A stretch of DNA of 38,379 bases, taken from the IMG/VR virus record IMGVR_UViG_3300028800_000042, positions 1 through 38,379 of that record; one strand, written 5' to 3'. Every line of letters begins with the position of its first letter. The first letter of the stretch is position 1. Made by a program: the position numbers and the translations under genes. Source of the stretch: a virus. A model generated the notes under the pieces. That model did not search any database. It worked only from the letters and a program-made list of their open reading frames with translations, and was not told the DNA's origin. Positions 1 through 38,379 of this stretch are shown one piece after another.

Positions 1-127
1 AGCCAGTTATTTTAACTAATCATGCTGCATTGCATCGCGATAAGATGCGAACTGACAATCGCAAGTGGATTGCATCGAAGTTACTACCTAAAAAGTACGG
101 CGATACTAAGCACAATCAAGACGAGTC
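1..127. repeat. Left copy of 127-bp terminal direct repeat
   Basis: Bases 1-127 are identical to 38253-38379. The repeat lies inside the small-terminase gene and keeps its reading frame when the ends are joined. A length of exactly 127 equals a common maximum assembler k-mer, so I read this as the overlap of a circular contig rather than a biological terminal repeat. Confidence 0.95.
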
Positions 128-173
128 GCAAGATGATTTTGTATCGATGAATAGGGATAAAATCGTTGAGTGA
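1..173 (+). CDS. terS: Terminase small subunit, C-terminal part (gene continues from the right end)
   Basis: The frame is open from the first base to the stop at 171-173 and continues the reading frame that runs off the right end of the window (start 37973). Joined, the protein is 150 aa. This part carries the C-terminal segment with DNRKWIASKLLPKKYGD, which matches the conserved end of Sf6 gp1-type small terminases (RKW...KLAPKKYGD). The small subunit recognises the packaging site and hands DNA to the large terminase. The stop overlaps the start of terL, so the two are probably translationally coupled. Confidence 0.88.
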   Translation, partial: PVILTNHAALHRDKMRTDNRKWIASKLLPKKYGDTKHNQDESQDDFVSMNRDKIVE

Positions 174-1686
174 TAATCATCTTATTGAAATCGTTAATGA
201 CTTTACTAAATTTGCGCCATCGTGTTTAAAGATTCGATCAAAGGGCGGCTCGCTTGTGCCCTTTGAGCTTAATCGCGCTCAATTGTACGCGCATGAAAAG
301 CTTGAAGAGCAGAAAAAGAAAACGGGGAAGGTGCGTGCCTTAGTTTTAAAAGGCAGGCAGACTGGCCTATCGACATATATCCAGGGCAGATACTTTCATC
401 GCGTCATCACCAGGCGCGGAACGAAAGCTTATATCTTGACGCACGAAGCCGAGGCCACGAAGAATCTTTTTGAAATGACGATGCGCTATTACAATCATTT
501 GCCGAGAGGATTAGCCAGTGAAGCAGATAGGTCAAGCAGTAAAGAGTTGGCTTTCAAGAAATACGATAGTAGCTATTCTGTGGGGACAGCAGGTAATAAG
601 GGCGCAGGTCGCTCTCAAACCATCCAGCTATTTCACGGCTCCGAGGTAGCTTTCTGGCCACACGCTGACGAGCACGACAAAGGCGTATTAAATGCCGTGT
701 CTGACCATGCGGGCACAGAGATCATATTGGAGTCGACAGCCAATGGCATCGGCAATTATTTCTTTAACATGTGGAAGGCCGCGGAGTCTAAACAGTCAGA
801 ATATATTCCGATTTTCATTCCCTGGTTCTGGATGCCTGAATATACTGCAACTGATGAAGACTTCAGCCCAACTGAAGAAGAGCAATTCCTCTTACATTTG
901 TACGAAAAGAATGGCATGACTCTTAGGCATCTTGCCTGGCGTCGCTTGCGCTTGATGAAGTCAAACGATATTGATATCGCCACAGAATCGTTTAAACAAG
1001 AATATCCTTGCTCAGCAACAGAGGCATTCTTAAATCCAATCGCGAATGTCTTTATCAATTCGAAGCATGTCGCGAAGGCACGAAAGAATCGCATAGATAC
1101 GGAAGCAACTAAGTTAATTATTGGCGTCGATGTTGCCCTAGGTGACACAGATAAAACAGCTATCATTAGACGTAAGGGACGCATTGCGTATAATCTTGAG
1201 ACTTTCCGAAACCTAAACACGATGGAGATCGCGGGGTATCTTAAGCATGTCATTGAACAAGAAAAACCTCACAAGGTATATATTGACTCGATTGGCGTTG
1301 GCGCTGGTGTTGTCGATCGTCTACGTGAGCTTAATTTTCATTTTGTCGAGGGCGTTAATGTTGCTAGAACAGCAAACCATCGTGACAAATTTCGAAATCT
1401 GCGAGCAGAGCTTTGGAACGAGATGAAAGAATGGCTGATGCAAGAAATGCTAGTGCAAATCCCAGACGATGATACGCTGCATGGCGACCTATGCAACCTG
1501 GGTTATAAGTATGATTCGAATGGCCGTTTGCAGATAGAGAGCAAAGATGATTTAAAGGCGCGTGGGATGCCTTCTCCTGATACTTCCGACGCCCTGGCAT
1601 TGACATTCTTCTCTGGCTTCTATGAACAAATAGAAGACTTTGCCGTGACAACAGTGCCGAAGCCACGGCCAAACATGTTTATTTAG
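166..1686 (+). CDS. terL: Terminase large subunit
   Basis: This is the packaging motor: an ATPase that pumps DNA through the portal and a nuclease that cuts concatemers. The 506-aa protein has a Walker A-like KGRQTGLST at residues 62-70 and a Walker B-like region ending IILESTANG at 186-194. It also has an RNase H-type nuclease domain with acidic residues in GVDVALGD (D322), VYIDSIGVG (D374) and PDTSDALAL (about 472-475). Length is normal for P22/Sf6-type TerL. The start is a TTG that overlaps the terS stop and is preceded by AGGG about 10 bases upstream; no better ATG is available. It is the last rightward gene before a leftward accessory island, which separates it from its usual neighbour, portal. 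Confidence 0.95.
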   Translation: MSDNHLIEIVNDFTKFAPSCLKIRSKGGSLVPFELNRAQLYAHEKLEEQKKKTGKVRALVLKGRQTGLSTYIQGRYFHRVITRRGTKAYILTHEAEATKNLFEMTMRYYNHLPRGLASEADRSSSKELAFKKYDSSYSVGTAGNKGAGRSQTIQLFHGSEVAFWPHADEHDKGVLNAVSDHAGTEIILESTANGIGNYFFNMWKAAESKQSEYIPIFIPWFWMPEYTATDEDFSPTEEEQFLLHLYEKNGMTLRHLAWRRLRLMKSNDIDIATESFKQEYPCSATEAFLNPIANVFINSKHVAKARKNRIDTEATKLIIGVDVALGDTDKTAIIRRKGRIAYNLETFRNLNTMEIAGYLKHVIEQEKPHKVYIDSIGVGAGVVDRLRELNFHFVEGVNVARTANHRDKFRNLRAELWNEMKEWLMQEMLVQIPDDDTLHGDLCNLGYKYDSNGRLQIESKDDLKARGMPSPDTSDALALTFFSGFYEQIEDFAVTTVPKPRPNMFI

Positions 1687-1690
1687 TCTT

Positions 1691-1713
1691 GATTAAATCG
1701 TGTGTGTTTAATC
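1691..1713. terminator. Hairpin between convergent genes (possible terminator)
   Basis: GATTAAA and TTTAATC form a 7-bp stem around a 9-nt loop just after terL. It lies in the 129-bp gap between convergent terL and the end of the leftward island. The stem is AT-rich and no strong U-run follows, so terminator function is only a guess. Confidence 0.35.
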
Positions 1714-1800
1714 CAATTTGGAATAGACACATTGCGCTAAAAACTTCATAAGTCGACCAAGCGAAACAAGATCCTACAATGGTGCATAGAAATGCTGAGA

Positions 1801-1814
1801 GACAAACGTTTGTC
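1801..1814. promoter_or_regulatory. 14-bp perfect palindrome
   Basis: GACAAACGTTTGTC is a perfect inverted repeat one base past the stop codon of the last leftward gene. It could be a protein-binding site or part of a weak terminator. GACAA/TTGTC half-sites also occur in the promoter regions near 32406 and 37867. Confidence 0.4.
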
Positions 1815-1815
1815 A

Positions 1816-2103
1816 TTAGCTCTTATCCTTATTCACTGTAACTAGCTCATGACTAACACCGTCGATTGAGTTCATGGCGTTCATCATAATGTTGATGAAA
1901 TGCTCTGTTTTAGCCTGAGAGTCTTCATCTTGCGAGCAAAATCGCATCAAAGAAAACATAGAAGTAATGTGGGCGCTTGTAAGCACTGAAATACAAAAAG
2001 ATAATTTCTCTTTTATATCAAATTTCTTTTCGATGAATTTTACAGTTAATAAGGATAATTCTTCGCTAAGTTCATTTACCATTTTTGTGAGTCTTGCATC
2101 CAT
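1816..2103 (-). CDS. Hypothetical protein, tandem paralogue A
   Basis: A 95-aa helical protein of unknown function and the last gene of the leftward island. I chose the start MDARLTKMV because AAGGA lies a suitable distance upstream and it begins just after the stop of the neighbouring gene. Residues about 22-80 resemble the neighbour at 2105-2404. Both have FI, then SAHI followed by T/S and S, then a D-E-D cluster, a phenylalanine and a hydrophobic C-terminal helix, which suggests a tandem duplication. No catalytic motif or membrane segment is seen. Confidence 0.7.
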   Translation of the reverse strand: MDARLTKMVNELSEELSLLTVKFIEKKFDIKEKLSFCISVLTSAHITSMFSLMRFCSQDEDSQAKTEHFINIMMNAMNSIDGVSHELVTVNKDKS

Positions 2104-2104
2104 C

Positions 2105-2404
2105 TTAATGTGTTCCTTGTGTTGGTTCTTGTTCAATGTTTTTGACGTCATAGATTGGTGGCAGTTCTTTAATAGCAACGATTAATTTGTTAAAAAACTC
2201 GTTTGATTGTTTCAATCTGTCTTCATCGTTGTGGTTTATATCGTTTAACATTTGACCAAGTGAGCTGATATGAGCGCTTAATATTAAATTAATAACTTCT
2301 TCCATATTCTCTTCATCTTTTAAGTGTAACTTAATAAAGTCATAACAAGCGGTGCGCATCTTATCAGTTAGATTTATTAAAAACTTTTGCATTAGTTTAT
2401 TCAT
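2105..2404 (-). CDS. Hypothetical protein, tandem paralogue B
   Basis: A 99-aa mostly helical protein. The central stretch, FIKLHLKD followed by SAHISSLGQML and HNDEDR, aligns with the next gene (1816-2103), so the two look like diverged duplicates. Its start overlaps the stop of the upstream gene in the usual 4-base manner, indicating co-translation. Function is unknown. Confidence 0.7.
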   Translation of the reverse strand: MNKLMQKFLINLTDKMRTACYDFIKLHLKDEENMEEVINLILSAHISSLGQMLNDINHNDEDRLKQSNEFFNKLIVAIKELPPIYDVKNIEQEPTQGTH

Positions 2405-2748
2405 GTTGTTAACTCCGTATTATTTTTTTCTAATTTTTCTTGCATTTGTTCATAAAATTCAATCGCGTTGCTGCCAAATTCGTCCGCTATCCAGAAAACT
2501 CCCCAATCAAATCCTTTTTTGACTCCTGATAAAAATATTTCTTTTTCTTTATCCGAATCAAAACCTATATAATCTTCTTTATTAGTCCATAGATAAGTAT
2601 GATCTGTTAAAGAATTCTCTATTGCGGATTTTATATAGCTATCAATTTTATTCTCAAAACAAGTATCGCAACAAATAACAAAAGAAAATCCCGCTTTTGA
2701 TTTATTGCAATCATCACAAGTCATTTTTATTTCAAAATCAATACTCAT
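2401..2748 (-). CDS. Hypothetical protein with N-terminal Cys pairs
   Basis: A 115-aa protein. The N-terminus has CDDC at residues 10-13 and CCDTC about 15 residues later, a likely zinc-binding knuckle. The rest is acidic and helical and contains a W-G-V-F-W-I-A-D-E segment. The start overlaps the stop of the upstream small membrane protein (TAATG). Function is not recognised; it is one of several Cys-pair microproteins in this island. Confidence 0.65.
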   Translation of the reverse strand: MSIDFEIKMTCDDCNKSKAGFSFVICCDTCFENKIDSYIKSAIENSLTDHTYLWTNKEDYIGFDSDKEKEIFLSGVKKGFDWGVFWIADEFGSNAIEFYEQMQEKLEKNNTELTT

Positions 2749-2903
2749 TATAAAGTACCCACTATTTGCTGAAACAGTGCATTAACAAACCAGACGATAC
2801 CGACCATTGTAAAAATAAACGCCGCAGTATTGCATTCTTTATATTGAGCAGCAATCAGCAAGAATAAAGCGCCGATGATATGACATGCTAAGTAATCGCT
2901 CAT
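2748..2903 (-). CDS. Small membrane protein
   Basis: A 51-aa open frame starting MSDYLACHIIG. It has two hydrophobic stretches, about residues 7-20 and 27-48, so it is probably an inner-membrane hairpin protein. The start lies 4 bases inside the end of the upstream gene and the stop shares a base with the next start, a tight translational-coupling layout. The function is unknown; superinfection exclusion or a lysis accessory role would be guesses. Confidence 0.6.
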   Translation of the reverse strand: MSDYLACHIIGALFLLIAAQYKECNTAAFIFTMVGIVWFVNALFQQIVGTL

Positions 2904-3154
2904 AAGTTCACCTGTGTACCGTTAATAACTATTTCGGGATGCTCTTTGCAAAAGTTCATAAAGCAAGGATAGCATAAAATAATTATCTTTCGGCCTAGGG
3001 TTTCGGCAAACTTCATCATTCCCTTTTTCTTATCTGAGACCCACATTTTCTGGGAGCATTCAGGGCAATCAACCAGTTCACAATGTGATTGATCCTTTGG
3101 CTGTTCAGGGTAGAGAGATAAGGGTGGGCAGAACACATATACTTCATCATTCAT
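2900..3154 (-). CDS. Zinc-ribbon-like small protein
   Basis: An 84-aa protein starting MNDEVYVFCPP. It has Cys pairs in DCPECSQKMW and, about 30 residues later, CYPCFMNFC, a spacing typical of a structural zinc site. The frame is open 9 codons further upstream, but the chosen ATG overlaps the stop of the preceding gene, as elsewhere in this operon. Function is unknown. Confidence 0.6.
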   Translation of the reverse strand: MNDEVYVFCPPLSLYPEQPKDQSHCELVDCPECSQKMWVSDKKKGMMKFAETLGRKIIILCYPCFMNFCKEHPEIVINGTQVNL

Positions 3155-3398
3155 ATTCGTTAGCTTCTTGATAAACAGCATGAAAAGATTCCTGAGTACA
3201 AGTGCTTACTTCAAATTCTTTTAATTTAATGATGAAATTTTGAGGAGGAATCAATAAAAATCCTTTTGGAGTATGAATAAAAAGATATCCATTTTCGAGT
3301 GATCTTTCAATTTTATTGACTGGTAGAAAGCGTTTAATTTCTTTTAAGTTATGGCAATCCCATTGTATAGCTTCTATGTTCCGTGGTTTATAGAGCAT
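3147..3398 (-). CDS. PGDYG-like phage protein
   Basis: An 83-aa protein resembling a widespread small phage family. That family has an N-terminal K-P-x-x-IEAIQW segment, then N-L-x-E-I-x-x-F, an I-x-T-x-x-G strand, a phi-I-I-K strand and an F-x-x-x-Y end. Here they appear as KPRNIEAIQW, NLKEIKRF, FIHTPKG, FIIKLKEFEV and FHAVYQ. The usual GDYI turn is replaced by PQNFI, so it is a divergent member. The role of the family is not known to me. It overlaps both neighbours by a few bases. Confidence 0.6.
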   Translation of the reverse strand: MLYKPRNIEAIQWDCHNLKEIKRFLPVNKIERSLENGYLFIHTPKGFLLIPPQNFIIKLKEFEVSTCTQESFHAVYQEANEYE

Positions 3399-3897
3399 TA
3401 ATATGTTCCTTAGTGATTAAATTGTTTTCTAGTAGGTAAATAAGAGCCTTTGCAAGTGCATTGGCGCAGTTTTCATCCCAGCAGTTTGGAATTAGTGTTT
3501 GCGTAAACCAGGGGTTAGGGCTTTCTGGGTTCATGGTGTCGCAGAAGTAATTAGGCAGATAGATTGCTTTTAGAGTTATTGGCGACGTTTGTTCAACCTT
3601 GACTGACTTAGCAAGATTAAATCGGAATGAGTTGAATGGTTCACCGTGGTTAAGTGCGAGTCCATTGGGGATTAGGCGTAAGAGTTCGCCAGCGGTATAG
3701 GCTGAAAAAGTTTTCATGGAATCATCAATGAAAGTAGTAAAATCATTTATTCGAATAAATGATCTAGTCTCTAATACTTCGTTACCTTGTATAATCCAGG
3801 ATTGTTCAAAATATATAAACAAACTTTCCTTTTCAATTCCTAACTCTTTTAATTTTTTTGCATATTCAAGCGAGCAAACTTGATCTTCTAATTTCAT
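3388..3897 (-). CDS. Conserved phage hypothetical protein
   Basis: A 169-aa protein. The start MKLEDQVCSLEYAKKLKELG, the central YTAGELLRLIPNG and the end ALAKALIYLLENNLI resemble a small protein family common in many phages, where it is left as hypothetical. The layout suggests a soluble alpha/beta protein. It overlaps the genes on both sides, so it is part of the same polycistronic leftward message. Confidence 0.65.
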   Translation of the reverse strand: MKLEDQVCSLEYAKKLKELGIEKESLFIYFEQSWIIQGNEVLETRSFIRINDFTTFIDDSMKTFSAYTAGELLRLIPNGLALNHGEPFNSFRFNLAKSVKVEQTSPITLKAIYLPNYFCDTMNPESPNPWFTQTLIPNCWDENCANALAKALIYLLENNLITKEHINAL

Positions 3898-4079
3898 TTA
3901 AATATATCCATTCTGATGATTTCTAAGTAAAGAGTCATGGCCAAGCGGTCTTCAAACTCTTCGCCATATTGTTTACGTATTTCTGGAAAGTGCATATCGA
4001 TTGATTTGATGCCATCTTGAACACAATATTTGAAGTTATTGCGATATTCTTCGGGGATTGCGGCGGGATTAAAGTTCAT
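3894..4079 (-). CDS. Small hypothetical protein
   Basis: A 61-aa soluble protein starting MNFNPAAIPEEY, with no motif I recognise. It overlaps the preceding and following genes by 4 bases each, which supports it as a real translated gene. Confidence 0.6.
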   Translation of the reverse strand: MNFNPAAIPEEYRNNFKYCVQDGIKSIDMHFPEIRKQYGEEFEDRLAMTLYLEIIRMDIFK

Positions 4080-4378
4080 TTATTTATCATCCTTTCAAGT
4101 TCATTTAGGCATTCATAAATATTTTGGGTTATTTTATGTTGTTGTTCTATTTCTTTATGATTTTCAAAATAAAGTCCCATGTGAGAATTGAATGCACAGG
4201 TTCTATGAGAAGATCCAAATTCATTTATCAATTCGATTAATTCTTTCTTTATTAATGTAAAACTATCACCACTTTTTAATGCATCCATTTTCTTCTGAGC
4301 TGACTCTAAAATTGATTCTGCATTCTCAACTTGCTTCAAAATCTCTTTTGATTCGCGTAAAAATAATCGTTTTAGCAT
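4076..4378 (-). CDS. Helical hypothetical protein
   Basis: A 100-aa, mostly helical, charged protein starting MLKRLFLRESKEIL. Residues about 8-45 have heptad-like spacing and may form a coiled coil. No catalytic motif is seen. An AAGG ribosome-binding site lies inside the end of the upstream gene. Confidence 0.6.
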   Translation of the reverse strand: MLKRLFLRESKEILKQVENAESILESAQKKMDALKSGDSFTLIKKELIELINEFGSSHRTCAFNSHMGLYFENHKEIEQQHKITQNIYECLNELERMINK

Positions 4379-4381
4379 GAT

Positions 4382-4603
4382 TTATACCTTATTTGGCCAT
4401 CCACAAGGACATTTTCCTTGTGTTTTTTTATCAAAAGTATGTCCATTACTGCAAGAATAATGGGAGGTTGTTATATTAGAATCGTGGATATGCCATATGC
4501 CTTCCTCATCGTAAAACTCATTCGCACATAATAAAGTTCTGGTTGAACCATTAGAATAGACAAATGATTTTTTGTTTTCTTCCCGGCATTGAGGGCAGAT
4601 CAT
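4382..4603 (-). CDS. Zinc-ribbon-like small protein
   Basis: A 73-aa protein starting MICPQCREENKK. It carries CPQC at the N-terminus and a C-x7-H-x8-CPC end (SCSNGHTF through GKCPCGW), a likely pair of zinc knuckles. A longer frame reaching back to 4657 exists, but it would run deep into the upstream 32-aa gene, so I prefer the internal ATG at 4603. Function unknown. Confidence 0.55.
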   Translation of the reverse strand: MICPQCREENKKSFVYSNGSTRTLLCANEFYDEEGIWHIHDSNITTSHYSCSNGHTFDKKTQGKCPCGWPNKV

Positions 4604-4610
4604 TTCTCGG

Positions 4611-4709
4611 TCATACCTGTATAAACCATCGACATTTAACACAAACCCATCCACCAATTTTTTCTATAAAATGAGTACATCCACATTTCGGACATTCTTG
4701 ATAATTCAT
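4611..4709 (-). CDS. 32-aa zinc-ribbon microprotein
   Basis: A short frame starting MNYQECPKCGCTHF and ending after a second CxxC (VCVKC). The two CxxC pairs are about 17 residues apart, a classical zinc-ribbon layout in a minimal protein. The start overlaps the stop of the gene at 4706-4897 by 4 bases. Its small size leaves some doubt. Confidence 0.5.
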   Translation of the reverse strand: MNYQECPKCGCTHFIEKIGGWVCVKCRWFIQV

Positions 4710-4897
4710 TTTTCAGTCATCTCTTTAATATCAATGTAGAATTTTTCAAAATCAGAATTATAAGATAATAAAATTTTTTCTGATTTATTGTAGCAGAATA
4801 ATTTCTTGCATTTTTCACATGCAAGTAAATCAGACCATTCTGATAATGGTCTTAATACAAAATATTGATGATATCCAAACCAACATTTTATGATCAT
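4706..4897 (-). CDS. Small protein with a CxxC pair
   Basis: A 63-aa protein starting MIIKCWFGYHQYF. It resembles the many short phage proteins that begin with a C-x-x-G-x-H motif followed by a CxxC pair (here CEKCKKLFC). Zinc binding is likely; the role is unknown. It overlaps both neighbours by 4 bases. Confidence 0.6.
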   Translation of the reverse strand: MIIKCWFGYHQYFVLRPLSEWSDLLACEKCKKLFCYNKSEKILLSYNSDFEKFYIDIKEMTEK

Positions 4898-5058
4898 TTC
4901 GCTGTCATCTTACGTAGGGCTGCTTTTAGTTCGTCTATATTAACTATGGCATATGAACATGCTTTACCTATAATATTTAAGTTTATTTTAATCTCATTGT
5001 CACTACCTTCAATATTTTCAATTGAAATATCTTTATTCAGCTCAATTATCACTTTCAT
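4894..5058 (-). CDS. Small hypothetical protein
   Basis: A 54-aa frame starting MKVIIELNKDISIEN, probably beta-strand rich at the N-terminus with a short helix at the C-terminus (DELKAALRKM). It overlaps the methyltransferase gene upstream and the CxxC gene downstream by 4 bases each. Function is not recognised. Confidence 0.55.
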   Translation of the reverse strand: MKVIIELNKDISIENIEGSDNEIKINLNIIGKACSYAIVNIDELKAALRKMTAK

Positions 5059-5537
5059 TTTTCCACCTTTGAATAAAATTTTCCGTCAATACCAGAGCCG
5101 ATTACAGCGCAAATATTATCATGACCATAAATTAAAAACATTGATCCATGACCAGCATTAGTTGAGATTGATTTATCAGGTTTTAAAAATGCAATTCTGC
5201 CTTTAATAAAAAAAATAGCATCAGGATTTGATTCTTGAAACCATTTTGTATCAGTACGAGAAAATACCAATGCAATACCATTTCTATTGCGTTCCATTTT
5301 TCGAAGCCATTTCCCAATATCACGACCATATGGAGGATTAAGCCAGATCCTTCCATACCATTCAGCTAGTAGCCCATCATCAGGAAAGCAGATTAAATTT
5401 TTAGCAGTTTTATGGTCAGGATATCCGCATGGATCAAGATCAAATTCACCTAATGATTCAATAATAGATAAAGGCGTTAGCCAAGTGTTTGTTTGACCTT
5501 CATGGGAAGGGTTGTCTAATACTGAGAATCCTTTCAT
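5055..5537 (-). CDS. DNA N6-adenine methyltransferase (phage Dam type)
   Basis: A 160-aa protein of the phage Dam family (PF05869 type). It transfers a methyl group from S-adenosylmethionine to adenine in phage or host DNA, most likely to protect phage DNA from restriction. The catalytic NPPYG motif is at residues 67-71 and the DPCGYP motif at 35-40. The first WLTP (19-22) is also typical. Length fits the family. The target site cannot be read from the sequence. It sits in a run of tiny overlapping genes, is the only clear enzyme of the leftward island, and is expressed near the operon's front. Confidence 0.88.
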   Translation of the reverse strand: MKGFSVLDNPSHEGQTNTWLTPLSIIESLGEFDLDPCGYPDHKTAKNLICFPDDGLLAEWYGRIWLNPPYGRDIGKWLRKMERNRNGIALVFSRTDTKWFQESNPDAIFFIKGRIAFLKPDKSISTNAGHGSMFLIYGHDNICAVIGSGIDGKFYSKVEK

Positions 5538-5572
5538 TCTTTACCTTTAATTATTTCTTTTTCAAAGCTCAT
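5534..5572 (-). CDS. 12-aa linking micro-ORF (uncertain)
   Basis: An ATG overlapping the stop of the 49-aa gene upstream opens a 12-codon frame (MSFEKEIIKGKE). Its stop overlaps the ATG of the methyltransferase. It carries GGTAAAG close to the methyltransferase start and could pass ribosomes across a 35-bp gap. It may be accidental. Confidence 0.25.
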   Translation of the reverse strand: MSFEKEIIKGKE

Positions 5573-5721
5573 CAAACCCTCACGTATCGTTTGCAGCGTG
5601 AACACCAACCTCTGTAATTTGAATCTTCATATCTTGACCATAAATAAATATGTGACATATCTCTAATACTTTCTTTATTAATATCATGACCTTTGAAAAA
5701 ACATATTAGGCGGGGGATCAT
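5572..5721 (-). CDS. Small CxxC protein
   Basis: A 49-aa frame starting MIPRLICFFKGHDI, with a C-x3-G-H N-terminus and a WCSRCKRY near the end. This is the same short C..H..CxxC layout as the gene at 4706-4897. Zinc binding is likely, function unknown. It overlaps the upstream 126-aa gene by 4 bases. Confidence 0.5.
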   Translation of the reverse strand: MIPRLICFFKGHDINKESIRDMSHIYLWSRYEDSNYRGWCSRCKRYVRV

Positions 5722-6098
5722 TCTTCAATCTCGAAAGAAATTGTTTTGATTTTTTTTAAATCATGCGCCCAGCTAGATTCAGAGCATTCTTTTTCATTAT
5801 CAAAAACTTTGCCTATAAAAATAGTTTTAATTTCACTTTCATAAACATTCACCCAATATGTTTTTTTAGTTGAGTCAAGAAAAAGATCAAGTGAACTTTC
5901 TTCCTCATTCCTAAGCGCACTTCCATCAATTCGAAATTGAGAAAAATACGGATCATTTCCAATACTTTCTATTGCGGCATAAATTGGAAATATATATTTA
6001 GTCATTACTTTAAAATAATGAAAGTCTAAAACTTTTCTTCCATCTCGTGTTACTAATGGATGCCCCGCTAATGCTTTCTCTAGATCAAATGGTTTCAT
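5718..6098 (-). CDS. Hypothetical protein, first gene of the leftward island
   Basis: A 126-aa soluble protein starting MKPFDLEKALAGHPLVTRDG. That opening (F-x-L-x-x-A-x-x-G-x-P-L-x-T-R-D-G) is common in small phage and bacterial hypothetical proteins. The rest is mixed alpha/beta without catalytic residues that I recognise. AAGGAT lies upstream of the ATG. A TTTAGTAC motif lies 20 bases upstream of the start and its inverted copy about 28 bp further, so transcription of the whole island probably starts here. Confidence 0.7.
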   Translation of the reverse strand: MKPFDLEKALAGHPLVTRDGRKVLDFHYFKVMTKYIFPIYAAIESIGNDPYFSQFRIDGSALRNEEESSLDLFLDSTKKTYWVNVYESEIKTIFIGKVFDNEKECSESSWAHDLKKIKTISFEIEE

Positions 6099-6117
6099 AT
6101 TTATCCTTATTCAATTT

Positions 6118-6160
6118 GTACTAAATCTATCACAACATAATCTTGTAGTAAGTTTAGTAC
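6118..6160. promoter_or_regulatory. Inverted TTTAGTAC sites (candidate operator)
   Basis: GTACTAAA at 6118-6125 and TTTAGTAC at 6153-6160 form an 8-bp inverted pair in front of the leftward island and at the edge of the repeat region. A third copy, TTTAGTAC at 13021-13028, lies in the leader region of the coat gene. I infer a phage regulatory site; no binding protein is known. Confidence 0.4.
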
Positions 6161-6493
6161 ATAAACTGGCTGGGATGAGGCCGAGAGTTATACCGACCAT
6201 CGGCATTTCATCGTACGCTTACTTTGCCAACTACTAGGGTCATTACCCCTTCTCACCCCATAAACTGGCGGCCTATTTTCCCATCTAGTGCGTATTCTTC
6301 GTGTGGACTTCCACCATGCCTAGAAGTATCGTCGGCCATAAACTGGCGGCCTTATTTTCTCTACCATATATCGCAAGCAATATATGCTCTCTGAGATTCG
6401 ATATCGTCAGGCCATAAATAATAGGCAGCAAATACGGTTCTGAAGGGACTTTAAACCCTTGTTAGCGTTCCCCTAACAGGTTCATTTGCTGCC
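6161..6493 (+). ncRNA. Degenerate repeat array with hairpins (candidate structured RNA)
   Basis: No protein frame is credible here. ATAAACTGGC recurs at 6161, 6260 (followed by GGCCTATTTTC) and 6338 (followed by GGCCTTATTTTC). A related ATAAATAATAGGC starts at 6415. Spacings are 99, 78 and 77 bases. Copies 2 and 3 can fold as CCA-TAAAC-TGG mini-hairpins. Each unit also carries its own hairpin: GCCGA/TCGGC with GATGA/TCATC in unit 1, GTGG-ACTT-CCAC in unit 2 and CATATAT/ATATATG in unit 3. The strand is assumed. It could instead be DNA-level protein-binding sites. Confidence 0.45.
6424..6493 (+). ncRNA. 70-nt three-way-junction-like element
   Basis: GGCAGCAAAT (6424-6433) pairs perfectly with ATTTGCTGCC (6484-6493). 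Inside are two abutting hairpins: AAGGG/CCCTT with an 8-nt loop (6443-6460) and GTTAG/CTAAC with a 7-nt loop (6461-6477). The fold is equally possible on the other strand. It does not fit a tRNA: there is no D-arm and no T-loop in the right place. Function unknown. Confidence 0.5.
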
Positions 6494-6603
6494 GGACGTA
6501 ATAATAATATATTTAAATGATTTTTGTTATAACTATGTAAGGTTTTTTTATGTATAAGTAACTTATTTGGTTGAAAGTCATAGATTTAGAGAAAGTACAA
6601 ACT
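6494..6603. other. AT-rich stretch (possible unwinding region)
   Basis: About 110 bases dominated by A and T, including ATAATAATAATATATTTAAA-like sequence. No gene is seen. It lies next to the phased repeats and DnaA boxes and could be the duplex-unwinding part of an origin. Confidence 0.4.
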
Positions 6604-6709
6604 GTGGACAAACTGAGGACAACCAGAGGACAAATTTAGGACAGAAAAGTTATCCACATGCTTTCAATGTCCTATTCACAATCTTATTAACGTTTTTTGT
6701 GGATAACTT
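6604..6709. other. Candidate replication origin: 11-bp iterons plus DnaA boxes
   Basis: Four GGACA-containing units of exactly 11 bp follow each other at 6604, 6615, 6626 and 6637 (GTGGACAAACT, GAGGACAACCA, GAGGACAAATT, TAGGACAGAAA). They are followed by a perfect DnaA box TTATCCACA at 6650-6658 and a near box CTATTCACA at 6672-6680. An inverted perfect box TGTGGATAA lies at 6698-6706. The outer boxes are part of a 12-bp inverted repeat, AAGTTATCCACA/TGTGGATAACTT. Phased iterons with DnaA boxes and a flanking AT-rich tract are typical of theta origins. No initiator gene lies beside it, so a regulatory role for portal transcription remains possible. Confidence 0.55.
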
Positions 6710-6740
6710 AAGTGTTAAGATAGATTAAATTATTGTCATA

Positions 6741-6754
6741 CATGGATGTATGCT
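6741..6754 (+). promoter_or_regulatory. CATGGATG leader motif before portal
   Basis: ACATGGATGT at 6740-6749 lies just before the preferred portal ATG (6755). The same ten bases precede the tail-fibre gene (24447-24456), and CATGGATG precedes the VRR-NUC gene (35333-35340). Each of these genes begins after an intergenic gap. GGAT may serve as a weak ribosome-binding site. Confidence 0.35.
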
Positions 6755-8863
6755 ATGCCGAAGCTGGACTTAAATGTCACAAGGAAGATCCGCGAGCGAA
6801 TAAAAAAGTGGGATGATGACTGGCGGTTCAATAAAGACCAGTACCATGAATTTACTAGCTTTGTTATGGGCAGCCAATGGACTGAAGACGAGTCTAAGCT
6901 TTTTATTGATTACAAGAAAATACCCCTTTCGATGAACAAACTAGCGCCTTTGATGAACCATCTTATTGGTGAGCAAAGAATGCGCACTACCAATCTGCAA
7001 GTCTGCCCCAGTGATAACGTCCCCGCAATGACCGCGCAAGTCCGCGAAGCCTTGGTTAAAGAGATTTGCCTGAATAGCGACTCTAAGCGCGTGGGCAGCC
7101 GTGCCTTTGCTCAGGCTGGCATTGGCGGCTTTGGTGCCTTTTTCTTAGATACGGAATATGAAAATGACCGCTCGTTTAACCAAGTGATTGTTTTTAGGGA
7201 AACGAAAGACCCGACGTACTGCTACTGGGACGTATCAGCCATGACGCCATGCAAGACAGATGGCATGTACTGTGGCGAGCGCATTAGGATGTCCAGAAAG
7301 ATGTTCGCGGGCATCTATGGTGATGAAATTGAAAAGTCTATCGGTTCCGATGCAAATTACGATGAAGGCTCTGCGACGGGTTGGATTTTCTCTAACGACA
7401 AAGAAATCACGCTGATTAAAGATTATGAGCGCGTTTACGATACTGAAACACTGTATCAATTATCCTCTGGCCGGATTGTCACGGAGAAGCAGAAAAAAGA
7501 ATTAGAAACAATCGAGATAGATGGGAAAAAATATCTCATTGATGACGGCTATATAGTCACGGTTGAAAATGAGCGTGATGTTCCGAAGTATAAAATCATA
7601 CACAGGAAAATAGCTGGCGATTACGTCCTGGAAGAAGTCGAGTTCCCATCTGAGCAACTGCCAGGGATTTTCGTTGATCAAGATTCCTACTATGACAAAT
7701 CAGGAAAGCAAATATGTCGACCGTTTATAAAAGACGCAAGAGATGCCCAGCGATATATCAATTACCTAGCTACACAGTCAGCTTACTTAATGCGAGTGTC
7801 GAGATACGATCAATTCCTTGTAAGCAAGGCGAACGTAAAATCGCCAGATACGCAGCTCATTTGGCGCGATCCTGCTACAGCGCAAGGCGGCCTTGTATAT
7901 GACGAATCACCCAATGGCAATAAGCCAGAGCAATTGCGACCTCCAGAGTTGTCACAGTCTTTAATAACGCAGTATCAGCGAGCATTATCCGACATCGAAA
8001 GTTGTACAGGCATGTATGGTACACAGATCGGCGATCAAGGTAACGAAAATTCGGGTAAGGCGATTGACGCTCGCGTGAAACGTGGGAACAAAAACACTTA
8101 CATTCCATTTGATAGTATTGATCGCGCGTTTGCCTGTGCGGGTACGGTCATAGATGAAATGATTCCGCGGGTTTACGATGCGGAAAGGGAAATTAGCATA
8201 AATATGCCTGATCGCGGCAATACTTCTATTGTGATTAACAAGCAAGTCGACGCTTACGGTTCTAATATCGAAAATGATATGACGCAAGGGCATTACACTA
8301 TTCGATTAATGCCAGGGCCATCCTTTGAAGGGCAAAAAGAAGAGAATTTGGAATCAATTCAGACTGTTCTGCAAGCTGATCCAAGTTTATTCCGTATGGT
8401 GGCTGATCTTTACGTAGAAAACTTGCCGTTGGCTAACAATATAGAATTGCGAAATCGTTTAAGAACCTTAGTGCCGCCAGAAATTATTCAAGCTGGAAAG
8501 ACTGGCGAGCCAATTCCACCGAAACCGCAAGAACCGCCGCCAGAATTAATGTTAAAGATGCAGGAATTGCAGTTTAAACAGATGCAAGCGCAGCAAATGG
8601 CTCAAATAAAGATGAAAGAAATTGAACTGAAGGAGCAGCAATTGCAAATTCAAGCAATGAAAACAGGTGAAGATATCTCTATTGCCAGACAAAAACTGGA
8701 AACAGAGAAAATGCTCGCCGCAGCTGAATTGCAAGAGCAGGAATTGCGTTACGAAGGTGAAATGCAAAGATTATCAGCTGATATGCAAATATCTCATGCT
8801 GATAATTTGATTAAACTTTTAACCCATCAATCTAAACCAAAGCATAAGGAAAGTGCAGCATGA
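6755..8863 (+). CDS. Portal protein (P22 gp1-like)
   Basis: This 702-aa protein forms the dodecameric ring through which DNA enters and leaves the capsid. It resembles P22-type portals (725 aa) in length and layout. An N-terminal wing/clip region includes GEQRMRTTNLQV and the SGKAIDARVKRG stretch. A long glutamine- and glutamate-rich C-terminal helix begins near residue 600 and corresponds to the barrel of P22 gp1. I prefer the ATG at 6755 over that at 6746, because the latter begins inside the GGATG leader shared with the fibre gene. The stop overlaps the scaffold start. Unlike in P22, it is separated from terL by a 5-kb insertion. Confidence 0.93.
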   Translation: MPKLDLNVTRKIRERIKKWDDDWRFNKDQYHEFTSFVMGSQWTEDESKLFIDYKKIPLSMNKLAPLMNHLIGEQRMRTTNLQVCPSDNVPAMTAQVREALVKEICLNSDSKRVGSRAFAQAGIGGFGAFFLDTEYENDRSFNQVIVFRETKDPTYCYWDVSAMTPCKTDGMYCGERIRMSRKMFAGIYGDEIEKSIGSDANYDEGSATGWIFSNDKEITLIKDYERVYDTETLYQLSSGRIVTEKQKKELETIEIDGKKYLIDDGYIVTVENERDVPKYKIIHRKIAGDYVLEEVEFPSEQLPGIFVDQDSYYDKSGKQICRPFIKDARDAQRYINYLATQSAYLMRVSRYDQFLVSKANVKSPDTQLIWRDPATAQGGLVYDESPNGNKPEQLRPPELSQSLITQYQRALSDIESCTGMYGTQIGDQGNENSGKAIDARVKRGNKNTYIPFDSIDRAFACAGTVIDEMIPRVYDAEREISINMPDRGNTSIVINKQVDAYGSNIENDMTQGHYTIRLMPGPSFEGQKEENLESIQTVLQADPSLFRMVADLYVENLPLANNIELRNRLRTLVPPEIIQAGKTGEPIPPKPQEPPPELMLKMQELQFKQMQAQQMAQIKMKEIELKEQQLQIQAMKTGEDISIARQKLETEKMLAAAELQEQELRYEGEMQRLSADMQISHADNLIKLLTHQSKPKHKESAA

Positions 8864-9720
8864 CCGTAAAAAGTGCCGATAATTTAATTATTCAAGAGGA
8901 AGCAAAGAAACTTGGCCGTGAATTGCCCCCGTTGATACCAGAAAAGGCGATCGAAGCGCCAGTCGCGGAAGATCCTGTTGACCCCAAAGATCCTGCGCCG
9001 GAAGCAGAACCTGCGCAATTGCCATTAGCTGCGGAAAGCGAAGCGGAAGCTGAAGCGGAAGCAGAGGAAGACGGAGAAGATCCGTATGGTAATAAAGTTT
9101 CTCCGCCGAAAATGTATAGCGAAGAAGAAGTTCAGCGAATGATTCGCGAACGTTTAGCCCGTGGCAAACAAAATCCAGATCAGGCGCAAGTAGATGAAGC
9201 AGCTAGAGATTTTAAAGCTGATCCCGAAAGCGAGGAATCATGGGAAACACAGCTTGGTGATTTTGTTGAAAAGAAAATTGCTCAGATTGAGCATAAGAAA
9301 CAGCAAACAGTTTTTCAGGAAAAGGAAATTGCTACTCAAGCGCAGTTTGAAGAAAAATTCTCAACTGGCATGAGCAAATATAATGATTTTCAAAACGTTG
9401 TCAGTGGTAAGCCAATCACAGCTGGTATGATGATGGCGACCAGGACGATGGAAAACCCAGCGGCATTTATTTATGCCGCATGCAAGCAACAACCCGCTGA
9501 GGTGGAAAGAATAGCTAAAATTCAAGATCCTTATGCGCAGTGTGCAGAGATGGGTAGATTGGAAGAGAGAATGAAAAAGGCTAGAATTTTATCGAATGCA
9601 CCTAAGCCTGGAAAACGTGTTTCTGGGGATAGAACCGATAATATGCCGAAGCAGAGCATTGATCAATTGATTGCTGCGCACGCAAAAGATAAGATAATGA
9701 TAACTCGACCAGGAAAATAA
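8860..9720 (+). CDS. Scaffolding protein (P22 gp8-like)
   Basis: A 286-aa internal scaffold that guides procapsid assembly and then leaves. The N-terminal third is very acidic, with an alternating Glu-Ala run near residues 58-70. This is followed by DPYGNKVSPPKMYSEEEVQ, which resembles the D-x-YGN-x-V-x-x-x-x-x-Y-S/T-EEEV block of P22-like scaffolds. The C-terminus is helical and basic (IDQLIAAHAKDK), as expected for a coat-binding helix-turn-helix. The start ATG overlaps the portal stop by 4 bases. It is followed by small genes rather than directly by coat. Confidence 0.85.
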   Translation: MTVKSADNLIIQEEAKKLGRELPPLIPEKAIEAPVAEDPVDPKDPAPEAEPAQLPLAAESEAEAEAEAEEDGEDPYGNKVSPPKMYSEEEVQRMIRERLARGKQNPDQAQVDEAARDFKADPESEESWETQLGDFVEKKIAQIEHKKQQTVFQEKEIATQAQFEEKFSTGMSKYNDFQNVVSGKPITAGMMMATRTMENPAAFIYAACKQQPAEVERIAKIQDPYAQCAEMGRLEERMKKARILSNAPKPGKRVSGDRTDNMPKQSIDQLIAAHAKDKIMITRPGK

Positions 9721-9733
9721 AGGAGCGTTGAAA

Positions 9734-9904
9734 ATGCCAATACCAGGTGACAATGGGAAACCTCGCGAAGAGAGGCAGAAACAAAACGTTCTGATCAGAG
9801 ATGTTGCATTGACTGGTGCTGATGTACAGAAGGATATTAATCATTATTTTCCTTCTGAAAAAAATCCAGAGATTCATTTGGACGGAGCAATTTATAAACG
9901 ATGA
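9734..9904 (+). CDS. 56-aa microprotein ending in Tyr-Lys-Arg
   Basis: Starts MPIPGDNGKPREER and ends GAIYKR. AGGAGCG precedes the ATG at good distance, which strongly supports translation. The product is hydrophilic. It is the first of a row of small proteins between scaffold and coat. Function unknown. Confidence 0.6.
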   Translation: MPIPGDNGKPREERQKQNVLIRDVALTGADVQKDINHYFPSEKNPEIHLDGAIYKR

Positions 9905-10080
9905 GCGACGAGCATGAGCATAAAAATGCAATGCAATCTGGACATGTCGCAAGAGCGTTAGGCAAAGCGCGAGCGGTGGGGCGGCTAGGTAGAAGTCAGT
10001 CTTTTTCTCGCGCTCGGCCACCTGAAGAAAATGAATCACAGCCTGTTGAAAAGCAGGATAGAAATGATGGATATAGGTGA
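9901..10080 (+). CDS. 59-aa basic microprotein
   Basis: Starts MSDEHEHKNAMQSGHVARAL and ends RNDGYR. The centre is rich in arginine, glycine and alanine (KARAVGRLGRSQSF) and could bind nucleic acid. It overlaps the previous gene by 4 bases. Function unknown. Confidence 0.55.
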   Translation: MSDEHEHKNAMQSGHVARALGKARAVGRLGRSQSFSRARPPEENESQPVEKQDRNDGYR

Positions 10081-10083
10081 TCT

Positions 10084-10242
10084 ATGAGTGATAAATATAG
10101 CGAAGGAAAGCAAATGCCACGCGTTGTTTGGCCGAATGATATCATGCCAGATGTTAACCCATATTCTGAGATGTCACGCGAAGCGCAGGAAAATGTTGTG
10201 CGCAATGTTGACGGGAAAATAGGTCGCGATGAGAATCGTTAA
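10084..10242 (+). CDS. 52-aa microprotein
   Basis: Starts MSDKYSEGKQMPRVVWPNDI and ends GRDENR. It is hydrophilic with a proline-rich centre. It begins 3 bases after the previous stop, with AGG in the preceding gene end. Function unknown. Confidence 0.55.
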   Translation: MSDKYSEGKQMPRVVWPNDIMPDVNPYSEMSREAQENVVRNVDGKIGRDENR

Positions 10243-10384
10243 AACTAATCAGCAAATAGACAAGATTACAAAACGTAATCTTGAACGGCCTGCTCATTTG
10301 ACTAAATATGACTCAACTATTGATGAGCGCGATCGCGGTTATCAAGCAAGAAAGCCAGAACCCAGATTCAGTGAATACCGTTAA
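10229..10384 (+). CDS. 51-aa basic microprotein
   Basis: Starts MRIVKTNQQIDKITKRNLER and ends RFSEYR. It is strongly charged with no hydrophobic core visible. It overlaps the end of the previous gene by 14 bases in another frame, and its ATG is preceded by AGG in that gene. Function unknown. Confidence 0.5.
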   Translation: MRIVKTNQQIDKITKRNLERPAHLTKYDSTIDERDRGYQARKPEPRFSEYR

Positions 10385-10403
10385 CCCTAAAGGAGCAATA
10401 CCC

Positions 10404-10472
10404 ATGAAAGGAAAAAAAGAACCGATGAAGAAAAAAGATAATGATAAAGGCAAAAAGAAATGTCTAAGCTAA
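10404..10472 (+). CDS. 22-aa lysine-rich microprotein
   Basis: AGGAG sits 8 bases before an ATG that opens a 22-codon frame, more than half lysine (MKGKKEPMKKKDN...). The strong ribosome-binding site favours translation. It may be a DNA-condensing peptide or only a leader that delivers ribosomes to the next ATG, which overlaps its end. Confidence 0.45.
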   Translation: MKGKKEPMKKKDNDKGKKKCLS

Positions 10473-10672
10473 CCGCTGAAGAGCGAAAGAAAATCCCTAA
10501 AAAGGAATTTGGCTTGCCTGGCGAAGGAAAGTATCCTATGCCGGATAAGTCACATGCCGCTAATGCTAAAGCTAGGGCTTCTCAGATGGAAAAGAAAGGT
10601 AAACTTTCCGAATCATCTAAAGAGAAGATTGATGCTAAGGCAAATAGAGTTTTGGGGAATGGACGTGGTTAA
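10460..10672 (+). CDS. Conserved small phage protein (DUF6582-like)
   Basis: A 70-aa hydrophilic protein. It shows the pattern K-x-F-G-L-P-G-E-x-K-Y-P-M-P-D-K-S-H-A-x-N-A-K-A-R-A-S-Q, then K-x-x-I-x-x-K-A-x-R-V-L, seen in a small phage-associated family often found near capsid genes. The role of that family is unclear to me. The start lies inside the end of the lysine-rich peptide gene. Confidence 0.6.
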   Translation: MSKLTAEERKKIPKKEFGLPGEGKYPMPDKSHAANAKARASQMEKKGKLSESSKEKIDAKANRVLGNGRG

Positions 10673-10832
10673 GCCTAGCAAGAAAGAAATGTCTGCTCCA
10701 GAAAATGCTCAGTCAGGCGAGCCGAATTACATTGATAAATCGGCTCAATCGGTTGGACAACCCGCTTATGATACTGATTTAGCTGCCCCTGCATATAAAA
10801 CAATGAATCCTCGGTATTGGGAATATAGATAA
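10659..10832 (+). CDS. 57-aa microprotein ending in Glu-Tyr-Arg
   Basis: Starts MDVVKPSKKEMSAPENAQ and ends RYWEYR. It is a low-complexity, proline- and alanine-containing polar protein. It overlaps the preceding gene by 14 bases. Its end resembles that of the gene at 10229-10384 (FSEYR), hinting at a common binding motif or origin. Confidence 0.5.
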   Translation: MDVVKPSKKEMSAPENAQSGEPNYIDKSAQSVGQPAYDTDLAAPAYKTMNPRYWEYR

Positions 10833-10845
10833 ATAAGGCTTAATA

Positions 10846-11142
10846 ATGACAGAAAAAACAGGCCATTTTCTGGATGAAAAACAGAAACAAGCAAAATATG
10901 ATGTAATGACGAATTTAATGAATGCTTATTTTGATACGATAAAAGAAAATGAGCATCTCTTCAAAAACCCGCAACATTTAAGCGATCTAGCAACCTCTGT
11001 CCTGGTAATGTTTACTAGAGATGTTTTGACGCATTACATTCAAACTTTTAACTTGGAAGCCAATCGAAAAGAAGTGATTAAAGCTTTTTGCGAAACAGTT
11101 AAAGACCAAGTTAACGATAATATAAAGCGGAGTATGGTATGA
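10846..11142 (+). CDS. Helical hypothetical protein
   Basis: A 98-aa protein starting MTEKTGHFLDEKQKQAKYDV, predicted mainly alpha-helical, with a helical C-terminus KDQVNDNIKRSMV. No motif is recognised. Its end overlaps the next start by 4 bases. Confidence 0.65.
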   Translation: MTEKTGHFLDEKQKQAKYDVMTNLMNAYFDTIKENEHLFKNPQHLSDLATSVLVMFTRDVLTHYIQTFNLEANRKEVIKAFCETVKDQVNDNIKRSMV

Positions 11143-11759
11143 ACGGATGTAATTCAAGTGAAACGTTATCGACGTGTAAACATGGCAATCCTGTAAAGTT
11201 TGGAAGATGTTTGGAATGTAATCCTATGAATAAAATAAGTTTTACTTTGGATGATTTGAAGAAATTGTATGAAGAAGTAAAAATATTAATGAATAGAATT
11301 GAATCACTTCATGAATTTAAACTCAGACAATGTGATGAGAATAAAGAGAATTCTAAACTTATTCAGGCTCACGAAGAATATCTTAATAATATCCATAAAA
11401 TAGCTTTATGTGATCCAGAAAAAGTATTGGCTAATCAAAAAATATTAAATGAAAAAATAAATAATTTAGAGAAGTCAAGAGAAGCTCATTCAAAAAATCA
11501 TGGTGCTATTTTTGAAAGATTGGAACATTTAGAGAACCTATATAAATCATCTACTGAAATTGAATCTAATTTATTAAATAAAGTTAAAGAACTAGAAAGA
11601 TTTCAGGATATTACTCATGCTCAATATATGAATAAAAAACAACCTTATAAGTGTCCTGTTTGTGATGGTAAGGGAAGTCATAAAAAGGAAATAGAACCAA
11701 GAGTATTAGAGTTTGATATATGCATTCCATGTCAAGGTAAAGGAATCGTTTGGGGATGA
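11139..11759 (+). CDS. Coiled-coil protein flanked by two zinc knuckles
   Basis: A 206-aa protein in three parts. The N-terminal Cys/His cluster is CKHG...GRCLEC (residues about 13-28). A long charged helix with heptad spacing (about 35-160) follows. The C-terminal zinc ribbon is YKCPVCDGKG ... CIPCQGKGIVWG (about 170-206). The C-terminal part has the CxxCxGxG pattern of DnaJ-type zinc domains and is repeated almost intact in the next gene. It is probably an elongated dimeric protein; the role is unknown. Confidence 0.65.
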   Translation: MNGCNSSETLSTCKHGNPVKFGRCLECNPMNKISFTLDDLKKLYEEVKILMNRIESLHEFKLRQCDENKENSKLIQAHEEYLNNIHKIALCDPEKVLANQKILNEKINNLEKSREAHSKNHGAIFERLEHLENLYKSSTEIESNLLNKVKELERFQDITHAQYMNKKQPYKCPVCDGKGSHKKEIEPRVLEFDICIPCQGKGIVWG

Positions 11760-11763
11760 TTAG

Positions 11764-11982
11764 ATGGATCAAATAGGTGATATTTGTAGATGTCATTGTC
11801 ATTCTACTTTTCTTTCTCCTGAACCAGAGTGGGATTGTTATTGTAATTGTGGAACAGTAAATAAAAAACCAAGAAAATTTCCTCATAAATGTCCAATATG
11901 CGATGGTCAGGGTGGTTTTTATATAAGTGGAACAATGGATTCAAAGTGTGAATCATGTGAAAAAGGAATTGTCTGGGGATGA
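11764..11982 (+). CDS. Small two-knuckle zinc protein
   Basis: A 72-aa protein starting MDQIGDICRCHCHS. The N-terminal C-x-C-x-C and C-x-C repeats are followed by KCPICDGQGG and CESCEKGIVWG. The C-terminal half matches that of the preceding 206-aa protein, including the terminal G-I-V-W-G, which points to module duplication. Function unknown. Confidence 0.6.
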   Translation: MDQIGDICRCHCHSTFLSPEPEWDCYCNCGTVNKKPRKFPHKCPICDGQGGFYISGTMDSKCESCEKGIVWG

Positions 11983-12098
11983 GAGTAAAAAACAAGCCTA
12001 AATGTCCATTTTGTGAGTCTGGAAAGGTTAAGCATAATTTCTGCTCAAATATGTATAAGTGCTTAGAATGTTTAAAATTTTTTAAGGTGTATTATTAA
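11979..12098 (+). CDS. 39-aa zinc-ribbon microprotein
   Basis: Starts MRVKNKPKCPFCESGKVKHN and has a second Cys pair in KCLECLKFF, an 18-residue spacing typical of a zinc ribbon. It overlaps both neighbours (GATGAG start, TAATG stop), which supports co-translation. Function unknown. Confidence 0.55.
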   Translation: MRVKNKPKCPFCESGKVKHNFCSNMYKCLECLKFFKVYY

Positions 12099-12409
12099 TG
12101 TCAAGAATAGATGTTAAGACGCTTGTTTTAGCTTTTGAAAATAGAATCTCTGCATTAGATAAAAACCCTCCTGATATCGTCCCGCAAAGAACAATATCTT
12201 TAATGCTTGAAAATGTCTTGGAGGAAGAGATAAAAAATCATTTTATTTATCTTATTCAGAAGGATGTTAGAAAAGCCTTTAAGAATGAGTTTAGGAATTT
12301 AAGAACTAAATTGGTAGATGATATTTTGGCTAGTCTTTTATCAGATAGTCATTTTAAGGAAGCTGTTGAAGCTAAGATTAAAAAATCAATTGTGAGTAAT
12401 ATAGTATGA
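12098..12409 (+). CDS. Helical hypothetical protein
   Basis: A 103-aa charged, helical protein starting MSRIDVKTLVLAFENRI, with a basic C-terminus. The ATG shares a base with the previous stop and its own end overlaps the exonuclease start by 4 bases. Its placement and helical end recall the protein at 10846-11142, but sequence similarity is weak. Function unknown. Confidence 0.6.
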   Translation: MSRIDVKTLVLAFENRISALDKNPPDIVPQRTISLMLENVLEEEIKNHFIYLIQKDVRKAFKNEFRNLRTKLVDDILASLLSDSHFKEAVEAKIKKSIVSNIV

Positions 12410-13005
12410 TTGAAAATGTTTTGATTATAGATACGGAAACAACAGGATTGTTCCCAGCGAAAGGCGATCAGATAATTGAAGTTGCAGCCGTTCTTTACAA
12501 TGTAAGGTTGAAAACTATTCTGCAATGTTTTTCGACTTTATTGTTTTGTGAAACTAATCCTGCTGAAAAGATTAATCATATAAGCCCTGAGGCTACGCAA
12601 TCCAAATATGCTTTTGTGAATAGATTATGTAGTGAGGAAATTATAGATATTTGGGAAAATCCTGCTTCTCATACTACTATTGTGGTTGAAGATAAACCAA
12701 CTTTTAATTATTTATTAACTGAAATGGCCAATGTTGCACAAGCGTGTGTGGCACATAATGCTCAATTCGATAAAGGTTTTATTAAACAATTAAAATGTGG
12801 TGAACATCTTTTGAATATGAAATGGATTTGCACAAAAAGCAATTTCACATGGCCAGTACCTTTGACCCGTTTTCGTCTTGAAGATATTTGCACTGCAATG
12901 GGTGTTCCATATCTTCACGCGCATAGAGCTATGTCGGATTGTTTATTAATTGCTCAGTGTTTTAATAATGTGGATGATTTAGAAGGAGCAATAAATAGGT
13001 CTTAA
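12406..13005 (+). CDS. DnaQ-like 3'-5' exonuclease (DEDDh)
   Basis: A 199-aa exonuclease-fold protein. DTETTG at residues 9-14 supplies the first two acids (D9, E11). AHNAQFDKGF supplies D122, and HRAMSDC supplies H173 and D178. These are the four DEDDh metal-binding positions. About 40 extra residues lie between the first and second motif compared with minimal family members. It likely degrades single-stranded or mismatched 3' ends. Why it sits between scaffold and coat is unclear; co-transcription with late genes suggests use at packaging or in recombination rather than proofreading. Confidence 0.85.
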   Translation: MIENVLIIDTETTGLFPAKGDQIIEVAAVLYNVRLKTILQCFSTLLFCETNPAEKINHISPEATQSKYAFVNRLCSEEIIDIWENPASHTTIVVEDKPTFNYLLTEMANVAQACVAHNAQFDKGFIKQLKCGEHLLNMKWICTKSNFTWPVPLTRFRLEDICTAMGVPYLHAHRAMSDCLLIAQCFNNVDDLEGAINRS

Positions 13006-13112
13006 TTTGACCACTTGCATTTTAGTACAAAATAAGAGCATACTAAATTCAATTGATTGGTAGCGCCAGGGTTTCCATCAAGCCCAATTTTTAGCGCGTA
13101 ATCTGTCGTCCG

Positions 13113-13168
13113 CTCGACAATGTGAAAAATGGATAGCCTTAAATGGCTTATATTTAATCATTGTCGAG
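13113..13168 (+). promoter_or_regulatory. 10-bp inverted repeat in the coat-gene leader
   Basis: CTCGACAATG (13113-13122) and CATTGTCGAG (13159-13168) are perfect inverted repeats 36 bases apart. An inner AGCC/GGCT hairpin lies between them. The right arm includes the GAG of the ribosome-binding site GAGGG (13166-13170) that serves the coat ATG at 13179. As RNA it could mask the site or stabilise the message; as DNA it could be an operator. Confidence 0.6.
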
Positions 13169-13178
13169 GGATTCGACC

Positions 13179-14426
13179 ATGCCAAATCAATTTCAAACCA
13201 GTCAATACGTACTGGACGAAGTGTTCGTGCGCTTCGTAAACTATTTAAACTACGCGAAAATCGCAAACCGCAACCTTGAAGGCGACTTCAAAGGTCTGAA
13301 ATACGCTACTGGCCAAACAATCAATTATCGCTTGGAAGAAAGATACCTAGGCGGACGCGGCGCTACTGCCGTTAGTGAGGCTCGCGTTCAAGTAATTCGC
13401 CCTCTAACGATTGATACCCAGTTCCATACTATGGTTGAGTTCAACGGTATGGAATTGACCTTTGACCGTGCTAGAGATCAACCATATTTGGATATGATGC
13501 TCAACCCTCGCGCCAAAACACTGGCTAACGATGTTGAGAAATTCATATGCTCTGAACACTTTCAGACTTCCGTTTATCAATTTATCGGTACAGCTGGCGT
13601 GCCAGTTGACTTAAATACCGTTCTTTTGACAGACGCTTATATGACTGAATTGGGCATACCTGAAGATGGTAATCGCTATTTCTCAAATAGCCCTCGCGTA
13701 TCAGCCGGACTTTCTAATAGTTTAAGCACTGTGTTTAACATGACTGTTAACCGCGGCGCTCTGTTAGATGGGTTCATTGGTCACTTAGCTGGTTTTGATT
13801 TCTTCAAAACTAACTTCTTGCGCAGACAAATCGCAGGTCTTGGTCAAGCTGGCGGCTCTCCTCCAACTGGTTTTGTGTTGGCTGGTACAGTCACAAATGG
13901 CCCGATAACTGGTGGAAATACAATTTCTGTCACTGGCTTGGGTCAGGCTCCTGGTGCAGTTGTATTTCATAAAGGGGATTTATTAACACTGGATGCTTCT
14001 AACGGATCATTCATGGTTAACCCTCTGACTTATGATGCGCTAAGCACTCCAGCTCAGTTTGTCGTGACTGCCGATGTTATTTCAACAGGCGGTAGCACAG
14101 CGGATATTCCTGTAAATCCGACTATTGTTATCTCAGGTGCAAGACAGAATATCTCCGCGGCAATCCCAAATGGCGCTCAGATGTTGCTTGTAGCAGATCA
14201 CAACGTGTCTATTGCGTTCCACAATCAAGCTGTGGTTTTCGCAGCTCCTCCAATCAAGGAATTGAAAGGTGGCGTGGATGCAATAACCACTTATAGCGAT
14301 CTCTATAAGTTAGCGATGACTTATTCTCTCGGTGCAGATATCAGGAATTACATTCAGCTTGATCGTTTGGATGTGATTGGTGGTGTCGCAATCAACCCAG
14401 AGTTTGCGGTTATTGTTGTTTCTTAA
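13179..14426 (+). CDS. Major capsid (coat) protein, P22 gp5-like
   Basis: A 415-aa HK97-fold coat protein of the P22 family (430 aa in P22). The N-terminus (MPNQFQTSQYVLDEVFVRF, then L-N-Y-A-K-I-A-N-R-N) and the TGQTINYRLEERY stretch match that family. The glycine- and threonine-rich middle (about 225-330) corresponds to the inserted domain region. I chose the ATG at 13179, not the in-frame TTG upstream, because GAGGG is correctly placed. A strong terminator follows, so coat is probably made in excess over downstream genes. Confidence 0.92.
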   Translation: MPNQFQTSQYVLDEVFVRFVNYLNYAKIANRNLEGDFKGLKYATGQTINYRLEERYLGGRGATAVSEARVQVIRPLTIDTQFHTMVEFNGMELTFDRARDQPYLDMMLNPRAKTLANDVEKFICSEHFQTSVYQFIGTAGVPVDLNTVLLTDAYMTELGIPEDGNRYFSNSPRVSAGLSNSLSTVFNMTVNRGALLDGFIGHLAGFDFFKTNFLRRQIAGLGQAGGSPPTGFVLAGTVTNGPITGGNTISVTGLGQAPGAVVFHKGDLLTLDASNGSFMVNPLTYDALSTPAQFVVTADVISTGGSTADIPVNPTIVISGARQNISAAIPNGAQMLLVADHNVSIAFHNQAVVFAAPPIKELKGGVDAITTYSDLYKLAMTYSLGADIRNYIQLDRLDVIGGVAINPEFAVIVVS

Positions 14427-14441
14427 GTAAAAGACCGAAGG

Positions 14442-14470
14442 CGGCAATCTGTAAAAGGATTGCCGTTTTT
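14442..14470 (+). terminator. Rho-independent terminator after coat gene
   Basis: CGGCAATC pairs with GATTGCCG around an 8-nt loop, followed by TTTTT. It lies 16 bases after the coat stop and before the next gene's AAGGGG site. Partial read-through would set a coat-to-tail ratio. Confidence 0.85.
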
Positions 14471-14483
14471 GTAAGGGGTTAAT

Positions 14484-14711
14484 ATGAATCAGCAAAAATT
14501 ACAGGCTAATGATCAATTTCTTTACTTAGGCCGCTGGGTAAGCCGTAAGAATTTTCGCGCTATGGTTTATTCGGTTGATGAGAAACAGAAATTAGTAAAT
14601 TCATATGATGAATTCAATCGTGCCTTGGAAAGCGGTGAATGGTTTGCTTCGAAAGAATTAGCGAAACCAATTAAAGCAGTCAGGAAGGCAAAAGATGTCA
14701 CAGCCAGTTAA
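14484..14711 (+). CDS. Small hypothetical protein between coat and gp4
   Basis: A 75-aa protein starting MNQQKLQANDQFLYLGRWVS, with a conserved-looking F-R-A-M-V-Y centre and a basic C-terminus. AAGGGG precedes the ATG. Short genes of unknown role are common at this place in podovirus genomes. Its end overlaps the gp4-like gene by 17 bases. Confidence 0.65.
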   Translation: MNQQKLQANDQFLYLGRWVSRKNFRAMVYSVDEKQKLVNSYDEFNRALESGEWFASKELAKPIKAVRKAKDVTAS

Positions 14712-15417
14712 AGAATTCATTTCAGATAGTTATCAACTAATCAGTGCGAGCAGCCCTACGGTGCCATTGCATGGCAACGATACATCTAAAGGCGTGCAGT
14801 TTTTAAATGAGCTAATGGATGCTTACAGCGCAACTGGACTGATGGTGACTATTGCAAGACAGTTAACTTTCTCACTTCCGATTGGTCAACAAGAAATAAC
14901 TTTTGGCAACGCAGATATTGTGCCAACACCTGATGTGATTATAGATGGCCGCTTGGCCAATTTGCAAAATGCTTGGCTTGAATTAGAGGGTGTCACTTAT
15001 CCTTTGATTGATGAGTCGAGAAATGTTTTTTATGCGAGTTATAAATACGATCCTCAAGTAGGATTGCCGCGTTTTGTTATTATTACAAACGAAACTGATT
15101 TAACTCGTATGCGTTTTTATCCAGCAGCTTCACAAGTTTATACGGTGAATGTTTATGGGAAGTTCCAGTTATTTCATGTGACTGAAAATGACACCATGTC
15201 TGGCCTGCCAAGTTATTACATTCGTTATTTGCGTTTTGCCCTGGCGAAAGATTTAGCCTTTTATAAAGGCCGCTCTCAAGCCTGGACAGATAAGCTGGAA
15301 GCTGAGTACAGAGAAGCTAAGCAAGATATGGAATCTGTCAGTAGTGTAAATCTGGACATTGAAACGGAACAAGAATCCTATTTGAATGGTGCATGGCGTG
15401 TGCGGGCAGGTGTCTAA
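14695..15417 (+). CDS. Tail accessory / head-completion protein, P22 gp4-like
   Basis: A 240-aa protein placed where P22 gp4 lies, after coat and before gp10. The pattern fits the P22 tail accessory factor family, which attaches under the portal ring: a helical N-terminus (GVQFLNELMDAYSATGLM), then a beta-rich part (QQEITFGNADI, ITNETDLTRMRFYP), then a helical C-terminus (DKLEAEYREAKQDM). P22 gp4 is 166 aa, so this one is longer. The stop shares a base with the next start. Confidence 0.72.
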   Translation: MSQPVKEFISDSYQLISASSPTVPLHGNDTSKGVQFLNELMDAYSATGLMVTIARQLTFSLPIGQQEITFGNADIVPTPDVIIDGRLANLQNAWLELEGVTYPLIDESRNVFYASYKYDPQVGLPRFVIITNETDLTRMRFYPAASQVYTVNVYGKFQLFHVTENDTMSGLPSYYIRYLRFALAKDLAFYKGRSQAWTDKLEAEYREAKQDMESVSSVNLDIETEQESYLNGAWRVRAGV

Positions 15418-17219
15418 TGCAGGCGCGAGAAGAGCAACCCATAGAATTTCCTATCAGTGGTTACTATGACCAGCAACGGTTTAAGCAGTTTAATCCTTGC
15501 GATACAGCTAATTGGTATATTGTTGAAGATCCCTTAGGAAAGAAAAAATTAGCCATGTACCCGACTATGGGACGCAGGCATGTAAATGTTTTCAGTAATA
15601 ATGTTTTAATTTTTCCAGTTGAACCACGCGGATTATTTCATAGTGTGAATTTCAGCTATGTTGTTTCTGGCGCTTCCATTTTTCGTATTGATAACAATTT
15701 TGATCAGGTTGAGATTAGCCAAGGAAAAGTTGTCACATTGGCTGGCGATGTTTTTTTTGATTATTTAGTCACTCCTACGATTACATTTGCCGTTTTTGTT
15801 GATGGACAGAAAATTTATGTCTATAACGAAAATACTGGCGGTTTCAGTATTATCACTGATTCTAATGCTCCACAAAAGCCAAAATTCGTTGTTGCTTTTG
15901 GCAATAGAATAGCTGTATCGCAGGATGGCAGTTCGCAATTTAATTTATCTGAAATTAATTTAAACGGATCATTATATAATCCTGCTACCGCTTTCACGAT
16001 TAGCGGGCAAGCTGTATTTGCGCAAGAAGCTGGGATTATTCGGCAAATGGGCGTTTTGCATAATACGCTTTATATTTTCACTGATTTCACCACAGGAGTT
16101 TGGTCAAACTCTCCTTCAACATTTTTATCTGTTGGCGGAACGCCAGTTTCATTCCCTTGGAGAAAAAATACCACTTACGATTGGGATTTTGGTATACAAG
16201 ATCCGAAAACATTAAGTATTGGTTTTAGCTTGATTGCATTTGTCGCAAAGAATAGCGAAGGCCTAATACAAGCAATGGTCAGTAGTGGTGATAGGCCGCA
16301 ACGTATTAGCACGCGGGCAATTGATATTTTATTTCAACGGAATATTCGCCAGGGTGTTATTGGCGATACTAGCCCATTTTTAAACGGTAGGGCTGATGGA
16401 TTCTTGTATCAATGGGAAAATACTATTTTCTATCGTTTATCAGCGGGTACCTATACTGATAATGGAATTTTGGATATTGAAGATCAAGCTAATAGTATTG
16501 AATACAATTTTGAAACTGAAACCTGGCACCGTGTCATTGAAAAAAATGGCGAAAGAAATCGCATACAGAAACACACCTTCTATAATAATACTCATCTAGT
16601 TTCTGTGACGGGTGATAATACTGTTTATGAAATGTCTGGTCAGTTTTACGACAATGAAATTAGAAACCCTCTACAACTTGATGCGCAAGCTGCTGATGCT
16701 TATCTGCGTGTTCCATTTAGATATGAGCGCGTAACCCAGATTATTTCGCAAAGTGATTACAGCGAGTTTATTACGCAATGGGTGCAGATTGATTTTGTCT
16801 GGGGTGAGAATTTTGCTCTGTTTTCAGAATCGCCTTTTGCAAATGCTCAGTTTTTAATCGCTGAAGATTTGGGAGCCGATGGCGAGCCAATTTACTTAAC
16901 CGCTGAAGACGACGGAAGTGGAAATACTGTTTTCCTTTTGGCTGAAGACGGTAACATTGTTGAGTTAGATGAAAATGTGTACAACAAAATATTTAATCCT
17001 CATATCGAGCTTTACTGGTCAGATGATGGCGGTGTGTCTTTCTATCCTGCGGACGTCCGGGAATTTAGCCGATTGGGTGTTTATGAATGGCGTATGCGCT
17101 GGTATCAGCTCGGAGCATCTAGGAATCGCTGTTATAAACTGGTCTGTGTCAGCCCTTCGCCAATCGTGGTTTTGGGCGGTATAATGATGATTCAGAGGGC
17201 TAGCGGTGGAGCTTGTTAA
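15417..17219 (+). CDS. Tail hub / DNA stabilisation protein, P22 gp10-like
   Basis: A 600-aa, beta-rich protein likely to be the hexameric plug below gp4 that keeps packaged DNA inside. The C-terminal pattern (WSDDGGVSF, then R-L-G-V-Y-E-W-R, then R-W-Y-Q-L-G-A-S-R) matches P22 gp10 and related beta-propeller tail proteins. P22 gp10 is 472 aa; the extra length includes an acidic insert near residues 485-520. That insert has internal repeats of an A-E-D motif (FLIAEDLG, YLTAEDDG, FLLAEDG). I chose the ATG at 15417 because it shares a base with the gp4 stop. Confidence 0.78.
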   Translation: MQAREEQPIEFPISGYYDQQRFKQFNPCDTANWYIVEDPLGKKKLAMYPTMGRRHVNVFSNNVLIFPVEPRGLFHSVNFSYVVSGASIFRIDNNFDQVEISQGKVVTLAGDVFFDYLVTPTITFAVFVDGQKIYVYNENTGGFSIITDSNAPQKPKFVVAFGNRIAVSQDGSSQFNLSEINLNGSLYNPATAFTISGQAVFAQEAGIIRQMGVLHNTLYIFTDFTTGVWSNSPSTFLSVGGTPVSFPWRKNTTYDWDFGIQDPKTLSIGFSLIAFVAKNSEGLIQAMVSSGDRPQRISTRAIDILFQRNIRQGVIGDTSPFLNGRADGFLYQWENTIFYRLSAGTYTDNGILDIEDQANSIEYNFETETWHRVIEKNGERNRIQKHTFYNNTHLVSVTGDNTVYEMSGQFYDNEIRNPLQLDAQAADAYLRVPFRYERVTQIISQSDYSEFITQWVQIDFVWGENFALFSESPFANAQFLIAEDLGADGEPIYLTAEDDGSGNTVFLLAEDGNIVELDENVYNKIFNPHIELYWSDDGGVSFYPADVREFSRLGVYEWRMRWYQLGASRNRCYKLVCVSPSPIVVLGGIMMIQRASGGAC

Positions 17220-17478
17220 CCTTAAGAAAATGGAATTGCAAAATCTTGATCAATGGTTTGCCACATTAGTGGATACCCTTAATTATGATATTGGCTTAAT
17301 TAACGGAGCGGTCGGAAGCCTTACTAAGAATTTGACCACGGTAGATACAGCTCCGATTCAATATTTAAAGGAATCATTGAATAAGTTAATAATCGATCTT
17401 AATGAAAGTTTTGAAGTAATAGGCGATACATTCGATTCATTGGATGAACGAATCACAGCTTTGGAGGAGGGCGCGTAA
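17206..17478 (+). CDS. Small coiled-coil tail protein (gp26 position)
   Basis: A 90-aa protein starting at a GTG preceded by AGAGGG; a downstream ATG at 17230 lacks a well-placed site. The C-terminal third (IGDTFDSLDERITALEEGA) has coiled-coil heptads. Its place after gp10 is that of the P22 tail needle gp26, but it is much shorter than the 233-aa needle, so it may be a stub needle, a fibre adaptor or unrelated. Confidence 0.6.
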   Translation: MELVNLKKMELQNLDQWFATLVDTLNYDIGLINGAVGSLTKNLTTVDTAPIQYLKESLNKLIIDLNESFEVIGDTFDSLDERITALEEGA

Positions 17479-18110
17479 TGGGCTTAGGCATGGAATCAGC
17501 AGCAGGTTTCCCAGGGATTGGGTCAGCCTTCAAGCAATTTAATAGCTTTTTGCATCCTGAGAAGGGCTACGAAAAGGCAATGAAGATGATGGAGCGCTTC
17601 TGGCAAGAGGCGTTGGGCTTTCAAAAACCTTACATGGAAGCTGGCAACCGTCAGCTGCCTATCTTAACTGGCGCTCAAAGCGAGTTAATGGATCCTACCA
17701 AGATGCTTGGTAAGTGGATGGAAAGCTATGAAACATCCCCATATGCTATGCGTTCGATGGATAATGCCAAGGCTAGCGGCATGGACGCAGCAAGTAGCAT
17801 GGGCTTGAATGGCAGTAACGCTGCTATCTCGAATATTCAAAATTCCTCTTCCGATATCATGAACAAAGATCGTCAAGGTTTTTTGGATGACTTGATGAAC
17901 AAGTATATGAAGGGCGTTGGGATTGGTCAAAACATATACAATACTGGTGCTAGTACGGCTAGCAATCTTGGCTCGCAAGCTATGCAGATGGGTGAAAATA
18001 TGGCTGGTGGCGCGTTTGGCAAACAGAATGCTCCTGGCCAGCAATTTGAAAAAATCATGGCAATGATGATGAAAATGTTCGGCGGCATGATGGGTGGAGG
18101 GGCAGCCTAA
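17478..18110 (+). CDS. Ejection/DNA-transfer protein, gp7 position
   Basis: A 210-aa alanine-, glycine- and methionine-rich protein with a central GMDAASSMGLNGSNAAISNI block and a DLMNKYMKGVGIGQNIYNTG block. These are typical of small internal virion proteins of P22-like and related podoviruses. It lies first in the group of three genes where P22 has gp7, gp20 and gp16, whose products are ejected into the cell. The methionine-rich C-terminus (MMMKMFGGMMGGG) is unusual. GGAGGG precedes the ATG. Confidence 0.6.
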   Translation: MGLGMESAAGFPGIGSAFKQFNSFLHPEKGYEKAMKMMERFWQEALGFQKPYMEAGNRQLPILTGAQSELMDPTKMLGKWMESYETSPYAMRSMDNAKASGMDAASSMGLNGSNAAISNIQNSSSDIMNKDRQGFLDDLMNKYMKGVGIGQNIYNTGASTASNLGSQAMQMGENMAGGAFGKQNAPGQQFEKIMAMMMKMFGGMMGGGAA

Positions 18111-19204
18111 TGGGAGTTTTTGGAGCGATTCCATTACCAAACCCAAATAGCAATGAAGTCTTCAAAGACGTCATGGATTATTTGGAGCAAATTCGCGAAC
18201 GTAAGGCTAAGCAGCCTTTGCGAGATGCTCAAGCAAAAAGAGAAGCTGCTCTGGCAGAATTGCCTTTTGCTGGACATCAGATACCAGGCGCAGCGGGTGA
18301 AGCGCTTGGCCTTGAAATGGTTCGCTCGCAATATGGCGAAGATAGTCCGCAATATAAAATGGCTAAGCAGCATTTTGATTTAAAAGAAGCTCGAGATCGT
18401 CAAACAATGGCTTATCAAGAATCTTTGATTAATTCTCAGCCAAAAAGATATGCTACTAATGAAGCAAAAACCGAACAAGAATTAAGAGAGGTGAGACAGG
18501 GAAAAGTTCCTGGTTCTACTCTTGGCGGTCGAGAAGGAGAAGATTTATCACCTCAAGATCAGAAAAGATTGGTTAATCAATACGGTTTATCTGTATTGAA
18601 AAAACTATCTGATCCTAAAACACGTCAGCAAGCACTTTTTGCCGTGAATATGGAAAAAACATTAGATAAGTTAGATGTGGATGCCTTAACAAGTTATTCT
18701 GGGGCTGAAGGTTTTACACAGTTAATAAGTGAAAATGCAAAATCAATAAAAGGTAATCCTTCAGAAAAATTTCTTAAATATCAGAAGGCAATGACAGCGG
18801 CGGAAATTTTAGCTAAGCAAGTAAGGCAATTTTATGGGGCTTCTATTACTCCGCAGGTAGATAAAGATTTAAGAAAATTAACAAATCCAACTAATTGGCT
18901 AGTAAGTCCTAAAGTAGCTAAAGAAAAATTTAATCAGTTTAAAGAAATTTTGGAAACTGAAAAACATACTATTTTCCAAGCATTGAAAACGCCAGAAGCT
19001 TATGAAGAAGGGAGTGAAGAAACAGGGACAGAAGAGTCAACCAGTACTACTCCCCCCGTCAGTAATATTGAAGCTGGAAAGATGACTATTATTGATTCAA
19101 CTGGTAAAGAACATGTTATTTGGAGAGATAAATTAGATGAAGCTCGTAAACGCGATCCTGGATTGAAAGTTAAAAAGGAGAGCTTTAATGCAGCGAAAAT
19201 TTGA
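18110..19204 (+). CDS. Ejection protein, gp20 position
   Basis: A 364-aa helical protein starting MGVFGAIPLPNPNSNEVFKD. It has charged, amphipathic helices and a long polar linker near residues 300-325 that is rich in glutamate, threonine and serine. No enzymatic motif is visible. By position and composition it is the second ejection protein. Its end overlaps the next gene by 17 bases. Confidence 0.55.
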   Translation: MGVFGAIPLPNPNSNEVFKDVMDYLEQIRERKAKQPLRDAQAKREAALAELPFAGHQIPGAAGEALGLEMVRSQYGEDSPQYKMAKQHFDLKEARDRQTMAYQESLINSQPKRYATNEAKTEQELREVRQGKVPGSTLGGREGEDLSPQDQKRLVNQYGLSVLKKLSDPKTRQQALFAVNMEKTLDKLDVDALTSYSGAEGFTQLISENAKSIKGNPSEKFLKYQKAMTAAEILAKQVRQFYGASITPQVDKDLRKLTNPTNWLVSPKVAKEKFNQFKEILETEKHTIFQALKTPEAYEEGSEETGTEESTSTTPPVSNIEAGKMTIIDSTGKEHVIWRDKLDEARKRDPGLKVKKESFNAAKI

Positions 19205-21893
19205 TTTTTCTGATTTAAATGAGGAAGAAAAAGAAAAGCCTAAAACTCAGGCTACTCAGTTTGATTTTTCTGATTTAAATCAAGATAAAGAAAAAACGTC
19301 TGCAAAAGAAAAAGAACCTTCTTTTTTATCGAGAGTAATCAGTAATACTCCCCAAGCTAAAATTGCAAAGGCTGGCGGCATTCTTGGTGGCGATATTTTA
19401 GAAGCTGTTAAGAATGGCGCATTAACCGCCGCAGCTGGCGCCCCTGATGTTCCTGAGCAAATCATGAATGAGCCAGGTAGATTTGGAAAAAACGTCGGTC
19501 GTGGTTTTATAGGGCTTACTAAAAAACTTTTGAATGTTCCTCATGGGATGCCTGAATTTTTAGCTCATCTTGGTCTAGCTCCAGAAGAAGGAGCAAAGAA
19601 GGTTGGTTCTTATATTCCAGAATTTGAAGAGAAAGAAGATATTAAACAGTTTTATGGAAAGCCAATCTCTGAAGCGGATAAGCTGGTTACTGGTCTTCTG
19701 GAAAATGCTGATTTTATAATCCCTGGCGCAAAGGCTATATTAAAATCGGGTAGAAATGCGACTGGCTCAATTGCAAAGGTTGAAGCGCTTAAGAGCCAAC
19801 TGGAAGGGAAATCATCAAATTTAGAATCTGCTAAGACTGCCGAACAAGAAGTTCAATTTGAAGCTGGCTCTGAAGCTGGGGCGAAAACTGCTGAGTCTTT
19901 ACAGTACAAACGAAAGCAAGCTGAAATGAAGTTGAATCGTTTGAATGAGATGAAGGAAAATCCTGAAGTATCACCTGAACAACTTTCTCAGGCTGAAGAA
20001 GCCTATGCGCAATCAAATTCAGATTTCTTGACTGCTAAAGCTCAGGCAAAGGGGAAATTCGGGGTCAATTCTGAATATTCTCTTCAGGATCGTTTGAACA
20101 CGGCTAAGACGCAATTATCTGATTTGCAGAAATCAGTAGAAGAACATCCGCCAACCACTGAAGAAGAAATCCTCAAATATCAGGAAGAATCACAAAGAGC
20201 TAATGCGGAATATACTGAAGCGAAAAATGCTGCTGAGCAGACTGTAAAAAGTTCAAACCCTAATTCATTGCAATATAAAATCAATGAACTTGATTCTAAT
20301 TTGGCCAAAACTGATGAAGAGATTGCGAAGTTAAATAAAACGAAAGCGCCTAATATTGAAGAAAGTAAAACCGCGCTGGAAAATGCCACAAAAACGCATC
20401 AAGAAGCTGTAAAAATAAATGATCAAGTCGATCATGAAGTTGGCAACTTTCTTAAGAAAGGAGACGAGCATGATGTCGATGTCGCTCGTAGAGCTAAAGA
20501 AAAACTTGAAGCGAACTCAAAAGATATTGGAAAAGCTTTAAATACTTTTAAAGCTAATTTAGAAGGCAAAAATATTGTCATTGATAATACTGCCGATGTG
20601 AAAAGATTAACTGATGATTTCAATAAACTTATTCAGGAATCAGAGGGAAATATAAAAACTCCTGAAATCCAAGAAGCGGGAAAAAAACTTCTTGAAGCAT
20701 CTAAAAAAGAAATTATTCCAGCTAAGGATTTTGTTTCCATGTATCAAGCTGTTGGCCAATATGTTAGAGAAGCCAATAAAAAGGCTTATAAGGTTGGGCG
20801 GTCTGAAGAAGAGCATAAACTTTGGAAGGCGAGAGCAGATGAAGCTGAAATTAAACTGGATGAGATAGAAAAAGTTTTGGAATCCAATCTTGGCAAAGAA
20901 GAATGGGCGCAATTCCAGAAAGATCGTGGAAGATGGCGAACTGAGCAAGTTCCCTTATATGGCGAACCACTTTATTGGCAAATAATGAACAAAGAACGCT
21001 TATCGTCAACTAATATGATGGGCGAGCTTCGCGGTGGCAAAAAAGGTTCTGGCCTAGAAATTATTCGCAATACGATTATGAATGATCCTGAATCGGTTAA
21101 AAATGTCATCGGGCAGAAATTCGAAGCACAGAATGGCTCAGGAAAAGTTTATAACCCTAACAAGCAAATGCAGGGTTGGATAGATCGTTTGCCTGAATTA
21201 AAAACATACATTGGCCAGAAAGCAGAGGCTCAGGGTGCCGCAGCTAAAGCTGAAAATGCCATGAGTGAAGTTAAATCTAAACATGCTGAAACTGAAAAGC
21301 AGCATAAAGTCGCTGAACAGGCAAAAATAGACAAAGAGAAAAAAGAAACCGAAAGGGCTGAGAAGGAAAAGAAACGCAACCTATTAGAGAAATTCAAGGA
21401 AGAGGTTGAAACAAAGAAAGCTAAAGCCGTTGAAGCTGAAAAAATAGCAAAAGAGAAAGCCGAACAGGTTAAAGAAAAAACCAAGATTACAGATCAAATT
21501 AAGGAGTTTGAAAATAAAATTCCTGAAATGGAAAAGCATTTAGATACTATTAAACAGACTGAAATTGTTAAGCTTAAGAGTGAAAAAAATCTGAAAGAAA
21601 CTCGCGAAAAGAAATCGCATGATGAAAAAGTTAAACAAAAATTGATGGATAACAAAAAGGATTTACAGGAAACCATTAAAAATGCTGATAAATATATTCC
21701 TAAATTGCGTGAAGCAAAAAGAAATACAAAATTGGCAGCCGAAGAAGTTAAACAGATAGAAAAAGCTTTGAAAAAAGCTGAAGCCATTAAGGCGAAATCA
21801 TGGAAGAAGTTAATTATTGTTGGTGGTTTATTATCAAGTTATGCAGGTGTGAAGAGTATTTATAATAAATCCATTCAACTGTTGGGAGACTGA
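19188..21893 (+). CDS. Large internal virion / ejection protein, gp16 position
   Basis: A 901-aa protein. The N-terminus has two copies of FDFSDLN about 24 residues apart. A glycine/alanine-rich, moderately hydrophobic part (about 55-200) follows. Most of residues 190-870 are very charged coiled-coil helices with many Lys, Glu and Ala. Near the C-terminus LIIVGGLLSSYAGV is a possible membrane helix. P22 gp16 is 609 aa, so this is larger. It probably forms or extends the channel through the cell envelope during DNA entry. A soluble-lytic-transglycosylase motif was not seen. Confidence 0.6.
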   Translation: MQRKFDFSDLNEEEKEKPKTQATQFDFSDLNQDKEKTSAKEKEPSFLSRVISNTPQAKIAKAGGILGGDILEAVKNGALTAAAGAPDVPEQIMNEPGRFGKNVGRGFIGLTKKLLNVPHGMPEFLAHLGLAPEEGAKKVGSYIPEFEEKEDIKQFYGKPISEADKLVTGLLENADFIIPGAKAILKSGRNATGSIAKVEALKSQLEGKSSNLESAKTAEQEVQFEAGSEAGAKTAESLQYKRKQAEMKLNRLNEMKENPEVSPEQLSQAEEAYAQSNSDFLTAKAQAKGKFGVNSEYSLQDRLNTAKTQLSDLQKSVEEHPPTTEEEILKYQEESQRANAEYTEAKNAAEQTVKSSNPNSLQYKINELDSNLAKTDEEIAKLNKTKAPNIEESKTALENATKTHQEAVKINDQVDHEVGNFLKKGDEHDVDVARRAKEKLEANSKDIGKALNTFKANLEGKNIVIDNTADVKRLTDDFNKLIQESEGNIKTPEIQEAGKKLLEASKKEIIPAKDFVSMYQAVGQYVREANKKAYKVGRSEEEHKLWKARADEAEIKLDEIEKVLESNLGKEEWAQFQKDRGRWRTEQVPLYGEPLYWQIMNKERLSSTNMMGELRGGKKGSGLEIIRNTIMNDPESVKNVIGQKFEAQNGSGKVYNPNKQMQGWIDRLPELKTYIGQKAEAQGAAAKAENAMSEVKSKHAETEKQHKVAEQAKIDKEKKETERAEKEKKRNLLEKFKEEVETKKAKAVEAEKIAKEKAEQVKEKTKITDQIKEFENKIPEMEKHLDTIKQTEIVKLKSEKNLKETREKKSHDEKVKQKLMDNKKDLQETIKNADKYIPKLREAKRNTKLAAEEVKQIEKALKKAEAIKAKSWKKLIIVGGLLSSYAGVKSIYNKSIQLLGD

Positions 21894-21895
21894 TT

Positions 21896-24070
21896 ATGTT
21901 TGTTCGCGCAGCTAATCCGATTTGGTTTTTTGTTGATCTAGTTGGTCAGCCGTTAAATGATGAATATTATGCTTTTTTCTTAACCAATACGTTGCCTTAC
22001 CTACCGCAAAATGTTTATCGCGATCCACAGGGATTAACGGTTTGGACAAACGATGTTGTGGAATTTCTGCCAAATGGCACTCTGCCAGACAATCTCTATT
22101 TTGACCCCAGCTTAGTTTATCGAATTGAAATCAGGCATGGTGATAGCCAATCAGATCCATTGATTTATGAAATTAATAATTTTGTTCCTGGCATAGGAAC
22201 GGCTGTAATAACAAGTCCGTTCCCAATTTTATTTGCGCCAAACTTAACATCTAACAGCACGTTTTCTGATGTGAATTTTTATTCTTTATCGCCATCAGGG
22301 ACGCCAAGTTTGCAAATCACTTCTGCGGGAACTTATAGCGTTGCTCCTGGTTGGGATTTAGTCTTAACAGGTGTCGGGACTACCACGGTTACGCAGAAGA
22401 TTTTCACAGGTGCTGGTGTTGTCGGTCAGCCAAACTCGCCAAACTATGCCTTAGAGTTCGCCAATGCTGGTTGGACAACAGCGGTATTACGTCAACGCTT
22501 TAACAACAATGGCGCAATCTTTGGCGGCGGCGCTGTGAATATGTCCATGCTGGCAATGGCAGTTGGCGGCGCTGTGACGGTTTCTATGGTTTACTCACCT
22601 AGCAACTTGCCAGGCAACTCGACTACCATTGTTCCTCCTACTGTGGTTGGCGTTGGCACATTTGTCACTGTGTCCGGAACAAACAATGTAAAGACATCGA
22701 ATAATAGCGATAATTCCTTAACTGCTTACGTTGATATGCTGATTAATCTGCCAACAACGGGAACGGTTGATATTACTGATGTGCAATTTGTTGGCCAAAA
22801 TACTCCCATTAATATGTCTTTATTGGCTTCGGTAAATCCGGCTTATCAACAGATAAGCGAGGAAAGACAGACTGATAATCTCTTTCATTACTTTGCAAAT
22901 TCATTAATTGTGCTGCCAAAGCTTAGCCTGCTTACGGGATGGAATTTTTCTTTAAATCCCTATCAGTTCATTTCAACAGCATTAACTACAGTGGCGTCAC
23001 AGTGTACTTATGTTGCTGATCAAACTATTTTATTTAGCAAAACTGCTTCATCATTGAAAGCGGGTGAATTTTCATCGTCTGGACAAAGGAATGGTTTTCA
23101 ACTGCAAGCGGTGGGTGCAGGTTCGGCAGTTGATAATCGCTTCGCTTTGATTCAATACATAGACCCGCAAACCGTTGCGCCTTACTGGGGATATACTTTA
23201 TCAGCGTTAATTCGCATGGCGATTTTTACAAGATTCAATACTGAAATAAGAATGAAAATGCGTTTAATTTATCGTCCTGATGGATCATTACCGCCAACAA
23301 TTGGCGCATCTCAACCGATAGCATCATGGGCGAATAATGCAGATCCTGTTTTTGCAGCAGGTTGGTCTTCTATTGCTCCGCAGAATGATCCAACATTTTT
23401 TATTCAACCGCCGAATAGTGATTCCTCATTTTTCGCAGTTGCTTTGAATAAATTTAAAATGCCTGCTCTTAATGGAACTGCGTTGCAAGTGTTAGGCGTT
23501 GTTTTATATGCGATGGATCCTTTGGATAATGATAATTCTAATCCAGATAATATTGTTTTTGATAAAATATCGTTATCGGCAAATGATTTTGCTATTGATA
23601 CACCGCCACAGACTTTTGATGATGTCTTAAGACAATGCCAGTTTTATTATGAGCATAGTTATAATATTGGTATTCTTCCTGGAGCAATTACCGATGTTGG
23701 TGAACGATGGGCACCTACTGTTAATGATGCGTTTTTGTTAACGCCAAATCTTTTAAAATCATATCCCACTGAGTTTACATTTCCTTGGAGTACATTAAAA
23801 AGAGCAAATCCAACGGTTACATTATATTCACCATCAGCTGGAACAGCTAATCGTGTGGATTCTTGGATTTACAATAATGGAAATTCTGTTGCATCTCCTA
23901 CAGTAGTTAATTTCACAGGCAGTTGGACTGCTGCTGTTCCTTCAATGAAATCATTTGAATCAGGAGAAGGGCAAAATGCACAGGTTGCTTCAGCTGCTCA
24001 GACACCAACAAACAAAGTTTCTACTTACATTGTTTTTCATTACACCGCTGATGCGCGGTTAGGAGTTTAA
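21896..24070 (+). CDS. Tailspike / tail fibre-like protein
   Basis: A 724-aa, beta-rich protein beginning 2 bases after the ejection gene. Residues 1-110 (WFFVDLVGQPLNDEYYAFFL, then VYRIEIRHGDSQSDP) look like a head- or tail-binding N-domain. The middle has repeated jelly-roll-like segments (SAGTYSVAPGWDLVL; VDITDVQFVGQ). The end has FDDVLRQCQFYYEHSYNIG, a pattern common in C-terminal parts of phage receptor-binding proteins. No glycosidase active site is evident. Confidence 0.65.
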   Translation: MFVRAANPIWFFVDLVGQPLNDEYYAFFLTNTLPYLPQNVYRDPQGLTVWTNDVVEFLPNGTLPDNLYFDPSLVYRIEIRHGDSQSDPLIYEINNFVPGIGTAVITSPFPILFAPNLTSNSTFSDVNFYSLSPSGTPSLQITSAGTYSVAPGWDLVLTGVGTTTVTQKIFTGAGVVGQPNSPNYALEFANAGWTTAVLRQRFNNNGAIFGGGAVNMSMLAMAVGGAVTVSMVYSPSNLPGNSTTIVPPTVVGVGTFVTVSGTNNVKTSNNSDNSLTAYVDMLINLPTTGTVDITDVQFVGQNTPINMSLLASVNPAYQQISEERQTDNLFHYFANSLIVLPKLSLLTGWNFSLNPYQFISTALTTVASQCTYVADQTILFSKTASSLKAGEFSSSGQRNGFQLQAVGAGSAVDNRFALIQYIDPQTVAPYWGYTLSALIRMAIFTRFNTEIRMKMRLIYRPDGSLPPTIGASQPIASWANNADPVFAAGWSSIAPQNDPTFFIQPPNSDSSFFAVALNKFKMPALNGTALQVLGVVLYAMDPLDNDNSNPDNIVFDKISLSANDFAIDTPPQTFDDVLRQCQFYYEHSYNIGILPGAITDVGERWAPTVNDAFLLTPNLLKSYPTEFTFPWSTLKRANPTVTLYSPSAGTANRVDSWIYNNGNSVASPTVVNFTGSWTAAVPSMKSFESGEGQNAQVASAAQTPTNKVSTYIVFHYTADARLGV

Positions 24071-24072
24071 TT

Positions 24073-24414
24073 ATGACTACTATATGGAATAGTAATTTCG
24101 AAAACAAAACGACGCCTTTCAGTGACACGGCTGTACGTTTTAATTTAGCAACTAATACTTCGCAAACTTATACCGTGCCTGGAACCAGTTCCGACAAATA
24201 TCAGGCTACGTTTACCTATACCTCAACTAGCAATGTTTTTGTTGGCTATAACTTTACTCCAACCATTCCAGGTTCTGGAACCAATGAAACAACCCATTCA
24301 GAGGAATTTCGACCAATCTGTAAATATGTCAAGGGTGGGGATGTTCTTTCTTTGATCAGTCCAGATGCCGCTGGTGCCTATGTAGGAGTGTCGTTATTAG
24401 CCATTCCGGGCTAA
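24073..24414 (+). CDS. Small beta-rich virion-associated protein (inferred)
   Basis: A 113-aa protein starting MTTIWNSNFENKTTPFSD, rich in threonine, serine and short strands. It begins 2 bases after the spike gene with GGAG upstream. Its place between spike and fibre suggests a fibre accessory or head/tail decoration protein. The family is not recognised. Confidence 0.6.
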   Translation: MTTIWNSNFENKTTPFSDTAVRFNLATNTSQTYTVPGTSSDKYQATFTYTSTSNVFVGYNFTPTIPGSGTNETTHSEEFRPICKYVKGGDVLSLISPDAAGAYVGVSLLAIPG

Positions 24415-24447
24415 AATATATGTAATGGATTGTTAACCTAATTTGTA

Positions 24448-24455
24448 CATGGATG
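24448..24455 (+). promoter_or_regulatory. CATGGATG leader motif before tail fibre
   Basis: ACATGGATGT (24447-24456) precedes the fibre ATG by 3 bases, as it precedes portal at 6740-6749. GGAT may be a weak ribosome-binding site, or the motif may mark a start of transcription. No canonical -10/-35 pair was found with confidence. Confidence 0.35.
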
Positions 24456-24459
24456 TGCA

Positions 24460-27400
24460 ATGGTCAATACGAAGAAATTTAGTGAATTTGTTCAAGCTGA
24501 TATTACTGACGACACCACGCAGACGGTCGGTCTGACAGCTGGTGTTAATACTCGCGAATTAAAATTTGTCAGCTGGACAACCGCAACGCGTCCTACCATC
24601 CCCTATGACGGATTGCTGGGTTACAACTTCGACTTATCGCAATATGAGTTCTGGGACGCTGCCGCTGTTATGTGGGTTCCCATTGGCGGAGGCGGTGCCG
24701 TTTTAGCTGTTTTGGCATCTCACTTGCCTGGCGAAGGTGCCAGCCTTATTGGGCTGCAAGGCGCTGGAACTGTACAGGATTTCGCCAATTCAACCCTCAT
24801 TTTAAAAACTGCTAATGCCAACCTGCCGAATAGCTTTGCCTTGGCAAGCTTAAGCACGGGCATTCTTAAATCCACTACCGTGACAGGCGCTCTTTCAATC
24901 AGCGCCCCATTGACTAGCATTGACGGTTTAACCACGTCAGCTGATCAAATGATCTATACCACTGGATCAAACGTTTATGCGACGACGCCATTAACCGCTG
25001 TTGCACGGACAATGCTGTCGCAAACAACGAATGCCCTAATCTTATCTACGATTGGCGCGTTGCCTAGTGACGGTTCTGGGATGATGACTGGCATTCTAAA
25101 TATGAATAGTCATCGTATTATCAATGTGACTGACCCAGTTAACCCACAGGACGCAGCAACCAAGAACTATGTTGATGCAGGCGCATTTTTGCGTTTAGAC
25201 GGCACAAGTGTAATGGCTGGTGTTATCAATGTGGGATCGCACAAGATAATAAATTTGACTGATCCAACCTCCCCGCAAGATGGCGCAACAAAGGCGTATG
25301 TTGATACAGCTGGCGGGGCTTTCTTGCCATTAGCTGGTGGCACCATGAGCGGCGATATAGTCATGGGAAACCATAAGATTACCAGTTTAGGAAATCCTAC
25401 TAATCCCCAAGATGCTGTAACATTATTTTATCTTTCTGCTCAGTTAACAAATTATTTACCTTTGGCTGGCGGAACAATGGCGCTCAATACTGGCGTCATT
25501 AACATGAATAGTTCCAAAATTATTGGGCTAGCTGATCCAACTAATTCGCAAGATGCAGCTACGAAAGCGTACGTGGATTTAGTCGCGACTGGCTTAACTG
25601 TGCAGGGCGCTTGTTATGCTTCAACCACAGGAGATTTAACTGGCTATACCTATTTAAATGGCGCTCTTGGAATTGGCGCAACATTAACAGCTGGATCGAA
25701 TGGCGCATTTTCAACCGATGGAACGTCGCCACCGTTAAATGCGCGTATTTTTGTTCCATTTCAAACCAGCACTTTGCAGAACGGAATTTATACACTTTCT
25801 CAAATTGGTACCGTTGGAACTCCAGCCATTTTGACAAGAGCCACGGATTACGATCAACCTTCCGAAATTCAGCCAGGCGATTTTATTATCGTCAACAATG
25901 GTACTTTATATGGCACAACTTCTTGGATTGAAACGAGTACAGTAACCGCGGTGGGCACTGATCCTATCCTGTTCTCGCAATTCACCTTTGCGCCAACTTC
26001 ATTTTTATTAAAAGCGCAAAACTTAGCAGACGTCGCAAGCAAAACAACATCATTTAATAATATTTCCCCATTGACCACGAAAGGCGATTTGATTGGCTTC
26101 TCTACGCAAAATGTTCGCTTGGCTGTTGGCGGCACGGATGGGCAGATATTGCAAGTTAGCTCCGCTGCGGCAACAGGTCTTGCTTGGTCAACAGCAACTT
26201 ACCCAGCAACGACAACTATAAATCAAATTCTTTTTTCCAGTGCTGCAAATACCGTAACAGGTATTAGCTCAACCGCTGGCGGCGTTTTGGTGACTAATGC
26301 AAGTTCCGTGCCACAATTCCTGGCTAATCCTTCCGCATCAGGAAAATTACTGGCTTCCGTGAGCGGAGCTATCCCGATTTGGACAACGCCAACTTACCCA
26401 ACAGTTAGCGGAAGTGCCGGATTATTTTTAATATCTGACGGAACAAATAATATTTATTCCACCTCTACTATTCCAACGAGCGCAGGTGCTACCGCGGGAA
26501 AAGTATTGATTTCAGACGGTACGAATTACGTATTAAGCACGCCGACATTTCCAAATGCTTCCGCCGCCGCTGGAAAGTTTATCAGGTCGGATGGTACAAA
26601 CTGGATAGCATCAACGCCAACATTGCCAATCTCAGCTGGTACGTCTGGAAAGATTCTGCAATCCAACGGGACGAATTATGTTGAATCAACGCCGACCTAT
26701 CCAAGCGCATCAGGCACCGCTAGAAAGTTATTAGTTTCCGACGGTACTAATATTGTTTACACCACTGAAACATGGGCGGTTCCTGGAACATCAGGAAATG
26801 TTTTAACTTCAGACGGTACTAATTGGATATCTGCCGCCGCTGCTGGCGTCACATTGTTGACGACTAAGGGCGATTTATTCGGTTTCTCAACGGTAAATGC
26901 TCGCGTGCCAGTTGCTACAGGTAACGGAAAAGTATTACAGGTTGATTCTACTGCCACGGTTGGCGTGTCTTATTCAACGCCTACATATCCTAGCGCTAGT
27001 GGGGCATCAGGATTATTTTTAATATCCGATGGCACGAATAACGTTTATTCAACTTCGTCTATTCCCTCAAGTGCTGGCGCGACTGCAAATAAAGTTCTTT
27101 TGAGTAACGGAACAAATTACGTATTAAGTACGCCGACATTTCCGAATGCTTCAGCGACTGCAAGGAAAATTATTGTTTCTGATGGTACAAACTGGATTGC
27201 ATCAACTGAGACTTATGCAGTTCCTGGATCTTCAGGTAATGTGATGACCTCAGATGGTACAAACTGGACAAGTGCAGCTCCAGCAGCTGCAAGCGGATGG
27301 GTTAAGATATCCAGTACGACTGCTAGTGCTTCTGCTAGCGTCACATTCTCTAGTTTAACGACAACATATCAGGCTTATTGTGTTGTTCTTACAAATGTCA

Positions 27401-27786
27401 TTCCCACCACTAATAACGTAAATCTTTTATTAACTTTCAATTCAATTGCATCTAATTATTTTTATACTTTGTTGAGAAGTGGTACAGGTGGCGCAGCTGC
27501 AACAAATGACGGTAGTGCATCTACAAGCAGTATTCCAGTTAATGCGGGTGCAACTATTGTAAATACAGCTAATGGCGGATTAAGTGGGTTTATCATGATG
27601 CCAGGGCCTGATACAGCTAATAATCAATTTGTCGATATACATGTAGGATTTTTGTCTAGCGTCTATACAGCATCAAATGGTATTGCAGGAAACTCAGGAA
27701 CAACTGCCATAACTTCAATAAAATTTGCAATGTCTAGCGGCACTATTGCAAGCGGTGTATTCACACTTTACGGTTTAGTAGCTTAA
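24460..27786 (+). CDS. Tail fibre with multiple repeat families
   Basis: A 1108-aa fibre. Residues about 200-385 hold four repeats of the type (N/S)-x-K/R-I-I-x-L/V-x-D-P-x-x-x-QDAATKxYVD, a known trimeric fibre repeat. A domain at about 388-510 (ATLTAG, QNGIYTL, LTRATDYDQ, GDFIIVNNG) is a common fibre-embedded module. Residues about 545-950 are built from SDGTNxxxST repeats arranged as a large internal duplication; both blocks begin LTTKGDL(I/F)GFST. The C-terminal 160 residues (GWVKISSTTASASASVTF ...) look like a receptor-binding beta domain. It should decide host range. Confidence 0.85.
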   Translation: MVNTKKFSEFVQADITDDTTQTVGLTAGVNTRELKFVSWTTATRPTIPYDGLLGYNFDLSQYEFWDAAAVMWVPIGGGGAVLAVLASHLPGEGASLIGLQGAGTVQDFANSTLILKTANANLPNSFALASLSTGILKSTTVTGALSISAPLTSIDGLTTSADQMIYTTGSNVYATTPLTAVARTMLSQTTNALILSTIGALPSDGSGMMTGILNMNSHRIINVTDPVNPQDAATKNYVDAGAFLRLDGTSVMAGVINVGSHKIINLTDPTSPQDGATKAYVDTAGGAFLPLAGGTMSGDIVMGNHKITSLGNPTNPQDAVTLFYLSAQLTNYLPLAGGTMALNTGVINMNSSKIIGLADPTNSQDAATKAYVDLVATGLTVQGACYASTTGDLTGYTYLNGALGIGATLTAGSNGAFSTDGTSPPLNARIFVPFQTSTLQNGIYTLSQIGTVGTPAILTRATDYDQPSEIQPGDFIIVNNGTLYGTTSWIETSTVTAVGTDPILFSQFTFAPTSFLLKAQNLADVASKTTSFNNISPLTTKGDLIGFSTQNVRLAVGGTDGQILQVSSAAATGLAWSTATYPATTTINQILFSSAANTVTGISSTAGGVLVTNASSVPQFLANPSASGKLLASVSGAIPIWTTPTYPTVSGSAGLFLISDGTNNIYSTSTIPTSAGATAGKVLISDGTNYVLSTPTFPNASAAAGKFIRSDGTNWIASTPTLPISAGTSGKILQSNGTNYVESTPTYPSASGTARKLLVSDGTNIVYTTETWAVPGTSGNVLTSDGTNWISAAAAGVTLLTTKGDLFGFSTVNARVPVATGNGKVLQVDSTATVGVSYSTPTYPSASGASGLFLISDGTNNVYSTSSIPSSAGATANKVLLSNGTNYVLSTPTFPNASATARKIIVSDGTNWIASTETYAVPGSSGNVMTSDGTNWTSAAPAAASGWVKISSTTASASASVTFSSLTTTYQAYCVVLTNVIPTTNNVNLLLTFNSIASNYFYTLLRSGTGGAAATNDGSASTSSIPVNAGATIVNTANGGLSGFIMMPGPDTANNQFVDIHVGFLSSVYTASNGIAGNSGTTAITSIKFAMSSGTIASGVFTLYGLVA

Positions 27787-27796
27787 GGATTTAATT

Positions 27797-28063
27797 ATGA
27801 CTTTGATGAAAATAGTAGATGGTCAAGAAGTTGAATGTTCTGATGAAGAAGAAGCAGCCATACGCGCGGAATGGGCTGCTAATGATGCAGTGAAAGCTGA
27901 AGATTTAAAACTGAATGGTTATAAATATCTACGTAAAGAAGCTTATCCATACATAGGTGATCAACTTGATATGCTTTGGCATTCGATGGATGTTGGAGAA
28001 TTACCAAAATCGAATGATTTTTATAACGCTATTGCTGAAGTTAAAAAGAAATTTCCTAAATAA
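27797..28063 (+). CDS. Small fibre-adjacent protein
   Basis: An 88-aa protein starting MTLMKIVDGQEVECSDEEEA. The end has YPYIGDQLDMLWHSMDVG then D-F-Y-x-A-I-A-E-V-K-K-x-F-P, a pattern frequent in proteins encoded right after phage tail fibres or fused to their ends. It may be a fibre chaperone or tail tip protein. It ends just before the bidirectional terminator. Confidence 0.7.
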   Translation: MTLMKIVDGQEVECSDEEEAAIRAEWAANDAVKAEDLKLNGYKYLRKEAYPYIGDQLDMLWHSMDVGELPKSNDFYNAIAEVKKKFPK

Positions 28064-28065
28064 TT

Positions 28066-28087
28066 TCCCAGGCGGTTAAGCCTGGGA
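28066..28087. terminator. Bidirectional terminator between convergent genes
   Basis: TCCCAGGC and GCCTGGGA form an 8-bp GC-rich stem around GGTTAA. A-rich bases lie on the left and T-rich bases on the right, so it can act on both the late rightward message and the leftward message ending at 28094. Confidence 0.75.
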
Positions 28088-28093
28088 TTTAAC

Positions 28094-28408
28094 TTATTGT
28101 GCTGGAACGGCTTCTTGTTTTTCTTCAATGCAATGATCTTGTGTTGCAGTTGCAGTTGAATCATTGCAAGGTTCTGATGCTGGGGCTGGCGGTGGAGTAA
28201 TAACTTGAGATTGCAATATTAAAGGGGCTGCCATAACCACTTCTTTAATCCATAGGATAGCATCATCAAGATACCCCGCGCCGCGCAATAAACCTGGATT
28301 AGCTTGATCATATGGCAATGTGGTAATAATCCCTCTTAATTCTTTATATTTCGCAAAAACGCTATTTACTAAAGATTGTCTTATTAACGCTGTTTGTTCA
28401 TCCGTCAT
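28094..28408 (-). CDS. Small helical protein, possible Acb2-like hairpin
   Basis: A 104-aa protein. Residues about 18-62 form a likely helical hairpin (KYKELRGIITTLP, then LLRGAGYLDDAILWIKEVV). The spacing and the L-D-x-A-x-x-W-x-K ending resemble the hairpin domain of Acb2/Tad1 phage proteins that bind cyclic nucleotides made by CBASS defence. The remaining 40 residues are a proline-, alanine- and threonine-rich tail. The resemblance is from memory of the family pattern and is weak. AAGGAAAG precedes the ATG. It could equally be a structural accessory protein. Confidence 0.55.
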   Translation of the reverse strand: MTDEQTALIRQSLVNSVFAKYKELRGIITTLPYDQANPGLLRGAGYLDDAILWIKEVVMAAPLILQSQVITPPPAPASEPCNDSTATATQDHCIEEKQEAVPAQ

Positions 28409-28602
28409 ATCTTCTTTCCTTTTTGATTTGAGAAATTCTTATTAATGTAATCGATTACTTTTTGTTGCCTATTTAGTTTGATCATATTCAGAGGGGTTAA
28501 CATGCCAAAATTCTCGTTAATGTTCTGAAACCATTCCCATGTTTTTTTTTCATCGCCACGAAAATGATTTTTAACTTTTTCGAAATATTCTTGCGGTATC
28601 AA
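28405..28602 (-). CDS. MbcA/Xre-ParS-like toxin-binding domain protein
   Basis: A small protein of about 65 aa. The segment W-E-W-F-Q-N-I-N-x-x-F-G-M-L-T-P-L-N-M-I-K, followed by K-V-I-D-Y-I, fits the DUF2384 toxin-binding domain. That domain is found at the C-terminus of Xre/MbcA/ParS antitoxins and as a stand-alone protein in phages. No DNA-binding domain is present. The frame opens with TTG at 28611, but AGAAGG is directly next to it, so I prefer the TTG at 28602, which lies 9 bases from that site. It may neutralise host toxins; this is inference. Confidence 0.5.
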   Translation of the reverse strand: MIPQEYFEKVKNHFRGDEKKTWEWFQNINENFGMLTPLNMIKLNRQQKVIDYINKNFSNQKGKKI

Positions 28603-28619
28603 ATTGATCAACCTTCTTT

Positions 28620-28647
28620 AAAAAAAGCCCCGCCAAGGCGACGGGGC
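28620..28647 (-). terminator. Leftward rho-independent terminator
   Basis: Read on the minus strand, a GC-rich hairpin (GCCCCG... ...CGGGGC, with an inner GCC/GGC) is followed by seven T residues. It follows the small polar protein gene and ends the message of the 298-aa protein, leaving the two genes below it to read-through or another promoter. Confidence 0.88.
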
Positions 28648-28654
28648 GCAACGT

Positions 28655-28900
28655 TTAATAGTCTTTGCCGCGGCCATCATTCATATTGGCTTTTGGCATA
28701 TGAGGTTCAAGCTGCACATTGCGCTTTTCACCCATCATCTTAGTCGGCGCTTTTGGCGTATTAGCCAAGTCGCCCATGTCATGATAGCCCATTGCATTTG
28801 TCATTTGATCGACATTGCGAGCCTGCCATGATTTTTTCATACAATAACTTTCGTTTTCAACTTGACCATTCGCACCATCAGCATTTCCGTATTCTGACAT
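28655..28900 (-). CDS. Small polar hypothetical protein
   Basis: An 81-aa low-complexity protein rich in Asn, Gly, Met and Lys, starting MSEYGNADGANGQVENES and ending GRGKDY. Probably disordered. AAGGAG precedes the ATG. It is co-transcribed with the 298-aa protein and could be a virion or assembly component. Confidence 0.65.
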   Translation of the reverse strand: MSEYGNADGANGQVENESYCMKKSWQARNVDQMTNAMGYHDMGDLANTPKAPTKMMGEKRNVQLEPHMPKANMNDGRGKDY

Positions 28901-28912
28901 GATAATGTCTCC

Positions 28913-29809
28913 TTACTTGATAATTACGTAATTGAATGTACCTACACCAGCATCGCCGGAGGAAGTAACTACAAATGATCCGTTGCCTGGGACAATTTTA
29001 AGCACTGAAACAGGGTTTGCTTGCGTGTTCCAGTTTCCGATTACATTTGAGCCAGAGGTACAGAAAGTGTCGGTAAAGGATTGCGCTGCTGCGCCGCCTG
29101 CTGCTGCTGCGCCTGCAACTGATTTCATTCGGATTGCTGCGGTTGCAACTACGATGCCGCCAGTTGATGCGCCAATATCGCCAAGGGTATAAACCGTTGA
29201 CTGACCCATTGTGCCGTTGCTGATGGTTGTATTAAAGTTCGCACCTGCATTCACACCAGCTACGATTAAGGAGCCGTTGGCGGCTGTGCCGGGGAAGCTA
29301 ATTAGCGTACCTGCTGTGCCGCTTAAGCCAGCTTGGATGCTGCCAGAATTAATGGCAGTCCCAGCGGTATCATCAACTGTCCCAGCGGTATCAACGAATT
29401 TAGCTATGTGGTTTACTACTACCGCGGAGCCAGCCATTACAACAGTGGTTTTGCTTGGATCGCTTGGGGCATAGCCTAAGTCTTCAACATTTCCGCTGGT
29501 GCTTTGGAAAACTGTGAAATTTCCAACCACAACAGGAGCGCCGACAACTGCTACGCCGGAACCTGGTTCCCAAACGTTTAAAGCAGTGAAATCAGGAGCG
29601 ACAGAAAATAAGTCCCAACCATCACTGGCATAAACCAAGACGAAATCGGAAATAACCCATTCGAATGCGCCTGCGTTTAATGCGGCGATGTTAACTGCTT
29701 GAGCGGTTAGATATCCGGCTGCGCCGACGGTAGCCAAAGTGTCTGTTGAAGTGATTCGCACGATGCTAGGATTGACACCCCAATCGCGTGCAATGCTGGT
29801 AATTGCCAT
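28913..29809 (-). CDS. Beta-rich Gly/Ala/Val protein, possible head or tail decoration protein
   Basis: A 298-aa protein starting MAITSIARDWGVNPSIVRIT. The whole chain is made of short hydrophobic strands separated by Gly, Ser, Thr and Ala. An Ala-rich hinge (AGAAAAGGAAAQ) lies before a C-terminal beta domain ending V-G-T-F-N-Y-V-I-I-K. Such composition is typical of phage surface or structural proteins. It is transcribed opposite to the other structural genes from its own promoter and ends at a strong terminator, which suggests high and separately controlled expression. The family is not named with certainty. Confidence 0.65.
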   Translation of the reverse strand: MAITSIARDWGVNPSIVRITSTDTLATVGAAGYLTAQAVNIAALNAGAFEWVISDFVLVYASDGWDLFSVAPDFTALNVWEPGSGVAVVGAPVVVGNFTVFQSTSGNVEDLGYAPSDPSKTTVVMAGSAVVVNHIAKFVDTAGTVDDTAGTAINSGSIQAGLSGTAGTLISFPGTAANGSLIVAGVNAGANFNTTISNGTMGQSTVYTLGDIGASTGGIVVATAAIRMKSVAGAAAAGGAAAQSFTDTFCTSGSNVIGNWNTQANPVSVLKIVPGNGSFVVTSSGDAGVGTFNYVIIK

Positions 29810-29853
29810 AATATTCTCTCTCCCTGAGATGGAATTATTTCCGTATGGTTAAG

Positions 29854-29881
29854 ATTGTATCACAGTCAATAGGCGGGGCAA
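29854..29881 (-). promoter_or_regulatory. Leftward promoter for the 298-aa protein
   Basis: On the minus strand TTGCCC is followed after 16 bases by TGATACAAT, an extended -10. It lies 45 bases upstream of the ATG, and GGGAGAG gives a strong ribosome-binding site. Confidence 0.55.
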
Positions 29882-29890
29882 TAAGATTAA

Positions 29891-29919
29891 CATTATAGCG
29901 GGTTTTCCCCGCCATAATG
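29891..29919 (-). terminator. Long hairpin after the recombination operon
   Basis: CATTAT/ATAATG and GCGGG/CCCGC pair around TTTTC with one mismatch, making a 12-step stem. It follows the DUF669-like gene on the minus strand. The T-run is weak, so it may be a terminator or a 3' stability element. Confidence 0.5.
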
Positions 29920-29934
29920 CTGTTTCACGTAGAA

Positions 29935-30366
29935 CTATGAAAAGTTTGGAATGTCATCATCAAGAGAGGTTGGATCACTGTCAGCGATAGGGAGTAACTC
30001 CTGTGGTTCTAAGCAATAATCCTTAGTCTGGTTAGCTAAAACCCCAGTTTGCGAATCAACCTTTTGAGTAATTTCTATCCAACCCTCGCGATTTAAGCAG
30101 TCTTGCGCCATAATCCGGCCTGCTTCGAGTTTATCTTTTAAACCTGCTGTTTCGCAGAAATGCTCAAATTTCCAAAACATCTTAGGCATTAATATCAAGC
30201 TATCCCAATATTGAACTTCGCGACCGTTGACCAACAATGTCAATTTCAAGTTGAGCATGTCATTACCAGCTTGAGAGCGCTTCTCGCGTGCATCTCGCAC
30301 GCGAAATTTATACTTGCCATCTGGAATCAAAGCATCTTGACGCATTTGATTTGCGTTAAAATCCAT
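29935..30366 (-). CDS. DUF669-like single-strand-binding protein
   Basis: A 143-aa protein starting MDFNANQMRQDALIPDGKYKFRV. The pattern A-L-I-P-x-G-x-Y-x-F-R-V-x-D-A-x-E-K-x-S-x-x-G-N-D-M-L-x-L, followed by W-D-S-L-I and F-C-E-x-A-G-L, fits DUF669 (ssDNA-binding-like) proteins of phages. These accompany RecT/Redbeta systems. The acidic tail (DSDPTSLDDDIPNF) is typical for partner binding by SSB-like proteins. It is the last gene of the leftward recombination operon. Confidence 0.8.
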   Translation of the reverse strand: MDFNANQMRQDALIPDGKYKFRVRDAREKRSQAGNDMLNLKLTLLVNGREVQYWDSLILMPKMFWKFEHFCETAGLKDKLEAGRIMAQDCLNREGWIEITQKVDSQTGVLANQTKDYCLEPQELLPIADSDPTSLDDDIPNFS

Positions 30367-30368
30367 TT

Positions 30369-31190
30369 TTACTTCTCCTTATTTTTTAAAAATTGAATGC
30401 CTTGGTCGATTTGGGACTGGCTGAGTTCATCAAGGCGGCTAACCCCAGCTTTTTTGAGCCAAAGATCAATCGTTTTCTGGTTAACGTTTTGCTTTGTGAT
30501 TAAGTCGAGCAATTCTTCCAATGGTTCGGACATGGTAATAACTTCGCCATCAATGATGTCTTCGTCTTTTATGCCGAGTGTTTCTTCCAAGCCGGAAATT
30601 CCTTTTCCTTTTATCTCAATGGGCGGTTGTTCTTTTGCAGATTGAATGCTGATTACTTCTTCCTCTGACATTAACCCATATAGAGCATCAGGGAAAGCAT
30701 CACGAGCGGCAAAACCCCTCGCGCGATGTTGAAGCATTCTCGCCGGGTATTGCGTCCAGGTGCCTTTTTTACCCCAAAGTCCTGCACGACGCGCGTCTTC
30801 CATAGAAAACTTCTGCGTGACTGGCTCCTGGCCTTTTCGCTTGATTGTGCAAAAAGCCACCATATCATTTTTGGCTAGCGAGCCGTCAGTCCACTCCCGC
30901 ATGTCTTCGAACTCTTTATGCCGTTTAACCAAGGCCAGTAAACCGTCACCCCAGGCAAACGGCATGCCATTGATACAGCCGAGGGTTCTTAAAGCCTGCA
31001 TCTTGCCAAGCCCCAGCTCGTTACCCATTTGCCAGATAATCAAAACATCGTTTGGCCTACCACGATATGCTTCGGGACAAATTCCACTATTAGCAAATAT
31101 TGTTGCGTACTGTTGTGCTTCTTCCAATGTTGTTGGCGTAAAGTTAAAACCTTGATCTCTTAATGCTAATTCTTGTCTTTGAGTAGCCAT
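30369..31190 (-). CDS. recT: RecT-family single-strand annealing protein
   Basis: A 273-aa RecT-type annealase that pairs complementary single strands during phage recombination and concatemer formation. Recognisable parts are ALRTLGCINGMPFAWGDGLLALV, RRAGLWGKKGTWTQYPARML and RARGFAARDAFPDALYGLMSEEE, all typical of the family. Length is normal. It lies between the exonuclease and the DUF669-like protein, the usual three-part recombination set. Confidence 0.9.
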   Translation of the reverse strand: MATQRQELALRDQGFNFTPTTLEEAQQYATIFANSGICPEAYRGRPNDVLIIWQMGNELGLGKMQALRTLGCINGMPFAWGDGLLALVKRHKEFEDMREWTDGSLAKNDMVAFCTIKRKGQEPVTQKFSMEDARRAGLWGKKGTWTQYPARMLQHRARGFAARDAFPDALYGLMSEEEVISIQSAKEQPPIEIKGKGISGLEETLGIKDEDIIDGEVITMSEPLEELLDLITKQNVNQKTIDLWLKKAGVSRLDELSQSQIDQGIQFLKNKEK

Positions 31191-31191
31191 A

Positions 31192-32028
31192 TTATTTAAT
31201 CCTCAGTGAACGTGTACCGTTTTTATTTGCTTGAAAAGTCACAATGGTTTTCCCATCAATGTCTATTAAGCCGTCATTGTCTGCGATAAATTCTATTAAG
31301 AATTTTTCTGTTTCTTCTTTGTCAGTCTCTAAAGTTTTGATTTCTTCTTTTAAACTTTTTATGTGCTCAATGTGGCGTAATTCCTTTGCACCTGCTTCGA
31401 TGAATTTGCCATTGTTAATTGGGTACATTAGTTTTAAGTCAGCGCGGTTGGTCGGCTCTGGCGGTACGTCAGCCAGGACATGTTGATGCCAGAATCTTTC
31501 GCACTCAGATTCTATTTTGGCGATGATCTTGGCATTTCTTGGCATTGGATAAATGCGATAATCATCAATGTCTATCAGTGCTGCGATGTCGGCATCGTCA
31601 TAACCTGAACATGCGAGTTGGTGCTGAACCTGTAAAATATAGTGTATTGGCGCATTATCACTGCCTGATTCACCCCATACTGGACGCAAGAAACCGCTTG
31701 ATGATTTACATTCGATAATTTTCTTTTGACCGATAACCACGCGATCCAAATGACAGAGCATGAATGGCAATTCTTCGTGATATATCGTTTGGTTAACGCG
31801 TTTTAGTTTAACGTTTTTTTGTTCGGCATATTCTCTGGCGATTGTTTCTTCATGCGCGTGACGCAAACGCAGCCTTGAATCATTTAAGATTGCTTCTTCT
31901 TCTTTGCGACCAGTTTTTTCAAGCCATAGTTCATAACGCGTTTTGTATGGAGATAATCCCATGACGACCGCTGCATCAGTTGCGCCTAATCCACTTCTTC
32001 TAATTGCTTTTTGTTCGAGAGTTAACAT
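31192..32028 (-). CDS. YqaJ / lambda-exonuclease-type recombinase nuclease
   Basis: A 278-aa 5'-3' exonuclease of the YqaJ family. RSGLGATDAAVVMGLSPYKT at 11-30 is the family signature. The catalytic D95 (CHLDRV), E106-x-K108 (IIECKS) and Q133/Q136 are all present. It makes 3' single strands for the RecT protein encoded next. AGGAAC precedes the ATG. Confidence 0.92.
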   Translation of the reverse strand: MLTLEQKAIRRSGLGATDAAVVMGLSPYKTRYELWLEKTGRKEEEAILNDSRLRLRHAHEETIAREYAEQKNVKLKRVNQTIYHEELPFMLCHLDRVVIGQKKIIECKSSSGFLRPVWGESGSDNAPIHYILQVQHQLACSGYDDADIAALIDIDDYRIYPMPRNAKIIAKIESECERFWHQHVLADVPPEPTNRADLKLMYPINNGKFIEAGAKELRHIEHIKSLKEEIKTLETDKEETEKFLIEFIADNDGLIDIDGKTIVTFQANKNGTRSLRIK

Positions 32029-32102
32029 TTCTGAAGTTCCTTATATAAAATTTTAATGTTTGCCAAATTGTAAAAGTAACGCGTTCTTTTGCTTTTATTT
32101 GG

Positions 32103-32312
32103 TCATTCATCAAACCCCCGTGAATCTCTCCAGTTTTGATAAAGTTCATCACAACGATCATTAATAAGATTTTCTAAAAGGCCATCGGGTTGTAATGCTT
32201 TTAGATGTTCAGCTTCGGTGCGGGTTAAATCCCATTGGGATAGATACCAGCCTTCGCTAAGTTTTTCGGCTTTGTCTTCGATGAGGGCATCGAGATATGA
32301 AGTAAATGTCAT
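32103..32312 (-). CDS. Small hypothetical protein, first gene of the recombination operon
   Basis: A 69-aa acidic, helical protein starting MTFTSYLDALIEDKAEKLSE. The frame is open further upstream, but AGGAATGT precedes this ATG, while the earlier Met codons lack a site. Function unknown; as the first gene after a controlled leftward promoter it may be an early regulator or nuclease inhibitor. Confidence 0.6.
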   Translation of the reverse strand: MTFTSYLDALIEDKAEKLSEGWYLSQWDLTRTEAEHLKALQPDGLLENLINDRCDELYQNWRDSRGFDE

Positions 32313-32410
32313 AGCTACATTCCTGTACTGATTGACGCGCAAACTTCCTGTTTGGCTTAAGATCATTATAGACATCATTTTGCTCCGTTGTTAGGTAGAT
32401 AACAATGACA

Positions 32411-32439
32411 AGATTATATAAAAAATTTACATTTGTCAA
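32411..32439 (-). promoter_or_regulatory. Leftward early promoter with TGACA/TGTCA operator-like arms
   Basis: On the minus strand a perfect TTGACA is followed after 17 bases by TAATCT (or after 15 by TATAAT) and immediately by TGTCA. The same arrangement occurs at 37867-37900. It drives the recombination operon and lies next to the XRE gene. Confidence 0.65.
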
Positions 32440-32466
32440 ACACTCATTGTCTCAATAGTTATTATC

Positions 32467-32496
32467 TTGACTAACTGTTAATCAGTGAGATATAAA
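32467..32496 (+). promoter_or_regulatory. Rightward promoter for the XRE gene
   Basis: TTGACT (32467-32472), an 18-base spacer and TATAAA (32491-32496) lie 26 bases before the XRE start. It diverges from the leftward promoter, as in phage immunity regions. Confidence 0.6.
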
Positions 32497-32521
32497 TGCA
32501 AAACAGAAAAAAGGGGAATTT

Positions 32522-32734
32522 ATGTCGATCCGAAAAAGTTTTAAAAAATTAAGGTACTTATTAGATTTGAAACAATACGAGCTTGCCGCCGCATTAAACC
32601 TATCGACTTCACTAATTAATTGCTATGAAATGGGGAGAAGGTCGCCCAGTCGTGAAACATTAATGCGTGTCGATGCTCTTATTAAAGAGAAAGGGATTGA
32701 GAATCAAATATTAATAACGGAATTTTTAACATGA
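32522..32734 (+). CDS. XRE-family helix-turn-helix regulator
   Basis: A 70-aa DNA-binding protein. The HTH lies at about residues 14-50: LLDLKQYELAAALNLSTSLI, then NCYEMGRRSPSRETL. It is short and lacks a C-terminal dimerisation or RecA-cleavage domain, so it is a Cro- or simple repressor-like protein. AAGGGGAA precedes the ATG. It lies between divergent promoters and probably represses one or both; the TGACA/TGTCA arms are candidate operators. Confidence 0.85.
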   Translation: MSIRKSFKKLRYLLDLKQYELAAALNLSTSLINCYEMGRRSPSRETLMRVDALIKEKGIENQILITEFLT

Positions 32735-33072
32735 CAGCTAGTAAAATTGAGAATATCAAAATGAAACAATCACAAGAGACAAGAGTGGCGTTATTAGAAC
32801 AATCTATTTTACATATAAATGAAAATTTACTCAGGATGGAAAGAAAAATAGATCAAAGGTTTGATGAATTAGACAAAAAAATTGATCAAAGGTTTGACTC
32901 AGTATTTAGACAATTTGGAACAGTAGATGAAAAATTTTCCGAATTAGAAAGAAAATTAGATAAATTTGATTCCCGCCTTTGGTCAAACTTTTACTGGATG
33001 TTAAGCACTATGTTCACACTGGCATGCGCAGGCGCTGCGGTATGTGCAAAAGGCTTCGGATGGCTCGACTAA
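32731..33072 (+). CDS. Coiled-coil protein with C-terminal membrane helix
   Basis: A 113-aa protein. Residues about 15-85 are a heptad-rich coiled coil with a repeated KIDQRFD unit. Residues about 90-108 (MLSTMFTLACAGAAVCA) form one membrane helix. The layout recalls XhlA/DUF1640-type phage membrane proteins. It overlaps the XRE gene by 4 bases, so the pair is co-expressed. It may act at the membrane in exclusion or lysis control. Confidence 0.65.
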   Translation: MTASKIENIKMKQSQETRVALLEQSILHINENLLRMERKIDQRFDELDKKIDQRFDSVFRQFGTVDEKFSELERKLDKFDSRLWSNFYWMLSTMFTLACAGAAVCAKGFGWLD

Positions 33073-33329
33073 TGGATGACTTAGAACTCCAGTTAAATTT
33101 AATCGCAGTTTTATTAGGGTTTAAAGACTTTGGCGAGATGGAAGATTTTAAACGAGATGCTTACGAAGGTTTAATACGATTTGGTGGCTCTTTTGCTTCA
33201 AATTTAGGCCGAACTTTGCTGCATGCTGATATGACTAATTCTGGGAAAATAATAAATACTTTTCGCGATGTTTTAACTGAGCATGCGGAATTGTGGAGAA
33301 AACATTTAGTTAATCACACTAAAGAATAG
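33072..33329 (+). CDS. Helical hypothetical protein
   Basis: An 85-aa protein starting MDDLELQLNLIAVLLGFKDFGE. I chose this ATG because it shares a base with the preceding stop. It is helical with a hydrophobic N-terminal patch that is too short for a sure membrane segment. Function unknown. Confidence 0.6.
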   Translation: MDDLELQLNLIAVLLGFKDFGEMEDFKRDAYEGLIRFGGSFASNLGRTLLHADMTNSGKIINTFRDVLTEHAELWRKHLVNHTKE

Positions 33330-33339
33330 GAGCTTTCAT

Positions 33340-33459
33340 ATGAACGCATGGACGCGTTATTCAGAAATAAAAATGCTTGTAGAAAAATATTGGGATTTGA
33401 AAGAAGATAAAAGACATGAAGATTTTATCAAGGAATTGTGTATGATTTTAAAGATTTAA
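33340..33459 (+). CDS. 39-aa hypothetical protein
   Basis: An AGGAG site lies 8 bases upstream of an ATG that opens a 39-codon frame (MNAWTRYSEIKMLVEKYWDL...). It is a charged helix, ending 5 bases before the terminator hairpin. The good ribosome-binding site supports it. Confidence 0.55.
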   Translation: MNAWTRYSEIKMLVEKYWDLKEDKRHEDFIKELCMILKI

Positions 33460-33464
33460 AGGAG

Positions 33465-33492
33465 AAAGGCCAGCTAGCTACTGGCCTTTTTT
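33465..33492 (+). terminator. Rho-independent terminator
   Basis: AAAGGCCAG pairs with CTGGCCTTT around CTAGCTA and is followed by a run of T. It closes the XRE transcription unit. Confidence 0.92.
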
Positions 33493-33529
33493 CTAACGCA
33501 TACAATGAAGAACAGGAAGGACTATTTTA

Positions 33530-33868
33530 ATGAAGATACCGCCTTATGGCAAGCCGCTTAAAGAATTACTTCAATCAGGTCAAAAACCGAGCAATTCTGT
33601 TTATTTATACATTGGCAAAGATGGATGGAAAAAAGCAGAAAATACTTTTCTATCCAGGCCAACCAGAACGATGTTACTGCCTAACAACCACCGCGCTAGT
33701 GATTATGACTGGCCAGTGAGTGGCTGTGATATCCTCATAATAGAAACTAGCCCTCTTACAGATCAATATATTGAAGACGTTGTCCAGACTTTATTCATTC
33801 AGGGAGCGATTAAAGTTACTTTGATATCTGTTGATTTTTCTACTGTCATCTATGAAAAGGATTTTTAA
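33530..33868 (+). CDS. Hypothetical protein upstream of the helicase
   Basis: A 112-aa alpha/beta protein starting MKIPPYGKPLKELLQSGQKPSN. The chain reads as a Rossmann-like half: strand VYLYIGK, helix GWKKAEN, strand CDILIIET, helix YIEDVVQTLFIQG, strand KVTLISVD. AGGAAGGA precedes the ATG. It is 2 bases from the RepA-like gene and may be a replication partner or loader; no family is recognised. Confidence 0.6.
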   Translation: MKIPPYGKPLKELLQSGQKPSNSVYLYIGKDGWKKAENTFLSRPTRTMLLPNNHRASDYDWPVSGCDILIIETSPLTDQYIEDVVQTLFIQGAIKVTLISVDFSTVIYEKDF

Positions 33869-33870
33869 TT

Positions 33871-35019
33871 ATGCCTGACCGTAAAGATAAAAAATTCACG
33901 AAAGAAAATTTATCTGATTTTTCTAAACGCAACAATGTGCAAGCCTTTGAAGAGTTTGAACCCGAGTGGGTTAAAATGTCTGAGATTGAAGCGAAAACGC
34001 AACCGTGGTTTTGGCCTGGCATTATTCCATCGAGTACATTAACTTTATTTGGCGGTCGTGGCGGGATAGGTAAATCATTATTGTTGCTTTATTTAGCTTC
34101 AAAAACATCATCAGGGGAAGCATTTCACGCGGGAGGAATAGAACATAAATTATCAAAAGGCTCGGTTATTTTATTAAGCGCCGAAGACGACGCCGAGCAA
34201 CAAATAAAACCAAAGCTCGTAGCAATGAATGCGGATTGTGAAAAAATAAATTTATTAACATCAAAAATAGGATCTATTTCTGGTAAGAAAAAATTTATAG
34301 AATTAACAAATGATTTGAATATCTTAGAAAATAAAATTAAAGAATTACATGATGTTAAATTAATTATTATTGATCCTATTACATATTTCATTGGCGATCT
34401 TCGCGACAATTATAATTGCGACGTCGCAAACTTTTTGCAATCTCTTATTTGTTTAGCCAAGAAATATGACATCGCAGTTATTCTTAATAAGCATCTTAGA
34501 AAATCATCGACTGGAGTTAAAGGCGTGTCTGCCGCAGTCGATGAAGTTGGGGGCGCTGGCGCCTGGACTAATACACCGCGGCGTAGTTGGTTAATAACAA
34601 ATCATCCTGAAGAACCATTGATTAAAATCATAACAAAAATGAAAGATAACATCGGCTCGCAAGAAAATGAATGTTTGGGTTATAAAATTACACCTGTCAA
34701 AATTCTGCAAAATAATTCCTCAATTGAAACCACTACTTTATGCTGGCTGCAAGAAATGCAACGCATATCAGCTGAAGACGCAGTCAATGAAACCACCTAC
34801 GAAAAGTCAAAATTACAGTACGCAATTGATTATATTTTTGCCTATTTAAAAGAAAATGGTCAATCTGTCGTTGCCCATATTTGTGAGAAAGCGCTCAAAA
34901 AGGGCATAAAAGAGAAGACTTTTAGGCGTGCAACGGTCGAAATCGAGGAAAATCACACCCATATGGTCAAACTGGAAAAGGGCATTCGTGGTGCAAAAAT
35001 ATACAGTTTAACGAATTGA
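33871..35019 (+). CDS. RepA-like AAA (RecA-fold) replicative helicase
   Basis: A 382-aa helicase of the RSF1010 RepA / AAA_25 type. Walker A is GGRGGIGKSL at residues 61-70 and Walker B is LIIIDPI with D168. An ILLSAEDDAEQ strand follows the first domain and LNKHLRKSS lies at 205-213. The C-terminal 80 residues look like a winged-helix extension. It probably unwinds phage DNA at the origin. A nine-element iteron array begins 20 bases after its stop, as expected for an origin beside its helicase. Confidence 0.88.
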   Translation: MPDRKDKKFTKENLSDFSKRNNVQAFEEFEPEWVKMSEIEAKTQPWFWPGIIPSSTLTLFGGRGGIGKSLLLLYLASKTSSGEAFHAGGIEHKLSKGSVILLSAEDDAEQQIKPKLVAMNADCEKINLLTSKIGSISGKKKFIELTNDLNILENKIKELHDVKLIIIDPITYFIGDLRDNYNCDVANFLQSLICLAKKYDIAVILNKHLRKSSTGVKGVSAAVDEVGGAGAWTNTPRRSWLITNHPEEPLIKIITKMKDNIGSQENECLGYKITPVKILQNNSSIETTTLCWLQEMQRISAEDAVNETTYEKSKLQYAIDYIFAYLKENGQSVVAHICEKALKKGIKEKTFRRATVEIEENHTHMVKLEKGIRGAKIYSLTN

Positions 35020-35039
35020 TTGTCACCAGTTAGAAATAC

Positions 35040-35235
35040 ATGGGCAAATGGGCAATCTGGCTGGGAAGCCCCGCCAGCTATGGATCGGCGTTGCCCAAAT
35101 GACCCTGCCCAACATGGGCAACCTGATGGGCAACCTCAATTCCAGATTGCCCATTGGGCAACCCATGGGCAACCTGATAAACATAGCTCTAACTAAATGA
35201 AAATTATTATATTTTTATTTATATATATTTCAGTT
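35040..35235. other. Candidate replication origin: GGGCAA iterons plus AT-rich tract
   Basis: ATGGGCAA occurs at 35040, 35048, 35114, 35126 and 35165, and TTGGGCAA at 35154. The inverted forms are TTGCCCAA at 35091, CTGCCCAA at 35105 and TTGCCCAT at 35147. Two pairs make perfect palindromes (TGCCCAACATGGGCA; TTGCCCATTGGGCAA). Three copies extend to ATGGGCAACCT. A run of nearly pure A/T follows at about 35192-35231. Iterons, palindromes and an AT-rich tract beside a RepA-like helicase form a classical origin layout. The initiator that reads the iterons is not identified. Confidence 0.75.
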
Positions 35236-35263
35236 TGACCATGCCCATCAGATACTGTCTAGT
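35235..35263 (+). promoter_or_regulatory. Rightward promoter for the nuclease-lysis module
   Basis: TTGACC (35235-35240), a 17-base spacer and TCTAGT (35258-35263). Two GTGAAACA direct repeats (35273-35280 and 35286-35293) lie just downstream, and a CATGGATG motif ends at 35340. Confidence 0.5.
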
Positions 35264-35347
35264 ACTTTTACCGTGAAACAATTTCGTGAAACATATTTTT
35301 TAGCGTGATAAAATTTTACTCATCTTCTCCGGCATGGATGCTCAAAG

Positions 35348-35818
35348 ATGAAAAAGTATTTAAAGGCTCTAAATTCGCTCTATGGCGATACTTGTCAGTT
35401 ACCCGCTACCCTAGCCATACCCAACCCGAGATCGTCTAACCTGGATAAACCACGGAAGCCTAGACGCAATCGTGAGGCGGGGGCACAGATGAAATTGGTC
35501 GCCTGGGCGCTAGAACAGCGGTTGCCTATCCTCTCAATCCCCAATGAAGGCAACCGCGGCCAGCTCGCGACGCATCGGCTGAAACAGATGGGCTTGCGAC
35601 CTGGGGCGTCAGATTTACTTCTGTTTCGCCGCTCTTGCTGTGGACGCTGGCCAGGGTATTGGATTGAGATGAAAGCGCCAGGCGAGAAACCTAGGCCGAA
35701 TCAGATCGCATTCATGGAAGACGCCAGGAAGGAAGGTTATCGCGCGGAATGGTTTGACGATTGGCTTTTAGCACGGCAAAGTATCGAGGAATATCTCGGA
35801 ATAATAAGGAAATTTTAA
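35348..35818 (+). CDS. VRR-NUC domain nuclease
   Basis: A 156-aa protein with a VRR-NUC nuclease domain. NEGNR (66-70), LRPGASDLLLF (83-93) with D89, WIEMKAPG with E107-x-K109, and Q119 make the PD-(D/E)XK active site. A basic N-terminal stretch (KPRKPRRNR) may bind DNA. In phages such proteins resolve branched DNA or trim ends before packaging. Its gap to the lysis genes is nil: the endolysin GTG starts directly after its stop. Confidence 0.88.
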   Translation: MKKYLKALNSLYGDTCQLPATLAIPNPRSSNLDKPRKPRRNREAGAQMKLVAWALEQRLPILSIPNEGNRGQLATHRLKQMGLRPGASDLLLFRRSCCGRWPGYWIEMKAPGEKPRPNQIAFMEDARKEGYRAEWFDDWLLARQSIEEYLGIIRKF

Positions 35819-36367
35819 GTGAGCAATTTTGCGGATGCTGTGGAATATATACTGGAAAGAGAAGGCGGTTTATCTGAAAATCCAAGAGATTCCGGGGGCG
35901 CGACAAACTTTGGGATTTCCCTGCGCTTTTTGCGCGGATTCTCAGAGGAAGTTCTGCGCAAATACGGTATTTTCGGCGAAGTTAATGAACAAACCATCCG
36001 CGACTTGACAAAAGAACAAGCTCAAAATATATACAAATCTGAGTTCTGGCAACAGGCACCTTTCAGCGAAATTCGCGACCAGCTGGTTTGCAATTACGTT
36101 TTCGATATGGCTGTCAATATGGGCACTCGGCAAGCCGTGCAAATTGTCCAGCGCTCTTTGTGGGCGTTAATGTTTTCACGGCTTTACATCGCTGATGACG
36201 GCATCCTTGGCGAAAGAACACTAGAGCGTTTGAATATCATGGTGCCCGACCTGGTAATGCCCGTATTAGTTGCTTCACGCGCTGCTTTTTATCGGTTGCT
36301 GGCGGAGAAAAATCCAAATAAAAGGGAGTTTTTAAATGGGTGGCTCACTCGATGTTATCGTATCTAG
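35819..36367 (+). CDS. Endolysin, glycoside hydrolase family 108
   Basis: A 182-aa peptidoglycan hydrolase. The N-terminus ILEREGGLSENPRDSGGATNFGIS carries the GH108 signature with catalytic Glu15. The C-terminal part (DDGILGERTLERLN through LNGWLTR) fits the PG_binding_3 domain usual in this family. No signal peptide or membrane anchor is seen, so it depends on the holin. The start is GTG with AAGGAA upstream. Its last 32 bases overlap the holin gene. Confidence 0.92.
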   Translation: MSNFADAVEYILEREGGLSENPRDSGGATNFGISLRFLRGFSEEVLRKYGIFGEVNEQTIRDLTKEQAQNIYKSEFWQQAPFSEIRDQLVCNYVFDMAVNMGTRQAVQIVQRSLWALMFSRLYIADDGILGERTLERLNIMVPDLVMPVLVASRAAFYRLLAEKNPNKREFLNGWLTRCYRI

Positions 36368-36839
36368 TGTCAGTAAAATCGCTCCTATTTTGGGTGGCGT
36401 CCTGGGTACTCCGCTGGCTGGCGTCGCTGTTGGCCTTTTGGCTAAATGTTTTGGCGTGGACGTATCTAACCTTTCTGACCTGGCGCATAAAATTGCTACA
36501 GATCCAGATTCGGCTGTTAAAATAAAACAACTGGAGAATGAGCATGTTGAAACTTTGCAGAAAATTATTACGCAAAATTACGCGATTGAGGTGGACGATA
36601 GAAAAGATGCTAGAAAGACAGGGATTCTCTACACAGATTTTTTACGACATATGGCCTATGTTGTTACTCTTGGTTTTTTTCTTGCTCTTGGTTTTCTTTT
36701 TATACCGATAGAAATTAATCCTAACGCGCGTGAGCTGCTTTCAATGCTGGTTGGGATGCTCGCATCGAAGTGGCAAACGATTATTGATTTTTTTTATGGC
36801 TCTACTCACGCGCAAAATAAACGGTTTAAGGAAAAATAA
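36336..36839 (+). CDS. Holin with three membrane segments (GTA_holin_3TM-like)
   Basis: A 167-aa protein. A hydrophobic, glycine-rich N-terminus lies at about 12-38, a clear membrane helix at about 106-125 (HMAYVVTLGFFLALGFLFI) and a third at about 133-152. Between them is a charged helix with EVDDRKDARKTG, a mark of the 3TM holin family. The C-terminus is basic. It should open the inner membrane for the endolysin encoded just before. AGGGAG precedes the ATG. Confidence 0.82.
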   Translation: MGGSLDVIVSSVSKIAPILGGVLGTPLAGVAVGLLAKCFGVDVSNLSDLAHKIATDPDSAVKIKQLENEHVETLQKIITQNYAIEVDDRKDARKTGILYTDFLRHMAYVVTLGFFLALGFLFIPIEINPNARELLSMLVGMLASKWQTIIDFFYGSTHAQNKRFKEK

Positions 36840-37044
36840 AACTAGTAATTTGATCTTGCTCGTTAACAGTGAAGCGAGAAATATCCATGATTTTTTCTTC
36901 GCTTTCTTCGAGCAATTCCACAGTTAAATTGCCGTGAAATCCTTTTTCACGGGCTTTTCGTATTAAATTTTTCGGGTCGATTATATCGTGATGGAAAAAA
37001 ATATCTCGTGATTTATTTTCCATGACTTTAATCTTAAATGCCAT
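36826..37044 (-). CDS. Small hypothetical protein
   Basis: A 72-aa protein starting MAFKIKVMENKSRDIFFHHD, with alternating charged and hydrophobic residues (beta strands at both ends). It converges on the holin gene and overlaps its last 14 bases. It is the last gene of a leftward five-gene set. Function unknown. Confidence 0.55.
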   Translation of the reverse strand: MAFKIKVMENKSRDIFFHHDIIDPKNLIRKAREKGFHGNLTVELLEESEEKIMDISRFTVNEQDQITSFIFP

Positions 37045-37191
37045 TTAGTGATATCCTTGTAAAAATTTTAAAGTTGCCAGCGCTTGCTCATAATGCCCGC
37101 GCTGGTATTCCGTTTTTGGATGTTGCCAAATCTCTATAATCTCTTCCTGACTTTTAATCAATGCTTCTAATAATTCGTTGGCAAATTTCAT
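37045..37191 (-). CDS. 48-aa helical protein
   Basis: Starts MKFANELLEALIKSQEEI and ends FLQGYH. Two short helices are likely. The stop is directly followed by the next ATG and the start overlaps the end of the upstream gene, which supports co-translation. Function unknown. Confidence 0.55.
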   Translation of the reverse strand: MKFANELLEALIKSQEEIIEIWQHPKTEYQRGHYEQALATLKFLQGYH

Positions 37192-37487
37192 TTTCTTTTG
37201 CTCCATCTTTCTTGATTTTTTTTAGCAACTATTTCAGCGCGCTTTAAAGCTTCACTGTATAATGGGTTGTCAGAAAAAATTGTTGCACGACTTCCTTCAA
37301 AATAATCTGTCATTATGTCAGAGTCATTTCTTGCGAGATCACCAAAAACATCTCGGAAATTTTTTCTATCGTACCCTTTTGCATAAATTGTTACGCATGC
37401 TCTCCCATCTAAGCGATTACTGATACTGTAAGTAACTTTGGTTTTTTTTGTACCGTTTTGCACATAATGGTGCTGAAACTTAATCAT
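37188..37487 (-). CDS. Hypothetical protein
   Basis: A 99-aa basic protein starting MIKFQHHYVQNGTKKTKVTYSI, with strands in the first half, helices in the second and a lysine/arginine-rich end. AAGGAAAATAATC precedes the ATG. Function unknown; nucleic-acid binding is possible from its charge. Confidence 0.6.
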   Translation of the reverse strand: MIKFQHHYVQNGTKKTKVTYSISNRLDGRACVTIYAKGYDRKNFRDVFGDLARNDSDIMTDYFEGSRATIFSDNPLYSEALKRAEIVAKKNQERWSKRK

Positions 37488-37505
37488 GATTATTTTCCTT
37501 TTTAT

Positions 37506-37655
37506 TTACCAAGTTAATAATATACGTTCTGCAGATTCGTCTTTTTCTTGCATTTCTTTAATTAAAATCCTAGTTAATTCATGCGCTCTTTCATCATTGC
37601 AAGATGGATAGGCATTGCAAATTAAATTAAATGCATTTTCATAATTTACTGTCAT
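37506..37655 (-). CDS. 49-aa hypothetical protein
   Basis: Starts MTVNYENAFNLICNAYPSCN and ends RILLTW. AGGAGA lies 7 bases before the ATG. It is a short helical protein of unknown function. A stable hairpin lies just upstream of its ribosome-binding site. Confidence 0.55.
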   Translation of the reverse strand: MTVNYENAFNLICNAYPSCNDERAHELTRILIKEMQEKDESAERILLTW

Positions 37656-37672
37656 TTTTTTATCTCCTGTAT

Positions 37673-37689
37673 GGGGCTTATTCAGCCCC
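37673..37689 (-). promoter_or_regulatory. Intercistronic hairpin
   Basis: GGGGCT and AGCCCC make a 6-bp GC stem with a 5-nt loop between two leftward genes, about 5 bases upstream of the AGGAGA site of the downstream gene. There is no T-run, so it is more likely an RNA-processing or translation-control element than a terminator. Confidence 0.45.
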
Positions 37690-37696
37690 TATTTAT

Positions 37697-37837
37697 TTAT
37701 GCGTACATTTTTTTGAAGTTTCTTAACGCTTTTTCAGCTTCTTTTATCGATTCGTAACCACTTTCATAAATTTCACCTGAGTTCATATCCATAATTGCTA
37801 TTCCTAATCCGTACGTGATAATTACTTTTAACTTCAT
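37697..37837 (-). CDS. 46-aa hypothetical protein
   Basis: Starts MKLKVIITYGLGIAIMDMNS and ends RNFKKMYA. Beta strands followed by a helix with E-S-G-Y-E-S-I-K-E-A-E-K-A-L; short phage proteins of this type are common. AGGAAC precedes the ATG. It is first in the leftward unit behind a good promoter. Confidence 0.55.
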   Translation of the reverse strand: MKLKVIITYGLGIAIMDMNSGEIYESGYESIKEAEKALRNFKKMYA

Positions 37838-37866
37838 TTTGCTAGTTCCTGTTTGTCTTTAATGTG

Positions 37867-37900
37867 TGACAATAGTAATGATAAAATATAACTCTGTCAA
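37867..37900 (-). promoter_or_regulatory. Leftward promoter with the same TGACA/TGTCA arms
   Basis: On the minus strand TTGACA, 17 bases and TACTAT, then TGTCA at once. The layout and 28-bp spacing between arms equal those at 32406-32439, suggesting control by one repressor. Confidence 0.68.
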
Positions 37901-37972
37901 TATTATTTAACACTATTATTCTTTATTGTTAGTGCGTAAAATTAATTCATCATTAAAAACAGGATGTTTTTT

Positions 37973-38379
37973 ATGGCTAGGCCTAGGAAACTGTACGAAT
38001 TTATGCAAGATTTAGCGGATGAAATCTGCGAGAAAACAGAGAATTGCGCCTTTGGTTTGCGCGCTCTTTGTAAGCAAAATAAACATTGGCCGCCCGCACG
38101 CGAAATACGCAAATGGACTGAGGAAATCCCTTCTTTCAGAGAACAATACGCCCGCGCGAAGAACGCCCAAATCGAGAATCTTGCGGATGAAATCATTGAA
38201 ATTTCCGACGATGATTCACGCGATACGATTGAGACTACTAACGCAGACGGGCAGCCAGTTATTTTAACTAATCATGCTGCATTGCATCGCGATAAGATGC
38301 GAACTGACAATCGCAAGTGGATTGCATCGAAGTTACTACCTAAAAAGTACGGCGATACTAAGCACAATCAAGACGAGTC
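37973..38379 (+). CDS. terS: Terminase small subunit, Sf6 gp1-like (runs off the right end)
   Basis: The gene starts with ATG at 37973 (AGGATG upstream) and continues at base 1 after removing the 127-bp overlap, giving 150 aa. The N-terminal helix-turn-helix-like part (LADEICEKTENCAFGLRAL, then F-x-x-Q-Y-A-R-A-K) fits the Sf6 gp1 group of DNA-recognising small terminases. The central helix NLADEIIEISDD is the oligomerisation part of that group. The packaging (pac) site is often inside this gene in headful phages, so the exact site may lie here. Confidence 0.88.
   Translation, partial: MARPRKLYEFMQDLADEICEKTENCAFGLRALCKQNKHWPPAREIRKWTEEIPSFREQYARAKNAQIENLADEIIEISDDDSRDTIETTNADGQPVILTNHAALHRDKMRTDNRKWIASKLLPKKYGDTKHNQDE
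38253..38379. repeat. Right copy of 127-bp terminal direct repeat
   Basis: Identical to bases 1-127. It lies within terS, in frame across the join. The unique circular length is 38,252 bp. Confidence 0.95.

Follow-up and report, generated by a model that had tools for sequence, protein, structure and literature searches.

Phage tRNA arrays, such as the tRNA-rich region of T5, carry small RNAs in tandem, some of them with an encoded CCA. GOLLD and ROOL, structured phage RNAs of unknown function, are often found near such tRNA islands (PMC12286853), and are single large RNAs that form cages. In tmRNA and the tRNA-like structures of viruses, an acceptor, T-arm and D-arm are retained while another domain replaces the anticodon arm. 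Unusual acceptor branches are a feature of tRNA-Sec and the allo-tRNAs, that of bacterial tRNA-Sec having 8+5 bp. Known non-canonical tRNAs have been reviewed (PMC7609411), the word “phage” being absent from the main text of that review.

The window analysed here is a viral record of 38,379 bases from an uncultured bacteriophage with a P22-like portal protein (phrog_156). A 330-base stretch, with a leftward small-gene cassette on one side and the rightward portal gene on the other, is very probably a row of four small RNA genes, arranged in tandem on the minus strand. The units, U4, U3, U2 and U1, lie head to tail and are mostly separated by GTTTAT (Table 1). Two of them, U2 and U3, belong to a family termed R1, which is found in dozens of viral contigs; a second family, R2, is the array neighbour of R1 in relatives. 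In common with phage tRNA arrays, these are tandem small RNAs, and real tRNAs are also present in some R1/R2 arrays; in contrast, most units here have no anticodon arm, have hypervariable cores, and are missed by ARAGORN and the Rfam tRNA model. They also differ from GOLLD and ROOL in being tandem units of 50–200 nt. R2 resembles tmRNA and viral tRNA-like structures in its acceptor, T-arm, D-arm and replaced anticodon arm, but is 100–200 nt long with freely varying acceptor sequences; it shares the 8+5 bp acceptor branch with tRNA-Sec, but not the anticodon arm.

Table 1. Coordinates of the units, spacers and flanking features of the array.
Feature	Positions	Strand	Remarks
Unit U4, first in predicted transcription order, 70 nt	6424..6493	-	Folds better than any other single unit (z = -3.4); L132 has an element in the same place, by eye
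U4 terminal stem, 10-11 bp, GGCAGCAAAT.../...ATTTGCTGCC	within 6424..6493	-	
Unit U3, 70 nt, family R1, GCCA end	6344..6413	-	R1 model match
U3 structure: GGCCT/AGGCC P1, ACGATA/GAAAATA loop, 9-bp hairpin CATATATTGC-TT-GCGATATATG	within 6344..6413	-	
Unit U2, 72 nt, family R1, GGCC/GGCC P1, P2 stem, GCCA end	6266..6337	-	
U2 internal loop, 5' half, GACGATA	6327..6333	-	ACGATA in search pattern; kept in nearly all model-found members
U2 internal loop, 3' half, GAAAATA	6274..6280	-	In search pattern; survives in almost every member found later
Unit U1, 94 nt, cloverleaf-like, GCCA end	6167..6260	-	Homologue on L220, 90% identical
U1 parts: acceptor of 8-9 bp, arm resembling a D-arm, long middle arm, hairpin resembling a T-arm	within 6167..6260	-	
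Spacer U4/U3, TATTATTTAT	6414..6423	-	
Spacer U3/U2, GTTTAT	6338..6343	-	5-7 nt spacer of same kind in other arrays
Spacer U2/U1, GTTTAT	6260..6265	-	Last T can pair with base before final GCCA of U1
Promoter-like site, ATAACA - 18 - TATTAT	6501..6530	-	About 7 nt before U4; consensus match only
AT-rich inverted repeat, TGTACTAAA...TTTAGTACA	6117..6161	-	Directly 3' of U1

The first-pass annotation had read this region on the plus strand as a repeat array, in which exact copies of ATAAACTGGC lie at 6161, 6260 and 6338 and a diverged fourth copy (ATAAAT) at 6414. The repeats are real, and the spacings of 99 and 78 are as claimed, the last being 76 rather than 77. The strand has to be reversed, since it is set by the arrays of relatives: the portal relatives L132–L134 (73–74% identical) carry a matching minus-strand array upstream of the portal gene. 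Apart from a 22-nt pair (6258–6279 and 6336–6357, 91% identical and 78 apart), no family of direct repeats is found in 5900–6800. The plus-strand repeat is the reverse complement of the minus-strand unit junction (...GGCC-GCCA, GTTTAT, GGCC...), and the mini-hairpin with a TAAAC loop described earlier, GCCA-TAAAC-TGGC, is best seen as a side effect of this junction, at which two acceptor stems come together (GGCC-GCCA-GTTTAT-GGCC on the minus strand). The units are tRNA-like rather than plain hairpins, each having a tRNA-acceptor-like terminal stem. No open reading frame crosses the region, with 4–8 stops per frame in all six frames.

The long-stem element noted at the end of the region is real and corresponds to U4. 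Single units other than U4 fold with z of about -1.8 relative to shuffled sequences, a modest gain, and the structure is thus established by covariation and not by folding energy. U4 does not encode CCA, its 3' end being followed by TATT; its counterpart in L132 (GGCGCTTATGAAC...TAAGCGCC, then ATGATTTATGG) occupies the same place by eye. U4 has neither R1 nor R2 features. The R1 covariance model matches U3 at 6344–6416 (47.9 bits, E 3e-9) and U2 at 6266–6340 (57.9 bits, E 8e-12). In U3, P1 is one T-A pair longer, with a base added to each strand of the stem, and the hairpin has a homologue in L072 with a changed stem. The homologue of U1 also lies in an array, and all 23 pairs of the proposed cloverleaf-like fold are kept between the two sequences, two of them by double changes; with n=2, this comparison is suggestive of such a fold. 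The hairpin at the place of the T-arm has a 10-nt loop. A match to the U1 core pattern in L313, which sits in apparently coding sequence, was dismissed as chance.

R1 consists of a UGGSC P1 stem, a conserved ACGAUA/GAAAAUA internal loop, a P2 stem and a variable core. The seed pattern, ACGATA-N30-60-GAAAATAGSCCNCCA, matched 30 contigs, nearly all of which have in common the longer frame TATGGSYGACGATACT...GGGAAAATAGSCCRCCA. Across 25 aligned sequences, 89.6% of cells are paired against 76.4% when shuffled, with 34 double changes against 14.4 (0/500 shuffles). The 5' GGSC lies outside the search pattern, yet pairs with GSCC in 25/25 sequences, including five G-C for C-G swaps, and the P2 stem varies freely with compensation. 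Among 44 members there are 71 double changes (0/500 shuffles), in an alignment that was fitted to the covariance model and so leans towards the structure; sliding the pairing partner destroys the signal. As the pattern required both ACGATA and GAAAATA, their invariance in the alignment derived from it is partly selection, but both are kept, with few exceptions, in members found later by the model. These include loci fetched by the unrelated R2 T-arm pattern (L299, L295, L249, L278, L282, L255, L250, L268 and L273). The suggestion of a modular phage non-coding RNA under selection for structure is therefore supported by strong covariation in relatives, one half of the check that had been proposed, with covariation present in homologues and not absent.

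The highly conserved, purine-rich internal loop between covarying stems could be taken to indicate that R1 is a catalytic, ligand-binding or protein-binding RNA, with ACGAUA/GAAAAUA as its active site and the tRNA-like end incidental. This is improbable, as neither the CCA-type end nor the linkage in tandem with R2 and tRNA units would then be explained, and no Rfam ribozyme matches. In a search made without CCA, NCCA directly follows the stem in 10/23 distinct R1 elements, where about 1 in 64 would be expected; more than half do not encode the full CCA. Most members, U2 and U3 among them, have no T-arm, and R1 is thus tRNA-like only at its end.

A DNA-level role was also among the earlier suggestions, as packaging or partition sites, to which origin or recombination sites may be added. 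An inverted pair of DnaA boxes 150–200 bp away is in keeping with it, but the signal is of RNA type, with G-U pairs and compensatory swaps in the covariation; units keep one orientation within arrays, and the arrays differ in genome position. Packaging or partition is thus unsupported, and DNA-level sites of any of these kinds are the least probable of the readings considered.

The elements of R2 are an acceptor of 8 bp, a D-arm of sequence GGCGTGGACAGTGACACGC, a variable domain and a T-arm whose loop reads TGCAATT. A search of the window for R2 gave no match at E ≤ 0.1. All cells of the R2 acceptor (100%) are paired, with double changes in seven of its eight pairs (0/500 shuffles). A search by the D-arm only returned 70 distinct elements, 42 of which have an 8-bp acceptor partner and an adjacent 5+7 T-arm, compared with 2.1% in a swapped-acceptor control; in these, the T-stems vary with compensation and the loop is constant in 36/42. 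Other kinds of unit also occur, with fully paired 7-bp ends and NCCA; GGCTCTC...GAGAGCC and GCCCGAT...ATCGGGC are examples.

The acceptor, D-arm and T-arm of R2, and its tRNA-Sec-like acceptor branch, raise the question of whether these are functional but structurally aberrant decoding tRNAs, similar to mitochondrial or allo-tRNAs. In the window, ARAGORN and the Rfam tRNA model (RF00005) report no tRNA, and an acceptor followed by N-CCA is found at U1–U3. Anticodon-like 5-bp arms occur in 0/44 R1 cores and 0/21 R2 cores, and 4-bp arms are about as frequent as expected by chance; moreover, position 55 of the R2 T-loop is G, and the acceptors have no fixed identity elements. Decoding is therefore a very improbable role. 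The variable cores are weakly folded, R1 cores being barely better than dinucleotide shuffles (mean z -0.21) and R2 cores having z -0.5. Conserved ends with strongly variable cores of this kind would suit scaffolded antisense regulators, in which tRNA-like ends serve processing and stability, while the hypervariable core targets messages of the host or the phage by base pairing. This is an unlikely explanation, as the longest antisense matches of the window units in their own genome are 10–12 nt, no better than for shuffled sequences.

Arrays of this type are present in other genomes. Other minus-strand tRNA-like units lie upstream of the portal gene in L121/L135 and L128/L140, the L128 gene scoring 42.7 bits against the tRNA family, and searching 0.94 Mb with a descriptor of an acceptor plus canonical T-arm gave 10 places, against none after base-by-base shuffling. 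The array cannot be essential for this lineage, since R1 units are missing from the closest relative, L131/L120 (82% portal identity). Where R1 and R2 units abut, most spacers are 5–7 nt long, and the spacer is often GTTTAT. R1 was found in 38/40 array records, its presence having been the reason for choosing most of them; portal relatives account for 16/36 array records, and canonical tRNAs above cut-off occur in 9/40, directly adjoining R1 units in L217 and L239. A tRNA-Phe-like gene at L140:5253-5323 (minus strand) is 85% identical to the intact tRNA-Phe of L239, with an anticodon arm 5 nt shorter, a change that could be one way in which a tRNA turns into a tRNA-like unit. This shortening, together with the real tRNAs in the same arrays, could alternatively be read as decay, the units being remnants of tRNA arrays heading for loss. 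However, pseudogenes would lose acceptor pairing early, whereas strong compensatory changes are seen here, and highly conserved loop motifs are common to dozens of contigs, which makes decay quite improbable.

We favour a tandem minus-strand array of four non-decoding tRNA-like small RNAs that would be processed by the host and act as mimics or decoys, an explanation which, taken whole, we regard as evenly balanced. Transcription would start just ahead of U4, at a promoter predicted by its sequence, and proceed leftward into the small-gene cassette; promoter-like sites number three in 5600–6800, fewer than in shuffled sequences. RNase P substrates are marked by a leader U, G1-C72, a purine at 73 and CCA, and these determinants (U-1, G1-C72, R73, CCA) are present in the sequence. 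By these known substrate rules, tRNA-type processing is reasonably likely: host tRNA-maturation enzymes would cut the units from a common transcript, RNase P acting at the G after the TTTAT leader, and exonucleases together with RNase E/Z at the GTTTAT spacer, giving ends that are RCCA or are completed by the CCA-adding enzyme. The mature RNAs would keep the features recognised by tRNA-handling proteins, namely the acceptor stem and purine-CCA end, and, in sister units, the D-arm and T-arm.

Phage tRNAs can counter tRNA-cutting defences, although in the published case rescue was abolished by changing the anticodon (PMC11555353). Given that such countering exists, and given the conserved acceptor/elbow side and the lost anticodon side, a mimic or decoy function may be proposed, if only tentatively. 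Without an anticodon arm, the mature RNAs would act in trans, most plausibly by occupying enzymes of the host or toxins of its defences whose action is directed at the tRNA acceptor or CCA side. A sponge-like role for the array RNAs, as suggested in the first-pass annotation, is possible. More speculatively still, the arrays might represent an undescribed class of phage counter-defence RNA, in which quickly diversifying decoys with tRNA ends (R1, R2 and others) would sequester host toxins or enzymes acting on the acceptor and elbow of tRNA, with the R1 loop motif being new. R1 and R2 would add a new component to phage genomes, tRNA-ended RNAs that apparently do not decode, and provide a concrete handle on an open question, the role of non-tRNA RNAs in phage tRNA islands; if they are decoys, counter-defence would operate by tRNA mimicry and not by tRNA replacement.

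Neither family matches any of the 4227 families of Rfam 15 above the gathering threshold, including GOLLD and ROOL, whose covariance models give no match, nor any of 50,697 GenBank phage records (INPHARED); ARAGORN found no tmRNA in the loci scanned. Sub-threshold Rfam matches to the region (E up to 10) are implausible, and BLASTN of the region against INPHARED gave only weak matches to flanking genes or short chance pieces. Likewise, the L237 and L220 arrays and the L256 and L339 R2 elements retrieved only tRNA T-arm fragments or chance matches from INPHARED. The exact 14-mer ATAAACTGGCGGCC has at least 119 matches in IMG/VR, not above estimated chance, and was not used. R1 was not found in 36 genomes from the order to which a Coxiella bin belongs, and among 398 genomes of its phylum a single 37-nt match to R2 is too short to be real. 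No comparable description was found in the open literature, with most subscription papers outside its scope, so that an earlier description is possible. R1 meets no known family's definition; R2, taken by itself, could pass for an extreme variant of tRNA.

Several further elements lie in or near the arrays. Units that belong to neither R1 nor R2, but have fully matched 7-bp terminal stems and end in NCCA, occur in L219, L236, L242, L072, L225 and L244, and a recurrent hairpin with the 7-nt loop TGAAAGY, resembling a T-loop, lies inside or beside units in L217, L231, L236, L242 and L233. Two related elements of about 140 nt, in L078 and L219, contain CTGATGAG...CGAAA or a closely similar string and are no more than about 350 nt from the R1 units; they look hammerhead-like to the eye, but Rfam does not report them at the gathering threshold. 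In L227, a long GGTTCCGGTTACGG-type simple repeat (about 1560–1790, plus strand) lies directly upstream of an R1 unit. In the window, the AT-rich inverted repeat beside U1 is possibly a further element. Among ten proteins of the leftward cassette, Pfam identified no tRNA-processing enzyme and no toxin, only a Dam methylase being above cut-off. Finally, window positions 6598–6710 contain an inverted pair of perfect DnaA boxes, TTATCCACA, at 6650 on the plus strand and 6706 on the minus strand. Four direct repeats of GGACA type, spaced by about 11 bp, come before them; together these look like a putative replication origin, and a DnaA-box-like sequence is found at the corresponding place in L120 and L132.
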